DNA of 64,000 nt from positions 806,001 to 870,000 of the forward strand of contig NZ_FSQW01000002.1 of assembly GCF_900128895.1 (NCBI RefSeq), written 5' to 3'. Positions 1 through 64,000 of the stretch are shown piece after piece. Source of the stretch: Parasphingorhabdus marina DSM 22363. Its GTDB lineage: Bacteria; Pseudomonadota; Alphaproteobacteria; Sphingomonadales; Sphingomonadaceae. The notes under the pieces are model-generated. The model ran no database searches, was not told the DNA's origin, and saw nothing but the letters and a program-made list of their open reading frames with translations. Position numbers and translations under genes: made by a program. Each line of letters starts with the position of its first letter. Positions within the stretch are counted from its first letter, which is position 1.

Positions 1-954
1 CGTGATTTCATCGCCGCCATATTCCGCGGTAAACAACCCATCCAGCTCCGCAGTCTCGGCACCGCCAAGGGGCATCGCGACCCCGCTCGCGGTCAGTTTG
101 ATGACCCCTTTGCTCTGTTCCATATCTCCCGAAAAATCGAGCGATGAGCGGATTTCCTGTGCGGAATTTCCCGCCTGGCGCAGCGGTCCGCCAATTGTCC
201 CCAGGCTCCCTTCCCAGCTCGCCAGATCCTTGCCCAGACGAAGGTTGAGGCGGCTCGCCATGTTCTCAGCTGCAAATCCGGCCTCGTCACATTTCACGTC
301 CGGCAAACGCAAAGGGCCACGCATTCGGGGCTGCCCGATGCTGATCGAGATATCTGCAAACAATGTCGGTTCGGAAATCAGGCAGGACCCCAGATCAATT
401 TCCCGGGAGATCGCGGCCAGCTTGCCCTTGAACCCGTCCTTCAGATTGCCTTCGCCGTTGAGCGACAGGCCGACTACGCCATAATCACTCTCGATCCGCA
501 TTTGCGCCTTGTCCAGCCCCAGCCAGATGTCCGGCAGAGCCAGTGGACTGTCATCGTCGGGATCCATGAATTTTTCGAGCTCGCCCAGCGACAGTTTGCC
601 ATTCACATATCTGGCGAACAGCTTCACCCCGCTCGCCCTCACCCAGTTGACGCCGGCACCATCCGTGGACACGGAATTCCCGATCTCGACCAGCTCCGCC
701 GTGAGGTCGGGATTCTCCGGATCACCGAGGACGAGGTTGCGGATAATCTGTTTGTCAAAGCCGATATCATCAATCTCGAACGCCGCCTCGACATCCAGCC
801 GCTCGAGTTCCTGCCGCGCATAGTCGTCGGCAAGATCCACCCGGTTGAACCACAATATCGCGAAGCCGAAAAGCAACAGCACGCCAAGCGCGGCCAGCAC
901 GATGGTCAATCGCGACCTTGGCTGTCCCGTTTCAGGTTCCGGCGTCTCCTCCAT
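1..954 (-). CDS. YdbH/AsmA-like envelope protein, N-terminal part (cut by left edge)
   Basis: The first 318 codons of a minus-strand gene are visible; the C-terminus lies outside the window. A short acidic N-terminus is followed by one hydrophobic anchor at about residues 17-36 and then a soluble part of alternating polar and apolar strands (for example ASGVKLFARYVNGKLSLGEL). One N-terminal helix holding a long beta-rich periplasmic part is the layout of AsmA/YdbH-type proteins, which are thought to bridge the two membranes and carry phospholipid. That family call is an inference because the diagnostic C-terminus is missing. The ATG is the first in frame; no well-spaced Shine-Dalgarno is seen. 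It diverges from radC with 146 bases between the starts. Confidence 0.65.
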   Translation of the reverse strand, partial: MEETPEPETGQPRSRLTIVLAALGVLLLFGFAILWFNRVDLADDYARQELERLDVEAAFEIDDIGFDKQIIRNLVLGDPENPDLTAELVEIGNSVSTDGAGVNWVRASGVKLFARYVNGKLSLGELEKFMDPDDDSPLALPDIWLGLDKAQMRIESDYGVVGLSLNGEGNLKDGFKGKLAAISREIDLGSCLISEPTLFADISISIGQPRMRGPLRLPDVKCDEAGFAAENMASRLNLRLGKDLASWEGSLGTIGGPLRQAGNSAQEIRSSLDFSGDMEQSKGVIKLTASGVAMPLGGAETAELDGLFTAEYGGDEIT

Positions 955-1091
955 GACCGCAGAAATGCAGAAGTCTTCCTTAAGTTGCAATGTACAATAG
1001 GGATTTGCCCGGAATAATTCCGGATGAACAGAATCGGTCATATTCGGCCAAACGGGAAATTTGTGCTGCCCTGCCGACCCGGCGTCTGTAT

Positions 1092-1106
1092 GTTCGCTAT
1101 ATGTTC
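1092..1106 (+). promoter_or_regulatory. LexA-like box (GTTC-N7-GTTC) over the radC start
   Basis: The sequence GTTCGCTATATGTTC matches the alphaproteobacterial SOS operator GTTC-N7-GTTC exactly and covers the proposed radC start codon at 1101. About one such match per strand is expected by chance in 64 kb, so position next to a repair-linked gene is the main support. Confidence 0.4.
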
Positions 1107-1805
1107 TCTCACAATAACAACCAGGGCAAACGCGGTGGTTCCGATGCTTCGACTTACCGCGCATCTCGCCAGAAACTGCGCGATGATCTCGGGGAAAGCC
1201 TCACGGATCACGAGCTGTTGTGCTGTTTACTCCATGTCGCCTCACCCCGAAGTGATGCGGATACAATCGCCCGGAGTCTCCTGTCCGAATTTGAGAGTTT
1301 CGCGACCCTCATCACTGCCAGCACCGCGCTTCTCGATCAGGTGCCCGGTCTGACCGACAATCAGCTGTCCGCGCTCAAAATTGTCCGGACCGGCGCCATT
1401 CGCATGTTGTCAGAGCCAGTCCGTCGGCAACCCCTGCTGGCGAGCTGGACCGCGCTTCTCGATTATCTGCGGGCCGATATGGCGCTTCTGACGACGGAGC
1501 GGGTCCGGATTCTGCATCTCGATACGAAAAACCGTTTGCTCCGGGATGAACTTGTCAGTGAAGGGTCCGTCGACGAAGCTGTGATTTTTCCACGCGAGGT
1601 CCTCCGGCGGGCGCTGGAGCTGGGTTCGGCCGCGATCATTCTCGTGCACAATCATCCGAGTGGCGATCCGACACCCAGCCAGCAGGACATCGCCCTTACC
1701 CGAGACATTGCGCTGGCGGGTGAAAAACTGGGCATCACGGTCCATGACCATATCATCATTGGCCGGGCAGGTCATGTTTCGTTGCGGAGCAAAGGCCTGA
1801 TCTGA
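1101..1805 (+). CDS. radC: RadC family JAB/MPN-domain protein
   Basis: A 234-residue protein with the two parts of RadC: an N-terminal helix-hairpin-helix-like region (LLDQVPGLTDNQLSALKIV) and a C-terminal JAB domain. The JAMM metal site is complete: HNHPSGDPTPSQQD at about residues 183-196 gives H-x-H-x7-S-x2-D, and HDHIIIG follows. RadC was once linked to repair, but its biochemical role is not settled; JAMM proteins of other branches are isopeptidases. The start at 1101 was chosen because the reading frame upstream of it has no family resemblance and homologues begin a few residues before the basic RxKLRDDL segment. A LexA-like box overlaps this start. The gene converges on the DoxX-NDH-2 gene with only 15 bases between stops. 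Confidence 0.88.
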   Translation: MFSHNNNQGKRGGSDASTYRASRQKLRDDLGESLTDHELLCCLLHVASPRSDADTIARSLLSEFESFATLITASTALLDQVPGLTDNQLSALKIVRTGAIRMLSEPVRRQPLLASWTALLDYLRADMALLTTERVRILHLDTKNRLLRDELVSEGSVDEAVIFPREVLRRALELGSAAIILVHNHPSGDPTPSQQDIALTRDIALAGEKLGITVHDHIIIGRAGHVSLRSKGLI

Positions 1806-1820
1806 CCCAGATTGCAGAAT

Positions 1821-3983
1821 CTATCCTCCGCTGTCCTTCCCGGTGATCAGCCGTATGCCAAGCTGCAAGGTGAAATAGGACCATATCCAGTTCACCAGCA
1901 CCGAAATCCGGTTCCGCATGCCCGACAGGAAGCCGACATGGACAGCCCCCCATAGCCACCAGGCCGGGGCGCCGTGCAGCTTCATGAATCCGAAATCCGC
2001 AACGGCGCTTTTGCGGCCAATCGTCGCAAGGCTGCCCTGGTGCTTGTAGGCAAAGGGTGCCATTTCACGATCACTGAGCAGTTTGTTCTCGATATAGCTG
2101 GCAACATGGGCGCCAGCCTGTTTTGCTGCAGGCGCGAGACCCGGAACCGGATTGCCGTCCCATGCGCTGCTGCCAGCCGTATCACCAATGGCAAACACAT
2201 TGTCATGCCCCGAAACCCGCAAATGTTCATCCACGGCAACCCGCCCTGCCCGATCTGTTTCCGCACCCAGCCACTGTCCGGCAGGAGACGCAATCACGCC
2301 CGCTGCCCAGAGCACGGTTTCGGTGGCAATCTCGACATCCTCGCCGATCTCGACATGGTCAGCGGTGATATTGGTGACACGCGATTTGAGGCGGATCTCG
2401 ACACCGAGATTTTCGAGAGACTGCGCAGCGTGTGCGGACAGGTCTTCGGGAAAGGCCGGAAGGATACGTTCGCCCGATTGGACCAGGATGATCCGGGCAC
2501 TCGCCGGGTCGATCCGGCGATATTCGTCTTTCAGTCCCTGATGCGCAAGTTCGGCAATCGCGCCGGCGAGTTCAACGCCGGTGGGCCCGGCTCCGACAAT
2601 GACGAAGGTCATCAATCGCTGGATCCGCTCGGGATCACTGGAGGACTCGGCGCGTTCGAATGCCCGCAACACATGGGCCCGGACCGAGACCCCATCCTCG
2701 ATGGTTTTCAGACCCGGTGCATAAGGCGCCCATTCGTCCTTGCCAAAATAGCTGTGCGAGGCCCCGGTCGCCAGAACCAGATAGTCATAATCGAGGCTGT
2801 TTTGACCATAGGTCAAAGTCTGCGCTTCACTATCCACAGCGTTGACTTCACCCAGTATGACCCGGACATTGCCGTCATTGCGGAACATGCCGCGGATCGG
2901 AGTGGCGACATCCGCCGGAGAAAGTGCCGCCGTCGCTATTTGATAGAGCAGCGGCTGAAACAGATGATAATTGTGCCGGTCAACCAGCGTGATCCGCACC
3001 GGCAGGTTCTTCAGTCTGTTCACGCAGGCAAGCCCGCCAAAGCCGGCGCCAACAACCACGATATGCGGCCAGTGCGCAGGTACGTCCTCATATTTGCGGT
3101 CGAAGAGGATGTTGGATTCGAGCCACGCCTGGATCAGCCGGTCCACGGCCAGGAAACCGCTCCCGAACAGGAACATGAGGCCGAACAGCAGCATCGGGTA
3201 TAATGACAGATCCGGATGGAGGCCCATCACGGCCAGCGTGCTGATTACCAGAGTCAGCAGGACTGCGGTGAGCGGGATGAGAAAGCCGGCGATCAACAGG
3301 ATCGCCAGACCGATCGCCAGAACCGGGTGGATCCCGGCAAAACCCGAAAGAGGTAGCCAGCCGGAAAAAGCGGAAAGATCGAGCAATCCGCCGCCAGCCA
3401 AAACCGCGGCCGCCAGCCACAGCCGGATCAGCAGCAACCAAAGGGGCGCGATGCTCGTTGTCAAAAACTCGCAAAACTGCATGACCGGCCGGGCCAGCGG
3501 CAAGGCACTCTGACCCAAGCCGCCCGCCAATGCCCGGTCAAAAGAAAACCCTCCTGCGCCGTGCCAGACGTACCAGCCCAGAATAGCGATGAGCCAGAGA
3601 TTCAGGTCCACCGGGATATAGACAATCTGGCTGATCAGCAGCAGCAGGGCGATCGACAAGGCCGCTGCCCGGGTGAACAGCCCGAAAAGCAACAGAATCG
3701 GGGCAAGGACTTCTATCAACGCGCCGATTACAGCTGCTGTCTCCGGCGCCATCCAGGATACTGGATATTCGAACCGGGCCAGATTCAACGCGGTGTCCCA
3801 GTCGGAAAGCTTCACGATACCGGAGCGGAAAATGGCCTGGGCCACCAGCAAGCGTACCAGAAGATCAAAAAACGGACGGACCAGCCCGATAATCGATCGC
3901 CAGGTCTTGACCCAGATCCTGAGGGTCACCCGAACAAAAGGTGATAGCCGTTCTTCCTGCAGATTCGTCGTACCGGTTGTCAT
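1821..3983 (-). CDS. DoxX-DoxX-type II NADH dehydrogenase fusion
   Basis: A 720-residue protein with two membrane modules and one flavoprotein. Residues about 25-160 and 165-290 each form a DoxX-like set of hydrophobic helices. From about residue 310 comes a type II NADH dehydrogenase (NDH-2) with the FAD motif VVVGAGFGGLACVNRL, the NAD motif FVIVGAGPTGVELAGAI and a C-terminal amphipathic anchor near WIWSYFTLQLG. NDH-2 passes electrons from NADH to quinone at the inner membrane face without pumping protons. DoxX names the small subunit of archaeal thiosulfate:quinone oxidoreductase, and is common in membrane redox proteins. Start: ATG at 3983 has AAGGAAGG seven bases upstream and is preferred to a GTG 18 bases earlier. 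Confidence 0.85.
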   Translation of the reverse strand: MTTGTTNLQEERLSPFVRVTLRIWVKTWRSIIGLVRPFFDLLVRLLVAQAIFRSGIVKLSDWDTALNLARFEYPVSWMAPETAAVIGALIEVLAPILLLFGLFTRAAALSIALLLLISQIVYIPVDLNLWLIAILGWYVWHGAGGFSFDRALAGGLGQSALPLARPVMQFCEFLTTSIAPLWLLLIRLWLAAAVLAGGGLLDLSAFSGWLPLSGFAGIHPVLAIGLAILLIAGFLIPLTAVLLTLVISTLAVMGLHPDLSLYPMLLFGLMFLFGSGFLAVDRLIQAWLESNILFDRKYEDVPAHWPHIVVVGAGFGGLACVNRLKNLPVRITLVDRHNYHLFQPLLYQIATAALSPADVATPIRGMFRNDGNVRVILGEVNAVDSEAQTLTYGQNSLDYDYLVLATGASHSYFGKDEWAPYAPGLKTIEDGVSVRAHVLRAFERAESSSDPERIQRLMTFVIVGAGPTGVELAGAIAELAHQGLKDEYRRIDPASARIILVQSGERILPAFPEDLSAHAAQSLENLGVEIRLKSRVTNITADHVEIGEDVEIATETVLWAAGVIASPAGQWLGAETDRAGRVAVDEHLRVSGHDNVFAIGDTAGSSAWDGNPVPGLAPAAKQAGAHVASYIENKLLSDREMAPFAYKHQGSLATIGRKSAVADFGFMKLHGAPAWWLWGAVHVGFLSGMRNRISVLVNWIWSYFTLQLGIRLITGKDSGG

Positions 3984-4046
3984 ATGGTGCCCTTCCTTCA
4001 CCGACTGGTTCGCCGATTGTGCCGCAAGGTTACACGGAACCAGCGT

Positions 4047-5147
4047 CTAGTACAGGAACATCGGCATGTTTTCGACCTGCACCAGGCTTGCCCGATACTG
4101 GCTTGCGTCATACAGACCGGACACATTGACACCCTTGGTATCTTCCAGAAGTGTGCCGATCGGAACCGCCCCGTAATTGCCATCGGTCAGGCAGACCATA
4201 TTGGACGTGCGCTTTTCCTCGATCAGCTGAACCGCCAGCGCCCCGAAGGCGAAACCGACCATGCGATCCATCGCATCCGGCTCCCCGGCGCGCATCAGAT
4301 AGGCAAGCTCCTGGACAATGGTGCGCTCATCCGAACGCGCCTCGATCTCGCGCGCCAGCTGCGTCCCGATATTGAGACCGTCACGATTGGTAGCGGATTT
4401 GTTGATCTCGTCCGCGAAATCTGCACTGCCCGCCAGCTTGGCGCCTTCTGATATGATGCAGATCGCATAGGATTCCGGATTGCTCTCCTTGTCCTTGAGC
4501 AGCAACGGCAGCAGTTCGTCTATATCTGCCGGTACCTCGGCGATTACGGTACGGTCGGCCTGCGACAGGAAGCCGGACAGCAAGGCCGTTTCGCCCGATC
4601 GCCGGCCAAACAATTCGATGACGCCGATACGTTCGTGGCTGGCCATGGTCGTGCGCAGCGCATTGATGGCCTCGACCGATCGGGTCACCGCGGTGGAAAA
4701 GCCAATGCAGTAATCCGTGCCGTAGACATCATTGTCCATCGTCTTGGGAATGGAAATCACGTTGCGTCCGAGACTGGCCAGATGGGCCGAAAATCTGAGC
4801 GTTCCGTCGCCACCCATGGTGATCAGCGCATCGACCTTCAGCGCGTCCAGAATGTCCAGCACCTTTTCGGTCTGGTCGCCTTCCGGCGTATTGCGCGGGT
4901 CACAGCGCGAGCTGTGCAAGATCGTGCCGCCTTGCCGGTCAATCCCGCGAACCCGGTCCCGGTCGAGCACCATCGCGGAATTTTCGAGCGACCAGGGATC
5001 ATTGATATCGACTTCCAGCACACCTTCCCAGCCGCGGCGCAAACCGATCACATCCCAGCCCCGCTGCCAGGCGGACATGGTGATCGACCGGATGCAGGGA
5101 TTGAGTCCCGGTACGTCGCCGCCGCCGGTTAATACTGCCAGACGCAT
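4047..5147 (-). CDS. 6-phosphofructokinase (PfkA family)
   Basis: A 366-residue PfkA-family enzyme that phosphorylates fructose 6-phosphate, the committed step of glycolysis. The N-terminal LTGGGDVPGLN (residues 6-16), GGDGT (112-116) and PKTMDND (134-140) are the family's phosphoryl-donor and catalytic loops. The donor-site pair is mixed: glycine in GGDG is usual for ATP enzymes, while lysine in PKT is usual for pyrophosphate enzymes; the Gly/Lys pair is known from ATP-using members such as trypanosomal PFK, so ATP is more likely but unproven. The ATG at 5147 has AGGGAG eight bases upstream; an earlier in-frame ATG at 5183 lacks this. The gene diverges from purB. Confidence 0.85.
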   Translation of the reverse strand: MRLAVLTGGGDVPGLNPCIRSITMSAWQRGWDVIGLRRGWEGVLEVDINDPWSLENSAMVLDRDRVRGIDRQGGTILHSSRCDPRNTPEGDQTEKVLDILDALKVDALITMGGDGTLRFSAHLASLGRNVISIPKTMDNDVYGTDYCIGFSTAVTRSVEAINALRTTMASHERIGVIELFGRRSGETALLSGFLSQADRTVIAEVPADIDELLPLLLKDKESNPESYAICIISEGAKLAGSADFADEINKSATNRDGLNIGTQLAREIEARSDERTIVQELAYLMRAGEPDAMDRMVGFAFGALAVQLIEEKRTSNMVCLTDGNYGAVPIGTLLEDTKGVNVSGLYDASQYRASLVQVENMPMFLY

Positions 5148-5285
5148 GTCATTCTCCCTGTCATTTCCGTCACTGCCGGTCACGGCACGGATTGCCGACT
5201 CGACATGTTGCTGCTAGCGGAGCCGCAAATCCGATCCGCAGGCCCTTCCGGTTAAACCGGTTTTTGAATTTCAAGGAAAGAAAAA

Positions 5286-6587
5286 ATGATTCCGCGCTAC
5301 TCTCGCCCCGACATGGTTGCCATCTGGGAACCTGAATCGAAATTCCAGATCTGGTTCGAAATTGAAGCCCATGCCACGGACGCGCTGGCCGAACTGGGCG
5401 TTGTGCCAAAAGAAGCCGCCAAAGCCATCTGGGCGAAAGGCAAGTTCGATGTCGAGCGGATCGACGAGATCGAACGCGAAGTGAAACATGATGTGATCGC
5501 TTTTTTGACCAACGTTGCCGAAAATGTCGGAGAAGAAGCCCGTTTCATGCATCAGGGCATGACTTCCAGCGATGTTCTCGATACCTGCCTCGCGGTTCAG
5601 CTGACCCGGGCAACCGACATTTTGCTCGCAGACATGGACAAGCTGCTCGCCGCGCTCAAGACCCGGGCCTTTGAGCACAAGCTGACCCCGACCATTGGCC
5701 GAAGCCACGGCATCCACGGTGAACCCGTGACATTTGGCCTGAAGCTGGCGCAGGCCTATGCCGAATTTGAACGCAATCGCGAACGTCTTGTCGCCGCACG
5801 CAAGGAAATCGCGACATGCGCCATTTCCGGAGCCGTGGGTACATTCGCCAATATTGACCCCAAGGTCGAAGCCCATGTGGCCGAAAAAATGGGGCTGGAA
5901 GTCGAGCCGGTTTCGACCCAGGTCATTCCGCGCGACCGCCACGCACAATATTTTGCCACGCTCGCGGTGATTGCGTCATCGGTTGAAAGGCTGGCTGTCG
6001 AAATCCGACATCTGCAGCGGACCGAAGTGCTCGAGGCAGAGGAATATTTCTCGCCCGGCCAGAAAGGCTCCAGTGCGATGCCGCACAAGCGCAACCCGAT
6101 CCTGACCGAAAACCTGACCGGCCTCGCCCGGATGGTGCGCAGCTTCGCCCTGCCCGCGATGGAAAATGTCGCGCTCTGGCACGAGCGGGATATCTCGCAC
6201 AGCTCGGTCGAGCGGATGATCGGCCCGGACGCCACCATCACGCTCGATTTCGCCCTCGCCCGGCTCACCGGAGTCGTCGAGAAGCTGCTCGTCTATCCCG
6301 AAAGGATGATGAAAAATCTCGACCGGATGGGCGGTCTTGTCCACTCGCAACGCGTCCTGCTGGCGCTGACCCAGGCCGGTATCAGCCGCGAGGACAGCTA
6401 TCGTATCGTTCAGCGCAATGCCATGAAAGTCTGGGAATCCGACGGCGAGATCGCGCTGCTCGACCTGCTCAAGGCCGATCCGGATGTGACCGCGAAACTG
6501 AGTGAGGCAGAGCTCGAGGAGCGGTTTAATCTCGACTATCATTTCAAGCATGTCGACACGATTTTCACGCGCGTGTTCGGAAATTAG
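5286..6587 (+). CDS. purB: Adenylosuccinate lyase
   Basis: A 433-residue lyase of the fumarase/aspartase superfamily. It cleaves fumarate from SAICAR and from adenylosuccinate in purine synthesis. The superfamily signature SSAMPHKRNP is at about residues 262-271, on the mobile catalytic loop, and the substrate-binding TSSDVLDTC and GRSHGIHGEP segments are present. Length matches the bacterial short-form family. The start ATG follows AAGGAAAG by six bases. It stands ahead of the lapA-like/pyrF pair; the 75-base gap holds no obvious terminator. Confidence 0.96.
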   Translation: MIPRYSRPDMVAIWEPESKFQIWFEIEAHATDALAELGVVPKEAAKAIWAKGKFDVERIDEIEREVKHDVIAFLTNVAENVGEEARFMHQGMTSSDVLDTCLAVQLTRATDILLADMDKLLAALKTRAFEHKLTPTIGRSHGIHGEPVTFGLKLAQAYAEFERNRERLVAARKEIATCAISGAVGTFANIDPKVEAHVAEKMGLEVEPVSTQVIPRDRHAQYFATLAVIASSVERLAVEIRHLQRTEVLEAEEYFSPGQKGSSAMPHKRNPILTENLTGLARMVRSFALPAMENVALWHERDISHSSVERMIGPDATITLDFALARLTGVVEKLLVYPERMMKNLDRMGGLVHSQRVLLALTQAGISREDSYRIVQRNAMKVWESDGEIALLDLLKADPDVTAKLSEAELEERFNLDYHFKHVDTIFTRVFGN

Positions 6588-6662
6588 CCCGGCAGAACTA
6601 GGGCTTTGCCAGCAGCGGTTTTTCCGCCTAGACTGGCTGCACGAAAACGTAACGGAGCACCG

Positions 6663-7082
6663 ATGCAATTCATAAAGACGCTCTTCTGGGTCATTCTCGC
6701 CGTCATTCTGGTCGTGTTTGCGGCCAATAACTGGTCTCCGACTTCGGTTCTGGTCTGGCAGGATATCCGGGTAGACACCAAATTGCCGGTTCTGGTGATC
6801 GGTGCCTTTTTGCTGGGCTTCCTGCCGATGTGGATTCTGCACCGGACCATGAAATGGCGAATGTCCCGCCGGATCAAGACGCTAGAAGCTGCGGCACGAC
6901 CGGCTCCCTCGCCTGCGCCGGTTGCGACGCAGACGCCAGATGGCACGCCTGCACCCAAAGCTCCCGTAGCGAAACCGCTGGATCTCCAGAAGGATCAGAT
7001 CGCGAAAGCCGAACCGGCCGTTTCTCCGGTGGAGAAACCACCGGCAGACAAGACACCGACCGAAAAACCGAAAGCCGGATAG
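6663..7082 (+). CDS. LapA (DUF1049) domain membrane protein
   Basis: A 139-residue inner membrane protein. Two hydrophobic helices (about residues 3-20 and 42-60) enclose a short periplasmic loop containing ANNWSPTSVLVW, the pattern of the DUF1049/LapA domain; in Escherichia coli LapA works with LapB to control LpxC and lipopolysaccharide level. After the second helix comes a basic stretch and then a long Pro/Ala/Lys-rich tail that is probably disordered and lacks the coiled coil of many LapA proteins. The ATG at 6663 has CGGAG six bases upstream. The stop is two bases before pyrF, so the two are probably translated from one message. Confidence 0.8.
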   Translation: MQFIKTLFWVILAVILVVFAANNWSPTSVLVWQDIRVDTKLPVLVIGAFLLGFLPMWILHRTMKWRMSRRIKTLEAAARPAPSPAPVATQTPDGTPAPKAPVAKPLDLQKDQIAKAEPAVSPVEKPPADKTPTEKPKAG

Positions 7083-7084
7083 CC

Positions 7085-7759
7085 ATGAGCAACCCGATCT
7101 ACGTCGCCCTGGACACACCAGATCTCGACCGCGCGATCGCCATTGCCAAATCGGTCAAGGGGCATGTCGGCGGCCTGAAACTGGGTCTCGAATTTTTCTG
7201 TGCGAGCGGCCATCATGGCGTTCACGAAATCCAGAAGGTCGGGCTACCGATCTTCCTCGATCTCAAGTTGCATGACATTCCCAATACCGTGGCCAAGGCG
7301 ATGCAGGCGATCAATGTGCTGGAACCCGCCATTGTCACCATCCACGCCTCGGGCAGCCGGGCGATGATGGAAGATGCCAAGGCCGCGGCCAACGAGCATA
7401 CCAGGGTCGTCGGTGTCACCCTGCTGACCTCACTGGACCAGCGCGACATGGAAAGTGTCGGCTATACCGGCACACCCCATGACCAGGTTGAACGACTGGC
7501 CGAGCTGGCGCAGGAAGCCGGACTGGACGGGATCGTCTGTTCAGGAAACGAAGTCGCTGCCGCGCACAAGGCCTGGAAAAAAGGCTTTTTCGTCGTGCCC
7601 GGCCTGCGCCCCGCCGGGACTGCCATGGGCGACCAGAAACGCGCCGTCACGCCCCGGCAAGCTCGCGACAATGGCGCCAGCGTCCTGGTGATCGGGCGCC
7701 CGATAACGGGCGCAGACAATCCCGGAGAAGCCGCGCGGGCGATAGAAGGGACTCTTTAG
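7085..7759 (+). CDS. pyrF: Orotidine 5'-phosphate decarboxylase
   Basis: A 224-residue TIM-barrel enzyme that makes UMP from OMP, the last step of pyrimidine synthesis. The catalytic Asp-Lys-Asp array is in DLKLHDIPNT, and the phosphate-binding loop is near PGLRPAG and VIGRPITGA. The start ATG is two bases after the lapA-like stop. The stop is one base from the end of the convergent lipoprotein gene. The lapA-pyrF-trpF neighbourhood is typical of sphingomonads. Confidence 0.95.
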   Translation: MSNPIYVALDTPDLDRAIAIAKSVKGHVGGLKLGLEFFCASGHHGVHEIQKVGLPIFLDLKLHDIPNTVAKAMQAINVLEPAIVTIHASGSRAMMEDAKAAANEHTRVVGVTLLTSLDQRDMESVGYTGTPHDQVERLAELAQEAGLDGIVCSGNEVAAAHKAWKKGFFVVPGLRPAGTAMGDQKRAVTPRQARDNGASVLVIGRPITGADNPGEAARAIEGTL

Positions 7760-7760
7760 G

Positions 7761-8183
7761 TCATTCCTCCAAGTCGATAATCAACGCTGGCGAGTTTATG
7801 TTATATCCGACCATTTTCGCTTTCTCACCAACAAGGTTTATCGTAAACGTTTCCAATCCCTCGCCTTTTGCAAACTCGGTTTCATAAGTCAGAACGGCAA
7901 ATGTTCCACTTGTTGTCGCATTTACACGCCATCCGGACAGGGTTTTGTTGGTAACCTGACCGAGTTTCCTGTGAACTGTCTTGAATAGCCCATCATGGAT
8001 TTTCTTGTCGGTATTGTCCCGATATTGCTGGCCAGCTCGTGTGAAGATACGATCAAATTCCTGATCATTGAACAGCTTGTGAATGTGATCGACTTCCTGC
8101 TCGGCCTTCTCGGTCCCTTCGCTTAAGGCGGAACAGCCAGACAGGCTCACCGCCAGCAACATGACGAGAAAAATTCGGAACAT
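7761..8183 (-). CDS. Small lipoprotein of unknown function
   Basis: A 140-residue predicted lipoprotein: MFRIFLVMLLAVSLSGCSAL is a lipoprotein signal with the lipobox LSGC. The mature part starts with an acidic helix, then a segment with FDRIFTRAGQQYRDNTD and a beta-rich C-terminus, an outline that recalls the small DUF4019-like stress domains, but no family is certain. Start: ATG at 8183 has AAGGGG six bases upstream; an ATG six bases earlier is too close to that site. It lies against the direction of the pyr/trp genes around it and splits pyrF from trpF, so it probably has its own promoter in the 81 bases before trpF. Confidence 0.75.
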   Translation of the reverse strand: MFRIFLVMLLAVSLSGCSALSEGTEKAEQEVDHIHKLFNDQEFDRIFTRAGQQYRDNTDKKIHDGLFKTVHRKLGQVTNKTLSGWRVNATTSGTFAVLTYETEFAKGEGLETFTINLVGEKAKMVGYNINSPALIIDLEE

Positions 8184-8264
8184 CGTCATCCCCTTTTGAC
8201 GTTTGATGTATTTCGCCACTATTCACATAATTGGTATCAAGCATAATGGAACCGGAAAATTTTT

Positions 8265-8918
8265 ATGACCACTCAAATCAAAATTTGCGGCCTGTCCACC
8301 GAAGCGGCGATTGATGCCGCCATTGATGCGGGCGCCACGCATGTCGGTCTGGTCCATTTCGAAAAAAGCCCGCGCCATGTATCACTCGAGCGGGCGGCGG
8401 AGCTGCGCAAACATGCGGGAACCCGGGTCAAGGTGGCGTTGCTGCTCGTCAATGCCGATCCCAGGCTCACCGGCAAGGCGATTGGTGATGTACGACCGGA
8501 TATCATCCAGTTTCACGGCAGCGAGACGCCCGATTGGCTGAAGCTGGTCGGCGACAATAGCGGGCTGGAAATCTGGAAGGCGCTGGGCGTACGGGACAAG
8601 CCGACGCTGGCCAGATCTGCGCGCTATGCCGGTGCCGCGGCCATGTTGCTGTTTGACGCCCCCGCCAAGGCACTGCCTGGAGGCACAGGCACCAGCTTTG
8701 ACTGGTCGCTGCTCGCAGAGCATGAACATCAGCTGCCCTGGGGGCTGGCGGGTGGTCTCGATCCGGACAATGTGACTCAGGCTCTAACGGATACCGGAGC
8801 GAAACTGGTCGATGTGTCTTCGGGCGTGGAATCCGCGCCGGGTGTCAAAGATGTGGACAGAATCGCTGCCTTTTGCCAAGCGGTGCGGGAATTTGATCCC
8901 CAAACTCGCTCATCCTGA
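8265..8918 (+). CDS. trpF: Phosphoribosylanthranilate isomerase
   Basis: A 217-residue TIM-barrel enzyme of tryptophan synthesis that converts N-(5-phosphoribosyl)anthranilate to CdRP. The catalytic cysteine is in IKICGLST (residue 7) and the catalytic aspartate in LLFDAPA; the phosphate sites GGLDPDN and DVSSGVES close the barrel. The last four codons (RSS-stop) lie inside a REP-like repeat, so the C-terminal tail is repeat-encoded. It leads the trpF-trpB-trpA series. Confidence 0.95.
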   Translation: MTTQIKICGLSTEAAIDAAIDAGATHVGLVHFEKSPRHVSLERAAELRKHAGTRVKVALLLVNADPRLTGKAIGDVRPDIIQFHGSETPDWLKLVGDNSGLEIWKALGVRDKPTLARSARYAGAAAMLLFDAPAKALPGGTGTSFDWSLLAEHEHQLPWGLAGGLDPDNVTQALTDTGAKLVDVSSGVESAPGVKDVDRIAAFCQAVREFDPQTRSS

Positions 8919-8972
8919 GCCCGGCAAAGGATGAGAACCACCAACATGCTTCGACAAGCTCGGCATGAGCGG
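8907..8972. repeat. REP-like inverted pair between trpF and trpB
   Basis: Two related units face each other: CGCTCATCCTGAGC... at 8907-8933 and, on the other strand, CGCTCATGCCGAGCTTGTCG... read from 8971 down to 8945. About 20 of 27 positions agree. The CTTCGACAAGCTC core is a very common intergenic palindrome in sphingomonads. The first unit overlaps the trpF stop codon; the second ends 15 bases before trpB. Confidence 0.75.
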
Positions 8973-8987
8973 ATATGATCTGAAACC

Positions 8988-10223
8988 ATGAACGAAACCT
9001 CTCCCAACAGTTTCCGCAATCAGCCCGACGATCGCGGCCATTTTGGCGAATTTGGCGGGCGTTATGTCGCCGAGACGCTGATGCCGCTGATCCTGGACCT
9101 GGAAACCCACTATCGTGCGGCCCAGCAGGACCCGGCTTTTGCCGAGGAATTTGACGATCTGCTCGAACATTATGTCGGCCGGCCGTCGCCGCTCTACTAT
9201 GCCGAAAGACTGACCGAGGACGTCCGCAAGGATGCGCCGGACGGCAAAGGCGCACAGATCTGGTTCAAACGCGACGAGCTCAACCATACCGGCGCGCACA
9301 AAATCAACAATTGCATCGGCCAGATCCTGCTCGCCAAGCGCATGGGCAAGACCCGGATCATCGCCGAAACCGGCGCCGGCCAGCATGGTGTCGCCACCGC
9401 CACCGTCTGCGCGCGTTTTGGCTTTCCCTGCACAATCTTCATGGGTGCCACCGATATCGAACGGCAGAAACCGAATATCTTCCGGATGAAATTGCTCGGC
9501 GCAGAAGTGGTGCCAGTGACCAGCGGCTCTGCGACGCTGAAAGACGCGATGAACGAGGCGTTGCGCCACTGGGTCGCGCATGTCCATGACACGTTTTACA
9601 TTATTGGCACCGCCGCCGGCCCCCATCCCTACCCGGAACTCGTCCGCGATTTCCAATCGGTGATCGGCAAGGAAGCGCGCGCCCAGATGCTGGACCGGAC
9701 CGGCAAACTGCCCGACCTGCTGGTCGCGGCGATCGGCGGCGGCTCCAACGCGATCGGCCTGTTCCACCCGTTCCTTGATGACCGCGACGTCAAAATGCTC
9801 GGCGTGGAAGCCGCCGGACGCGGGCTCGACAAGGAACATGCGGCCAGTCTGGCCGGCGGCGGACCCGGCATCCTCCACGGCAACAAGACCTATCTTTTGC
9901 AGGATGAAGACGGCCAGATTGACGAAGCCCACTCGATCAGCGCCGGGCTCGACTATCCCGGCATTGGGCCGGAGCATAGCTGGCTGAAAGAAAGCGGCCG
10001 GGTCGATTATGACAGCGCAACCGACCGGGAAGCACTGGACGCCTTCCAGCTGCTCTGCCGCACCGAAGGGATCATCCCGGCGCTCGAACCCAGCCATGCC
10101 ATCGCCGCCGTGACGCGAGAAGCGATGAAGATGGAGCGTGACCAGATCATCCTCGCCAACCTCTGCGGGCGGGGAGACAAGGATATTTTCACCGTTGCGG
10201 AAGCGCTGGGGACGGAGATGTGA
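8988..10223 (+). CDS. trpB: Tryptophan synthase beta chain
   Basis: A 411-residue PLP enzyme that joins indole and serine to give tryptophan. The PLP lysine is Lys105 in HTGAHKINN, the glycine-rich phosphate cup is GGGSNAIG near residue 250, and [11 protein letters not shown] is also typical. Length and ends fit TrpB1. The gene starts right after the REP-like pair with only a weak ribosome site, so the repeat lies in its leader. It is followed by a four-base overlap with a small membrane protein gene and then, unusually, by the DUF559 element before trpA. Confidence 0.97.
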
Positions 10224-10408
10224 ATTTCAGACTAACTCTTCGTGCTTTTCGGAACGGTGTTGTGTTTACCTTGCTTGTGCTGGCAATAATTTATTTGGTC
10301 AGAGCCACGATGGGACAAGAGATCGTGCAGTCTTTCGATGCTGTGTGGTTTGCCATATTCTTCGCGGTCGGGACAATTCGAACGTTTATTCACGGCCCCA
10401 AGGGATGA
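10220..10408 (+). CDS. Small two-helix membrane protein behind trpB
   Basis: A 62-residue open frame whose ATG overlaps the trpB stop by four bases (ATGTGA context), a usual sign of translational coupling. It has a basic N-terminus and two hydrophobic segments ([14 protein letters not shown] and [13 protein letters not shown]), so it is probably an inner membrane protein. I do not recognise the family. The stretch may have arrived with, or been cut off from trpA by, the adjacent DUF559 element, which starts 34 bases after its stop. Confidence 0.5.
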
Positions 10409-10441
10409 CAAATGACTCTTCGATAACATGTTTCTGCCAAA

Positions 10442-10479
10442 AGCCCTCTCCCCTTCAGGGGAGAGGGTTGGGAGAGGGG
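10442..10479 (+). repeat. Left inverted repeat of the DUF559 element
   Basis: Hairpin at 10444-10467 with a 10-bp perfect stem and TTCA loop, then TTGGGAGAGGGG. The terminal GGGAGAGGGG (10470-10479) is seven bases before the DUF559 ATG and acts as its Shine-Dalgarno. Confidence 0.9.
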
Positions 10480-10486
10480 AACACCC

Positions 10487-10876
10487 ATGCGTGATTCCCG
10501 TTTGCTGGAATTTGCGCGGCGGTCTCGACGCGAAATGACCGAACCGGAAACACGCATGTGGCTGGAACTGCGTGCCAAACGCTTTCACGGCATTAAGTTT
10601 CGCAAGCAAAAGGTGATCGGAAAGTATATCGCTGATTTTTCAGCCCGGGATCCCATGCTGGTAATTGAAATTGACGGAGACAGTCATGGCGTGCAGCGGG
10701 AATATGAAGAGCGGCGAACGCGATATCTGGAAGGTCAGGGATATCGGGTTGTTCGTTTTACAAATGAGGAAGTTATGACGAATTTGGATGGTGTTTTGCA
10801 GAGACTGGGGGAAATAGTTTGCGACATGAATCCCCCTCTCCCAACCCTCTCCCCTGAAGGGGAGAGGGCTCTATGA
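10487..10876 (+). CDS. DUF559 (Vsr-like) endonuclease-domain protein
   Basis: A 129-residue protein of the DUF559 family, small relatives of the Vsr patch-repair endonuclease. The core runs ARRSRREMTEPETRMWLELR, then FRKQKVIGKYIADF, then MLVIEIDGDSH, giving the D...ExD pattern of PD-(D/E)xK nucleases, and ends with GYRVVRFTNEEV. The last residues (PPLPTLSPEGERAL) are encoded by the downstream inverted repeat and are unlikely to matter for the fold. Its stop overlaps the trpA ATG by four bases (ATGA). The ribosome site comes from the upstream repeat. Substrate and role are unknown; involvement in moving or copying the flanking repeats is an inference. Confidence 0.85.
   Translation: MRDSRLLEFARRSRREMTEPETRMWLELRAKRFHGIKFRKQKVIGKYIADFSARDPMLVIEIDGDSHGVQREYEERRTRYLEGQGYRVVRFTNEEVMTNLDGVLQRLGEIVCDMNPPLPTLSPEGERAL
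10833..10870 (-). repeat. Right inverted repeat of the DUF559 element
   Basis: Exact reverse complement of 10442-10479. It encodes the end of the DUF559 protein, and its GGGGAGAGGG at 10859-10868 lies four bases before the trpA ATG. Confidence 0.9.
10859..10868 (+). promoter_or_regulatory. Repeat-derived ribosome binding site of trpA
   Basis: GGGGAGAGGG, four bases before the trpA ATG at 10873, is the 3' arm of the repeat hairpin. If the hairpin forms, this site is paired; ribosomes finishing the DUF559 frame would open it. Confidence 0.6.
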
Positions 10877-11661
10877 CCCGCCTCTCCTCTGCTTTTCCCT
10901 CAGACCGTGCTGCGCTCGTCGCTTTTGTCACCGGTGGCGATCCCTCGCCAGCTGACACAGCCACCATCCTCGACGCTCTCGTCGAAGGCGGCGCGGATAT
11001 CATAGAACTCGGCATGCCTTTCACCGATCCGATGGCGGATGGCCCATCCATTCAGGAAGCGAATATTCGCAGTCTGGGTGCAGGCACGAAAACAGCAGAT
11101 ATTTTCGCCATCGCCCAAGCGTTCCGGGAGCGGCATCCCGACACACCGCTGGTGCTGATGGGCTATGCCAATCCGATGACGATCCGCGGGGCGGACTGGT
11201 TTGCCGAACAGTGCAAGGCCGCCGGTGTGGATGGTGTGATCTGTGTCGATATTCCGACGGAGGAAGATGACAGTCTCGGCCCTGCCCTGCGCGCGCAGGA
11301 TATTGCGACCATCCGTCTCGCCACACCCACCACGGATGACGCCCGCCTGCCCGCCGTGCTCGATAACGCCACCGGGTTTCTCTATTATGTCTCGGTCGCG
11401 GGAATTACCGGCCAGCAGCAGGCCGCGCAGGACAGCATTGCGGCCGCCGTCGCCAAGTTGAAGGCCCAGACCGATCTGCCCGTCGCGGTTGGCTTTGGCG
11501 TGCGGACGCCCGAACAGGCCGCCGATATCGCCCGTGTCGCCGATGGTGTGGTTGTTGGATCGGCCATTGTCGAGATTGTCGGGGAGCATGGCAAAGCGGC
11601 CGGACCGCATGTTCGGGACTATGTCAAATCGCTTTCCGATGCTATCAGAAGCGCACGCTGA
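10873..11661 (+). CDS. trpA: Tryptophan synthase alpha chain
   Basis: A 262-residue TIM barrel that cleaves indole-3-glycerol phosphate and channels indole to TrpB. The catalytic glutamate and aspartate are seen in ELGMPFTDPMADGP and the phosphate loops in VGFGVRTPEQA and GVVVGSAIVE. It is separated from trpB by a small membrane gene and the DUF559 element, which supplies its ribosome site, and its ATG overlaps the DUF559 stop. The stop is 19 bases before accD, so transcription probably continues. Confidence 0.96.
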   Translation: MTRLSSAFPSDRAALVAFVTGGDPSPADTATILDALVEGGADIIELGMPFTDPMADGPSIQEANIRSLGAGTKTADIFAIAQAFRERHPDTPLVLMGYANPMTIRGADWFAEQCKAAGVDGVICVDIPTEEDDSLGPALRAQDIATIRLATPTTDDARLPAVLDNATGFLYYVSVAGITGQQQAAQDSIAAAVAKLKAQTDLPVAVGFGVRTPEQAADIARVADGVVVGSAIVEIVGEHGKAAGPHVRDYVKSLSDAIRSAR

Positions 11662-11680
11662 AATTTTGGGGAACTGAACC

Positions 11681-12535
11681 ATGTCCTGGCTGAGCAACGT
11701 CCGCAACAAGATCGCTTCGATGACGAAGAAGGAGACCCCGGACAATCTCTGGCACAAGTGCAAGAAATGCGAAGCGATGGTGTTCCTCAAGGAATATGAG
11801 GAAAACCTCCATATCTGCCCGAGATGCGATCATCATGGCCGGATCGGGCCGATGCTGCGCTTTGAACAGATCATGGACGAGAATAGCTGGAAGATCATCC
11901 CGTTCACTGCGGTCAAGGAAGATCCGCTCAAGTTCAAGGATCAGAAGAAATATACCGACCGGCTGAAGGCCGCGCGCCAGAAAACCGAGGAGCAGGATGC
12001 CCTGATCACGGTGTTCGGCACGATCGAGGAACAGCCCTGCGTGGTCGGGGTGCAGGATTTTGCCTTCATGGGCGGTTCGATGGGCCTCGCCGTGGGTCAG
12101 GCCTTTGTCGATGGCGCCAACCGGGCGCTGGAAGAGCAATGCCCCTACATCATTTTCACCGCTGCCGGCGGCGCCCGGATGCAGGAGGGCATCCTGTCCC
12201 TGATGCAGATGCCCAAGACAACGGTCGCGATTTCGATGCTGCGCGAGGCCGGTCTGCCCTTCATTGTGGTGCTGACTGATCCGACCACCGGCGGGGTTAC
12301 GGCCAGCTATGCGATGCTGGGTGATATCCAGATTTCCGAACCTAGCGCCCTGATCGGTTTCGCCGGGCAACGGGTCATCGAGAACACGATCCGCGAAAAG
12401 CTGCCGGACAATTTCCAGACGGCAGAATATCTGCTCGAGCACGGGATGATCGACCGGGTTGTCCACCGCAAGGAGATGCGCCACGAGCTCGCGCGGACGA
12501 TGGACTATCTGATGGCCTGGAAAAGCGCGGCGTAA
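11681..12535 (+). CDS. accD: Acetyl-CoA carboxylase carboxyltransferase subunit beta
   Basis: A 284-residue subunit that, with AccA, moves the carboxyl group from carboxybiotin to acetyl-CoA, the first step of fatty acid synthesis. The N-terminal zinc ribbon is complete (Cys27, Cys30, Cys46, Cys49), and the crotonase-like core has [12 protein letters not shown] and [13 protein letters not shown], which form the oxyanion and CoA sites. The trpA-accD-folC order is widely conserved in alphaproteobacteria. A palindrome pair lies directly behind it. Confidence 0.97.
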
Positions 12536-12538
12536 GTC

Positions 12539-12571
12539 CCCCTCCCGCTTGCGGGAGGGGCTAGGGGAGGG
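12539..12571 (+). repeat. Palindromic repeat, left unit (accD-folC gap)
   Basis: A 22-base palindrome CCCCTCCCGC-TT-GCGGGAGGGG at 12539-12560 followed by CTAGGGGAGGG. It has the same build as the ends of the DUF559 element (10-bp hairpin, short linker, second G-rich arm) but a different arm sequence. Confidence 0.85.
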
Positions 12572-12612
12572 AGAATCTCTAATGACTGTCGCCTCGCCTT
12601 TGGCACTTCACG

Positions 12613-12645
12613 CCCTCCCCCAACCCCTCCCGCAAGCGGGAGGGG
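12613..12645 (-). repeat. Palindromic repeat, right unit (accD-folC gap)
   Basis: Reverse complement of 12539-12571 with 31 of 33 positions the same. The two units enclose only 41 bases with no gene, like a REPIN. Its last arm GGGAGGGGAG (12638-12647) sits three bases before the folC ATG and is the only ribosome site there. Confidence 0.85.
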
Positions 12646-12650
12646 AGTAG

Positions 12651-13973
12651 ATGCCCGACGGCGCAAGCTCGGATCATCCGGCGGTACAGAAACAGCTCGA
12701 TCGGCTTTCGCTGCTGTCTCCCGGACGGGATATCCTTGGCCTTGAACGCATATCGGCAGTCATGGAGAAGCTGGGCAATCCACAGAACCGGCTACCACCG
12801 GTTTTCCATGTTGCCGGTACCAATGGCAAGGGTTCAACCTGCGCATTCCTGCGCGCCGCCATCGAGGCGGAGGGACTGAAATGTCATGTCTATACCAGCC
12901 CGCATCTGGTCCGGTTCAATGAACGGATCCGGCTGGCGGGACATTTGATCGCAGACGATTATCTCGCCGAATTGCTGGAGCATGTTCTGGATTCAAGCAG
13001 CGATATCGCGCCGAGTTTCTTTGAAACGACAACCGCCGCCGCGCTGCTCGCCTTTGCCGATACGCCAGCGGATGCCTGTATCCTGGAGGTCGGTTTGGGC
13101 GGGCGGCTGGATGCGACCAATGTTGTCGAAAACCCGGTCGCAACCGGCATCGCGGCGCTGGGCATCGATCATGAAAGCTTCCTGCTCGCGCCAGAGGAAG
13201 GCACGCCGTCTGAACCCATGGTGCGGATCGCCTGGGAAAAGGCCGGCATCGCCAAACCCGGCGTGCCGCTCCTGACCCAGCATTATCCGGAGAAAATGGA
13301 CGATGTCATCGCAGCTCATTGCGACTCTGTTGGCGCCCTTTATCTGCCGCGCGGCGAGGAATGGCATGCGGCAATATACGAAGCGCAGCTGCATTATCGC
13401 GACGCCCATGGCCGGGTGAACCTTCCCCTCCCCGACCTGGTGGGTTCGCATCAGGCGGACAATGCCGCGCTCGCGGTCGCCATGCTGCGTCATCAGGATG
13501 CCGTCCAGGTCTCCGAAAGCGCCCTCAAGGCCGGCATGGGCTGGGCGCAATGGCCCGGCCGCATGCATCTGCTGATGTCCGGCCCGCTGACCGGCCTGCT
13601 TCCAGGAGATGCAGAAATCTGGGTCGATGGCGGGCACAATGTCAGTGCTGGCCTCGCGCTCGCCAAGCATTTTGCCGATCACGAGGCAGGATCGATCCAT
13701 CTGGTTATCGGAATGCTGGCAAACAAGAACCCTTCGGCCATCCTGTCGCCGCTGAAGGACAAGCTGGCCAGTGTGACGGTCATTCCCGTTGCCGGTCATG
13801 ATGCACATCCGGCAAGTGCCTTCAGCGAATTTCGGGGTCAGCTGCGCGAAGCGAGTGATGCGGCAGAGGCGCTGAAAGGTCTGCATGTGGAAGCCAGTGC
13901 GACTGTCCTGATTTCAGGCTCGCTCTATCTCGCAGGCGATGTGCTCAAGGCCAATCATCAGGTGCCCGACTAG
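12651..13973 (+). CDS. folC: Bifunctional folylpolyglutamate/dihydrofolate synthase
   Basis: A 440-residue Mur-ligase-family enzyme that adds glutamate to dihydropteroate and tetrahydrofolates. The ATP loop HVAGTNGKGSTCAFL is at about residues 52-66; LEVGLGGRLDATN and the second-domain segment WVDGGHN are family hallmarks. The ATG is placed by the repeat-derived GGGAGGGGAG three to eight bases upstream. It ends in a CTAG shared with the stop of the convergent TPR gene. Confidence 0.95.
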   Translation: MPDGASSDHPAVQKQLDRLSLLSPGRDILGLERISAVMEKLGNPQNRLPPVFHVAGTNGKGSTCAFLRAAIEAEGLKCHVYTSPHLVRFNERIRLAGHLIADDYLAELLEHVLDSSSDIAPSFFETTTAAALLAFADTPADACILEVGLGGRLDATNVVENPVATGIAALGIDHESFLLAPEEGTPSEPMVRIAWEKAGIAKPGVPLLTQHYPEKMDDVIAAHCDSVGALYLPRGEEWHAAIYEAQLHYRDAHGRVNLPLPDLVGSHQADNAALAVAMLRHQDAVQVSESALKAGMGWAQWPGRMHLLMSGPLTGLLPGDAEIWVDGGHNVSAGLALAKHFADHEAGSIHLVIGMLANKNPSAILSPLKDKLASVTVIPVAGHDAHPASAFSEFRGQLREASDAAEALKGLHVEASATVLISGSLYLAGDVLKANHQVPD

Positions 13974-14719
13974 ACGTCCTGTAGCTGATCCAGTTCCTTG
14001 TGCGCCCAGGTGACAATCGCCCGGTCATCATCCAGCTGGGCATGGGACATGCGCTTCGCCAGCGTGCACAATTCCGTGAGCTGCTCCTTCGCACGATCAT
14101 TTTCGCCCATTTGCAGCAGCAGCGCGGCATAATGGCCGCGTGCCTCGATGCCGGAAACTTTCTCGATCACCGCACCGAAGATCTTGTCCGCTTCGTCCAG
14201 CTGTCCCAGTTCGGCATGAATGCGCGCTTTCAGAATTTCTCGCTGACCATTTTCCGTGGCCACCGCGACAGGCGCAATCGGTTTGATGATATCGAGAGCT
14301 TTGGCCGCTTCGCCCGACTCGAACAGCGCTCGCGCATATTTGACCAGCGTCCGGTCGTCATTGCCATGTGGCTTGGCGATGATCTCCGCGTAGCAGTCTG
14401 CCGCTTCCTCAAAGCGCCCGCTGTCGGCCAACGCATCGGCCAGCTGCACATGATTGGTCAGGCTATCGGTCAGCGCCAGCCGTTCGCGGGCCTGCCGGAT
14501 CTCGCGGTCAGGATCGACCTTTTGGACCGCTTTCTTCTTGGCATAGCGCATGTGCCGGTTGCCGGTCAGATCCGGCAGAATCTCGAGCAGAAAATAAGCC
14601 GCGCTGCCGGCAATCGGCAGAAAGATGATCGCCGTGAGCCAGAGCTTGTTGCGCCCGGATTTCATCAGATGCACAACACATAAAATCTGGACCAATATTG
14701 TTAAAATGAAATAGGGCAT
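13970..14719 (-). CDS. TPR protein with N-terminal PLDc_N-like membrane region
   Basis: A 249-residue protein. Two N-terminal hydrophobic segments (FILTILVQILCVVHLM and LWLTAIIFLPIAGSAAYFL) resemble the PLDc_N membrane module found before phospholipase D domains and in other envelope proteins. The rest, from about residue 75, is helical with tetratricopeptide-like repeats (for example ADALADSGRFEEAADCYAEI and ARIHAELGQLDEADKIFGAV). It probably anchors a protein-binding scaffold in the inner membrane. No partner can be named. It overlaps folC by four bases tail to tail. Confidence 0.75.
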   Translation of the reverse strand: MPYFILTILVQILCVVHLMKSGRNKLWLTAIIFLPIAGSAAYFLLEILPDLTGNRHMRYAKKKAVQKVDPDREIRQARERLALTDSLTNHVQLADALADSGRFEEAADCYAEIIAKPHGNDDRTLVKYARALFESGEAAKALDIIKPIAPVAVATENGQREILKARIHAELGQLDEADKIFGAVIEKVSGIEARGHYAALLLQMGENDRAKEQLTELCTLAKRMSHAQLDDDRAIVTWAHKELDQLQDV

Positions 14720-14842
14720 AAAACGCTATTCACCATTACCCAAGCCGCATTCTGTAGTCCATTTTTGAACGGTTCCAGTTACGCCGCCTGCACGTTACAT
14801 TATCTGGGGTAGCATCTCCCAACTGACTGAAGAAATGCTTGT

Positions 14843-16549
14843 TTAAACGCCCTCCAAAGCTGTTTGCTCTACTCCTGATTTGCGCCCTTGGCGCGAAATG
14901 CGAATCCACTCTATCATACACAAAATAACCGCGACGCCGCCCATTGCGGTGGTCAGCAAGAAAACGGTAAAATATCCCTGTTCCTCTATCATCTGACCCA
15001 GAGCGCCGCGCCCCAAGGTTCCGACGAGCAATGTTAGAGAAGACAGCAACGCATATTGGACAGCGCTATATCCCTTTGCAACAATCGATGAGAGATAGGC
15101 CACAAAAGCAGCCCCCGCGATACCAACTGCGATATTTTCTCCAGCAATTGCCATCATAAGTTTTGCCAAACGTTCATCTCCGCCCAGATTGGCAACTAAC
15201 CATGAAAACCCGCTATTGTCGCTCACGACCTGAACGATTTGACCGCCTCGGGCCAAATCCGCATAGAGTAAATTGGTAGCGGCTGCGAGAACAGCTCCAA
15301 GTGTCAGCGTCAACATACGTCCCAAGGTGGTCAGCATGTAACCGCCGACAGCCAAACCAAGCATGAGTGCGCCTACACCGAAAAACTTCGAAGCGACAGC
15401 CACTTCATCTTTGGTATATTCAAGCTCTCCCAGATAGAATGGGTAGGCAAAACTGCCCCAGATTGAGTCGGTAATTCGATAGGTCAGTACCAAACCCAAT
15501 ATGATGACTAACGCCCAACCGAGGCGACCAACAAAATCCGTAAGCGGCAAAACCAAGGCACGGTACCCATGATCCAAAATTCGTCCAGCCGATGTCTCTG
15601 CCGGTAGATCTTGTTCTAGCAGATGTTTTCCGGATCGCTCCTGCCGAACCAACCAGGCAGCGATAAGCGATGGAATTACAACTGTGGCGATCACAACCAG
15701 CGGACCGGTGGTGGAAATGAACTCCACGGAGTCTGGTCGCGTTTCCGGGTCACTACCCAGCGAGCGCACCATGAACACGCCCACAGTAATAAGAGCCCAG
15801 CCCCAAAGAACTCCAACGACTCCCAGGGCCCAACCTCGAATTCGGGGATGAATCTGCCCCGCTTTTCGGAGGCCATGTTCATCTGCGGCCTCGGCTTCTG
15901 TGACATCCGAGACTTCCGCATCAGGTGCCCAAAGTCCGCAGAAACCGACGAAAAGCATGATACCGCCCATTGTGAGATAGACGGTTGGCCAATCGGTTCG
16001 CTCCGCCAGAAAAAGGGCCAGTGCACCGCCTACCAAAGCTGCAATCCTGTATCCCATTTGGTAAACTGTTGAGAGCATATCAATCGTCGCGACTTCATCG
16101 GCGACATCAACACGCCATGCATCAATGACGACGTCTTGTGTTGCCGATGCAAAAGCTCCGATGCCCGCAAGCAGAGAAAACCAGCCCAATGAGCTGACCG
16201 GATCCAGCATTGACAGTACGACAAGTATTGCACCCAGCATTAGTTGGGCAGTGACAATCCACTGCTTTCGCTTGCCCAGTTTTCGCAAGACGGGAACGTC
16301 TAGGCGATCCAGTGCGGGAGACCAAAGAAACTTAAACGCGTAAGCCAATCCGATGAGCGAGAAAACGCCCATGGTCTCAAGATCAACCTCTGCATCAGAT
16401 AACCATGCGTACAACGTGCCGAGCAACAGCGCATAGGGCAAACCTGCAGCAAAACCGAAAATCGTCATGTAGAAAGTTTTCCGGTGCCCAAGGGCAGCAA
16501 TCACCTTGCGCCAGCCAGGCTTTCCTGCATTTTCTGCCACTTCACTCAC
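14843..16549 (-). CDS. AmpG-like MFS permease
   Basis: A 568-residue transporter of the major facilitator superfamily. The N-terminal FYMTIFGFAAGLPYALLLGT and the LAYAFKFLWSPALDR loop are the pattern of AmpG, which takes GlcNAc-anhydro-muropeptides into the cytoplasm for wall recycling; some sphingomonad relatives are annotated only as MFS. Some 12-14 hydrophobic helices are visible. Start: the GTG at 16549 has GGGAGG eight bases upstream, better than an ATG at 16582 with none. It stands alone, with 123 bases of plain sequence behind it. Confidence 0.8.
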   Translation of the reverse strand: MSEVAENAGKPGWRKVIAALGHRKTFYMTIFGFAAGLPYALLLGTLYAWLSDAEVDLETMGVFSLIGLAYAFKFLWSPALDRLDVPVLRKLGKRKQWIVTAQLMLGAILVVLSMLDPVSSLGWFSLLAGIGAFASATQDVVIDAWRVDVADEVATIDMLSTVYQMGYRIAALVGGALALFLAERTDWPTVYLTMGGIMLFVGFCGLWAPDAEVSDVTEAEAADEHGLRKAGQIHPRIRGWALGVVGVLWGWALITVGVFMVRSLGSDPETRPDSVEFISTTGPLVVIATVVIPSLIAAWLVRQERSGKHLLEQDLPAETSAGRILDHGYRALVLPLTDFVGRLGWALVIILGLVLTYRITDSIWGSFAYPFYLGELEYTKDEVAVASKFFGVGALMLGLAVGGYMLTTLGRMLTLTLGAVLAAATNLLYADLARGGQIVQVVSDNSGFSWLVANLGGDERLAKLMMAIAGENIAVGIAGAAFVAYLSSIVAKGYSAVQYALLSSLTLLVGTLGRGALGQMIEEQGYFTVFLLTTAMGGVAVILCMIEWIRISRQGRKSGVEQTALEGV

Positions 16550-16627
16550 ACAATAACCCTCCCGAACTACCGGGAGAAACATTAGCGGCTAAAATGCCGA
16601 TTGCCAGCGGGAACTTGCCGCCTGCCC

Positions 16628-17425
16628 TCAGATATCGAGGAGCTGGGCGCCAACGATTGCTCCCGCATTCGGGCGCTGGACGATTACGGCATATTTGTCC
16701 GCACCGAAGATATTGAGATTTTCTGGCGGTATCGTGAAGCTCACGGATTTGCCGGTCCAGCTTCCCAGCGTCCGTTCGTCCTTGACGACATTCGTATAGT
16801 GCAGCTTGCGCCCGCCATTTTCTCCACGGCCGACCTGCACGGTTTCGGAGGAACTGAGAGCGAGCAGCGAAACACGAGCCATATATTCCGACTGACCGTT
16901 AACGGTGATGGTCCATTCTCCGGCCTTGTTGCGCTCGGTGCGGATTTCCGGACCGGGAATGCGCTTGGCCAGTCGGACCAGCGACCGCACATTGCTCTCG
17001 CGTGATCCCACGGCACCGCCGCCGCCGTTTATGACCATTTGCGGCGTATAGACACCCGATCCAGCCTGCCCCTTGGCGGCATAGCTCCGCTGCAACCGGG
17101 TATTGTCTTCCCGGGCCAGCGTATCTTTCCAGCCGAGGCGGTCCCAATAGGTTACGGGCCGCGAAATCACCAGCAGGGAGCTGTCTTTTGCCAGTCGGGA
17201 AGCCAGCATATCTGCGGGGGGACAGGACGAGCATCCCTGGCTGGTGAAAAGTTCGATGACGACAGGATTGGAGGATTGGGAGACGTCGCCATTCGAATTC
17301 GCGGGTGTCGCACCCTGGGAGAAAGCCGCCGTTTCCACTTGCGCGGAAGTCTGGCCTGCCTGAAATCCGAAAAAGCCCGCAACTGCAGCACCTGCAATCA
17401 GCGAAGGCAATATAAGTTCACGCAT
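16628..17425 (-). CDS. DUF1223 (thioredoxin-fold-like) exported protein
   Basis: A 265-residue protein with an N-terminal signal or anchor (LPSLIAGAAVAGFFGF). VIELFTSQGCSSCPPAD carries the CxxC-P motif of DUF1223, a secreted family with a thioredoxin-like fold; WDRLGWKDTLA and YTPQMVINGG are other conserved blocks. A redox role in the periplasm is likely from the CxxC, but substrates are unknown. The ATG at 17425 has GGAGAAAG four bases upstream; the in-frame extension to 17476 has no ribosome site. It diverges from rluB. Confidence 0.85.
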   Translation of the reverse strand: MRELILPSLIAGAAVAGFFGFQAGQTSAQVETAAFSQGATPANSNGDVSQSSNPVVIELFTSQGCSSCPPADMLASRLAKDSSLLVISRPVTYWDRLGWKDTLAREDNTRLQRSYAAKGQAGSGVYTPQMVINGGGGAVGSRESNVRSLVRLAKRIPGPEIRTERNKAGEWTITVNGQSEYMARVSLLALSSSETVQVGRGENGGRKLHYTNVVKDERTLGSWTGKSVSFTIPPENLNIFGADKYAVIVQRPNAGAIVGAQLLDI

Positions 17426-17520
17426 GTTTCTTTCTCCAACGGGGTACTGCCCGGTCATTCGCGCTGTCTGCCACAAAGGTTACGATTGCAGCGCAAATAA
17501 ATTTCGGCCATGCGGGCGGT

Positions 17521-18336
17521 ATGAATGACCGCCCACCCAAAAAAATCTACCGCGCCAAACCGACCCGGCGCGCGAAGGCACCGGCGAAACCGTCCCCCGC
17601 GCCGGATCCGAATGTCCGCGAGGGGCAGCGGATTGCCAAATTGCTGGCCCGCGCCGGCGTGGCGTCACGGCGTGAAATTGAGCGGATGATTGAAGCGGGA
17701 CGCATCGCTCTCAATGGCGACCTGGTCGAGCATCCTTCCTTGCTGCTCAAAAATCTTACGGGGATCACAGTAGATGGGCAACCGGTGGCGGAACCCTCGC
17801 CTGCCAAGCTGTTCCGGTTCCACAAGCCCAATGGCGTGATCACCGCCGAGCGCGATGCATCCGGCAAGCGCACCATTTACGACGTCCTGCCAAAGGACAT
17901 GGAACGGATCATGCCAATCGGCCGGCTCGACATGAACACCGAAGGCCTCCTGCTGATGACCACCGATGGCGGGTTCAAGCGGGAAATGGAATTGCCGAAA
18001 AACGGCATCGAACGGACCTATCGCGCCCGTACCTTCGGGGATGTCACGCAGAATCAGCTGGAAGAGCTGTACAAGGGCATCACAGTTGAGGGCATGCATT
18101 ATGGTCCGATCACTGCCAATCTGGAGCGGAGAACGGGGCGTAACCAGTGGATTGAGATGACTCTGACCGAAGGCAAGAACCGTGAAGTCCGCCGGGTACT
18201 GGAGCATCTTGGACTCAAGGTCTCGCGCCTGATCCGGACCAGCTATGGTCCGTTCCTGCTCGGAGATCTGGAAAAGGGTGCGATCGAGCCGGTCCGTCGG
18301 CACGACCTGGTCAAATTTCGCAAGACGCTGAAATAA
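17521..18336 (+). CDS. rluB: rRNA pseudouridine synthase, RluB/RsuA family
   Basis: A 271-residue enzyme that turns a uridine of rRNA to pseudouridine. A basic, proline-rich N-terminal tail precedes an S4 RNA-binding domain (about residues 35-95, RIAKLLARAGVASRREIERM), then the catalytic core with Asp137 in GRLDMNTEGLLL and the EGKNREVRRVLEHLGLKV block. Length and S4 spacing fit RluB (23S U2605) better than RsuA; the site is an inference. Its stop overlaps the rsmD start by one base (TAATG). Confidence 0.9.
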   Translation: MNDRPPKKIYRAKPTRRAKAPAKPSPAPDPNVREGQRIAKLLARAGVASRREIERMIEAGRIALNGDLVEHPSLLLKNLTGITVDGQPVAEPSPAKLFRFHKPNGVITAERDASGKRTIYDVLPKDMERIMPIGRLDMNTEGLLLMTTDGGFKREMELPKNGIERTYRARTFGDVTQNQLEELYKGITVEGMHYGPITANLERRTGRNQWIEMTLTEGKNREVRRVLEHLGLKVSRLIRTSYGPFLLGDLEKGAIEPVRRHDLVKFRKTLK

Positions 18337-18893
18337 TGCGGATCATTGCGGGAGACTGGCGCGGACGGAACATCGTGGCCCCAAAGGGTGACACCACACG
18401 GCCCACCGCGGACCGCACGCGCGAGCGGCTATTTTCAATGCTGACCAGTCGTCTGGGCGACTTTGCAGATCTGCAGGTGCTGGATCTGTTTTCAGGTTCG
18501 GGTGCGCTGGGGCTGGAGGCCCTGTCACGCGGCGCGGCGCATTGCACATTTGTCGAACAGGACCGGGAAGCGCTAGCCGCTTTGGAAAAGAACATCACAA
18601 CACTTGATGCCGCGACCAGGTCGGACGTCCGGATCGGATCGGTGCTGGCGCTCGGACCGGCCCGTCAGGCCTATGACCTCGTCCTGATGGACCCGCCCTA
18701 TCAGACGGGTGCAGCCTCGGTCGCACTCGACAAGCTGGGTCGGCTCGGCTGGTTCGCACCATCAGCATGGATCGCGATCGAAACGTCGCGGCGCGAGGAT
18801 GTTGCGGTCAAGGGATTTTTAACGGATGTGGTGCGTGACAGCGGAAAAGCGCGGCTCACGCTTGTCCGCCCGGAAAGTCGACAGAAAAGCTAG
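18336..18893 (+). CDS. rsmD: 16S rRNA (guanine966-N2)-methyltransferase RsmD
   Basis: A 185-residue SAM-dependent methyltransferase. The N-terminal MRIIAGDWRGR and TRPTADRTRERLF are diagnostic of RsmD, LDLFSGSGALGLEALSRGA is the SAM loop, and DPPY (residues 119-122) is the catalytic motif for exocyclic amine methylation. It modifies G966 in the 30S head. It is translationally coupled to rluB by a one-base overlap, so this pair forms an rRNA-modification unit. Confidence 0.95.
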   Translation: MRIIAGDWRGRNIVAPKGDTTRPTADRTRERLFSMLTSRLGDFADLQVLDLFSGSGALGLEALSRGAAHCTFVEQDREALAALEKNITTLDAATRSDVRIGSVLALGPARQAYDLVLMDPPYQTGAASVALDKLGRLGWFAPSAWIAIETSRREDVAVKGFLTDVVRDSGKARLTLVRPESRQKS

Positions 18894-18902
18894 GCGATCG
18901 AA

Positions 18903-19028
18903 TTAGCCGCCCATCATCGTCATAAGCGATGCCGTTTCGACGTGATTATTCTGCATCGCGCTGAACGCGGCCGTAGACGCCATCATCAGCGTCGCGATAA
19001 TCGCACTTGTTGTCAGTCGTTTGCTCAT
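18903..19028 (-). CDS. Putative 41-residue secreted or membrane peptide
   Basis: A short frame starting MSKRLTTSAIIATLMMASTA, with a basic start, hydrophobic core and small residues like a signal peptide, then QNNHVETASLMTMMGG. GAGG lies about nine bases before the ATG. It fills most of the gap between rsmD and the cupredoxin gene, and codon use looks normal. No homologue is recognised; it may be a small membrane peptide or chance. Confidence 0.4.
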   Translation of the reverse strand: MSKRLTTSAIIATLMMASTAAFSAMQNNHVETASLMTMMGG

Positions 19029-19130
19029 GGGGGAACCTCAACAATTCAAATTTCTTCCTTGCCTGATAAATGGTGCATCGCAACAAAGATTACAACCTGC
19101 CCTTTGGGTCATGTCCATTTTGCCAGTCTG

Positions 19131-19538
19131 TCACCGCACGACAATTTGCCCCTTCATGCCAAATCCGCTGTGCAGAAAACGTGAGCAATTCAGCTTGTAG
19201 GTCGCCGCTGCGCCGGTTTTTAGCCGAATCTTGACGGTTTCGCCACCGGACAGTTCGACGCGACCTTTCCTGATCAGGCCACTGTCCTCCGGATGGATGC
19301 TCGCGGCATCAAAAAAGTCTCGCGCGCTGAAATTGTGACCACCGGATGCAGAATTCTTCAATTCCAGGACATAGTCCTTGCCACTTTCAAATTCGACGAG
19401 TTCCGGCGTAAATGCATAGCTGGTCAGTTCCACGGGCACCGACTCCGCATCGGCTGCCAAAGTGTCACTGGCGAGAATGGGGACAGCTGCCAATACAAGG
19501 CAAACAGCAAAAAAACTGGTCAGGTCGCTTCGAAACAT
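19131..19538 (-). CDS. Periplasmic cupredoxin-like protein
   Basis: A 135-residue exported protein with signal peptide (ending near SDTLAADA). The mature part is a small beta domain. GGHNFSARDFF gives one histidine, and the C-terminal NCSRFLHSGFGMKG gives Cys-x4-His-x4-Met, which is the ligand order (His...Cys-His-Met) of a type 1 copper site. This suggests a blue-copper electron carrier or copper-binding protein in the periplasm. No neighbouring copper or respiratory gene indicates its partner. Confidence 0.75.
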   Translation of the reverse strand: MFRSDLTSFFAVCLVLAAVPILASDTLAADAESVPVELTSYAFTPELVEFESGKDYVLELKNSASGGHNFSARDFFDAASIHPEDSGLIRKGRVELSGGETVKIRLKTGAAATYKLNCSRFLHSGFGMKGQIVVR

Positions 19539-19654
19539 GTTTCATCTCCGTACAGCCCCCTGCTTGATTGGCGTCGTGCTATTGCAGAACAACGGCGCCG
19601 AGATTTGCGATAAGGCAATCATGCCATATTCTTTCCCTTGTCGCACGCTTATTT

Positions 19655-19669
19655 GTTCCCTAATCGTTC
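19655..19669 (+). promoter_or_regulatory. LexA box (GTTC-N7-GTTC) before uvrD
   Basis: GTTCCCTAATCGTTC is an exact match to the alphaproteobacterial SOS operator, in the sense direction and ending five bases before the uvrD/pcrA ATG. uvrD is a known SOS target, so this one is likely to be functional. Confidence 0.7.
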
Positions 19670-19673
19670 ACCC

Positions 19674-21974
19674 ATGACCGAACCTGTCAACACACCGCCG
19701 GAAGCCGATCCGCCCTATGTTCAGGGCCTGAACGCGCCGCAGCGGGATGCCGTGCTGACCACCGAAGGTCCGGTGCTGGTTCTGGCGGGTGCCGGGACCG
19801 GAAAAACCGCCGCCCTCACCCGTCGGCTGGCGCATATCGTCTATTCGCGAAAGGCCTGGCCCAGCGAAATTCTCGCGGTGACTTTTACCAACAAGGCGGC
19901 GCGCGAAATGAAGGAACGCATCGCCGCGATCGTCGGCGAAGCGTTTGAAGGCATGCCCTGGCTCGGCACATTTCACAGCATCGGCGCCAAGATGTTGCGG
20001 AGGCATGCCGAACTGGTCGGGCTGCAGAGCAATTTTACGATTCTCGACACCGATGATCAGCTGCGCCTGCTGAAACAGCTGATCCAGGCCGCAGAGCTGG
20101 ACGAGAAGCGCTGGCCGCCAAGGATGCTCGCCGGGCTGATTGACCAGTGGAAAAATCGCGGACTCAATCCGCAGGATCTCGATGCGAACGAGAATGAGCG
20201 CTACGCCAATGGTCGTGGTCAGGAATTTTACGCTCAATATCAGGATCGATTGAAGGCCCTCAATGCCTGCGACTTCGGGGATTTGCTGCTGCATATCCTG
20301 AATTTGCTGAAGACCGATCGGGACATTCTTCGACAATATCAGGAGCGGTTCAAATATATATTGGTCGACGAGTATCAGGATACCAATTCCAGTCAGTATC
20401 TCTGGCTGCGGCTACTCGCCCAGGAACGCAAGAATATCTGCTGCGTTGGCGATGATGACCAGTCCATCTATTCCTGGCGCGGGGCGGAAGTCGCCAATAT
20501 CCTGCGGTTCGAGAAGGATTTTCCCGAAGCCAAGGTCGTGAAATTGGAGCAGAATTACCGGTCCACGCCACATATTCTGGCCGCCGCATCGGGTTTGATC
20601 AACCACAATAGCGGCCGCCTGGGAAAGACGCTGTGGACCGAAGAAGAAGACGGCGAGAAAGTCCAGATTGTCGGGGTCTGGGACGGGCCCGAAGAAGCGC
20701 GGCGCACCGGCGATGAAATTGAAGCGCTGCAGCAGCTGAAACAGGTATCGCTGAACGATGTTGCAATACTCGTTCGCGCCCAGTTCCAGACCCGCGAGTT
20801 TGAAGACCGGTTCATCGCGATCGGCATGCCATACAAGATTATCGGCGGATTTCGCTTCTACGAACGTGCAGAAATCCGCGATGCCCTTGCCTATTTGCGC
20901 GTGATTGCGCAGCCGGCGGATGATCTCGCCTTTGAGCGGATCGTCAACACGCCCAAGCGCGGTCTTGGGGATAAAACTTTGGAAAAAATTCACCGCCTCG
21001 CCCGCGCCCAAGGCATTCCACTGGCTGCGGCAGCATTGAATATCTGCGATACTGACGAACTGGGTGCACGGGCGCGATCCACATTGCTGGAGCTGATGAA
21101 GAGTTTTGGACGCTGGCGGGCCAGTGCCGACGAACTGCCGCATGCCGAACTGGCGCGGATCGTACTCGACGAATGCGGCTATACCGGCATGCTCCAGGCG
21201 GACCGGACGACCGAAGCGGCCGGACGGCTGGAAAACCTCACCGAGCTTACCCGCGCGATGGAAGAATATGAAACGCTGGGAGATTTTCTCGAGCATGTTT
21301 CGCTGGTGATGGACAATGATGCGGCGGATGATGACGAGAAGGTCACCATCATGACCATGCATGGCGCCAAGGGTCTGGAATATGATCATGTTTTTTGTGC
21401 CGGCTGGGAAGAAGGCGTGTTTCCCTCCCAGCGCAGCCTGGACGAAGGCGGAATTGCCAGTCTCGAGGAAGAACGCCGGCTGGCCTATGTCGCGATTACG
21501 CGGGCAAAGAAAAAATGTACCATCTTCCACGCCGCCAACCGGCGCATCTACGGCCAGTGGACCAGCAGCATTCCCTCCCGCTTCATCGGAGAATTGCCGG
21601 AAGACCATATCGAGCAGGAAAGCAGCATGAGCGGCGGGGAAAGCCTTTGGCGGGCGAACTGGAGCGAGAATAGCGATCCGTTTGCCCATCTCGCCGCAGC
21701 TAACGCCACGCGCGCCGGACAGCGTGGACCGGGCTGGAAACGCGCCAGTTCCAGCGGCAGTTTTTCAACCAAACCGCAAAATATCAGGGAAGCCCGGCGC
21801 AGCGCAGTATCAATGGGCAACAAGGGACGTGACGACATCGCCATCGGCCAGCGGATCTTCCACACCAAATTCGGCTATGGCGAAGTCATGGACAAGGAAG
21901 GCAACAAACTGGAAATCGCCTTTGAAAAAGCGGGCAGCAAGCGGGTGCTCGACTCCTTTGTCGAGATCGTCTGA
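19674..21974 (+). CDS. uvrD: UvrD/PcrA-type DNA helicase
   Basis: A 766-residue superfamily 1 helicase for nucleotide excision and mismatch repair and for clearing stalled polymerases. Motif I is AGAGTGKTAAL (near residue 38), VTFTNKAAREM is Ia, LVDEYQDTNSSQY is II, GDDDQSIYSWRGA is III, and TMHGAKGLEY and VAITRAKKK are V and VI. The C-terminus keeps the PcrA/UvrD Tudor-like RNA polymerase-binding domain (FGYGEVMDKEGNKLEIAF). The ATG at 19674 was chosen over 19638 because homology begins there and the LexA box lies just before it, which leaves little room for a leader. Confidence 0.94.
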   Translation: MTEPVNTPPEADPPYVQGLNAPQRDAVLTTEGPVLVLAGAGTGKTAALTRRLAHIVYSRKAWPSEILAVTFTNKAAREMKERIAAIVGEAFEGMPWLGTFHSIGAKMLRRHAELVGLQSNFTILDTDDQLRLLKQLIQAAELDEKRWPPRMLAGLIDQWKNRGLNPQDLDANENERYANGRGQEFYAQYQDRLKALNACDFGDLLLHILNLLKTDRDILRQYQERFKYILVDEYQDTNSSQYLWLRLLAQERKNICCVGDDDQSIYSWRGAEVANILRFEKDFPEAKVVKLEQNYRSTPHILAAASGLINHNSGRLGKTLWTEEEDGEKVQIVGVWDGPEEARRTGDEIEALQQLKQVSLNDVAILVRAQFQTREFEDRFIAIGMPYKIIGGFRFYERAEIRDALAYLRVIAQPADDLAFERIVNTPKRGLGDKTLEKIHRLARAQGIPLAAAALNICDTDELGARARSTLLELMKSFGRWRASADELPHAELARIVLDECGYTGMLQADRTTEAAGRLENLTELTRAMEEYETLGDFLEHVSLVMDNDAADDDEKVTIMTMHGAKGLEYDHVFCAGWEEGVFPSQRSLDEGGIASLEEERRLAYVAITRAKKKCTIFHAANRRIYGQWTSSIPSRFIGELPEDHIEQESSMSGGESLWRANWSENSDPFAHLAAANATRAGQRGPGWKRASSSGSFSTKPQNIREARRSAVSMGNKGRDDIAIGQRIFHTKFGYGEVMDKEGNKLEIAFEKAGSKRVLDSFVEIV

Positions 21975-22035
21975 TCGCTATCCGCCCAACGCCGACCGCT
22001 CGACGATCACCAGCATGCAGTTGCGCGAACCGGGC

Positions 22036-22467
22036 TTAGTTGCCCGTCCTGTTGCGCAGATCATTCGCCACTTCGCGTTCGTTTTCGCGGCTGATCTCCT
22101 GCCACTGTTTTTCGGTCCGACAGACCCGCTGGGGGATACGGGATCCGACTTCCTTGACGTTGCGACAGCTTATGTTGGAAAGATCCTTCGCGCTGTCCAT
22201 CCCCATCTGTTTCTGCAGTTTTTCCTGGGTCCCGCAAATCCGCACCGGTTCACTGGATCCCTTTTTGTTGACGAACAGACAGCGCAGATTTGCGATGTCA
22301 CCACCCGCCTGGGCCCGAATGGATTCCCATTGTGCGGCATTGGCGCATAACTCCGTGGATCCGGATCCGTCCGCCTGCGGTATCATTTTGCAATCCATGC
22401 CGTCGCCGGACTGGGCTGCGTTCACGCTGGTTCCCGCCAGCAATCCTGCCATTATTACCGAAATCAT
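22036..22467 (-). CDS. Exported Cys-rich hypothetical protein
   Basis: A 143-residue protein with a signal peptide (MISVIMAGLLAGTSVNAAQ). The mature part has three short repeats of the type R/L-x-C-x3-x2-W/L-x-E/K: ELCANAAQWESI, RICGTQEKLQKQ and RVCRTEKQWQEI, with other cysteines between. Such C...W modules recur in small exported sphingomonad proteins of unknown role. Start: the ATG at 22467 has GGAGGGAG five bases upstream; the extension to 22512 has none. No function is proposed. Confidence 0.7.
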   Translation of the reverse strand: MISVIMAGLLAGTSVNAAQSGDGMDCKMIPQADGSGSTELCANAAQWESIRAQAGGDIANLRCLFVNKKGSSEPVRICGTQEKLQKQMGMDSAKDLSNISCRNVKEVGSRIPQRVCRTEKQWQEISRENEREVANDLRNRTGN

Positions 22468-22691
22468 GTGTTTCTCCCTCCGCATTCGGGTTGAGTTATC
22501 CTGGTAACACACCGATGAAACCTATTCCAATCCGCGTCGATGAACGCACGTCACGGGTCTGCCAATTACAATTGGGAATATCGGTGGCAGCCCAGCATAC
22601 TGTTGAATTGAAACGTCTTTCCCTCGACCCGAATTCCGGGCATAAAGTTGCTGGTGCGAAATTCCGTCGGTCACCATGGAGGCACGATCAG

Positions 22692-23087
22692 ATGAAGAAG
22701 CTGCTGACCAGTTTGAACAATTATTTCAAATATACGCGCAAGGAATATGAGGCGTCCATCAACGCGCTCAACATTTTTTTCGGCGCCGTGATTGGTATCA
22801 GTCTGGGCGGAATCGGTGATATCCCGACTCTCGACTATGTTCTGCTTCTGGTTGTCACGGCGACCGCGGTAACCTCGATCTTGTTCGTCACCTACTCCGA
22901 ACGTCAATATTGGAGCATATTGCTGGTTGGCCTTGTCCTTTTTGCCATGTGGTCCATGAATAACGGCGATGATCGCGTGATGGAACTCCCACCGAAGTTA
23001 TTGCCAACCCTGGCTGTATGGGCAGCAATGGCCATTTCCACCGAATTTTCCAGTATCACCGGCGAGAAAAAATCGGACGAAAGTTGA
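22692..23087 (+). CDS. Hypothetical multi-pass membrane protein
   Basis: A 131-residue protein with three or four hydrophobic helices (ALNIFFGAVIGISLGGIG, YVLLLVVTATAVTSILFV, WSILLVGLVLFAMW and a weaker last one) and an acidic C-terminus. I do not recognise the family. The ATG at 22692 is favoured by GGAGGC nine bases upstream; an in-frame ATG at 22515 would add 59 low-complexity residues and has no ribosome site. It is followed after 12 bases by the GFA gene, so they may share a message. Confidence 0.6.
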   Translation: MKKLLTSLNNYFKYTRKEYEASINALNIFFGAVIGISLGGIGDIPTLDYVLLLVVTATAVTSILFVTYSERQYWSILLVGLVLFAMWSMNNGDDRVMELPPKLLPTLAVWAAMAISTEFSSITGEKKSDES

Positions 23088-23099
23088 AGGAGGGTTGCA

Positions 23100-23504
23100 A
23101 TGCAAGCACAATGCCAATGCGGGCAATTGACGGTCCGGTTGCCAGGACCGAGCCCCGCTATCGTTGCGTGCCATTGTATCGATTGCCAACGTCGTTCGGG
23201 ATCTCCTTTCGGCGTCGCTGTCTATCATCCCACCGAAAACCTCCAAATCACCGGTCAATCAAAGCAATATGTCCGCGAGACAGCATCTGGTGGCGAATTC
23301 AGAACAGATTTCTGCCCCCAATGCGGATCAACCGTCTTGATGAGCGGCGACAAGAATCCGGGTCTTACCGGCATTCCCGTGGGCGCAATTGCGGACCCCG
23401 ATTTCCCACCGCCGGTGCGATCTGTATGGGAAGAGTCCATGCACGAATGGGTCACGATTGAAACCGCGCTCGAGCATTTTGATCAGGGCCGACCAAAAAC
23501 TTGA
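23100..23504 (+). CDS. GFA/CENP-V family zinc protein
   Basis: A 134-residue protein of the family named after glutathione-dependent formaldehyde-activating enzyme. Zinc ligands are seen in CQCGQL, CHCIDCQRRSG and FCPQCGS (the usual CxC, CHCxxC, CxxCG set). The SGSPFGVAVYHP segment is also typical. Most such proteins have no proven substrate, so a formaldehyde role should not be assumed. AAGGAGGG lies six bases before the ATG at 23100. Confidence 0.88.
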   Translation: MQAQCQCGQLTVRLPGPSPAIVACHCIDCQRRSGSPFGVAVYHPTENLQITGQSKQYVRETASGGEFRTDFCPQCGSTVLMSGDKNPGLTGIPVGAIADPDFPPPVRSVWEESMHEWVTIETALEHFDQGRPKT

Positions 23505-23638
23505 TCATTTGGGGCCCGGCCATTTTTGAGGCCGATGCCCAACAAGCTTTCCCTTTTTAATCAGTGTCTTTCCCCAATGTGCGTCGTCGGTTTCAACAAA
23601 CCGATTGACAGTCTTTGCTTCATTGACCTATTTGCTTT

Positions 23639-23653
23639 TGCGAGTCATTTGCA
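23639..23653. promoter_or_regulatory. Fur-box-like palindrome before the TonB receptor
   Basis: TGCGAGTCATTTGCA is an imperfect palindrome matching the pattern TGCRARTNAYTYGCA, close to iron-regulator sites before TonB receptors in alphaproteobacteria. It ends 30 bases before the receptor ATG, a suitable place for repression. Regulation by Fur and iron is inferred. Confidence 0.6.
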
Positions 23654-23683
23654 TTATCAATAAGACTCAGAGGGAAATTCAAT

Positions 23684-25942
23684 ATGAAGAAAAACATGCG
23701 CTTCTGCGCAGGGGTTTGTGCGTCCAGCCTTGTGGCACTCTTGCATTCTGAAGCTGCGCTGGCCGCAGCAGATGAGGCGGTCGTCGAGGACTCCAATGTC
23801 ATCATCGTCACCGCCACCCGGTCTCCGATCGAATTGAAAGACGCGCCGGCTACGGTCACCGTCATTGACAGCGAACAGATTGCCGATGAGCTGGCCACAG
23901 ATGTCCGGGATATTGTCCGGTTCGAACCAGGCGTGACCGTGCGCAGAGCCCCTGCCCGCTTTGGTGCCGCTCTCGGAACCACAGGTCGGGCCGGCAACGA
24001 GGATTTCAATATCCGGGGCATCGGCGGTAACCGCGTGCTCATCCAGGTTGACGGAATCCGGACACCGCAGGGATTTTCCTTTGGCGCTCAGGAGGTCGGA
24101 CGCGGCGGTTCCACCGATGTCGGACTGGTCAAATCGATCGAAATTCTCCGTGGCCCGGCTTCGGCGCTCTATGGCAGTGACGGTTTGTCAGGCGCGGTCA
24201 GCTTCACCACTTCGGATCCCTCAGACCTGCTGGAAGGGTCCGACTTCGGCGGATTTGGCAGAGCCCAGTACAGTTCCGCTGATGAAGAATTTTCGGAGAC
24301 CCTCGCTGTTGCCGGACGGCTGGGCAATATTTCCGCCATGCTGGCCTATTCCCGGCGCGATTTTCAGGAGCTCGACAATCAGGGCACAATTGATACCGAA
24401 GACGCGACCCGCACCACGCCCAATCCCCAGGATGGCGAATCCAATGCATTTCTCGGCAAACTGGTATGGGAAAGCGGCAGTCACAAGCTTCGGCTGACGG
24501 GGGAATATCTGGAACGGGAAGTCTTTTCCGACATTCTTTCCGGACGGGGGCCGGTTTTCCTTTTCGGTCCTGACCCCAGCTGGAATGTGGACAGCCTTAC
24601 GGCGCTCGACACCACGGAACGTACGCGGGTCTCTCTGGACTGGACATATGATGCAGGTTCAGACAGCGCCGGTTTCATTAACTACGCCCATCTGGCGGCT
24701 TACTGGCAGAACGGCAAGGACCGGCAGTTTGCCGATGAGGACCGTTCTCCGGCTGGTGCGACTCCCCGCCCTGACCGCGAACGGCTGAACACGTTCGACA
24801 ATGAGGTATACGGCGCCAATGCCGAACTCCGGTCCGGCTTTGAGACCGGCTCGATCAGCCACCGCATCGCCTTTGGCGGTGATATCAGCTGGACCCGGCA
24901 AGAAGGCCTCCGCGACGGCGTCGTGCCGCCCTTTGGAGAGGTCTTCCCGAGCCGCGCCTTCCCGGTTACGGACTTCACGCTGGGCGGAGTGTTCCTCGGA
25001 GACGAAATCAGTTTTGGTGATGGCGCCGTAACAATTTTCCCGGCCCTGCGGTTCGATTTCTATGACCTTGATCCCACGGATGATCCCTTACTCCCCACCT
25101 TTACCGCCGCCGGGCAGGATGGATCGGAGCTGTCGCCGAAACTGGGTATAGTGGCCAAACTGACCGAGGAAGTGCGGTTGTTCGGCAATTATGCCCACGG
25201 GTTTCGCGCACCGACGCCAAGCCAGGTCAATAATTTCTTCGAGAACCTGGCCTTTGGCTACACTTCGGCCCCCAACCCTGACCTGCGGCCAGAGAGCAGC
25301 GAAAGCGTGGAAGGCGGGATCCGCTATGCCACTGATGAAATCTTCCTGTCCCTGACCGGTTTTTACGCGGACTATGATGATTTCATCAGCCAAGAGGATG
25401 TCAGCGGATCCGGGACAGCTGTCGACCCCACGGTGTTTCAGTTTGTCAATCTGTCCAGCGCCAAGGTGCATGGCTTTGAAGTGAAGGCCACCTATGAAGC
25501 AGAAAGCGGCTTCCGAGCTCGATTTGCATTGGCCTACGCCGATGGAGAGGAACAGACACTTGGCGGCGAGACCATCCCGTTGCAAAGCATCGATCCACTC
25601 AACGCGGTTCTGGGTGTTGGATATCGCGATCCGGGTAATCGCTTCGGCGGCGAGTTGATTGCCACTTACAACGCCAGGAAGGAAGCAAACGAAGCCGGAA
25701 CATGCACCAACCGAGGGATTCCAACAGCCTGTTTCAGGCCTGACGAGTTTTTGATCCTCGACGCGACAGCTTTTTACCGGATCAACGACAATTTTTCCAT
25801 CCGGGCCGGTCTTTTCAACATCACCAACGAAACCTATGCCTACTGGAACGACGTCCGCGGACTGTCCGATACATCCACCATCACCGAAGCCTTCACCCAG
25901 CCGGGACGCAATTTCAGCGTTTCGCTGAGTGCGAGCTTTTGA
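23684..25942 (+). CDS. TonB-dependent receptor, haemoglobin/haem-type
   Basis: A 752-residue outer membrane barrel. After a signal peptide (ending near SEAALAA), a TonB-box-like VIIVTATRSP leads to the plug (about residues 45-160: RDIVRFEPGVTVRR, NIRGIGGNRVLIQVDGIR, EILRGPASALYGSDGLSGAV). The barrel ends in phenylalanine (LSASF), as needed for insertion by Bam. The FRAPTPSQVN box and NPDLRPE resemble the FRAP and NPNL boxes of haem receptors; the histidine often found between them is not seen. A Fur-like box is just upstream, and the DUF6607 gene follows after 23 bases. Haem or another iron ligand is likely but the substrate is unproven. Confidence 0.88.
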   Translation: MKKNMRFCAGVCASSLVALLHSEAALAAADEAVVEDSNVIIVTATRSPIELKDAPATVTVIDSEQIADELATDVRDIVRFEPGVTVRRAPARFGAALGTTGRAGNEDFNIRGIGGNRVLIQVDGIRTPQGFSFGAQEVGRGGSTDVGLVKSIEILRGPASALYGSDGLSGAVSFTTSDPSDLLEGSDFGGFGRAQYSSADEEFSETLAVAGRLGNISAMLAYSRRDFQELDNQGTIDTEDATRTTPNPQDGESNAFLGKLVWESGSHKLRLTGEYLEREVFSDILSGRGPVFLFGPDPSWNVDSLTALDTTERTRVSLDWTYDAGSDSAGFINYAHLAAYWQNGKDRQFADEDRSPAGATPRPDRERLNTFDNEVYGANAELRSGFETGSISHRIAFGGDISWTRQEGLRDGVVPPFGEVFPSRAFPVTDFTLGGVFLGDEISFGDGAVTIFPALRFDFYDLDPTDDPLLPTFTAAGQDGSELSPKLGIVAKLTEEVRLFGNYAHGFRAPTPSQVNNFFENLAFGYTSAPNPDLRPESSESVEGGIRYATDEIFLSLTGFYADYDDFISQEDVSGSGTAVDPTVFQFVNLSSAKVHGFEVKATYEAESGFRARFALAYADGEEQTLGGETIPLQSIDPLNAVLGVGYRDPGNRFGGELIATYNARKEANEAGTCTNRGIPTACFRPDEFLILDATAFYRINDNFSIRAGLFNITNETYAYWNDVRGLSDTSTITEAFTQPGRNFSVSLSASF

Positions 25943-25965
25943 ATCACTTTAACGGGAGAATATCC

Positions 25966-26991
25966 ATGACCACATTCCACCAGATAATCGGCACCGCCCT
26001 TTTTGCGATGACCCTGGCAACATCACCCGCTTTGGCAGATGATCCGATTGAGGGTCGCACGGCGCAGCAGGAGCAGGCCAGTTTTGCCGCCGACCGTGCC
26101 GATATCTTGGCCATGGCCGGTAACTACAAGGTTACGTTCGACATGCAGGAGACGACGGCCTGGCATGCGGATTATGAGCCGATCAAGGCAAAGATATCCG
26201 GCGGCCATGAGAGCGTTCACGTCATCGAGGATACGGGACGCAAGATTGTCCTCCAGCATCTGCTCGTGGTCGGATCCGATGAGGATCCGTTTATCGTCAA
26301 GCACTGGCGGCAAGACTGGGAATATGAACCGGAGCAGATACTGGCCTATGCCGGGCCAAACACTTGGGTGCTCAAGGACGTCCCGGAACGCCTGCGCAAA
26401 GGCCGCTGGTCGCAGACCGTGTATCAGGTGGATGACAGTCCGCGCTATGCCGGTTGGGGTCAGTGGACGACGACCAATGGTGTGCGGCGGTGGCGCTCCA
26501 ACTGGACGCAACGCCCCCTCGCTCGCCGTGATGCGACACGCAATCCTGTTTATGACCGCTACAGTGCCATCAACCGTCACCAGCCGATGCCCGGCGGCTG
26601 GATCCACTGGCAGGACAATACGAAAATGGGGCTTGTCGAAGGCAAGCTTGTTCCCATCGTGCAGGAGTCGGTGCTGAATACCTACAGGAAATTCGATGGC
26701 TACCCGGTCGCTGCCGCTGACCGTTACTGGGAACAGACACAGGGCTACTGGAAGGCGGTTCGGGATGAATGGGATGCGGCTCTGGCCCGGACTGGTGGCA
26801 TCAGCATCGAGGAAGAAGCCGAAACCGGCACCGTGATCAGCGGCCGGTTGCTCGAAATGGGAACCCGGATTGCCAAGGGCGAGATGTCGGAAAGCGCTGC
26901 CATTGCCGAAGCGCGGAACCTGATCCGCACGGGCACTTCCGATGGCTTGGCGAAAACCGCGCAGGTCACGAAAGCGGGAGACGGCTATTGA
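25966..26991 (+). CDS. DUF6607 family exported protein
   Basis: A 341-residue exported protein with signal peptide ending near SPALADDP. The mature part is rich in tryptophan and arginine (IVKHWRQDWEYEP, GWGQWTTTNGVRRWRSNW), and from residue 170 has YDRYSAINRHQPMPGGWIHW, which matches the DUF6607 pattern. Such genes commonly follow TonB receptors in this group. A periplasmic or outer-membrane part in the receptor's uptake is plausible, but its reaction is unknown. The ATG at 25966 has GGGAG seven bases upstream; it follows the receptor by 23 bases and is likely in its operon. Confidence 0.78.
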   Translation: MTTFHQIIGTALFAMTLATSPALADDPIEGRTAQQEQASFAADRADILAMAGNYKVTFDMQETTAWHADYEPIKAKISGGHESVHVIEDTGRKIVLQHLLVVGSDEDPFIVKHWRQDWEYEPEQILAYAGPNTWVLKDVPERLRKGRWSQTVYQVDDSPRYAGWGQWTTTNGVRRWRSNWTQRPLARRDATRNPVYDRYSAINRHQPMPGGWIHWQDNTKMGLVEGKLVPIVQESVLNTYRKFDGYPVAAADRYWEQTQGYWKAVRDEWDAALARTGGISIEEEAETGTVISGRLLEMGTRIAKGEMSESAAIAEARNLIRTGTSDGLAKTAQVTKAGDGY

Positions 26992-27032
26992 GGGAAAATG
27001 GGCAAAATGGCCCGGTTTGAAATCGCTATCGG

Positions 27033-27755
27033 CTAGCCCGCGACAATTGTCTGTCCGACATTCAGCATTTTGCCGTCGGTCACAATGACCCGGTCGCCAA
27101 GCTTGACCTGCTGGAACAGGAGCTCGGCAAAGGGGGTCGGAACGCCGATGCAGCCATGCGTGGCATAGCCATATTCGACATCACTGCCATGAATGGAAAT
27201 GCCGTCATTGGTCATGCGCAGCATGTAGGGCATGGGTGTATGGTAGAGGTTGGACACATGATCCTTGCTCTTCTGGGTGATCGGAAACACGCCGGTGGGT
27301 GTGGGCTTCTCATCGGCACCGTACAGGATCGCTGCAGCACCAATTTCATATCCGCCGCGGAAGACTGAGATGGATTCGGCCTTCAGGTCGACGGTGATGA
27401 TGATCGGACCGTCCGGCACGCCTTCATCATCCCATTTGTAGAATCCGTGCACAAAAGGCTCGTCGATCTGCAACACGCGCTTGACGGTGAAGGGCGAGCT
27501 GCCGGCCAGCGGCAATGGGCTGGACTTCGGTGATTCGACCGCCTGCGGCAAGTCCGCGCTTGCGGTTTCAGGAACCGGAGCGACAGGATTTTTGGTAGCA
27601 ATGGTCGCCGCGGCTTCGGTTCCGCTTTCGGCCGAAGCGGCGGATGCAGACGAGGTGATCGCCCGGGTCAGACCCAGAACGAGCAAAGCCAGCAGGGCAA
27701 GGCCGGCGAGGGCCAAAATAGCCACACTGGCACGCAGGGCAATTTTCTGAACCAT
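27033..27755 (-). CDS. L,D-transpeptidase (YkuD domain)
   Basis: A 240-residue membrane-anchored wall enzyme. An N-terminal helix (VAILALAGLALLALLVLG) and an Ala/Pro-rich linker lead to the YkuD domain from about residue 110, with the catalytic site HGSDVEYGYATHGCIGVP (His189, His201, Cys202). Such enzymes cross-link peptidoglycan through meso-diaminopimelate (3-3 links) or attach proteins to it. The usual arginine of SHGCIRL/MP is glycine here, as in many family members of this shape. Start: ATG at 27755 with AAAGGAG six bases upstream. Confidence 0.9.
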   Translation of the reverse strand: MVQKIALRASVAILALAGLALLALLVLGLTRAITSSASAASAESGTEAAATIATKNPVAPVPETASADLPQAVESPKSSPLPLAGSSPFTVKRVLQIDEPFVHGFYKWDDEGVPDGPIIITVDLKAESISVFRGGYEIGAAAILYGADEKPTPTGVFPITQKSKDHVSNLYHTPMPYMLRMTNDGISIHGSDVEYGYATHGCIGVPTPFAELLFQQVKLGDRVIVTDGKMLNVGQTIVAG

Positions 27756-27983
27756 CACTTTCTCCTTTCGCGTTAACGGAATATTTACCAGCTGATCCCC
27801 GAAAACCAGCGCTTTTTCGGCAGCGTCCCGTTGCGATACGATCCCTCCGCGGATGTTAAAAATGACCGTTAACAGGCTGAATTGGTGCGGTTCTGGCCAA
27901 AATCCCTGCGGACTTCCGGTAAATCACCGTCATGGTGCACGTAGAGATTGCAGCAACCCGCTCCAGTCGCTAGCAAACAGTCC

Positions 27984-29279
27984 GTGAGCAGTCCTGCGCC
28001 CCATCCCTTTGCCATCGCGAATTTCCGCTATCTGTGGTTTTCGCGCCTGACATCGATGTTCGCACTCTATGCGATGATGCTGATCCTGGGTTGGCAGGCC
28101 TATAATCTGGCGCGCGAGGACATGGGCGTCGCAGCCTCCGCGGGGATCCTCGGCCTGCTCGGCCTTTTGCAGTTCGTGCCCCTGTTCATCCTGACGCCGC
28201 TGGTCGGCTGGGTCGCGGATCATATGGACCGGCGCTGGATCGCCCGGATCGTTCTCGGCAGTCAGGCCGCCATCGCCCTGACACTGGCGCTGCTCACCAT
28301 GAGCGGCGAAATCAGCCTCCATGCGATCTATGTCATAGCGGTACTGCTCGGTGTGTGCCGGGCCTTTCTGGGACCGGCGATAACCGCGCTGGCTCCCAAC
28401 CTGGTGCCCAAGGGCTCGCTGCCCCGCGCCATTGCCCTCTCGACCATCGCCTGGCAGGTGGGCGTCATTGCCGGACCCGGCATGGCCGGCCCTCTCTACA
28501 AGATTGACCCCGCCCTGCCCTATCTTGTCTGCGCGCTTCTTTATGGACTGGCGACACTGGCCATATTCCTGATCGGTCCCGTGGCCCGCAGTGCGATCGA
28601 CCGAAGCCGCGGCCCGTTCCGCCAGGTGATGGACGGCATGGGCTATGTCTGGTCGAACAAGCTGGTGCTGGGCGCCATAACGCTCGATCTGCTGGTCATG
28701 TTTCTCGCCGGCGCGACAGCGATGATCCCGGTATTTGCGAAGGATATACTGGGTGCCGGCGAAATCGGCTTGTCGCTGCTCGCTGCATCTCCCGCGATCG
28801 GTGCGGTGATTGTCGCCAGCATCTTTTCCTTCGCACCGCTGTCCCGCAATGTCGGCAACATGATGTTGATCGCCATGGCGGTATTCGGGATCGGCACAAT
28901 CGGTTTTGGTCTCAGCACCTCATTGCCGCTCTCCATGGCATTCCTGGCCCTGTGCGGGGCCGCTGACATGTTCGGCGTCTATGTCCGCAGCTCGCTGATC
29001 CAGCTCCACACCCCCGATGACAAACGTGGGCGGGTGAATGCGGTCAGTCAAATGACGATCAGCGCGTCCAACGAACTGGGCGACGCACTGTCCGGCGGAC
29101 TGGCCGTATTATTCGGTCCCATCGCGGCCATTGTCGCGGGCGGTGCAGGTGCTATAGTGGTGACCGGAATCTGGTCCCGGCTGTTTCCTCAGCTGGGTGC
29201 CGCAAAAACATTTGATCCGCCCGACGATCTCGATCCGGACCCCCTGCCGGACCGAAAACAATCGTCGAACGCGACATAA
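27984..29279 (+). CDS. MFS permease (EntS/MFS_3 type)
   Basis: A 431-residue transporter with about 12 helices. [14 protein letters not shown], the [17 protein letters not shown] loop after helix 2 (the MFS A motif) and PALGVIVASI-like helices fit the MFS_3 branch that includes the enterobactin exporter EntS. Substrate unknown. The start is uncertain: the GTG at 27984 (VSSPAPHPF) matches the usual N-terminus length, and a TTG at 27948 is another possibility; neither has a clear ribosome site. It lies 228 bases from the divergent L,D-transpeptidase. Confidence 0.82.
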
Positions 29280-29301
29280 AGACAGACAGGAGAACGAAAA
29301 G

Positions 29302-30222
29302 ATGATCGCCAGCTCAATTCTCGAAACAATAGGAAACACCCCGCATATCAAGATGCAGCGTCTGTTTGGCGATGCCAGTGTCTGGGTCAAGTCCGAGCGC
29401 TCCAATCCGGGCGGGTCGATCAAGGACCGGATTGCGCTGGCGATGATCGAAGACGCGGAAAAATCCGGCGCCCTGCAACCCGGTGGCACGATCATTGAAC
29501 CGACTTCCGGCAATACCGGCGTCGGCCTCGCGATGGTGGCCGCCGTCAAGGGCTACAAGCTGATCCTTGTAATGCCCGAATCGATGTCGCTGGAACGCCG
29601 CCGGCTAATGCTCGCCTATGGTGCCAGCTTTGACCTCACGCCCAAGGAGAAGGGCATGAAAGGCGCCATCGAACGCGCAACGGAACTGGTCAGCGAAAAC
29701 GCGGGCGCCTGGATGCCGCAACAGTTTGACAACCCGGCCAATGTTGATGTGCATGTGCGCACGACGGCCCAGGAAATCCTCGCGGACTTCAAGGATGATC
29801 CGCTGGATGCCATTATCACGGGCGTCGGGACCGGCGGTCATATTACCGGTGTCGCCGAGGTTTTGAAAAAGGAATGGGGCAACCTGCAGGTCTTTGCAGT
29901 TGAACCCACCATGTCCCCCGTGATCAGCGGCGGCCAGCCCGGTCCGCACCCGATCCAGGGTATCGGTGCCGGCTTCATTCCGGGCAATCTGCACACCCAG
30001 AGCATTGACGGCGCGATTCAGGTCGATCCGGCCGATGCCAAGGCGATGGCGCTGCGGGCCGCGAAGGAAGAAGGCATGCTGGTCGGCATCAGCTCCGGGG
30101 CGACGCTGGCAGCCATTGCACAGAAGCTTCCCGATCTGGGCGACAAAGCGAAAGTTCTGGGCTTCAACTATGATACCGGTGAACGCTATCTGTCCGTACC
30201 GGAGTTTCTGCCCGAAGAATGA
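29302..30222 (+). CDS. cysK: Cysteine synthase A
   Basis: A 306-residue PLP enzyme that makes cysteine from O-acetylserine and sulfide. The PLP lysine is Lys41 in [19 protein letters not shown] binds the cofactor and substrate carboxylate, and [11 protein letters not shown] is the phosphate cup. SSGATLAA near the C-terminus is the PLP-nitrogen contact. AGGAGAACGAAAAG before the ATG gives the start. Its stop overlaps the next gene by four bases (ATGA). Confidence 0.95.
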
Positions 30223-30932
30223 GCTCCATCGAAGTCAATACGTTCACCTATCATCACGATGATCTGGAATTGCAGGGGTATCTGGCACAACCGAGCCGGT
30301 ATCCCCGGGCGGCGATTCTGATCGTCCCGACCATTTCGGGACCGACAAAGATCATGCATGACAGGGCGAGATGGCTGGCATCGCTGGGCTATGCCGCGAT
30401 GGTCTGCGATATCTATGGGCAAGGCCATATCGAGGACATGCAAAAGGCCCGGCTTCTTGCCAGCGCCTTGCGTTCCGACGCCGAAAACTATCGGGCGCGT
30501 TTCCGCTGTGCTCTGGATGAATTGCGCAAAAGATCAAAACTGGCCAATGACCGGATTGCAGCGATCGGTTATTGCATGGGCGGAGAAATTGTCCTCGAAA
30601 TGGCACGCAGCGGCGAAGAGCTCGCTCTGGTGGTGAGCTTTCACGGTCTGCTCGCAACCCCGCTCCCGGCCAAGCGTGGAACGATCAAATCGCGGATCCT
30701 GGTCTGTCACGGCCGTGCAGATCCACTGGTATCTCCCAAACAGGTCAGAGCCTTTCTGGAAGAAATGGATATCGCCGGCGCCGATTGCCACATGCATATC
30801 TATTCCGGCGTGGTCCACGGGTTCACTGATCCGGCCAGCGACACCAGTCCGGTTGACGTGGTGAAATATAACGAGTCAGCCGACCGCCAGAGCAAGGCGG
30901 CCATGCTGAGCATGTTTGACGAGCTCTTCTAG
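30219..30932 (+). CDS. Dienelactone hydrolase family protein
   Basis: A 237-residue alpha/beta hydrolase. The Cys-His-Asp triad of dienelactone hydrolases is complete: Cys119 in GYCMGG, Asp in CHGRADPL and His in GVVHGFTDP. Family members open dienelactones or other esters; the actual substrate cannot be told. It is coupled to cysK by an ATGA overlap, which suggests a shared message but gives no clear metabolic link. Confidence 0.88.
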
Positions 30933-31024
30933 ATCACCCGAATGGGGTCCGGACCTTTGTTCAACCCGGCCCGAACCCCTTGCGACCCTGTCGGGTTGTC
31001 TCGTCTTGTCTGCGAAACGCAGGC

Positions 31025-31315
31025 CTAGTCGGGCTTGCCGTCGCCGTCATCGTCAAGAAGATCGGGCTCACCGTCTCCGTCCGTGTCCCAGGCATCGGGC
31101 TTGCCGTCACCGCTGCGGTCCCACGCATCTGCTGTGCCATCACCGTCAGTATCAATGGTGGGCGCCGGAATTTCGGATTCCTCCGGTTCCTGCTGCGCAG
31201 CTTTTTCCATATCGGGGGACGCAATTGCGCTGGTTGCCAGTGACAAGCCCGCGCCGACCGTGATCAGGTAGGGCGTCATGCGGATCCGGGGCTTCGCGCT
31301 GTTCTTGGAATGCAT
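31025..31315 (-). CDS. Exported Asp/Gly-rich calcium-binding-like protein
   Basis: A 96-residue protein. A basic start and signal-like helix (LITVGAGLSLATSAIAS) lead to an acidic tail with four turns of the type D-x-D-G-D-G-x-x-D (DTDGDGTADAWD, SGDGKPDAWD, DTDGDGEPDLLD, DDGDGKPD). Such repeats are the calcium loops of thrombospondin type 3 and EF-hand-like exported proteins. AAGGAG lies eight bases before the ATG at 31315. Role unknown; surface calcium binding or matrix is a guess. Confidence 0.72.
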   Translation of the reverse strand: MHSKNSAKPRIRMTPYLITVGAGLSLATSAIASPDMEKAAQQEPEESEIPAPTIDTDGDGTADAWDRSGDGKPDAWDTDGDGEPDLLDDDGDGKPD

Positions 31316-31536
31316 TGCATATACTCCTTATGCAGTTCATTCCCCTGTCACTGTCTTTTTCCCACAACCGCCTTCGACATGCCAGTGAATGTCGATGTTA
31401 CGGGTGATTCGGGCGACAGGAACGACGGATGGCGCGAGTTGATCGATAATCGGCGCAGATTTGTCGAACTTTTGTCACAATTGACGGGCAACTTCACAAA
31501 TCAGGGTCGGGGTCATGATATTTTTCGGGACTTTCG

Positions 31537-32328
31537 ATGATGAAGAAGGACACAGCAACCAGTAAATCCGACACCGGGCACAATCAAAATTCCCGCCCGC
31601 TGATACTGAGAATTGGCAAGAAACTGCGCAAAAAGGCCAATCTGTTGGCCAGCTCGCAGTCGCTGATTCCCACAACACCTCTGCATCAAAGTGACATTTT
31701 TCCGTGGACAAGCCAGCTCGGAGAACAGTGGCAGGGTATCGCCGCAGAAGCGGCCGGAATACTGCAAAATCGCAGCGCCGTGCCTCCGCTGAAAGATATC
31801 TCCCCCGATCATGCGCGAATCGCTGGTGACGGGAACTGGAAGTCGTTTTTTCTCGTCGGATATGGCTATCGCGTGGAGGAAAATTGCGCGCGCGCACCGA
31901 AAACCGCGGCTTTGATCGATCAAATACCGGATCTGAATTCCGCGTTTTTCTCCATCCTCGAACCCGGGGCGGTGATCCCGAAACATCGCGGCGTCACCCG
32001 AGGTCTGGTGACCTGTCATCTCGGTCTCGATATTCCGGTGCCCAAGGAAAATTGCTGGATGCAGGTCGACGATCAGCGGGTCCACTGGAAGAACGGAGAG
32101 TGGCTCGTCTTTGACGACAGTTACAGCCACGAAGTGAAGAACGAAACCGGACAGACCCGGGTGATCCTGCTGATTCAGGTCAAAAGACCGATGCGGCTGC
32201 TTGGCAAGGTCACCCTTGATCTGGCCCTTTGGGGAATCCGCCGGTCACCCTTTGTACAGGATGCCCGGCAGAATCTCGACAAGTGGGAAGAAGCGTTCAG
32301 GCTGGCGGAAGATAATCGCGCCGCCTGA
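31537..32328 (+). CDS. Aspartyl/asparaginyl beta-hydroxylase-like dioxygenase
   Basis: A 263-residue protein with the aspartyl/asparaginyl beta-hydroxylase fold, an Fe(II)/2-oxoglutarate dioxygenase. The metal and cosubstrate residues are seen in VIPKHRGVTRG and FDDSYSHEVKNETGQTRVIL (His...His, then Arg). The family holds LpxO, which hydroxylates lipid A acyl chains, as well as enzymes with unknown substrates. N-terminal helix is missing compared with LpxO, and the first 45 residues are basic and probably unstructured. The start could be either of two ATGs in tandem. Confidence 0.82.
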   Translation: MMKKDTATSKSDTGHNQNSRPLILRIGKKLRKKANLLASSQSLIPTTPLHQSDIFPWTSQLGEQWQGIAAEAAGILQNRSAVPPLKDISPDHARIAGDGNWKSFFLVGYGYRVEENCARAPKTAALIDQIPDLNSAFFSILEPGAVIPKHRGVTRGLVTCHLGLDIPVPKENCWMQVDDQRVHWKNGEWLVFDDSYSHEVKNETGQTRVILLIQVKRPMRLLGKVTLDLALWGIRRSPFVQDARQNLDKWEEAFRLAEDNRAA

Positions 32329-32336
32329 ACACCAGG

Positions 32337-34139
32337 TCATGCAACGGCGAACATTTCCGGTTCCAGCGCCATGATGGCGTCGCTGCCACCTTCGATCTTG
32401 CGCCGCAAGCTGCCGGTATCCGGCAGGAACCGCTCCGCAAAATATTGTGCCGTCACCAGCTTGGCTTCGTAATATTTGGCATTATCGGTACCGCTGTCCA
32501 ACGCTTCCGTCGCCGCCTTTGCCATTCTCAGCCACATCAGACCCAGGGATACGATCCCCATGATATGCATGTAGTGATAGGCCCCGGCACCCGCATTATT
32601 GGGGTTGGTCATCGCATTTTGCATGAACCACATGGTCGCTTTCTGCAGCTCGCCATTGGCCTTTTCCAGAGCCTCGGCGAAACCTTTCAACCGGTCATTG
32701 TCCTTGGCTTCCGTCACTTCTTCGGTGATCAGCTTGAACAGCGCTTGCACCGCACGACCGCCATTCTGGCCGAGTTTGCGCCCGACAAGATCCATGGCCT
32801 GGATGCCGTTGGTGCCTTCATAAATCATCGCAATGCGGGCATCTCGAACAAACTGTTCCATACCCCATTCGGTAATATAGCCATGACCGCCATAAACCTG
32901 CTGGGATTCGGTGCAAATGTCATAGCCCTTGGCTGTGCCATAGCCCTTGATCACCGGGGTCAGCAGGCTGATCAGGTCATCAGCCGTCTGCCGCTCTTCT
33001 TCCGTCTCTGCCTTTGCGGCCAGATCGACCTGGAGAGCACCCCACAGAACGAGAGCCCGCATGGATTCGGTGAAAGCCTTGCCGTCCATCAGCATCCGGC
33101 GCACGTCCGGATGGACGAACAGGGTGTCCGCCTTTTCCTCTGGATCCTGCGCACCGGTCAGCGCGCGTCCCTGGCGACGGTCACCAGCATAGGTCACCGC
33201 ATTCTGGTAAGCGATTTCACCCTGGGCGAGACCCTGCAGTCCGACACCGAGACGCGCGGCATTCATCATGATGAACATCGCACGGAGCCCCTTGTTCTCT
33301 TCACCTACCATGTAACCGGTCGCACCGTCATAATTCATGACGCAGGTGGCATTGCCGTGAATGCCCATTTTCTCTTCGATCGACCCACAGGTAACGCCAT
33401 TGCGCTCGCCCAGTGTTCCGTCATCATTGACCAGATATTTGGGCACGATGAACAGCGAAATGCCTTTCGAACTGTCCGGAGCATCGGGAGTCTTCGCCAG
33501 AACCAGATGAATGATATTCTCGGCCAGATCATGCTCGCCGGCGGAGATGAAAATCTTCTGGCCGGTAATCGCATAGGTCCCGCCGGGTTGCGGAACAGCC
33601 TTGGTGCGGATGAGCCCGAGATCGGTACCACAATGAGCCTCGGTCAGGTTCATTGTCCCGGTCCATTTGCCGGAGACCATGTTGGGCACATATTTCTGTT
33701 TCTGCTCTTCACTGCCCTCGACCAGGATCGATGCGATCGCGCCCTGGGTCAGGCCAGTGTACATTTCGAGTGCCTGATTGGCGGATATCATGAATTCCAT
33801 GACCGCATTTCCGACCACCCGTGGCAAGCCCTGACCACCCATTTCCTCGGGAGAGGACAGAGTGGTCCAGCCAGATTCGATCAGTTGCGCATAAGCTTCC
33901 TTGAAACCTTTTGGCGTCGTGACCGATGCGTCTTCATGGCGCGTGCAGCCTTCTTCATCTCCGCTTTGGTTCAAAGGGTGGAGTACTTCGCTGGAAAATT
34001 TGCCGGCCTCGGTCAAAATGGCATCAATCATATCCGGCGTGGCATTTTCAAAACCCGAGATATTCGAATATTTCTCAAGCTTGAGCACTTCGTTGAAAAT
34101 GAACCGAACTTCACCGATGGGAGCGGTATAACTAGGCAT
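32337..34139 (-). CDS. Acyl-CoA dehydrogenase, DmdC-like long type
   Basis: A 600-residue flavoenzyme with the extended C-terminal domain of the DmdC/AcdH type. N-terminal and middle acyl-CoA dehydrogenase domains include [13 protein letters not shown] and [14 protein letters not shown]; the FAD domain includes [20 protein letters not shown] and the catalytic glutamate region [13 protein letters not shown]. DmdC acts on methylmercaptopropionyl-CoA, but most relatives are general beta-oxidation enzymes. It lies directly downstream of a MerR regulator with a 66-base gap, so one regulated unit is likely. Confidence 0.9.
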
Positions 34140-34205
34140 GATGGGGTACTTTCTGTTGCTGTGAGCGGCCGGGGAATACCGGCGCTGCTTTTATCTTGTG
34201 ATCCT

Positions 34206-34643
34206 CTATTTTTGTTGTGCTTTGGGTTCGATGACCGTGTCCTGCACAATCTTTATAAATTCTGTCAGCTCCTTGATCGCGCTGTCGAGATCCTTGCGCT
34301 GCTTTTTGAGCAGGTCGACCTTCTCTTGACATTTTTCCAGCGTAACCTGCTTCTGCGTCGCGCGGCCGTCGCCGATGTCGTAAAGGTCGATCATTTCGCG
34401 AATTTCGGACAAGGAGAAGCCGACGTTCTTGGCCCGCATGATCCACGCGAGTCGAGCGCGGTCACGTTTTCCGTAAATCCGGGCCAGGCCTTTGCGTTGC
34501 GGTGCGATGAGACCTTCGTCTTCGTAGAAACGCAGCGCGCGAGCGGTGACGCCAAATTCCTCGGACAGATCTGAAATCGTGTAGGATTCCCGATTACGAA
34601 CGTCCGGCGTATCGATTTCGGCATGATTCAAGGATTTTGACAT
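34206..34643 (-). CDS. MerR family regulator (LiuR-like)
   Basis: A 145-residue regulator. The winged helix starts [28 protein letters not shown], the MerR DNA-binding pattern, followed by [19 protein letters not shown] and a long coiled coil (about residues 90-135). The effector domain of metal sensors, with its cysteines, is absent, as in LiuR, which governs branched-chain amino acid and fatty acid catabolism. The promoter with a palindrome TTACGCTAACGTAA in its spacer ends six bases before the ATG, so the message is probably leaderless and the gene self-regulated. The acyl-CoA dehydrogenase gene follows. Confidence 0.88.
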
Positions 34644-34649
34644 GCCCCA

Positions 34650-34678
34650 TTTATATCTTACGCTAACGTAAACGTCAA
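34650..34678 (-). promoter_or_regulatory. MerR promoter with operator palindrome in spacer
   Basis: On the minus strand, TTGACG (34678-34673), a 17-base spacer and TATAAA (34655-34650) form a near-consensus promoter. The spacer contains the dyad TTACG-TTAG-CGTAA (34658-34671), similar to known LiuR-type sites. The -10 box ends six bases before the regulator ATG. Confidence 0.75.
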
Positions 34679-34682
34679 GACA

Positions 34683-35213
34683 TCAGCCAGGACACAGACT
34701 GTCGATTTCCCGCCCCCGGGTCGACCGGGCAACCGCGTCGCCCTCCCCGACCAGATAGAAGCTGACACCGCTGAACGTCGCGCGCGGGGTGCAATAGGAA
34801 GCGCAGGACTCGGGCAGACTTCCGGGAATCTGCAGCTCGACACCATCAAAACTGGCTACAAAACTGCACGCTTCCTTGCTGTCGAGCCGGATATTCACTT
34901 GCTCTCCGGCACGGGTCGCTTCCCCCAGCCCCTCGCACTTGCTTTCCGGTCCGAAGACCGCAAGCATCCCGACCTGATAACCGCGCTCGTCATTGCCGAC
35001 CGCGCAGAAGCGGTCGATGCCCAGCTCGCTCTGGCGCTCAAATGCACCGGACAGCGTGACATTTCGGATATCCGGGATCACGCCGGCATCGATCGCCGCC
35101 TGTTCCAGGGACGACAGCGGCGCATCGGAGGCGACTTCCGCCGCCGGTACATCCGTCTTTTCCTCGCAGCCCGTCAGGCACAGCGCCAGCAGCATCAGCG
35201 CCGGTTTCTTCAC
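34683..35213 (-). CDS. Small lipoprotein behind hisI
   Basis: A 176-residue predicted lipoprotein: the signal ends [13 protein letters not shown], with lipobox LTGC. The mature part has an acidic start, then a beta-rich domain with six cysteines (for example [21 protein letters not shown]) that probably form disulfides. The GTG start at 35213 overlaps the hisI stop by four bases (GTGA), which suggests coupling. No family is recognised. Confidence 0.75.
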
Positions 35214-35584
35214 GCGACATGTTCCAGCTTGCCGTCGATGATCCTGCGATAAAAACAACTGGTCCTGCCGGTATGGCAGGCCGGTCCCGCCGGTTTCGCC
35301 CGGATCCAGATGGCATCCTGATCACAGTCGGTCCGGATTTCGACAACTTCCTGCACATGGCCGGACGTCTCACCCTTTTTCCACAGCGACTGGCGGCTGC
35401 GTGACCAGAAATGGGCAATTCCGGTGTCGAGAGTTTTCTGCAACGCCTCTGCATTCATGAACGCCACCATGAGGACATCGCCTGACGAATCATCTGTCAC
35501 CACCGCAGACAGCAATCCGGCCGAATCAAATTTGGGATCCAGGCGGGTTCCGCTTTCCCGATCCTTGTCTTTCTCTGTTGTCAT
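35210..35584 (-). CDS. hisI: Phosphoribosyl-AMP cyclohydrolase
   Basis: A 124-residue zinc enzyme that opens the purine ring of PR-AMP in histidine synthesis. The metal residues are in RTDCDQDAI (Cys with two Asp) and [12 protein letters not shown] (two Cys), and the [16 protein letters not shown] block is typical. It is the stand-alone form, not fused to the HisE domain. No other his gene is visible. It shares its message with the lipoprotein downstream. Confidence 0.95.
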
Positions 35585-35784
35585 CCGCCCGAATTAGGGT
35601 CCCGGTGACCCCAGTGCAACGCAAAACCGGCCTTTCATTCGCATCAGATACGAAATCCGCATGAATATGATCTTTTTGTGACCAAAGGGGGAAGACAAAG
35701 CCGGGATTCAAATCTATATCCGGGCCATCCCCCATCCGGGCGTCCAACCGGCGTCAGAATATTGGGCAGCAAACAAGGTGAGAC

Positions 35785-37278
35785 ATGCTTACAACCCACC
35801 CGTTTGACGATGACAAGCTGAGAGAAGAATGCGGAGTTTTCGGCGTCGCCGGCGCGGAAGATGCCGCAGCGATGGTGGCGCTGGGTCTTCATGCCCTGCA
35901 ACACCGGGGACAGGAGGCGGCGGGAATCACCGCGCGCAACGGCCGCGAATTCTACAGCCACCGGGCGCTCGGTCCGGTCGCCGGCAATTTCGACAGCGCC
36001 GAGGTCATGGACAAGCTGAAAGGCGATTACGCCTGCGGTCATGTCCGGTATTCCACCACGGGTGCCGGAACGCTGAGAAACATTCAGCCGCTGGAAGCAG
36101 ATCTTGCCTCCGGCGGTTTTGCCATCGCCCATAACGGCAATATTTCCAACGCCCTCAAATTGCGGGACGAACTGGTTCGCAGCGGATCGATCTTCCAGTC
36201 GACCAGCGACACCGAGGTCATCATCCATTTGCTGGCCACCTCTCCGTTCCGCACTCTGCTCGACAAGTTCATCGATGCGCTGCGCAAGGTCGAAGGGGCC
36301 TATTCGCTGATCTGCATGACTCCGGACGGGATGATTGCCTGCCGCGATCCGCTCGGGATCCGGCCGCTGGTCATTGGCAAGGTGGGAGATGCATATATTT
36401 TCGCCTCCGAAACGGTCGCACTGGACCTGGTTGGCGCCGAATATATCCGCTCGGTTGACCCCGGAGAGCTGGTCATCGTCACCGATGGCGAGCTGCGTTC
36501 CCACCGGCCATTTGGCGACACCCATGCGCGCCCGTGCATTTTCGAACATGTTTATTTCTCGCGGCCAGACTCCATTGTCGACGGCTCCTCGGTCTACAGC
36601 GTCCGCAAGGAAATCGGCGCGCAACTGGCGATCGAAAATCCGGTCGATGCAGACTATGTCATCCCGGTTCCCGACAGCGGGACCCCGGCCGCGATTGGCT
36701 ATGCCGAGAAGTCCGGCATCCCGTTCGAACTGGGCATTATCCGGTCCCATTATGTCGGCCGGACATTCATCCAGCCCGGTGACGGCGTTCGCCATCTCGG
36801 TGTGAAACTGAAGCACAATGCCAACCGGCCGCTGGTCAACGGCAAGAAGATCGTGCTGATCGACGACAGTATCGTACGCGGCACGACGAGCCTGAAAATC
36901 GTCCAGATGATGCGCGAAGCCGGTGCGGCGGAAGTGCATATGCGGATCGCCAGCCCACCGACCATGCACAGCTGTTTCTATGGTGTGAACACACCCAGGC
37001 GCGAGAAGCTGCTGGCCGCGATGAAATCGGTGCAGCAAATGTGTGACTATATCCAGGCCGACAGTCTCGCCTTCATCTCGATTGACGGCCTGTACCGCGC
37101 GGTGGGAGAAGACTCGCGTCAGGATATCCAGCCGCAATATTGCGATGCCTGTTTCACTGGTGCCTATCCCACGCCGCTGACTGATCAGGACGAGAAGGAA
37201 CAGCCAGACCAGCTGACTTTGCTCAACGAAAGCGCGCCGACACGGGATGAACCGGCGCTCGCGGAAAAAGTCGGCTGA
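35785..37278 (+). CDS. purF: Amidophosphoribosyltransferase
   Basis: A 497-residue enzyme making phosphoribosylamine from PRPP and glutamine, the first purine step. A short propeptide ends before the nucleophile Cys16 in EECGVFGVAG, as in the class II glutamine amidotransferases. The PRPP loop is IVLIDDSIVRGTTS. Three cysteine-bearing blocks (for example QYCDACFTG near the C-terminus) fit the Fe-S-containing form. AAGGTGAG precedes the ATG. The SDR gene starts one base after its stop. Confidence 0.96.
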   Translation: MLTTHPFDDDKLREECGVFGVAGAEDAAAMVALGLHALQHRGQEAAGITARNGREFYSHRALGPVAGNFDSAEVMDKLKGDYACGHVRYSTTGAGTLRNIQPLEADLASGGFAIAHNGNISNALKLRDELVRSGSIFQSTSDTEVIIHLLATSPFRTLLDKFIDALRKVEGAYSLICMTPDGMIACRDPLGIRPLVIGKVGDAYIFASETVALDLVGAEYIRSVDPGELVIVTDGELRSHRPFGDTHARPCIFEHVYFSRPDSIVDGSSVYSVRKEIGAQLAIENPVDADYVIPVPDSGTPAAIGYAEKSGIPFELGIIRSHYVGRTFIQPGDGVRHLGVKLKHNANRPLVNGKKIVLIDDSIVRGTTSLKIVQMMREAGAAEVHMRIASPPTMHSCFYGVNTPRREKLLAAMKSVQQMCDYIQADSLAFISIDGLYRAVGEDSRQDIQPQYCDACFTGAYPTPLTDQDEKEQPDQLTLLNESAPTRDEPALAEKVG

Positions 37279-37279
37279 C

Positions 37280-37981
37280 ATGTCCCTGAAAGACCAACTC
37301 GCGCTGGTGACCGGCGCCAGCAAAGGCATTGGTGCGGCCACGGCGATAGCTCTTGCCCGCGAAGGCGCCCATGTCATCCTGACCGCAAGGGATTCGAAGG
37401 CGCTGGAAGAAGTCGAGGAACAGATTCACGCAGCCGGCGGCAGTGCGACAATCGCGCCGCTGGACCTGACCGATGGCGACAGCATCGGTCGACTGGCCAC
37501 CGCGATTTCGGACCGCTGGGACAAGCTGGATATCATGGTGCTCAATGCCGCCATGCTCGGTTCGCTGGGACCGGTGCCGGCGATTGATGGCAAGGAACTG
37601 AATCAGCTGATGACGCTGAACTTCATCGCGCAGCAGGCGTTGATCGCCGCCTTTGACGGGATGATGCGCAAAAGCGATGACGCCAGGCTGCTCGCGGTCA
37701 CCAGCAGCGTCGGCCGGTCACCGCGCGCCTTCTGGGGCGCTTATGGTGCGTCCAAGGCCGCGCTGGAAACGCTGGTGCTGAGCTATGGCGAAGAGATGCG
37801 CAATATCGGCAGGTTCCGGACCGCGATCATCAATCCCGGCCGAACCCGAACGGACATGCGCGCGCGCGCCTATCCCGGTGAAGATCCCGCATCCGTCAAG
37901 GAACCTTCGGTCGTCGCCGACCGGATTGCCGGCATCCTGACCGAAGATTTCGAAACGGGCGCATATTTCGATCTGAACTAG
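37280..37981 (+). CDS. SDR family oxidoreductase
   Basis: A 233-residue short-chain dehydrogenase. TGASKGIGAATAIAL is the NAD(P) loop, VLNAAMLGSLG replaces the usual NNAG motif, and the Ser-Tyr-Lys triad is VTSSVGRSPRAFWGAYGASK. It lies one base behind purF, so it is likely to be co-transcribed. Many alphaproteobacteria keep an SDR at this spot; the substrate is unknown. The stop shares a CTAG with the convergent serine hydrolase. Confidence 0.9.
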   Translation: MSLKDQLALVTGASKGIGAATAIALAREGAHVILTARDSKALEEVEEQIHAAGGSATIAPLDLTDGDSIGRLATAISDRWDKLDIMVLNAAMLGSLGPVPAIDGKELNQLMTLNFIAQQALIAAFDGMMRKSDDARLLAVTSSVGRSPRAFWGAYGASKAALETLVLSYGEEMRNIGRFRTAIINPGRTRTDMRARAYPGEDPASVKEPSVVADRIAGILTEDFETGAYFDLN

Positions 37982-39186
37982 GCTCCGCCTTCGGCATCAA
38001 TGGCCGACTGCACCGCCTCGTAAAAGGCATCGCGTTCCACCTTCCGTTCATCCGGTGTCGCGCCGTTCCAGTTGCTGTTGCTGGCAATGACCAGATTGCG
38101 CGAAGGATCGATGAATATCCCCTGGCCGAAAATGCCCTGACCGGCATAACTGCCGTCGTCATAGGTCCACCACTGATAGCCATAGCCACGACCCGGCACG
38201 CCGATATCGGCCTGTTTGGTTCCAGCCTGTGCAAACCAGCCGTCCGGCACAACTGCCGTGTCGCCGATTTTGCCGCCATCCATGGCGAACTGGCCGAACA
38301 GTGCGTAATCGCGGATCGTCGCCGAAATGCAGCAGCCGCCGATTTCCTTGCCGCCCTCGTTGAGCAGCCATTCGCCATCCTGTGACATGCCAAAGGGCTG
38401 CCAGACCTTTTCCGAGAGATAGTCCGAGATCGTCTTGCCGGTCGCCTTCGCCACCAGCACACCGATCAGGTTGGTCTCTCCGGTATTATACTGCCACCGC
38501 GTGCCTGGCTCCGCCTCGTTTTCGAGCGTTTTCATGTAGACGACAATCGGATCGAGACCGTCTTCCGGTTTGGTGTTGTTGAACAGGGCCACGTCGGATT
38601 CGGGATCGCTGTAATCCTCGTTCCACTTCACGCCCGAGGTCATGGTCAAAAGCTGCTCGACCGTCACCCCGTCATATCCGCTGCCCTTCAATTCGGGGAT
38701 ATAGTCCGTCAACGGATCTTCGAGGGACTTGATGTACCCATCTTTCACCGCTGCACCAACGAGGGTCGATACCAGCGACTTGGCAACGGAAAAGGACGTC
38801 CAGCGGTCATCCTTGCCGAAGTCCAGACGATATTCCTCCATCCGGATCTTGCCATCCTGCAGCACCACGATCCCGGCGGTCTGCTGGCGCTCCATATACT
38901 GATCGAGAGTCATGCTGCCCTCGCCATCGGCAATTTCCACACTGAGCGGCTCACCCGTCTCCAGTGCGGCCGGACTGTCGCCCGCCGCAATCGTGTTGGA
39001 TGGCACCAGCGTGTCCATCATGCGGAACGCCTTTTTGCGCTGTTCATCGGTCCAGAACAGGATGTTCTTGTCGGTCGGCAGGCCGGCCGCATCCGCCGCC
39101 ACTTCCTTGACTTTTTCACATCCCGGCAATGCCAGGCACAGTCCCGCTGTCGCCATTGCCACTGTCACCGTTCTCGTCAGTCCCAC
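37978..39186 (-). CDS. Beta-lactamase-family serine hydrolase (lipoprotein)
   Basis: A 402-residue class C beta-lactamase-type serine hydrolase. The signal has lipobox LPGC (CLALPGCEK). The SxxK catalytic motif is in SFSVAKSLVST, YNTGETN supplies the second motif, and YGYQWW and the HGG-like later region are typical of the esterase EstB/6-aminohexanoate hydrolase branch rather than of true beta-lactamases. The start is GTG with GGGAGAG five bases before it. Natural substrate unknown. Confidence 0.85.
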   Translation of the reverse strand: MGLTRTVTVAMATAGLCLALPGCEKVKEVAADAAGLPTDKNILFWTDEQRKKAFRMMDTLVPSNTIAAGDSPAALETGEPLSVEIADGEGSMTLDQYMERQQTAGIVVLQDGKIRMEEYRLDFGKDDRWTSFSVAKSLVSTLVGAAVKDGYIKSLEDPLTDYIPELKGSGYDGVTVEQLLTMTSGVKWNEDYSDPESDVALFNNTKPEDGLDPIVVYMKTLENEAEPGTRWQYNTGETNLIGVLVAKATGKTISDYLSEKVWQPFGMSQDGEWLLNEGGKEIGGCCISATIRDYALFGQFAMDGGKIGDTAVVPDGWFAQAGTKQADIGVPGRGYGYQWWTYDDGSYAGQGIFGQGIFIDPSRNLVIASNSNWNGATPDERKVERDAFYEAVQSAIDAEGGA

Positions 39187-39216
39187 TTCACTCTCCCAAT
39201 CATGATTCTGTTTCAG

Positions 39217-40464
39217 TTATGATTTTATCAAGGTGACCTGCGCGACGTTTATGCCGCCGCCGCGAAACCCGCCTTCGCAATAGGTCAAATAATAGCGCCA
39301 GAGCCGCACGAAATGTTCGTCAAACCCGGCAGGAAGTTTGCCTGCCTCCACCACAGCATCGAAATTCTCGCGCCAGATTTTCAGTGTCTTGGCATAATCC
39401 AGCGGGAAGTTGGTTTGATCCGTCCATTCAAGCCCGCGTTCTTCAGCCAAAGCTCGAAACCGACTTTCCGAAAGCAGCATGCCGCCTGGAAAAACATAGG
39501 TCTGGATAAAGTCGGCACTCGCTGCATACTGCTCGTAAATATCATCGGCAATCGCAATATATTGCAAGGCCGCCCGCCCGCCCGGCTTCAAGTTTTTTGC
39601 GATACAGTCCAGGAAGTCGGGCCAATATTCCCGACCTACCGCTTCGACCATTTCCACGCTGGCGATGGCGTCAAACTGGCCATCAACATCACGATAATCC
39701 TGGATCAGGAACTGCGCTTCCGGATGATGCTCACGCGCCCATTTGGTTTGTTCATCGGACAACGATATGCCCGTGACTTCCAGTCCATAGTCACAAACCA
39801 GTATTCCGGACAAAGTGCCCCAGCCACACCCAATTTCCAGCACACTGTCGCCGGGTTTTGCAGCGGTTCGTTCGGCAATAGCACGAACTTTGTTGCGCTG
39901 CGCATCCTCCAGCGATTGATCTTTGTTTCCGAAGATCGCACTCGAATAACTCATACTGGGATCTAGCCAAAGCCTGTAGAAGTCGTTCCCCAGGTCATAG
40001 TGAAACTGAATATTCTGCCGCGCGCGTTTCCGGTCATTGCGCCGGGCCTTGTGGCGACGTTTGACTATCCAGTTGAACAGGCCCGATGCCCTGCCAAGGT
40101 TTTTCAGACCCGCCCGGTTTCGGGAGAACAGATCGAATGTTCCAACCAGATCAGGGCTTTCCCATTCGCCCTTCTCCCATGCCTGATACCAGCCAACCGA
40201 ACCGCTATTCATCAGACGCAGCAAGGACCTCCAATGGTGCAATGTAATTTCCACCATCGGCCCCTCACCGCGCCCCCCTACAATACGGGTTGTGCCATCG
40301 GGAAGGTGCCCCTCGAAAGCGCCATGGTCCATTCCCGCATCAATCCGGTCCAGAACCCGATGAAAAAAAGGTGCAAATTTGCGGGACAGAAAACCGGCAT
40401 TGCCCGCAAATTGCTTGCGCGGCTCGAGCAGATGCTTGCCACGTTTGGGTCCCTCCACATTCAT
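39217..40464 (-). CDS. cfa: Cyclopropane-fatty-acyl-phospholipid synthase family
   Basis: A 415-residue SAM enzyme. The N-terminal lipid-binding part runs to about residue 150, then YDLGNDFYRLWLDPSMSYSS, the SAM loop VLEIGCGWGTLSGIL and the conserved IASVEMVEAVG and TYVFPGGML. These are standard for enzymes that add a methylene bridge to unsaturated phospholipid chains. The ATG at 40464 is the first that fits the family length; no clear ribosome site. Other family members methylate chains, so cyclopropane formation is likely but not shown. It is near phrB. Confidence 0.9.
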   Translation of the reverse strand: MNVEGPKRGKHLLEPRKQFAGNAGFLSRKFAPFFHRVLDRIDAGMDHGAFEGHLPDGTTRIVGGRGEGPMVEITLHHWRSLLRLMNSGSVGWYQAWEKGEWESPDLVGTFDLFSRNRAGLKNLGRASGLFNWIVKRRHKARRNDRKRARQNIQFHYDLGNDFYRLWLDPSMSYSSAIFGNKDQSLEDAQRNKVRAIAERTAAKPGDSVLEIGCGWGTLSGILVCDYGLEVTGISLSDEQTKWAREHHPEAQFLIQDYRDVDGQFDAIASVEMVEAVGREYWPDFLDCIAKNLKPGGRAALQYIAIADDIYEQYAASADFIQTYVFPGGMLLSESRFRALAEERGLEWTDQTNFPLDYAKTLKIWRENFDAVVEAGKLPAGFDEHFVRLWRYYLTYCEGGFRGGGINVAQVTLIKS

Positions 40465-40585
40465 GAGCGTGAATATGGACCAGTGCCAAGCCCTTGGCAA
40501 TCCACAAGCAAGTCTTTTCCAGTGGATCAACAACATGAATGTTTGTTCGGATTTTCACCGAAAATTATATTCGAAGACGCCTTTT

Positions 40586-41308
40586 TCAGTCTGTCTTTTT
40601 CCGGGGCATCACTTGCTCGGTCGATCTACAGCTGGTTTCTCCCGTTTCAGCCATACAACTTTCCAGGCGGGTTATATAAGTAGTCAAAAACTTGTTTTCA
40701 CGTTCAGGAACGCTGGACTTGACCAGATCCAGCAGCTTTTGTGCTTCATCATAGGATTTTCGCACAAAATGCGTGTAGGCAATCACCAGCCGGATGTAAG
40801 GAAGGTCATCCTTCGACCTTTCCGCGAGCGAAGCGGCATCAAAGGAGTCGAGAAACGCCAGATATTCCGGATCGCTCAGAGTATTACCCCGGTCATGTTG
40901 CAAACCGCCAAGCAGAAAATAGATACTCACGACCTTTTCGCTGCCCCCGCTGACAAGAAAATCATCGACTTTTTTTGCAATAAAGTAGCGAGACCTGGAA
41001 CTGAACGACTGAAACTCTCTGCTTTGCAAATAGGATTCCAACCGTTTGATCTCATCGTCTGAAAATTTCTTGTACATTGGCAGCCTGTTGCCCGGACACT
41101 GAGGGAGTCGTGTCACAAAGTCGCAGCTCGTCGAAACTTTGAGAAGAAAGTCCTGGGAACCACCAAAATTGCTGCAGGAAGCGGTTCCGACTGTCTGGAA
41201 ATTTTCACCACCCACCGGGCATTCGACGTCGTTGGTCACTGGAATACCTGCATGCGCTGCGGTCGCAAACAACATGGCTCCAAAACCAACCAGCATTTTC
41301 CTTTGCAT
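40586..41308 (-). CDS. Exported hypothetical protein with Cys-rich N-terminus
   Basis: A 240-residue protein with a signal peptide (MLVGFGAMLFATAAHAG). The N-terminal mature part has six cysteines (ECPVGGENF, ASCSNFG, TSCDFVTRLPQCPG), loosely like the zinc-ribbon start of DUF2225, followed by a helical region with TPR-like character (YIRLVIAYTHFVRKSYDEAQKLL). A last cysteine pair sits near ESCMAETGETSC. No firm family. ATG at 41308 has GGGAG seven bases before it. It sits between cfa and an SDR, same strand. Confidence 0.65.
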   Translation of the reverse strand: MQRKMLVGFGAMLFATAAHAGIPVTNDVECPVGGENFQTVGTASCSNFGGSQDFLLKVSTSCDFVTRLPQCPGNRLPMYKKFSDDEIKRLESYLQSREFQSFSSRSRYFIAKKVDDFLVSGGSEKVVSIYFLLGGLQHDRGNTLSDPEYLAFLDSFDAASLAERSKDDLPYIRLVIAYTHFVRKSYDEAQKLLDLVKSSVPERENKFLTTYITRLESCMAETGETSCRSTEQVMPRKKTD

Positions 41309-41365
41309 CAAACTTCTCCCGATCACGACACGTCCAGCCTAGCGAAAACGGTCAATTCGATCAAA

Positions 41366-42148
41366 TCACCCCGGCGCGGCTGCCGATCCGGCCAGAATTC
41401 CGCCGTCAATCGTCATCTCGGCACCCGTAATATAAGCCGCTTCATCCGACGCCAGGAGGACCGCGATAGCCGCTACTTCCCCGACTTCGCCGAACCGCTG
41501 CATCGGGGTGTCGCTGACCAGCGCCTTGATCGCGGCCTCCCGCTCTTCCCCCTCACCCAGCATCGGCTCCCACATGGGCGTCATGATCGCTGCCGGGTGG
41601 ATGGAATTGCAGCGAATGTTCCATCCCTGCTGTGCGCAGTAAAGCGCCACCGACTTGCTGTGATTGCGGATCGCGGCCTTGGATGACGCATAGGCCGCTG
41701 CCCCGGGAATACCGACCATGCCGGAGCGCGAAGAGATATTGATGATCGAACCGGCACCCTTTTGCTTCATCGCACGAATGGCATAGCGGCAGCCCAGAAA
41801 TGTACCGTCGAGATTCACCCGGTGCACTTCGCGCCAGTCTTCCAGCGATGCGTTTTCCGGATCCTGCGGCGCAGTGCTGTTTTCAAACCCGGTCACGCCG
41901 GCATTGTTGACCACGACATCAGCGGCCGGATATTGCTCCAGAAGCGCATCCCAGCCGGCTTCGCTGCGCACGTCCAGCTCCCAAGTCTCGCAACCCAGTT
42001 CGCTACCCGCCTTCGCCAATTCTTCGGGATCGATATCGGTGAGCAGCACCGTTGCGCCCTCATCCGTGAAAGCCTTTCCGATCGCCTTGCCAATGCCTCT
42101 CGCGGCACCAGTGATGACACAGAATTTTCCGCTGAGGCGGTCGCCCAT
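41366..42148 (-). CDS. SDR family oxidoreductase
   Basis: A 260-residue short-chain dehydrogenase of the classical type: [15 protein letters not shown] (cofactor loop), VVNNAG, and the Ser...Tyr-x3-Lys site [22 protein letters not shown]. The C-terminal [10 protein letters not shown] is typical. It is a likely 3-hydroxyacyl or alcohol dehydrogenase; substrate unknown. AAAGGTG lies six bases before the ATG, which overlaps the phrB stop by one base, so the two are translated together. Confidence 0.9.
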
Positions 42149-43542
42149 TATTTCACCTTTTGATACGCCGCCAGCGCCCGCTCGCGCCCGGCCTTGTGCG
42201 CAATGATCTTGGACGGATAGCTGGCCGGTTTGCAACCATGTTCTTCCGGATCATGGACATAGGGATCATCGAGGTCCGCCAGTTCCGGAACCCATTTGCG
42301 GATGTAATTGCCGGCATCGAATTTTTCCGACTGGCTGAGCGGCGCCATGATCCGCACAAACATGTTGGAATCCACTCCGGTGCCCGACACCCATTGCCAG
42401 TTCACACTGTTCGAGGCGTAATCAGCGTCGACCAGCGTGTCCCAGAACCACTGCTCGCCTTCACGCCAGTCGATCAGGAGATGTTTGACAAGAAAACTGG
42501 CAGCGATCATGCGCACCCGGTTGTGCATCCAACCGGTCACCCATAATTCGCGCATGCCCGCATCGACAATCGGATAACCGGTCTTTCCCATTGTCCAGGC
42601 CGCAAAATCATTTTGCACCTGCAGGTCCGACATATCCCGCCATGGCAATGCGCGCATCTTCTCGCGATAGCTCTCACCGCCATATTGCGGGAACTGGCAG
42701 ATGACATTCTGCGCATAGTCCCGCCACACCAGTTCCTTGCAATAGGTCTCGACATTTTCGCCCTCGGCGCTGACCGCATGCCAGATGCGTGCCGGACTGA
42801 TCTCCCCGAAATGCAGATGCGGCGAGAGACGGGAGACCCGCTCTTCGGACGGCAGGTTTCGGCCGCTGTCATATCCGGGCGCCTTGTCGACAAATTCTTC
42901 CAGCGCAGCCTGTGCTCCGGCTTCTCCGGGTGACCAGGCCTTGACGAGCCCGGCGGCCCAGTCCGGCTTTTTCGGCAACAGATTCCAGTCGCCCAGATCG
43001 GCAGTGTCTGGCCATTCAGCAGGAGCCTCTAGTTGCGACGGGCCCAAAGAAGGCGCTTCCGGCGGCATCCGTTCGCGCAGCGATTTCCAGAACGGCGTGT
43101 AGATTTTATATTCTCCGCCGGATCCGGTTTTCAAGGTACCCGGTGGCAGCAGGTAATTGCCGTGATGCAGGATCAGTTCAGCCTCGCCTTCGACCGCGTC
43201 GCGTAGGGCTTTTTCCGCATTGCGCCACCAGGGTTCGTGGTGATGCAGGGCGTGAATTTCTGTCGCGCCCGTCGATTTGACAATTTCGGCCAGCACCTGC
43301 TCAACCCGGCCCTGGCCCAGTATCAGCCGGGATCCCAGAATCCGCAAACACGCGTCCAGTTGTTCCAGCGAATGGTGCAGCCACCATCGCGAAGCCGCAC
43401 CCATTTTGCGATGCCGGGGAGTCTCGTCATCGAGGATATAGACCGGGATAACCGGGCCTTTGGCCACCGCGGCAGCAACCGCCGCCTGATCGGAAAGACG
43501 CAGATCCCGGCGGAACCAGATAATCGTGGGAGAAGCCATCAT
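42148..43542 (-). CDS. phrB: Deoxyribodipyrimidine photolyase
   Basis: A 464-residue flavoprotein that reverts UV-made pyrimidine dimers with blue light. The N-terminal alpha/beta antenna domain starts [13 protein letters not shown]. The C-terminal FAD domain has [55 protein letters not shown] and the tryptophan-rich electron path of class I photolyases. Length is normal. First codons are two ATGs in a row. It leads a minus-strand run with the SDR and nearby cfa. Confidence 0.95.
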
Positions 43543-43553
43543 CGTCTAATGAA

Positions 43554-44606
43554 CTATTCGCCCGCGGGTTCCAACCTGTCCTTTGGGTACGGGATCCGTA
43601 TGGCGAACCGGTCGCCCACAAGCGGATCATCAAAGCGCTGGTCGGAAACCCGGATTTGATCCCCGGTCCTCGCAATGACCGGCATCCGCGACCAGAAGAG
43701 AAACGCCTGCAGGTCTTTGCTGTCCTTCGCCGCTTTCAGGACCGGCTCGATAACATCCGGATAGTTTACTTGCAGGGATTTCTGGTCAGCGGCGGTCAGA
43801 TCATCGGCAGTCAGGATCCTGGGTGAAGTGTCGGAAAACCCGGATCTCTGATACAATCTGGCACCGCTGAGAACCGAGAAATATCCATCGCCGAAGGATG
43901 CGTGCAGCTTGTCTTTCTCCTCGACACGCCACAATATCTGGCGTTCCCAGAATTTCACCGGCACAGGATTGGCGACCACCTTGTCCGGGCTGATGTCATA
44001 AGCCTTTTCCACCAGTTCGTGACCATCCGATTCCGCCTTGCCGGTGATCAGACCGTTGGCAACAATATAGGCACAGATGACCGTGAAGCTGATCCAGGCC
44101 GGTCGCTGCCAGTTGCCTCCCTGTTTCTCCCGACGCAGGGACAGCCAGACACCAGCGATCAGCGCCATCCAGATCCAGATGTCGATGATGAAGATTGTAT
44201 CGCCATAATCCCACTGGCTGGAAAAGGGTTCGAGCAGCCGGATTCCGTAGCTGTTCAGCCAGTCAAGCGCGGGATGGCTCAACGTCCCGATATAGGCCAG
44301 GCCTAGTAACCAGCCACGATGAACCGGCAACCGGTCTGCCGGCCGTTTTCCGCGTCCTGTTTGCCATCGGTCAAACCCGATCATGATCCCGGTGAGCAGG
44401 ATCGGCAGCACCAGCATCGCTATCGGACCATGCGTAATCCCGCGCCGGATTCCGAGATGCTGCTGGCCGCCGAGCAAAGTAGCAAAGGCATCGATGTCCG
44501 GAATATTGGCCGCAATGATCAGTGTCGCCATGCCCAGCCCGGTTTTCTTCTTGAGGCCCAGCTGGCCGAGCACGGCACCAGCCAGGCTGTGGGTCAGGTT
44601 ATCCAT
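43554..44606 (-). CDS. Metal-dependent membrane hydrolase (DUF457/YdjM-like)
   Basis: A 350-residue inner membrane protein. MDNLTHSLAGAVLGQLGL, NIPDIDAFA, RRGITHGPIA and LSHPALDWLNSYG carry the His and Asp residues that define the DUF457/YdjM family, whose E. coli member is SOS-regulated and of unknown substrate. Four or more helices lie in the first 190 residues; a soluble C-terminal half follows. It lies behind korB with six bases between stop and start, so it may be read through from that operon. Confidence 0.85.
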   Translation of the reverse strand: MDNLTHSLAGAVLGQLGLKKKTGLGMATLIIAANIPDIDAFATLLGGQQHLGIRRGITHGPIAMLVLPILLTGIMIGFDRWQTGRGKRPADRLPVHRGWLLGLAYIGTLSHPALDWLNSYGIRLLEPFSSQWDYGDTIFIIDIWIWMALIAGVWLSLRREKQGGNWQRPAWISFTVICAYIVANGLITGKAESDGHELVEKAYDISPDKVVANPVPVKFWERQILWRVEEKDKLHASFGDGYFSVLSGARLYQRSGFSDTSPRILTADDLTAADQKSLQVNYPDVIEPVLKAAKDSKDLQAFLFWSRMPVIARTGDQIRVSDQRFDDPLVGDRFAIRIPYPKDRLEPAGE

Positions 44607-44612
44607 GGGCGG

Positions 44613-45644
<1,032 letters not shown>

Positions 45645-45667
45645 ATCCGGTTTTCAACCTTTTCCAG

Positions 45668-45763
45668 TTAACCCAGCAACATCCAGAGAATTGCACAGAC
45701 CACAATCAGTCCGGCAATCAGCGGCAATACGTTTTTCGGCTTGTCATCAAATGGGTCGCTCAT
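45668..45763 (-). CDS. 31-residue single-helix membrane protein between korA and korB
   Basis: A short frame with an acidic start (MSDPFDDKPKN) and one hydrophobic helix (LPLIAGLIVVCAILWMLLG) that ends at the stop. Its ATG overlaps the korA stop by four bases (ATGA), and korB starts 24 bases after its stop, so it lies squarely within the operon. This arrangement, with no wasted bases, supports a real gene. It may tether the soluble KorAB enzyme, or its partner, to the membrane; that is a guess. Too short for most gene finders. Confidence 0.65.
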   Translation of the reverse strand: MSDPFDDKPKNVLPLIAGLIVVCAILWMLLG

Positions 45764-47649
45764 GCCAGAGCCTCCTGTATCGCCGCCTCGACTTCGCCAA
45801 TTGTGAACGGCTGGCCGGACACCTTGTTCACCGGCTTCGCATCGACCAGGAACTGATCACGCAAAATCGTCTTGAGCTGGCCGGTGTTCATTTCCGGAAC
45901 GATGATCCGGTCAAAACTCTTCAACAGGTCGCCGAGATTTTTCGGCATTGGCCAGATATTGCGGATATGGACATGGCTAACATCTGCGCCGGCTTCGGAG
46001 GCGCGGAGCACCGCCTGATGGATCGGACCGAAAGTCGAGCCCCAGCCGACCACGGCCAGTTTTGCTCCCGGTTTGCCATAAGCCAGTTCCTGATCAGCAA
46101 TACTGTCCGCTACGCCAAGCACCTTGTCCCGGCGGATTTCGGTCATCGCCTGGTGATTGGCTGGTCCATAATCGATATGGCCTGTGTTCAAGCCTTTTTC
46201 GATACCGCCAATCCTGTGCATCAATTCCGGAGTTCCCGGCTTGATCCAGGGCCGGGCCAGTTTTTCATCCCGCCCATAAGGCATCAGCCCGCCTTCCGGC
46301 ATGGTTTCCTGAAAACTGACCGGGAAAGGTTCGAGCGTATTCACGTCAGGTATTTTCCACGGCTCGGCGGCATTGGCAATATAGCCATCGGTCAACAGCA
46401 TGACCGGTGTCATATATTGCACCGCGATGCGCACGGCCTCGATTGCACATTCAAAGGCGTCACCCGGGGATCGGGCTGCGATCACAGGCATTGGCGCATC
46501 GCCATTGCGACCGAAGACAGCCTGATACAGATCAGACTGTTCGGTCTTGGTCGGCAATCCGGTCGAAGGTCCGCCACGCTGCGAATTCACGATCACCAGC
46601 GGCAGTTCGGTCATGATCGCCAGGCCCATCGCCTCGCCTTTCAGCGCGATGCCGGGACCGGAGGAAGAGGTGATCCCGAGGCTGCCGGCGTAGCTCGCGC
46701 CAATCGCCGCCGTAATCGCCGCAATTTCATCTTCTGCCTGGAAAGTGGTCACGCCGAATTCTTTCAGCCGGGACAGGTGATGCAGAATCGCCGAAGCCGG
46801 GGTGATCGGGTAGCCGCCGAAGAACATCGGCAATCCCGCAAGCTGCGCACCAGCGACCAGTCCCTGGGAAATCGCCTCAGCGCCAGTGACCGTCCGATAC
46901 ACGCCGGGCGTTGCGGGCGCCGCCTTGATCCGATGCGTGGGCAAATGCCCTCCACCGAGACCGTCGCCCGAAATTTCTGCTGTTTCGCCATAAGCATGAC
47001 CGGCATTCAGCGCCGCAATATTGGCGTTGGCGATTTCGGGAAGCTTGGCGAATTTTTCCTTCAGCCATTTGATGACAGGCTCCCGCTCGCGCTCAAACAT
47101 CCAGAGGGCAAGCCCCAGCGTCCACATGTTCTTGCAGCGCAGCGCTTCCTTGTTGCCGAGACCAAATGGTTTCACCGCATCCAGGGTCAACTGGGAAATA
47201 TTCAGTTTGAGCAGTTTCCATTTTGCCAGAGACCCGTCTTCGAGCGGATTGCTGTCATAATGCGCCTTGTCGAGATTGCGTTTACCGAATTCTCCTTCAT
47301 CGGCGATCACCAGACCACCGGGACGGACTTCCTGGACATTCGTTTTCAGAGCAGCAGGATTCATCGCAATCAGCACGTCCGGCTGGTCGCCGGCCGTTTC
47401 GATCACCCGGCTGCCGAAATTGATCTGAAATGCGGAAACACCGAAAAGCGTTCCCTGCGGCGCGCGAATCTCTGCCGGAAAGTCCGGAAATGTTGCGAGG
47501 TCATTGCCGGCAAGCGCGGTCGACAGCGTGAATTGGCCACCGGTCAGCTGCATCCCGTCGCCGCTGTCTCCGGCGAAGCGTACAACAACATTTTCCGCAT
47601 TGCCTGCGGGGCCACCGCCTTGATCATCCTGTTTCAGCGCTGTCGCCAT
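45760..47649 (-). CDS. korA: 2-oxoacid:ferredoxin oxidoreductase alpha subunit (gamma-alpha fusion)
   Basis: A 629-residue subunit. An N-terminal gamma-type domain (VVRFAGDSGDGMQLTGGQF to about residue 185) is fused to the alpha pyrimidine-binding domain (ISQGLVAGAQLAGLPMFFGGYPITPAS, SSSGPGIALKGEAMG, RGGPSTGLPTKTEQSDL), as in two-subunit KorAB. The last block (RIIVPEMNTGQLKTILRDQFL) is typical. The ATG at 47649 or one at 47664 could be the start. Reaction: oxidative decarboxylation of 2-oxoglutarate with ferredoxin, an alternative to 2-oxoglutarate dehydrogenase. Confidence 0.92.
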   Translation of the reverse strand: MATALKQDDQGGGPAGNAENVVVRFAGDSGDGMQLTGGQFTLSTALAGNDLATFPDFPAEIRAPQGTLFGVSAFQINFGSRVIETAGDQPDVLIAMNPAALKTNVQEVRPGGLVIADEGEFGKRNLDKAHYDSNPLEDGSLAKWKLLKLNISQLTLDAVKPFGLGNKEALRCKNMWTLGLALWMFEREREPVIKWLKEKFAKLPEIANANIAALNAGHAYGETAEISGDGLGGGHLPTHRIKAAPATPGVYRTVTGAEAISQGLVAGAQLAGLPMFFGGYPITPASAILHHLSRLKEFGVTTFQAEDEIAAITAAIGASYAGSLGITSSSGPGIALKGEAMGLAIMTELPLVIVNSQRGGPSTGLPTKTEQSDLYQAVFGRNGDAPMPVIAARSPGDAFECAIEAVRIAVQYMTPVMLLTDGYIANAAEPWKIPDVNTLEPFPVSFQETMPEGGLMPYGRDEKLARPWIKPGTPELMHRIGGIEKGLNTGHIDYGPANHQAMTEIRRDKVLGVADSIADQELAYGKPGAKLAVVGWGSTFGPIHQAVLRASEAGADVSHVHIRNIWPMPKNLGDLLKSFDRIIVPEMNTGQLKTILRDQFLVDAKPVNKVSGQPFTIGEVEAAIQEALA

Positions 47650-47826
47650 AAATCCAATCCACATTCAACTTTTTGGAACATGCTCCGTAGAGCATTTTCT
47701 CTCCCCGCTTCAAACCACAAAAACTATTAGGGATAAAGCATTTGTTTGGCGCAATTCCTTTAGAATAGCGCTTGCATGGGCAAGCCGGACTGATCTAGTC
47801 GACTGCAAAACAAAGGGAGATTCCGG

Positions 47827-48771
47827 ATGACCACGGCATTTGTACGACCAGACACACAAGCATTGCTGACCATGCTGGAAGCGGCGGTAGAGGTTCCGAT
47901 GAACGAAATGGAACCTCCAGCCGCCCGCGAAGCCTATGTTGCGATGCGTTTTCTCGTCGATGCTGAACCGACCAAGCTCGCAATCGTGCGCGATCTGGTC
48001 TGTCCAGGACCTGCCGGCGAAATCAAGCTGCGCTACTATGACTCCCGGGAAAGCCGCGAAAAGGGTCCGGTCATCATGTTCTATCATGGCGGCGGCTTCG
48101 TGATTGGCGATCTCGAAAGCCATCACCCCTTCTGCACCGAGATGGCCGCCCAGATGGATCTTCCTGTTGTCGCAGTGGACTATCGGCTTGCGCCGGAAGC
48201 CCCCTTTCCTGCCGCCCCCGACGATTGCGAGGCCGCAACCCGATGGATAGTGGACAATGCTGCCACCGAATTGGGAATAGAGATAGACGGGCTGATTACC
48301 TGTGGCGACAGTGCTGGCGGCAATCTGGCTATCGTGGTTGCACAGGATCTGCACAAAAAACCTGCAGTGGTTCCGGTCATCGCACAGGTACCCATCTATC
48401 CGGTAGTCGACAGCACTGCCGCTGGTGGATCAATTGACGAATTTGCCGAAGGTTTCCTTTTGACCAGGGACAGTATGGATTATTTTTCCGGGCACTATGC
48501 CGGAGTAGCCGGAGATGTGCGTTGTGATCCCATTCATGGTGATCTGGCCAGCAGTCCGCCCACAGTGCTGATAACTGCTGGCCTCGATCCCCTGCGCGAT
48601 CAGGGCCGGGCCTATGCAGCCAGACTGGTAGAAGCCGGCGTTTCGGTGACCTATCTTGAGGCGATCGGCAATATTCACGGACTGATCTGTCTGCGCAAGG
48701 GCATTCCCTCCGCCCAGAAAGATATCGACAATATCTGCAACGCCTTGAAAAACACATTGGCAAGCCTGTGA
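47827..48771 (+). CDS. Alpha/beta hydrolase, HSL/bHSL family esterase
   Basis: A 314-residue hormone-sensitive-lipase-type esterase. The oxyanion motif HGGGFVIGDLES starts at His87, and the nucleophile is Ser162 in GDSAGGNL. GLDPLRDQG carries the Asp and GNIHGLI the His of the triad. These act on short-chain acyl esters; natural substrate unknown. GGGAGA lies six bases before the ATG. The GTGA overlap joins it to rppH. Confidence 0.92.
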   Translation: MTTAFVRPDTQALLTMLEAAVEVPMNEMEPPAAREAYVAMRFLVDAEPTKLAIVRDLVCPGPAGEIKLRYYDSRESREKGPVIMFYHGGGFVIGDLESHHPFCTEMAAQMDLPVVAVDYRLAPEAPFPAAPDDCEAATRWIVDNAATELGIEIDGLITCGDSAGGNLAIVVAQDLHKKPAVVPVIAQVPIYPVVDSTAAGGSIDEFAEGFLLTRDSMDYFSGHYAGVAGDVRCDPIHGDLASSPPTVLITAGLDPLRDQGRAYAARLVEAGVSVTYLEAIGNIHGLICLRKGIPSAQKDIDNICNALKNTLASL

Positions 48772-49268
48772 CCAGATCCAGCGACCCCTTTGCTGAACTG
48801 CCCTATCGGCCATGCGCCGGCGTCATGCTGGCCAACCGGCGCGGCCAGGTGTTTGCAGGACAACGGCTCGATGCAAAAGACAGCGCTTTTCCCGATGCCT
48901 GGCAGATGCCACAAGGGGGGATAGATCCCGGCGAAGACGCTGAAATGGCCGCTGTTCGGGAGCTCGAAGAAGAAACGGGAATCGCGCCGCACCATATCCA
49001 GATAATTGCACAATGTGCCGAAGAGCATTTCTATGATTTGCCTGACGAGCTTATGGGCAAGATTTGGAAGGGCAAATATCGCGGGCAGAGACAGACCTGG
49101 TTTTTGATGCGATTTACCGGTGAGGATTCGGATGTCAATATCGCTACGGATCATCCCGAATTCTCGGCCTGGAAGTGGATGCATCCACAACAGCTGCCGA
49201 ACCTGATTGTACCCTTCAAACGGGACCTGTATCGCGCGATTATCAGCGAATTTGAAAAGCTGATCTGA
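48768..49268 (+). CDS. rppH: RNA pyrophosphohydrolase (Nudix)
   Basis: A 166-residue Nudix hydrolase that removes pyrophosphate from the 5' end of mRNA and starts decay. The Nudix box is GGIDPGEDAEMAAVRELEEETGI-like (given here as GGIDPGED...RELEEETG), and the RppH signature YRPCAGVMLANRRGQVFAGQ and WQMPQGG are seen. The start is a GTG overlapping the esterase stop (GTGA). Length agrees with RppH/IalA of alphaproteobacteria. Confidence 0.93.
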   Translation: MTRSSDPFAELPYRPCAGVMLANRRGQVFAGQRLDAKDSAFPDAWQMPQGGIDPGEDAEMAAVRELEEETGIAPHHIQIIAQCAEEHFYDLPDELMGKIWKGKYRGQRQTWFLMRFTGEDSDVNIATDHPEFSAWKWMHPQQLPNLIVPFKRDLYRAIISEFEKLI

Positions 49269-49311
49269 GGCTAGGCGCAAAGCAGCGAAGGAAAGGCTGG
49301 AGTAACACAGC

Positions 49312-50262
49312 ATGCGGAACCCCCAAAAATTGTTCATTCTCGCTTTGCTGAGCAGTTCAGCAACTTCCGCTCAGGCCGAATTGCCGGCTCCGGTCAAGGC
49401 AATGCTCGATGCAGCAATCGAGTCCGGCATCGATGCAGATGTCCAAAGTGTCGCGAAGATTGCAAAAAAAACCAACCCGGAAGATGCTGCGGAAATAGAT
49501 GCCATGGTCGCCCGGCACAATGTTGCGCGTGAACAGATGGCCGCAGCCGCCAGGCAGGAAAAACTGGAAGCCGGCTTTTTTGAGAACTGGTCAGGTGAAG
49601 CCGAGATCGGTGCCTTTCGTACCACGGGGAACAGCAGCAATACTGGCTTGAGCGGCGGATTGAAACTTAACAAGGACGCCGAGAAATGGCGCCTGAAGTT
49701 TCTCGCACGCGCAGATTATCAGCGCAGTAACGGTATCACCACGCGCGAACAGTTCAAGACCAGCGTCGAGCCGGAATACAAGTTTGACGACCGGTTTTAT
49801 GCCTATGGTCTCGGCATGTTCGAACGTGACCAGTTCCAGGGTTTTGATGCCCGTTATACATTATCAGGGGGACTGGGATATTCGGTCATTCGCAACGAGG
49901 ACGTGACACTCAACCTCAAGGCCGGGCCGGCCTGGCGGCTGACCGAGTTTACGGATGGCGGTTCGGACAGCAGTCTCGCCGGATTACTCGGCATCGATTT
50001 CGACTGGCAAATCTCCAAAAACCTGAAACTGTCTCAGGATGGCGGAGCAACTGTACTCGCTGAATCTGACGGCTTCGCATCCGCGAATGCGATCTTCTCG
50101 TCGGGCAGCAATACATTTACGGCAACTACAGCCCTTGACGCCAAACTGATCGGCAGGCTGTCTGCGCGTTTTGCCTATACGATAGAGCATGAGACTGATC
50201 CGCCTGACGGACGCGTCAAGACAGACACACAAAGCCGTGCCACCTTGATTTACGATTTTTGA
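49312..50262 (+). CDS. DUF481 outer membrane protein
   Basis: A 316-residue exported protein with signal peptide (ending SATSAQAE). A helical, charged part to about residue 90 is followed by a DUF481 beta-barrel with repeated antiparallel strands (SGEAEIGAFRTTGNSSNTGL, KFLARADYQRSNGITT, RFAYTIEHETD) and a C-terminal phenylalanine (ATLIYDF) that suits outer membrane insertion. E. coli YdiY is related and of unknown role. An AGGAAAGG-like ribosome site is present some 16 bases upstream. Confidence 0.85.
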   Translation: MRNPQKLFILALLSSSATSAQAELPAPVKAMLDAAIESGIDADVQSVAKIAKKTNPEDAAEIDAMVARHNVAREQMAAAARQEKLEAGFFENWSGEAEIGAFRTTGNSSNTGLSGGLKLNKDAEKWRLKFLARADYQRSNGITTREQFKTSVEPEYKFDDRFYAYGLGMFERDQFQGFDARYTLSGGLGYSVIRNEDVTLNLKAGPAWRLTEFTDGGSDSSLAGLLGIDFDWQISKNLKLSQDGGATVLAESDGFASANAIFSSGSNTFTATTALDAKLIGRLSARFAYTIEHETDPPDGRVKTDTQSRATLIYDF

Positions 50263-50265
50263 TGA

Positions 50266-50796
50266 TCAGGGGGTTTCCGAAACCGGCTTTTCTTCACCCA
50301 CTTTGGGTTTGGGTGTGACTGCCTGAGCCGACATGACCGGTTTTTTCTCCGAAGCAACAATGACAGAAGAGAGCTGCCTTGTCTGATCACAGCGGCCACG
50401 ACAGACTGTTTTGAGCCGAGACAGGTTCAGCTTCGCCTTTTCCACTGCACCACGCTGCACCAAAGCCTCCCCCTGCCCGGCAAGGGCGTCGAGATTATTG
50501 GGATCAAGGATAAGTGCTTCCCGATAGAGCCGTATGGCTTTGCCAGGAAGTTTCTGGGCCCGTGCGATCTGGGCCAGCGCAACAAAAGCAGACCCATTTC
50601 TGGGATCAACCGCCAGTGACGTTTCATAAAGATCTGTCGCGAGCTGCAAATTTCCTTTGTTTTGTGCCTTTTCACCCAATTTCAACAACTCGACGGACCG
50701 GGGTTTGATCTCGATATCCGCAGATTGTCCGAAACTCGCGCTCGAAACGGTCGCAAAAACCAAGGAAACGGCCAGTACAGCAGGGGAAAAACGCAT
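50266..50796 (-). CDS. Exported TPR protein
   Basis: A 176-residue protein with a signal peptide (ending ASFGQSA) and three TPR units (about residues 40-135: LLKLGEKAQNKGNLQLATDL, AFVALAQIARAQKLPGKAIR, DALAGQGEALVQRGAVEKAK). Two cysteines in VCRGRCD may form a disulfide. The Pro/Lys-rich tail is probably disordered. ATG at 50796 follows GGAG by six bases. A periplasmic scaffold is likely; partner unknown. Its stop lies three bases from the DUF481 stop. Confidence 0.8.
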   Translation of the reverse strand: MRFSPAVLAVSLVFATVSSASFGQSADIEIKPRSVELLKLGEKAQNKGNLQLATDLYETSLAVDPRNGSAFVALAQIARAQKLPGKAIRLYREALILDPNNLDALAGQGEALVQRGAVEKAKLNLSRLKTVCRGRCDQTRQLSSVIVASEKKPVMSAQAVTPKPKVGEEKPVSETP

Positions 50797-50865
50797 AATC
50801 AGCTCCAAAAGGGTTTCGCGCTGTTTAGCAGATTCACCTGCACCAGCGCTTAACATGATTTGATA

Positions 50866-52044
50866 TCACAATTTTTCGAGGCAGGTGAAATAAAAGCCAT
50901 CCGTTCCGTCTTGATACGGTGAAAGTAATTTTCCTTTACGATATGGCCGGCCCAGCGGCAAATCAACCTCAATATGCTGCCAATCCGGGTATTTTCCAAG
51001 GAAGCTGCCGGTTTGAGCCGCCCCTTCGGCGTCCAGCAACGAGCAAACCGCATAGATCAAACGCCCGCCGGGGGCGACCATCCTGCTGCCCAGTTCGAAC
51101 AATCTCGTCTGCAGATTCACCGTTCTTTCCAGCCGATCCGGGGTCATGCGCCAGCGCAATTCGGGATTGCGCCGCCACGTTCCGGTTCCCGAACAGGGAG
51201 CATCAACCAGAACCAGGTCGCATCGGCCGACAAACGGCGCCAGCGCCTCATCCTCCTTTCCCGGGTCAAGTAACAGGGGTTCGATATTCTCAATACCCGC
51301 TCTTTGCTGCCGCGGCGCCAGCCGACCAAGCCGCCTCTTGTCGGTATCCGCGGCGATGATCCGGGTTTTTGCGGACAATTCCGAGGCCAATCCAAGGGTT
51401 TTGCCCCCTGCCCCTGCACACAGATCTAGCACCAGTTTGGGCTCATGCCCGGTACAGGCTGCGACAATCGTCTGACTGCCGAGATCCTGAATTTCGATCT
51501 GACCGCTATTGTGCAAACTGCTATTTTCGACCCGTGTGCCGGCGGGTAGTCGATACGCGTTCTTGAGCGGCAGTTCCTCAACGTCAGGCCACTGACTGCG
51601 AAGAGTCCGGAGGTCCACTTTCGCCGGAACCATCCGGATATCCAGCGCTGCCCTCCCGAGCAGGGCCTCCCGCTCCTCCGCAACGATCGGTTCGGCAAAT
51701 TTTTCGCTGAGCCAGTGCGGGATCGCCCCGCCCTCTGCCATCGGCTCGTCTTCGCCCAGCTTTGCGGGTCCGTAACCGGACCCGTCGAACAACTCTGCCA
51801 GTTCCGGCTGGTCCTCGAGCAAACCGACCATGGCACTGCGCCCGGATGCGGGGCGGTCGCCGAAACGCCGGATGGCCTGATAGACCAGTTCACGCACCGC
51901 CCGGCGATCCTTCGAGCCCGCGTAACGCCGTGCCTTGAAAAACTGCTTGATGATGTTGTCCGCAGATGCCCCATCATCGCGCGCAGCGATGATGATTTCG
52001 TCGAGCAGCTCGATGGCCGCCTGCAGTCTCGCCGACGGGGTCAA
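50866..52044 (-). CDS. RsmB-type rRNA m5C methyltransferase
   Basis: A 392-residue enzyme with an N-terminal NusB-like helical domain (LLDEIIIAARDDGASADNII, RRAVRELVYQAIRRFGDRP) and a RsmB/NSUN methyltransferase core: LVLDLCAGAGGKTLGLA binds SAM, VDAPCSGTGTWRRNPE is the motif IV cysteine and IYAVCSLLDAEG the catalytic motif VI cysteine. 16S C967 is the usual target of RsmB; the exact site is inferred. The start is TTG, forced because the only earlier codon in frame is TCG behind the guaB stop. This frame is the same as that of guaB. Confidence 0.85.
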   Translation of the reverse strand: MTPSARLQAAIELLDEIIIAARDDGASADNIIKQFFKARRYAGSKDRRAVRELVYQAIRRFGDRPASGRSAMVGLLEDQPELAELFDGSGYGPAKLGEDEPMAEGGAIPHWLSEKFAEPIVAEEREALLGRAALDIRMVPAKVDLRTLRSQWPDVEELPLKNAYRLPAGTRVENSSLHNSGQIEIQDLGSQTIVAACTGHEPKLVLDLCAGAGGKTLGLASELSAKTRIIAADTDKRRLGRLAPRQQRAGIENIEPLLLDPGKEDEALAPFVGRCDLVLVDAPCSGTGTWRRNPELRWRMTPDRLERTVNLQTRLFELGSRMVAPGGRLIYAVCSLLDAEGAAQTGSFLGKYPDWQHIEVDLPLGRPYRKGKLLSPYQDGTDGFYFTCLEKL

Positions 52045-52047
52045 CGA

Positions 52048-55070
<3,023 letters not shown>

Positions 55071-55174
55071 AGATACTGATAACCTTCTTCCTGAAGCGAA
55101 TATTCGCTTTTTCCTTGGCATTATGCCCCAATTAATCAATGATAAAACCGAACTGAATGCAGGAGTGAAGACCG

Positions 55175-56140
55175 ATGGAATTCGTACTACTTGTCGCATT
55201 GATTGCCATATTGTTCTACCTTTTTGCGAGCATCAAGATCGTCCGCCAGGGGTACGAGTATACAATCGAATATTTCGGCCGTTTCACGCAGGTTGCGAAA
55301 CCCGGATTCAATTTCTTTCCCGCCTTTCTTTACCGGGTCGGCCGCAAGGTCAACATGATGGAGCAGGTCCTCGACATTCCGGGTCAGGAAATCATCACCA
55401 AGGACAATGCCATTATCCACAGCGACGGGGTCGTGTTCTTCCAGGTTCTGGAGGCTGCCAAAGCGGCTTACGAAGTCAATGACCTCTACAACGCCATCAT
55501 GAATCTGACGACGACAAACCTCAGAACCGTCATGGGATCAATGGATCTCGACGAACTGCTCTCCCGTCGCGACGAGATCAACGCCCGGCTGCTGACCGTG
55601 GTCGACGAGGCGACCACCCCGTGGGGAATCAAGATCACCCGGGTGGAGATCAAGGACATCCAGCCGCCACAGGATATCTCCAATGCGATGGCTCGCCAGA
55701 TGAAGGCGGAACGCGAAAAGCGCGCGGCCATTCTGGAAGCGGAAGGCCTGCGGGAAGCGGCAATCAAGAAGGCGGAAGGTGAAAAGCGTTCCCAGATTCT
55801 GGAGTCCGAAGGCCGCAAGGAAGCAGCTTTCCTCGACGCCGAAGCCCGCGAGCGCGAGGCTCAGGCAGAAGCCAAGGCGACGCAGATGGTCAGCGACGCG
55901 ATCGCGGGCGGCAATGCGCAAGCCGTGAATTACTTCATCGCCCAGGATTATGTGAAGGCAGTAAGTCAGTTCGCAACCTCCCCCAATGCGAAAACCATAT
56001 TGTTCCCGGTCGAAGCAACCCAGCTGATCGGTACGCTGGGCGGTATCGGCGAACTGGCGAAGGAAGCACTGGGCGAAGATGCGGGCACGGCTGTTTCCGC
56101 AAAACCTTCAAAGCGGCGCAATCCCTTTGATCAGCAGTAA
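55175..56140 (+). CDS. SPFH/Band 7 membrane protein (QmcA-like)
   Basis: A 321-residue stomatin-like protein. An N-terminal helix (FVLLVALIAILFYLFASI) precedes the SPFH domain (about residues 25-180: RQGYEYTIEYFGRFTQVAKP, SRRDEINARLLTVVDEATTP), then a long coiled coil rich in Ala/Glu/Lys (MKAEREKRAAILEAEGLREA) and a short C-terminus. SPFH proteins organise membrane domains and hold proteases such as FtsH. It is followed after 17 bases by an NfeD gene, a conserved operon. Confidence 0.92.
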   Translation: MEFVLLVALIAILFYLFASIKIVRQGYEYTIEYFGRFTQVAKPGFNFFPAFLYRVGRKVNMMEQVLDIPGQEIITKDNAIIHSDGVVFFQVLEAAKAAYEVNDLYNAIMNLTTTNLRTVMGSMDLDELLSRRDEINARLLTVVDEATTPWGIKITRVEIKDIQPPQDISNAMARQMKAEREKRAAILEAEGLREAAIKKAEGEKRSQILESEGRKEAAFLDAEAREREAQAEAKATQMVSDAIAGGNAQAVNYFIAQDYVKAVSQFATSPNAKTILFPVEATQLIGTLGGIGELAKEALGEDAGTAVSAKPSKRRNPFDQQ

Positions 56141-56157
56141 CGGCACGAGACGGACCC

Positions 56158-56628
56158 ATGGGTGATTTTTTCGGGATAGAAGCACATTATGCCTGGCTTA
56201 TACTGGGCATATTGCTGGCGCTGGCCGAGCTGTTTGTTCCCGGCGTCTTTCTGATCTGGGTGGCAGCCGCAGCGTTTCTCACCGGCATTATCGCTTCTTT
56301 TGTAGACCTGACTTTTGCCGGACAGCTCACCACATTTGGCCTTGCGACAGTCGCTTCGGTCCTTGCTGGTCGTCGCTGGTACCTGACCCATGATGTGAAG
56401 AATGAGGACCCGCTGCTCAATGACCGGGCTGCGAGACTGATTGGAAAAACCGTCACTGTCGTCAAGCCGATCACTGCAACCGCCGGTCGCGTGAAGGTTG
56501 GCGACAGCGAATGGCCAGCGCGCGGGCCGGAGCTGAAAAAAGGGGCCACCGCCAAAATCATCAACGTGGAAAATGGCGTTGTTGTCCTCGAGGACAATGC
56601 AGAGCCCCAGGCCCTGCCAAACTCATAG
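56158..56628 (+). CDS. NfeD family membrane protein
   Basis: A 156-residue short NfeD: two or three helices (WLILGILLALAELFVPGVFLIW, VAAAAFLTGIIASFVD, a third near FGLATVASVLAG) and a C-terminal OB-fold domain (TVTVVKPITATAGRVKVGD, ATAKIINVENGVVVLED). NfeD and SPFH proteins work together at the membrane. Its gene directly follows that partner, with no own terminator seen. Confidence 0.9.
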   Translation: MGDFFGIEAHYAWLILGILLALAELFVPGVFLIWVAAAAFLTGIIASFVDLTFAGQLTTFGLATVASVLAGRRWYLTHDVKNEDPLLNDRAARLIGKTVTVVKPITATAGRVKVGDSEWPARGPELKKGATAKIINVENGVVVLEDNAEPQALPNS

Positions 56629-56655
56629 CAGCTAGCGGAACCAGCTGGCCGGGAT

Positions 56656-57036
56656 CTATTTCTTGAAAAATCCCTTGGCCATGTCGGTAATATCGTTGAT
56701 CGGATTGCCGTCACCGTCCCGATCCAGAAAACCACTCATCTTGCCCAAGAGGCCATCTTCGCCGGACAGCTTGTCCATCAGACCACCCTCTCCGTCCAGG
56801 CCAGCTTTTTCCGCCATGGCGGGCAACAGGCCTTGCAGCTTTTCCGCATCCACGCCGGATTCCGCGGCTGCTTCCTTGATGGCCGTCATTTTATCGACAC
56901 TGCCGTCCTGAAGCTTGGCAAACAGCGCTTCACCACTGTTCTTCAGTTCTTCCGCAGACATGCCGAGTTTTTCCGACAGTGAATCCAGATTCACATTGTC
57001 AGGCATCATATCCAGAATATTGTCGAGTAGAGCCAT
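56656..57036 (-). CDS. Hypothetical helical protein with DGDGNP tail
   Basis: A 126-residue acidic, helical protein with no signal peptide seen (starts MALLDNILDMMPDNVN). Two similar helical pairs (LDSLSEKLGMSAEELKNSG, VDAEKLQGLLPAMAEKAGL) are followed by DRDGDGNPINDITDMAKGFF, like an EF-hand calcium loop. The next gene ends in almost the same way (DLDGDGNPLDDIINMAGKL). This suggests the two proteins share an addressing or calcium element. ATG at 57036 follows GGAGG by seven bases. Confidence 0.65.
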   Translation of the reverse strand: MALLDNILDMMPDNVNLDSLSEKLGMSAEELKNSGEALFAKLQDGSVDKMTAIKEAAAESGVDAEKLQGLLPAMAEKAGLDGEGGLMDKLSGEDGLLGKMSGFLDRDGDGNPINDITDMAKGFFKK

Positions 57037-57060
57037 TGTCATCCTCCAGGTTGGGCGGGT

Positions 57061-57636
57061 CTAGCGAGCAAGCTTGCCGGCCATATTGATAATATCATCC
57101 AGCGGATTTCCGTCGCCGTCCAGATCAAGAAGCGAACCCAAGCCCCCCAGACCGCCGCCGGAAGACTGGGATCCGCCGCCAAGCAAACCGCCGATCAGGC
57201 CGCCCAGCCCGCCGCCATTGCCGGAATTTCCGCCGGATTGCTTGGCCATGTAACCAGCGACCATCATCGCAACGACCGGCAACATTTTCTTGAGCAGGTC
57301 ACTGCTGATTCCGGTCTGCTGTTCTGCGCCCGCGGCGACGGTCCGGCTGACTTCCTTGGATCCGAAAATCTGGCCCAGCACTTCATTGCCTTGCTGAACC
57401 GGAGTCTGTTGTGGCGCCAGTACGCTGTCGAGCAGTCCGCCGCCGCCGAGCTGTCCCAGCAAACCGCCCAGTCCGTCGAGCCCGCTCGGCTGAGCCTGTG
57501 TGGTCTTTTTGAAGCCCCCCAGGATCGCCGGAAGCAATGCTGCGGCGCCGGCCTGGGCGACATTTTCGCTAATCCCCAGTTCCTTCGCCATGTTGCCGAT
57601 ACCACCCGATTGCTGCAGTACGTCCATGATATTCAT
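57061..57636 (-). CDS. DUF937 domain protein
   Basis: A 191-residue protein of DUF937, helical and rich in Gly/Leu (GGFKKTTQAQPSGLDGLGGL, LLKKMLPVVAMMVAGYMAKQ). A long glycine-rich segment leads to the end DLDGDGNPLDDIINMAGKL, which repeats the tail of the neighbouring protein. AAGGAG before the ATG is clear. The family's role is unknown. The two genes are 24 bases apart on one strand and probably form an operon. Confidence 0.8.
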   Translation of the reverse strand: MNIMDVLQQSGGIGNMAKELGISENVAQAGAAALLPAILGGFKKTTQAQPSGLDGLGGLLGQLGGGGLLDSVLAPQQTPVQQGNEVLGQIFGSKEVSRTVAAGAEQQTGISSDLLKKMLPVVAMMVAGYMAKQSGGNSGNGGGLGGLIGGLLGGGSQSSGGGLGGLGSLLDLDGDGNPLDDIINMAGKLAR

Positions 57637-57864
57637 TTCTGGTCTCCTTGCCCACTAAGTCACTGATTTTGATTCTGTTCTCGACTCGGCCTTAGCACAA
57701 ATATCGCGATAAAACCGGCTTCGGAGAGGCTTTACACCTATTTACACACGCAGTTTTGCGGCCAAACGCACCAATCACGAGACGGCGTTTGACTCCGCCG
57801 CTCCGAAGCCCGAAAACGATTCAAGGGCAATCAGGTTTTTCGCAGAAATAAAGAGGAGCAGAAC

Positions 57865-58224
57865 ATGAGCATTTTCGGGAAAATCAAAAACGCAATTTTC
57901 GGTGGCGAAGCAAAGGCCGCCGAACCAGCCGCTATCCCGATGGAGGAAGCACCGAAGGAACGGGCCGCTATCAGCGAAGTCGATGTGACCGCACGTCTCG
58001 ACAATATTCCGGGTGCCGACAAATTGAACTGGCGCACATCCATCGTCGATCTGATGAAACTCGTCCAGATTGATGCGAGCTATGAGAACCGCAAGGCGCT
58101 GGCCATTGAGCTGGGCAATGCCGACTATAGCGGATCGGCCGAAGACAATATCGCGTTGCACAAGCGCGTGATGAGCGAGATCGCGGCCAATGGCGGAATC
58201 GTTCCGGCAGAACTGAAAGACTGA
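57865..58224 (+). CDS. DUF3597 domain protein
   Basis: A 119-residue protein. The start MSIFGKIKNAIFG and the domain (DVTARLDNIPGADKLNWRTS, IVDLMKLVQIDASYENRKAL, LGNADYSGSAEDNIALHKRV) match DUF3597, which also occurs at the end of LysM proteins. Here it stands alone, with no signal. AGAGGAG lies seven bases upstream. Role unknown. Confidence 0.85.
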   Translation: MSIFGKIKNAIFGGEAKAAEPAAIPMEEAPKERAAISEVDVTARLDNIPGADKLNWRTSIVDLMKLVQIDASYENRKALAIELGNADYSGSAEDNIALHKRVMSEIAANGGIVPAELKD

Positions 58225-58273
58225 TCACAGTCATTTCTGGACTTCGGGTCCAGCGCAATTCAGGAAGGGGGTC

Positions 58274-58948
58274 ATGAGCAATCATGGTCCCCTTCCCTTT
58301 GCCGAGGCACCAAAAGGTTGCCGTCGCTGTCCCCGACTGGTCTCCTTGCGACGGGATTTGCGCCGGGAGGAACCGGATTGGTGGAACGCGCCGGTACCTG
58401 CTTTTGGTGATCCGGCTGCCTGGCTCGCCATCGTCGGCCTTGCACCGGGAAAAGAAGGTGCGAACCGGACTGGTCGCCCCTTCACCGGGGATGCATCGGG
58501 CGACACATTATTCGCCACTCTCGACAAGTTCGGATTGAGCAAGGGTCAGTTTCGATCCCGCGTGGACGACGGAGTCCAATTGAAGGGTGCGATGATCTTC
58601 AACGCGGTGAAGTGCTTGCCGCCTGAAAACCGGCCGGTGGGTGCGGAAATCGCAAATTGCCGTCCTTTCCTGAAGAAGGGCCTTGGTGCCCTCCCCAACC
58701 TGCGCGTTATTTTGGCACTGGGCAAGATTGCCCATGATAGCCTCATTCGCATGACCGGTTGCAGGCTATCAGAGTTCCCGTTCGGGCATGGTGCCGAGCA
58801 CCGGCTGCCAGATGGCAGAATCCTCATCAACAGCTATCATTGCAGCCGGTACAACATGAATACCCGCCGCCTGACCGTGGACATGTTTGAAGATGTGTTT
58901 CGTCAGGCGCTTGCCGCTGCTCAGCTATCCTCGACCAGACGTCCGTAA
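58274..58948 (+). CDS. Uracil-DNA glycosylase, family 5 (UdgB-like)
   Basis: A 224-residue Fe-S uracil-DNA glycosylase. The family 5 motif GLAPGKEGANRTGRPFTGD supplies the active site without the catalytic aspartate of family 1, and YHCSRYNMNTRRLT is the second motif. Cysteines in GCRRCPRL, NAVKCLPPEN and NCRPF supply the [4Fe-4S] cluster. It removes uracil and some other damaged bases from DNA. GGAAGGGGG is just upstream. Its last 28 bases overlap the end of the convergent aguB gene. Confidence 0.92.
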   Translation: MSNHGPLPFAEAPKGCRRCPRLVSLRRDLRREEPDWWNAPVPAFGDPAAWLAIVGLAPGKEGANRTGRPFTGDASGDTLFATLDKFGLSKGQFRSRVDDGVQLKGAMIFNAVKCLPPENRPVGAEIANCRPFLKKGLGALPNLRVILALGKIAHDSLIRMTGCRLSEFPFGHGAEHRLPDGRILINSYHCSRYNMNTRRLTVDMFEDVFRQALAAAQLSSTRRP

Positions 58949-59769
58949 AGATCAGGCCGGCGATCCCGGAAAAAACCCATGCCGGCGCGGCGTTCGCGGG
59001 CCCGTTCGAGGTCAAATTTCGCAATCAGGACGCCCGTTTCGTCAGCCCCATATTCCGCGACCAGATCACCCCACTCATTGGCGATAAAGCTGTTCCCGTA
59101 AAATGTCTGTTCGCCTTCCGGCCCGATCCGGTTGCTGGCAACAATCGGCATGCAATTGCTGACCGCGTGCCCCTGCATCGCCCGCCGCCACATCCGGCTG
59201 GTGTCAAGATCCGCATCATAGGGTTCCGATCCGATGGCCGTGGGATAAAGCAGCAATTCCGCACCCATCAACGCCATCGCCCGCGCGCTTTCCGGATACC
59301 ACTGGTCCCAGCATATCCCCACACCGACCGTGGTTCCGAAGACATCCCAGACCTTGAAGCCACTATTGCCCGGACGGAAATAGAATTTTTCCTCATATCC
59401 CGGCCCGTCAGGAATATGGCTTTTCCGATAGACGCCCATGATCTCGCCCTCCGCATCGATCATGGCAATACTGTTATAATAATGGTTGCCATCCCGTTCG
59501 AAAAAGCTCGCTGGTATGGCCACCCGCAGCTGCTTCGCCAGCTTCTGCATGGCAAATACCGGCGCGCTTCTGGCAACCGGTTTGGCCAAGGAGAACAGGG
59601 CCTCGTTTTCCGTTCTGCAGAAATAGGGGCCAGCAAACAGTTCCGGGGGCAATATGATTTGCGCGCCCAGCTCTGCAGCCTTGACGACGAGATCTGCCGT
59701 CATCTCGATATTTTGTTCTTCCGGACCGGCCAGTGACAGCTGCAGCGCCGCGACGGTCAAACCGCTCAT
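58921..59769 (-). CDS. aguB: N-carbamoylputrescine amidase
   Basis: A 282-residue nitrilase-superfamily enzyme that releases putrescine, CO2 and ammonia from N-carbamoylputrescine. The Glu-Lys-Cys triad is seen in ILPPELFAGPYF, RKSHIPDGPGYEEKFYF and GVGICWDQWYPE; the residues around the cysteine are those of the amidase rather than other nitrilases. The agmatine deiminase gene lies 3.4 kb upstream on the same strand, which supports the assignment. Confidence 0.92.
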   Translation of the reverse strand: MSGLTVAALQLSLAGPEEQNIEMTADLVVKAAELGAQIILPPELFAGPYFCRTENEALFSLAKPVARSAPVFAMQKLAKQLRVAIPASFFERDGNHYYNSIAMIDAEGEIMGVYRKSHIPDGPGYEEKFYFRPGNSGFKVWDVFGTTVGVGICWDQWYPESARAMALMGAELLLYPTAIGSEPYDADLDTSRMWRRAMQGHAVSNCMPIVASNRIGPEGEQTFYGNSFIANEWGDLVAEYGADETGVLIAKFDLERARERRAGMGFFRDRRPDLYGRLVEDS

Positions 59770-59782
59770 GTGCGAATCTGAT

Positions 59783-60640
59783 TCAAGGCAGCTTGCGGAA
59801 CAGGAGCGTCATCCGGTCCGATTCCCCTATCGCCGTATATTTGGCCTTGTCGACATCACCTTCGGCGTAACGGGGTGGCAATGTCCAGACTCCTTTGGGA
59901 TAGTCCGCCGTGTCCTTCGGATTGGCATTGATTTCCGACTGTTTCACCAGCTCGAAACCATGGGCTTCCATAAAGTTCACTACCGCAGCGGTGTGCAGAT
60001 ACCCCTTGTTGCCGTCGGCAAAGCTGAACGGTGCGTCATCCTTTGCGCGATGCTGGACAATGCCGAGCGTACCGCCATCTTTCAGCATGCTGCGCATCAC
60101 CTTGATTTCGCTGTCTGCCAGATTCCAGCGCATCAGATTATGCATCATCCGGGGAATAATTACGAAATCCGCCGTTCCCATGACGTCTTCCGGCACATTG
60201 TCCGCGGTATAAGCCGAGAAGGTCCCGGCTGGCATGCCGGTCCAGCCGGCAACATCATTGGGGAATTTGGCCGGAAAACCGCGGATCCGTTCTTTCGCTT
60301 CATCGCCAAATGGTAGTGGGTCCGGCGCAAAAGTCAGCCCGATATACTTGCCTTTTTCTGCCACATAAGGTGCCAGAATCTTCGAATACCATCCGCCGCC
60401 GGGGACATATTCAACAACCGTATCCGTTGGTTTTACCCCAAAAAAGGTGAGCGTTTCGACCGGATTGCGATATTTGTCTCGAGCCTTGTCATCTCCGCGG
60501 CGTTCATGCGCGACGATGGCTGCCAGGGCTTCGCCGGTTTGCATGGCTTCGCCCTTGTCATGATCCTTGGCCGATGCCGGAAATGTGGTTGCGAGGGTGA
60601 TCGCGGCGAACGCACCCATTGCAGTCAGTGTCTTTTTCAT
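59783..60640 (-). CDS. Exported methyltransferase-like protein (COG4798 type), copy 1
   Basis: A 285-residue protein with signal peptide (ending FPASAKDH). The mature part has the methyltransferase motif I-like VVEYVPGGGWYSKILAPYV, DFVIIPRMMHNLMRWN and the C-terminal SEINANPKDTADYPKGVWTL, the pattern of the putative methyltransferases of COG4798. A signal peptide on a SAM-type fold is odd because SAM is cytosolic. The next gene upstream is a close copy. ATG at 60640 was taken for better spacing from AAAGGA than 60643. Confidence 0.8.
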   Translation of the reverse strand: MKKTLTAMGAFAAITLATTFPASAKDHDKGEAMQTGEALAAIVAHERRGDDKARDKYRNPVETLTFFGVKPTDTVVEYVPGGGWYSKILAPYVAEKGKYIGLTFAPDPLPFGDEAKERIRGFPAKFPNDVAGWTGMPAGTFSAYTADNVPEDVMGTADFVIIPRMMHNLMRWNLADSEIKVMRSMLKDGGTLGIVQHRAKDDAPFSFADGNKGYLHTAAVVNFMEAHGFELVKQSEINANPKDTADYPKGVWTLPPRYAEGDVDKAKYTAIGESDRMTLLFRKLP

Positions 60641-60673
60641 CATCCGTCCTTTCGATGAGATGCTGGATATTCT

Positions 60674-61528
60674 CTAGCTGCGCTTGCGGAACAATAGCGT
60701 CATGCGGTCCGATTCACCAATATCCAGATATTTGCTTTTATCGGTTTCACCTTCTGCCAGTCGCGGAGGCAGTGTCCAGACACCTCTGGGATAGTCCGAA
60801 CTGTCTTTTGGATTGGCATTGATCTCGGAGCTTTCTGCCAGTTCGAAACCATGGAGTTCGAACAATGCGATCACCGAAGACTGCTTGAGATAGCCCCGGC
60901 TGCCGCTTGATATGGCATAGGGCGCATCCGGCTTGGCGCGATGCTGAACGACGCCGATCATCCCGTCGTCCGCCAGAAGCTCGCGCAATGCTCGCAATTC
61001 CGAATCCGCATAGTTGCGATTCATCATGCCATGCAGGGATCGGAAGATCACAATCCGGTCGACCTTGCCCTTAATCTCTTCCGGTACTTCATCACTTTCA
61101 TAGGCCGCGATCTCCTTCGCATCTATGCCGGTCCATCCGGAAGCCGATTCCGGGAAACGCTCGGGCCAGCTTTTGGACCGCGCCTCCCTGGCCCGACTTG
61201 TGAAACTGATGCTATCGCTATTGGTTCCCACCGCAACATATTTTCCGGCCCCGTGTACGTAAGGAAGCAACACCCGGGTATACCAGCCGCCACCCGGACC
61301 ATATTCCACGACCATATGTTCCGGCTTGATCCCGAAAAATGCCAGTGTTTCGGCCGGCCGGCGATATCTGTCACGGGCCATGTCATCCGCCCGGCGTTCA
61401 TGGCTCAAAACCGTTTTCAGCTTCTCATGACTTTCGGCGGTATTTTTATGGTCGCGGGCTTCGGAAGGAAGTGCCGGTACAGCGATGAAAGCGGCAGCAG
61501 CGCTCGCCAAAAACAATATCTTTTTCAT
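60674..61528 (-). CDS. Exported methyltransferase-like protein, copy 2
   Basis: A 284-residue paralogue of the downstream gene with a signal peptide (ending LPSEARDH). Motif I is VVEYGPGGGWYTRVLLPYV, then RIVIFRSLHGMMNRNYADS and SSEINANPKDSSDYPRGVWT. The two copies keep the same block order, including the end GESDRMTLLFRK, but differ through their middle. A tandem duplication is clear. The ATG at 61528 follows AGAGAGG by seven bases; upstream in-frame ATGs lack such a site. Confidence 0.8.
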   Translation of the reverse strand: MKKILFLASAAAAFIAVPALPSEARDHKNTAESHEKLKTVLSHERRADDMARDRYRRPAETLAFFGIKPEHMVVEYGPGGGWYTRVLLPYVHGAGKYVAVGTNSDSISFTSRAREARSKSWPERFPESASGWTGIDAKEIAAYESDEVPEEIKGKVDRIVIFRSLHGMMNRNYADSELRALRELLADDGMIGVVQHRAKPDAPYAISSGSRGYLKQSSVIALFELHGFELAESSEINANPKDSSDYPRGVWTLPPRLAEGETDKSKYLDIGESDRMTLLFRKRS

Positions 61529-61608
61529 GGTCTTGCCTCTCTGATTTGGGGGATTATTTGACTGGCGCATTGCATAAGTCACGATGCCAGACATTGGAAG
61601 GGGTCAGA

Positions 61609-63117
61609 TCATAGACCGGTTCGATAGGCATCGATCACCTCCGGACGCGGATAAAGCTCATCGAGCGGCACCGATTTTCCGTTGGCCTGCATGATACGGA
61701 CATGTTTGCGCCCGAGCTGGCGGGGCTCATCAACACCGCAGCTGTGGGCCAGAACCTCCACTTCGTGCACCAGGCTTTTGCAATAATTGGCAACCTTGGC
61801 CTTTTTGTCATTCGGATCGAGCCCGCGCTGGAAACGGGGATCATGAGTCGTGATACCGGTCGGACAGGTATTCTTGTTGCACTTCATCGCCTGGATACAG
61901 CCCAGCGAGAACATGAACCCGCGCGCGCTGTTGACAAAATCGGCACCGGCGCAAATGGCCCAGGCGACCTCGCTGGGCGTAATTCGCTTGCCGGAAGCGA
62001 TGATGCGGATGCGTTCACGCAGGCCATATTGGTGGAGAATGTCCGACAGCATCGGCAGGCTTTCGTGCAGTTGCAGCCCGACATTGTCCATCAATGGCAT
62101 CGGCGCTGCCCCGGTCCCGCCATCGCCGCCATCCAGCGTGAAGAAATCTGGAGCGCTTTCGATGCCGCGCCGATGAATCTCCTCGCACAGCTCACTCAGC
62201 CATCCATAGGACCCGACGACCGACTTGATTCCCGTCGGCTTGCCTGTGGTCCGGCGGATCATATCAACCATGTCGAGCATGTCGCCCACGCTATTGATCT
62301 CGGGATGCCGGTTGGGAGAAATCGAGGCTTGCCCGACCGGGATACCGCGGACTTCGGAAATGGTTTCGGTGACTTTTGCAGCCGGCAGGATCCCGCCTTT
62401 GCCCGGCTTCGCGCCCTGGGACAATTTGATCTCGAACATGCGAACCTGATCATGCGCCGCTATCGCCTTGAGCTTGTCGGCGTTGAGACTGCCATCTGCA
62501 TTTCGCACGCCATATTTGGCGGTGCCGATCTGGAAAACGATGTCGCAACCGCCCTCCAGATGATAGGCAGAAAGGCCGCCCTCACCGGTGTTCAACCAGC
62601 ACCCGGCCATACGCGCACCATGGGACAAGGCCCGAATGGCGGGGACGGACAGTGCGCCGAAACTCATCGCGGAAATGTTGAACAGCGACCGCGATTCAAA
62701 GGGATTCTCACAATAGGGACCGATGGTGCAAAGCGCCGTTTCCGCAGCATCTTTCTCCAGAGTCGGGAATGGGCAATTGACGAAGATCGGTGTCCCGGCC
62801 GGCTGCAGGTTCTTGGTAGAACCGAATGCAATTGTGTTGCCCTTCCCCTTCGCTGCACGGACCACCCATTCACGCTCAGCCCGGTTAAACGGCATTTCTT
62901 CGCGATCCATGGCGAAGAAATACTGGCGGAAAAACTCGCCCAGACTGCTGAACAAATGCCGGAACCGCCCGATCACCGGATAGTTGCGCCGGACTGCGTC
63001 CTGCTTCTGTGTCACATCGATGATGAACAGGACCACCAGCAGGGCCAGACCGAGACCCAGAAGAAATATCAGGATATAGGTCAAACTGCTCAGAATATTG
63101 AGAATATTGTCAGCCAT
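61609..63117 (-). CDS. FMN-binding glutamate-synthase-like protein
   Basis: A 502-residue protein. An N-terminal helix (YILIFLLGLGLALLVVLFI) anchors a domain like the synthase half of glutamate synthase (GltB): MSFGALSVPAIRALSHGA, the FMN sites PGKGGILPAAKV and DGGDGGTGAAP, and a 3Fe-4S cysteine set CIQAMKCNKNTCPTG. The glutaminase domain is absent, so it cannot take ammonia from glutamine by itself. Such stand-alone proteins are widespread, with unknown substrates. It lies between aguA and aguB. Confidence 0.88.
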   Translation of the reverse strand: MADNILNILSSLTYILIFLLGLGLALLVVLFIIDVTQKQDAVRRNYPVIGRFRHLFSSLGEFFRQYFFAMDREEMPFNRAEREWVVRAAKGKGNTIAFGSTKNLQPAGTPIFVNCPFPTLEKDAAETALCTIGPYCENPFESRSLFNISAMSFGALSVPAIRALSHGARMAGCWLNTGEGGLSAYHLEGGCDIVFQIGTAKYGVRNADGSLNADKLKAIAAHDQVRMFEIKLSQGAKPGKGGILPAAKVTETISEVRGIPVGQASISPNRHPEINSVGDMLDMVDMIRRTTGKPTGIKSVVGSYGWLSELCEEIHRRGIESAPDFFTLDGGDGGTGAAPMPLMDNVGLQLHESLPMLSDILHQYGLRERIRIIASGKRITPSEVAWAICAGADFVNSARGFMFSLGCIQAMKCNKNTCPTGITTHDPRFQRGLDPNDKKAKVANYCKSLVHEVEVLAHSCGVDEPRQLGRKHVRIMQANGKSVPLDELYPRPEVIDAYRTGL

Positions 63118-63193
63118 GGGATCCCCGTCATTGCTGTGTCAGGTCTAGCATGAGAGCGGACTGCAACCAAGTTCCGCAGAGCCAAAAAAATCG

Positions 63194-64000
63194 CTAGTCC
63201 AGCGCCGGAATCTGCTGAGATATGCAGTGAAAACTGCCACCCCCGCGAAGCAGCGCCATGCTGGACAGACCAATTACCTTGCGCCCCGGGAAGAAGGCCG
63301 CCAGATTTTCCAGAGCCGCGCTGTCCTCGGGCACGCCATATTGCGGAATAGCGACCACCGTGTTGCCGATATAGAAATTCATGTAGCTGGCTGGTGCGAC
63401 ATCACCGTCGACCAGGTATTTTCCAACCGACGGCAGGCGCCGTACATCCAGTCCGGCTGTTTCGGCACGGGCGGCGGCACCATCATATATCGCCGCGTTG
63501 GGATCATCGGGCCGGCTCCCAATGGGAATGACGAGCGTGCCCGGTGCAACGAACCGCGCCAGATTGTCCACATGGCCATCAGTATGATCTGCCGTCAGCC
63601 CGTCGCCCAGCCAGCAGAGTTTCCGAACGCTCAAAGCAGCTGACAGCCGGCGCTCGGCTTCTGCCCGGTCCAGTCCCGGGTTGCGATTGGAATTTAGGAC
63701 ACATTGTTCCGTCGTCACCAGTCGGCCCGTGCCATCGCCGTCGATCGCACCACCTTCCAGCACCCAGTCATGTTTCCGGATCGGCATCGAACGCATCGCG
63801 GCCAGACGCGATCCGATATCCTGATCACCGGCCATTTCAAATTGCCGGCCCCAGCCATTGAAGCCAAAATCATTGGCCAGCAATTTGCCCTCATCGATGG
63901 TTATGACCGGACCGGTGTCGCGGAGCCAGATGTCGCCGAATGGTTCGATGACCGGCTGGACCCGATCTGATGTCAGCGACCGTGCTGTTCTGGCATCCTG
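63194..64000 (-). CDS. aguA: Agmatine deiminase, C-terminal part (cut by right edge)
   Basis: 268 residues of the C-terminal part are visible; the start lies beyond the window. The open frame runs through FGDIWLRDTGPV (substrate loop), WVLEGGAIDGDG (catalytic Glu), ADHTDGHVDN (His and Asp) and GGGSFHCISQQIP (nucleophile Cys near the end), all of agmatine deiminase. It makes N-carbamoylputrescine from agmatine, which AguB then hydrolyses. Same strand as aguB, separated by three other genes. Confidence 0.93.
   Translation of the reverse strand, partial: QDARTARSLTSDRVQPVIEPFGDIWLRDTGPVITIDEGKLLANDFGFNGWGRQFEMAGDQDIGSRLAAMRSMPIRKHDWVLEGGAIDGDGTGRLVTTEQCVLNSNRNPGLDRAEAERRLSAALSVRKLCWLGDGLTADHTDGHVDNLARFVAPGTLVIPIGSRPDDPNAAIYDGAAARAETAGLDVRRLPSVGKYLVDGDVAPASYMNFYIGNTVVAIPQYGVPEDSAALENLAAFFPGRKVIGLSSMALLRGGGSFHCISQQIPALD

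Follow-up and report, generated by a model that had tools for sequence, protein, structure and literature searches.

Hairpin repeats around DUF559 genes suggest a REPtron-like system with a Vsr-fold nuclease

Genes of the DUF559 family lie beside or between short hairpin repeats far more often than control positions do, and in Parasphingorhabdus marina one such gene sits between two perfect inverted repeat copies inside the trp operon. That DUF559 genes and hairpins are associated we hold to be practically certain. The explanation we favor, and consider probable, is a REPtron-like system in which a Vsr-fold nuclease stands in place of the HUH transposase, with DUF559 acting on the repeats and spreading them. 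We observed bracketing of the genes by repeats, a correlation between gene presence and repeat load, co-divergence of protein and repeat, gene-free repeat pairs, presence or absence of the element at matching sites, and a nuclease fold whose active site is conserved. The co-occurrence of hairpin and nuclease in many bacteria points to an enzyme of a type not yet described, one by which short repeats would be spread or maintained in genomes.

The repeat pair and its gene in the trp operon

The window, the whole 64,000-nucleotide stretch that was analyzed, comes from the 3.55 Mb genome of P. marina DSM 22363 (G000), one of a genus set of 32 genomes. Within it, two 38-nt arms, the left REP on the + strand (10442-10479) and the right REP on the − strand (10833-10870), are 100% complementary, the right being an exact inverted copy of the left, with 353 nt between them. 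Each arm contains the palindrome CCCTCTCCCCTTCAGGGGAGAGGG (10444-10467 in the left REP), followed on its gene-facing side by a G-rich arm, TTGGGAGAGGGG (10468-10479), that resembles the G-rich arm of the stem; GGGGAGAGGGTTGGGAGAGGGG (10458-10479, left REP) also fits a G-quadruplex motif. Folded as DNA, the 38-nt repeat gave −11.9 kcal/mol (z −2.3) with a stem of 10-11 pairs. With up to 3 mismatches allowed, the palindrome occurred at only two places in the window and at none in 100 shuffles. The earlier note had described perfect 38-bp inverted repeats around a single DUF559 gene, each a hairpin with an extra G-rich arm, and this description holds. Across the 3.55 Mb of G000, CCCTCTCCCCN{2,8}GGGGAGAGGG matched these two places only, and the looser CTCTCCCN{2,8}GGGAGAG matched three, i.e. 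one extra (control, 1); this whole-genome pattern search found no gene-free copy of the trp-type repeat.

The ORF between the repeats (10487-10876, + strand, 129 aa) matches PF04480, DUF559 (E = 1.3e-34), and in Pfam it also matches PF18741 below that family's cut-off. Its stop overlaps the start of the downstream neighbor (10873-11661, + strand), which we take to be trpA, in the ATGA at 10873-10876; the ORF thus runs through the right repeat, which codes for the C-terminal tail of the DUF559 protein. The upstream neighbor (8988-10223, + strand) is presumably trpB, a name given from its sequence and not by a family search. A 62-aa ORF (10220-10408) sits between trpB and the left repeat, and the element is therefore not the sole occupant of the trpB-trpA gap: the earlier claim that it splits trpB from trpA stands insofar as the DUF559 gene lies between them, but the gap is shared. 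This small ORF encodes a hydrophobic stretch and overlaps the trpB stop.

An AlphaFold2 model of the protein (mean pLDDT 91) gave only three structure matches at E ≤0.001, namely 3hrl (1e-8), which is NGO0050 of Neisseria gonorrhoeae and also a sequence match (E = 4.5e-21), and two chains of the I-Bth0305I catalytic domain (3r3p_B, 1.9e-4). Vsr folds matched at 0.03-0.09 (1vsr, 0.031), among Toxoplasma mitoribosomal proteins and PvuRTs1I. In an alignment of 127 rows (126 distinct), which omitted four broken genus genes and one phylum sequence, conservation was 1.00 at R14, W25, Q41, D50, E61, D63, G64, R77 and R90 and 0.99 at E21 and H67. Judged by the modeled fold and the acidic/His active site (D50, E61, D63, H67), the protein belongs to the EDxHD/Vsr nuclease superfamily, in keeping with its earlier identification as a Vsr-like nuclease. 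The label EDxHD has already been given to a DUF559 gene in a published paper (PMC9403480), whose accessible portion mentions no inverted repeat or palindrome. The likeness to the EDxHD homing endonuclease I-Bth0305I and to Vsr lies in the catalytic fold; I-Bth0305I, as portrayed in the excerpted text of PMC3943268, is a long multi-domain enzyme, whereas the window protein is a single domain of 129 aa.

Hairpins around DUF559 genes in other genomes

G000 holds three DUF559 genes, all with such hairpins nearby. One (L001) is bracketed by a 33-nt pair, 91% complementary, of the CCCCTCCCGC..GCGGGAGGGG type, and another (L003) has two hairpins just upstream, with none detected downstream within 350 bp. 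PF04480 is present in 29 of the 32 genus genomes. We took 62 of the 67 matches as loci, leaving out two second gene fragments and three weak matches, and scored hairpins with a stem of at least 9 bp no more than 200 bp from the domain; 2 of the 62 lay too close to a contig end for this test (n = 60). Hairpins flanked the gene on both sides at 39/60 loci and on at least one side at 47/60, compared with 0/121 and 1/121 sliding controls at the same loci. Counting against a REPtron-like reading, 11 of the 62 loci had none of the three main hairpin classes nearby.

Other palindromes also occur beside DUF559 genes. At least five of these 11 class-less loci carry GTCAGCC..GGCTGAC or a close variant; the DUF559 genes L082, L086, L088, L089 and L090 lie near this palindrome or near GTCAGTCC..GGACTGAC, neither of which was counted in the three classes. 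At L070 and L031, the repeats near the gene resemble CGTC-type REPs (cgtcATGCCAGCGCAGGCTGGCATcca and similar).

The same arrangement was found well outside the genus. For the Pseudomonadota, we used the 30 best matches and 40 chosen among the matches listed, giving 69 distinct loci (L111 and L135 are the same). Hairpins lay on both sides at 31/69 and on at least one side at 62/69 (controls, 0/2167 and 123/2167, with 2091 of 2169 placements coming from the 40 longer loci). Among loci from named records, the best 80 of 563 confirmed matches and so the closest to the query, 2 were too near an end, and the corresponding counts were 44/78 and 66/78 (controls, 2/2613 and 149/2613); some records gave two loci, and this set may overlap the phylum set. 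Two-sided hairpins were seen in, for example, Novosphingobium, Devosia, Thiobacillus, Acinetobacter, Dyella and Methylomonas, and also in MAGs labeled Nitrospira, Omnitrophota, Daviesbacteria and Rokuibacteriota. When DUF559 genes were compared with other ORFs of the same loci, with hairpins accepted as far as 90 nt within the ORF ends and ORFs less than 700 bp from the gene excluded, both sides were occupied at 36/90 versus 3/253 and either side at 69/90 versus 34/253. A cruder gene-boundary control (both sides, 7/29 versus 15/493; at least one, 22/29 versus 137/493) is weak because long ORFs run through repeats and neighbors share repeats. With bracketing far above the sliding controls in the genus, phylum and named-record loci, the general link between DUF559 and repeats that had been proposed is upheld, as is the RAYT-like layout of arm and gene, a gene between inverted REPs, both in the window and family-wide. 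We also looked for a placement of the repeats that had no link to DUF559 genes, and it did not appear.

Neither phages nor plasmids explain the genes as cargo: 3 of 50,697 phage records and 37 of 72,556 plasmid records matched, all at <60% identity. Of three plasmid regions opened, two (L311, L313) had one hairpin per side and the third (L312) had other palindromes. On the Sphingomonas parapaucimobilis plasmid NZ_CP155753.1 (L311), the hairpin-flanked DUF559 gene lies between sufB and sufC, a position akin to that in the trp operon.

The second, G-rich arm is a feature of a subset of loci. At a score of at least 7 and within 45 nt, a copy of the arm was found inward versus outward of the stem in 21 versus 2 of 100 hairpins in the genus and 41 versus 16 of 105 in the phylum, a contrast that shrank at 70 nt (22 versus 12 of 100; 42 versus 26 of 105). 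A four-tract G-quadruplex motif lay within 250 bp at 22/60 genus loci, compared with 1/294 control windows, and at 37/69 phylum loci, compared with 15/1151. The TCCTCTCCC class has no inward G-rich tail; in its gene-free pairs, judged by eye, the stem is followed by another small palindrome, with a G-rich arm at a distance beyond it.

Repeat and protein diverge together. Among loci with a hairpin within 250 bp (53 of 58 distinct rows in the genus; 64 of 68 in the phylum), palindrome similarity tracked protein identity, with r = 0.60 in the genus (0 of 999 permutations) and r = 0.18 in the phylum (2 of 999). Restricting the genus to one locus per site group strengthened this result (r = 0.43-0.65; 0 of 199 permutations in each of 20 draws), and linkage at shared sites is thus not the whole cause of the co-divergence. 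Five elements, those of G000, G023, G030, Sphingomonas sp. PAMC 26605 and a Sphingomonadaceae MAG, have 38-nt ends that are identical letter for letter on both sides, while their proteins share only 54-70% identity; the Qipengyuania element has one such end, and with it included the proteins are 54-73% identical. At codon positions 1, 2 and 3, the three trp-type genes of the genus are 0.64-0.75, 0.79-0.82 and 0.40-0.49 identical, which indicates that the trp-type DUF559 protein is constrained.

Gene-free repeats, shared sites and competing explanations

Repeats of these kinds also occur in pairs that enclose no gene. In G000 the pattern of the L001 class had 21 occurrences (control, 0): the pair around L001, a single copy upstream of L003 and nine pairs without a gene, whose two copies start 62-85 nt apart. 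One pair of this class, CCCCTCCCGC..GCGGGAGGGG, the same that brackets L001, lies in the window at 12537-12647 (no strand assigned), between genes we take to be accD and folC. Gene-free inverted hairpin pairs of this sort are the REPIN form. G001 and G003 have gene-free pairs (L179, L180) in which one of the two ends is the exact 38-mer of the trp element. Gene-free cognate pairs, a feature of REPtrons, are thus present for the L001 class in G000 and for the 38-mer in G001 and G003, and absent for the trp type in G000. The earlier proposal of a nuclease-driven, repeat-spreading element is supported in part, by the RAYT/REPtron-like anatomy and the repeat link, but at the trp locus it lacks a gene-free copy in the same genome. 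Nine further copies of the 38-mer lie in eight viral contigs; among the viral stretches fetched, only L318 has a DUF559 ORF, which is nearly 3 kb off and has its own hairpins.

Repeat load follows the gene across genomes. We counted copies of CTCTCCCN{2,10}GGGAGAG in 299 Pseudomonadota genomes (complete per-genome counts), 112 of which had a DUF559 match. The 86 at E ≤1e-12 were scored positive and the 26 weaker matches negative. At least 5 copies were present in 66 of the 86 positive genomes and in 13 of the remaining 213 (odds ratio 51, p = 8e-35), and at least 10 copies in 57 of 86 and 8 of 213; the counts include copies bracketing the DUF559 genes themselves, which matters more at the low threshold than at the high one. 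In all, 3865 of 4306 pattern copies reside in DUF559-positive genomes. Stratifying by family left the association intact (odds ratio 50, p = 3e-10; 10 informative strata). Stratifying by genus gave p = 0.04 with only 5 informative strata, a result that counts against the REPtron-like reading. Among the 13 exceptions, with at least 5 copies and without a strong DUF559 match, are G277 (152 copies), G085 (57) and G204 (36), and three (G277, G057, G178) have weak DUF559 matches. As a separate observation, G085, G204, G246 and G277 hold 34-152 hairpin copies without a strong DUF559 match.

Presence of the element varies between relatives. The trpB-trpA gap could be resolved in 25 genomes of the genus (7 others gave none): three contain the DUF559 element (G000, G023, G030), three consist of an ATGA overlap (G005, G018, G026), three hold gene-free hairpins of other classes (G006, G009, G021) and 16 hold 121-505 bp of other sequence, in the place where the window has its 62-aa ORF. 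The comparison of this gap in relatives that the earlier note had called for therefore yields sites without the element, the ATGA overlaps. In L231-L234 and L140, too, the trp-type gene closely follows the end of TrpB, and in several genera the gene adjoins trpB. To this extent it appears as a settled part of the operon, as the earlier note had allowed, but the repeats are present there too. Elsewhere, the L072 element is absent at the matching site in seven relatives, which have 7-14 bp instead; for an eighth (G025), the site comparison gave no result and a separate comparison gave an unbroken match. The L063 site, occupied in G004, is 16-17 bp long in G030 and G031, and the L008 site measures 54-70 bp; in G025 and G027 it includes what looks like the remnant of a hairpin. 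No repeat pair was found at the empty sites of L063 and L072. The flanks of these relatives, about 71-95% identical, are too diverged for exact junctions or target duplications to be read. Among the sites matching L063 (L204, L205, L208, L211), those of G028, G025, G027 and G029 have 359 bp of unrelated sequence that looks ORF-like by eye.

By site, the 62 genes of the genus form 17 groups, each with one coarse repeat class, and 12 of these groups are common to several species. Since presence varies but sites recur, the pattern points to inheritance with loss or to homing, and sites seem to be shared as they are for vertically inherited RAYTs or homing-type genes. From the same grouping, the gene-free pair seems to spread more than the gene. 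One alternative is a homing-type, free-standing nuclease gene that would cut an unoccupied site, such as the trpB-trpA junction, and be copied in by repair, the repeats serving as fixed borders or homology arms. It fits the fold match to I-Bth0305I and the shared yet patchy sites, and also the divergence of trp-type proteins (64-70% identical in the genus, 53-73% among eight loci compared) although the adjoining TrpB ends are 78-96% identical. We consider it unlikely, if the best of the alternatives, as it leaves unaccounted for the gene-free pairs and the repeat load that follows the gene across genomes, and genomes carry the gene at several sites, with up to 10 DUF559 matches in one.

An alternative of still lower probability is that another enzyme moves the repeats and DUF559 genes settle inside existing repeat pairs. 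A Y1 transposase (RAYT) as that enzyme can be discounted for G000, which, like 18 more of the 32 genus genomes, has no match to its domain PF01797 (present in 13), and for the 14 Y1 loci taken among the 22 matches listed for the genus, none of which has these hairpins. These Y1 loci showed other stems, e.g. ACCAGCT..AGCTGGT, presumably IS200-like, or none. The PF01797-free genomes G000, G001, G004, G005 and G030 carry from 25 to 66 hairpins, with three patterns summed, and a RAYT is an unlikely explanation for such genomes. The earlier statement that the enzyme of the trp element, a PF04480 protein, is not a RAYT was thus correct. By class, gene-free repeats were linked to the cognate DUF559 gene within the genus with p = 0.02 (A), 0.004 (B) and 0.17 (C), a modest link. 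The presence of Y1 accompanied the gene-free load of B (p = 0.008) and C (p = 0.003) but not of A (p = 0.25), which counts against the REPtron-like reading and in favor of hitch-hiking genes, as do the gene-free repeats of other classes in three trpB-trpA gaps and the 13 repeat-bearing genomes named above as exceptions. What makes hitch-hiking improbable is that DUF559 occurs in 66 of 79 repeat-rich genomes versus 86 of 299 overall, that the 14 Y1 loci lack these repeats, that co-divergence holds between different sites too, and that the empty L063 and L072 sites show no repeat pair into which a gene could have settled.

Hairpins can also terminate transcription, and DUF559 could be an ordinary mismatch-repair or defense nuclease whose hairpins act as terminators or insulators that make its insertion harmless. 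In line with this, the Caulobacter DUF559 protein VsrA is reported, in the accessible part of PMC12907096, to be induced together with the DNA damage response, and a role as a Vsr-like mismatch endonuclease is proposed for it there. We give this alternative very little weight, as hairpins bracket other ORFs of the same loci so much more rarely, the 38-nt ends stay identical while the gene diverges, and no PADLOC anti-phage defense family matched (0 at E up to 1).

Relation to known repeat systems

REPs that bracket RAYTs, the coevolution of RAYT and REP, and REPINs are established, as far as the consulted sections of PMC2817692, PMC3733652, PMC8049555 and PMC8266576 go. The DUF559 elements resemble the REPtron, whose RAYT is the HUH/Y1 enzyme TnpA-REP, in having one gene between two inverted hairpin repeats, in protein-repeat co-divergence, in gene-free inverted pairs (though not of the trp type in G000) and in a gene confined to few sites. 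They differ in that DUF559 is a Vsr/EDxHD-fold nuclease and not Y1_Tnp (PF01797), and in repeats that lack the GTAG tag and often have an inward second G-rich arm; neither GTAG nor GTGG, the tag as defined in the consulted parts of PMC3733652 and PMC2817692, occurs in the 38-nt repeat. The same 2013 survey (PMC3733652), in the portion available, reports CGTC-tagged REPs as paired short palindromes, mostly of alphaproteobacteria, without a dedicated transposase, with stems that almost invariably start with A-T pairs, a CGTC tag and a CCA tail. The DUF559 repeats are C/T-rich, without CGTC tag or A-T stem start, and, going by their letters and by that definition as far as it could be consulted, they are not CGTC REPs.

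A non-coding pair that shares its kind of ends with a gene-bearing element is also what a MITE with an autonomous parent looks like, and the gene-free DUF559 pairs have the same kind of ends as the gene-bearing element. Here, in contrast, the ends are hairpins, the enzyme is not a known transposase, and no target duplication was seen, given flanks about 71-95% identical. In the literature searched, consisting of titles and abstract openings with subscription papers and bioRxiv preprints largely outside it, a link between DUF559 and repeats is not described.

Under the REPtron-like reading, a small Vsr/EDxHD-fold nuclease (DUF559) would have its gene enclosed by two copies of its own repeat in inverted orientation, the repeat being a C/T-rich hairpin that often has a second, gene-facing G-rich arm. 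With this second arm the strand could fold in alternative ways: as a hairpin, with the alternative arm pairing or, in a large subset, as a G-quadruplex. The nuclease may recognize the folded repeat and nick or cut there, after which repair or replication would copy the repeat-bounded segment elsewhere and give rise to REPINs, while the gene would mostly remain at its old sites, kept by selection. A more far-reaching version, to which we lean somewhat less than evenly, is that DUF559 proteins are, next to the HUH transposases and unrelated to them, another widespread class of enzymes that spread REPs; they would recognize the folded C/T-rich repeat (as hairpin, alternative arm or G-quadruplex), cut there and so seed REPIN populations, with cognate gene-repeat pairs in each lineage. 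A direct test at the bench is possible, since any genome that has both the gene and the repeats provides a protein together with its matching repeat.

The 2013 survey PMC3733652, as far as consulted, distinguishes two large classes of REP, and just one of them, the GTAG class, had an enzyme. If DUF559 drives the C/T-rich repeats, a third REP class would be explained (4306 copies of one pattern in 299 genomes), as would a common protein family of unknown function, and a non-HUH nuclease would join the enzymes that spread repeats.
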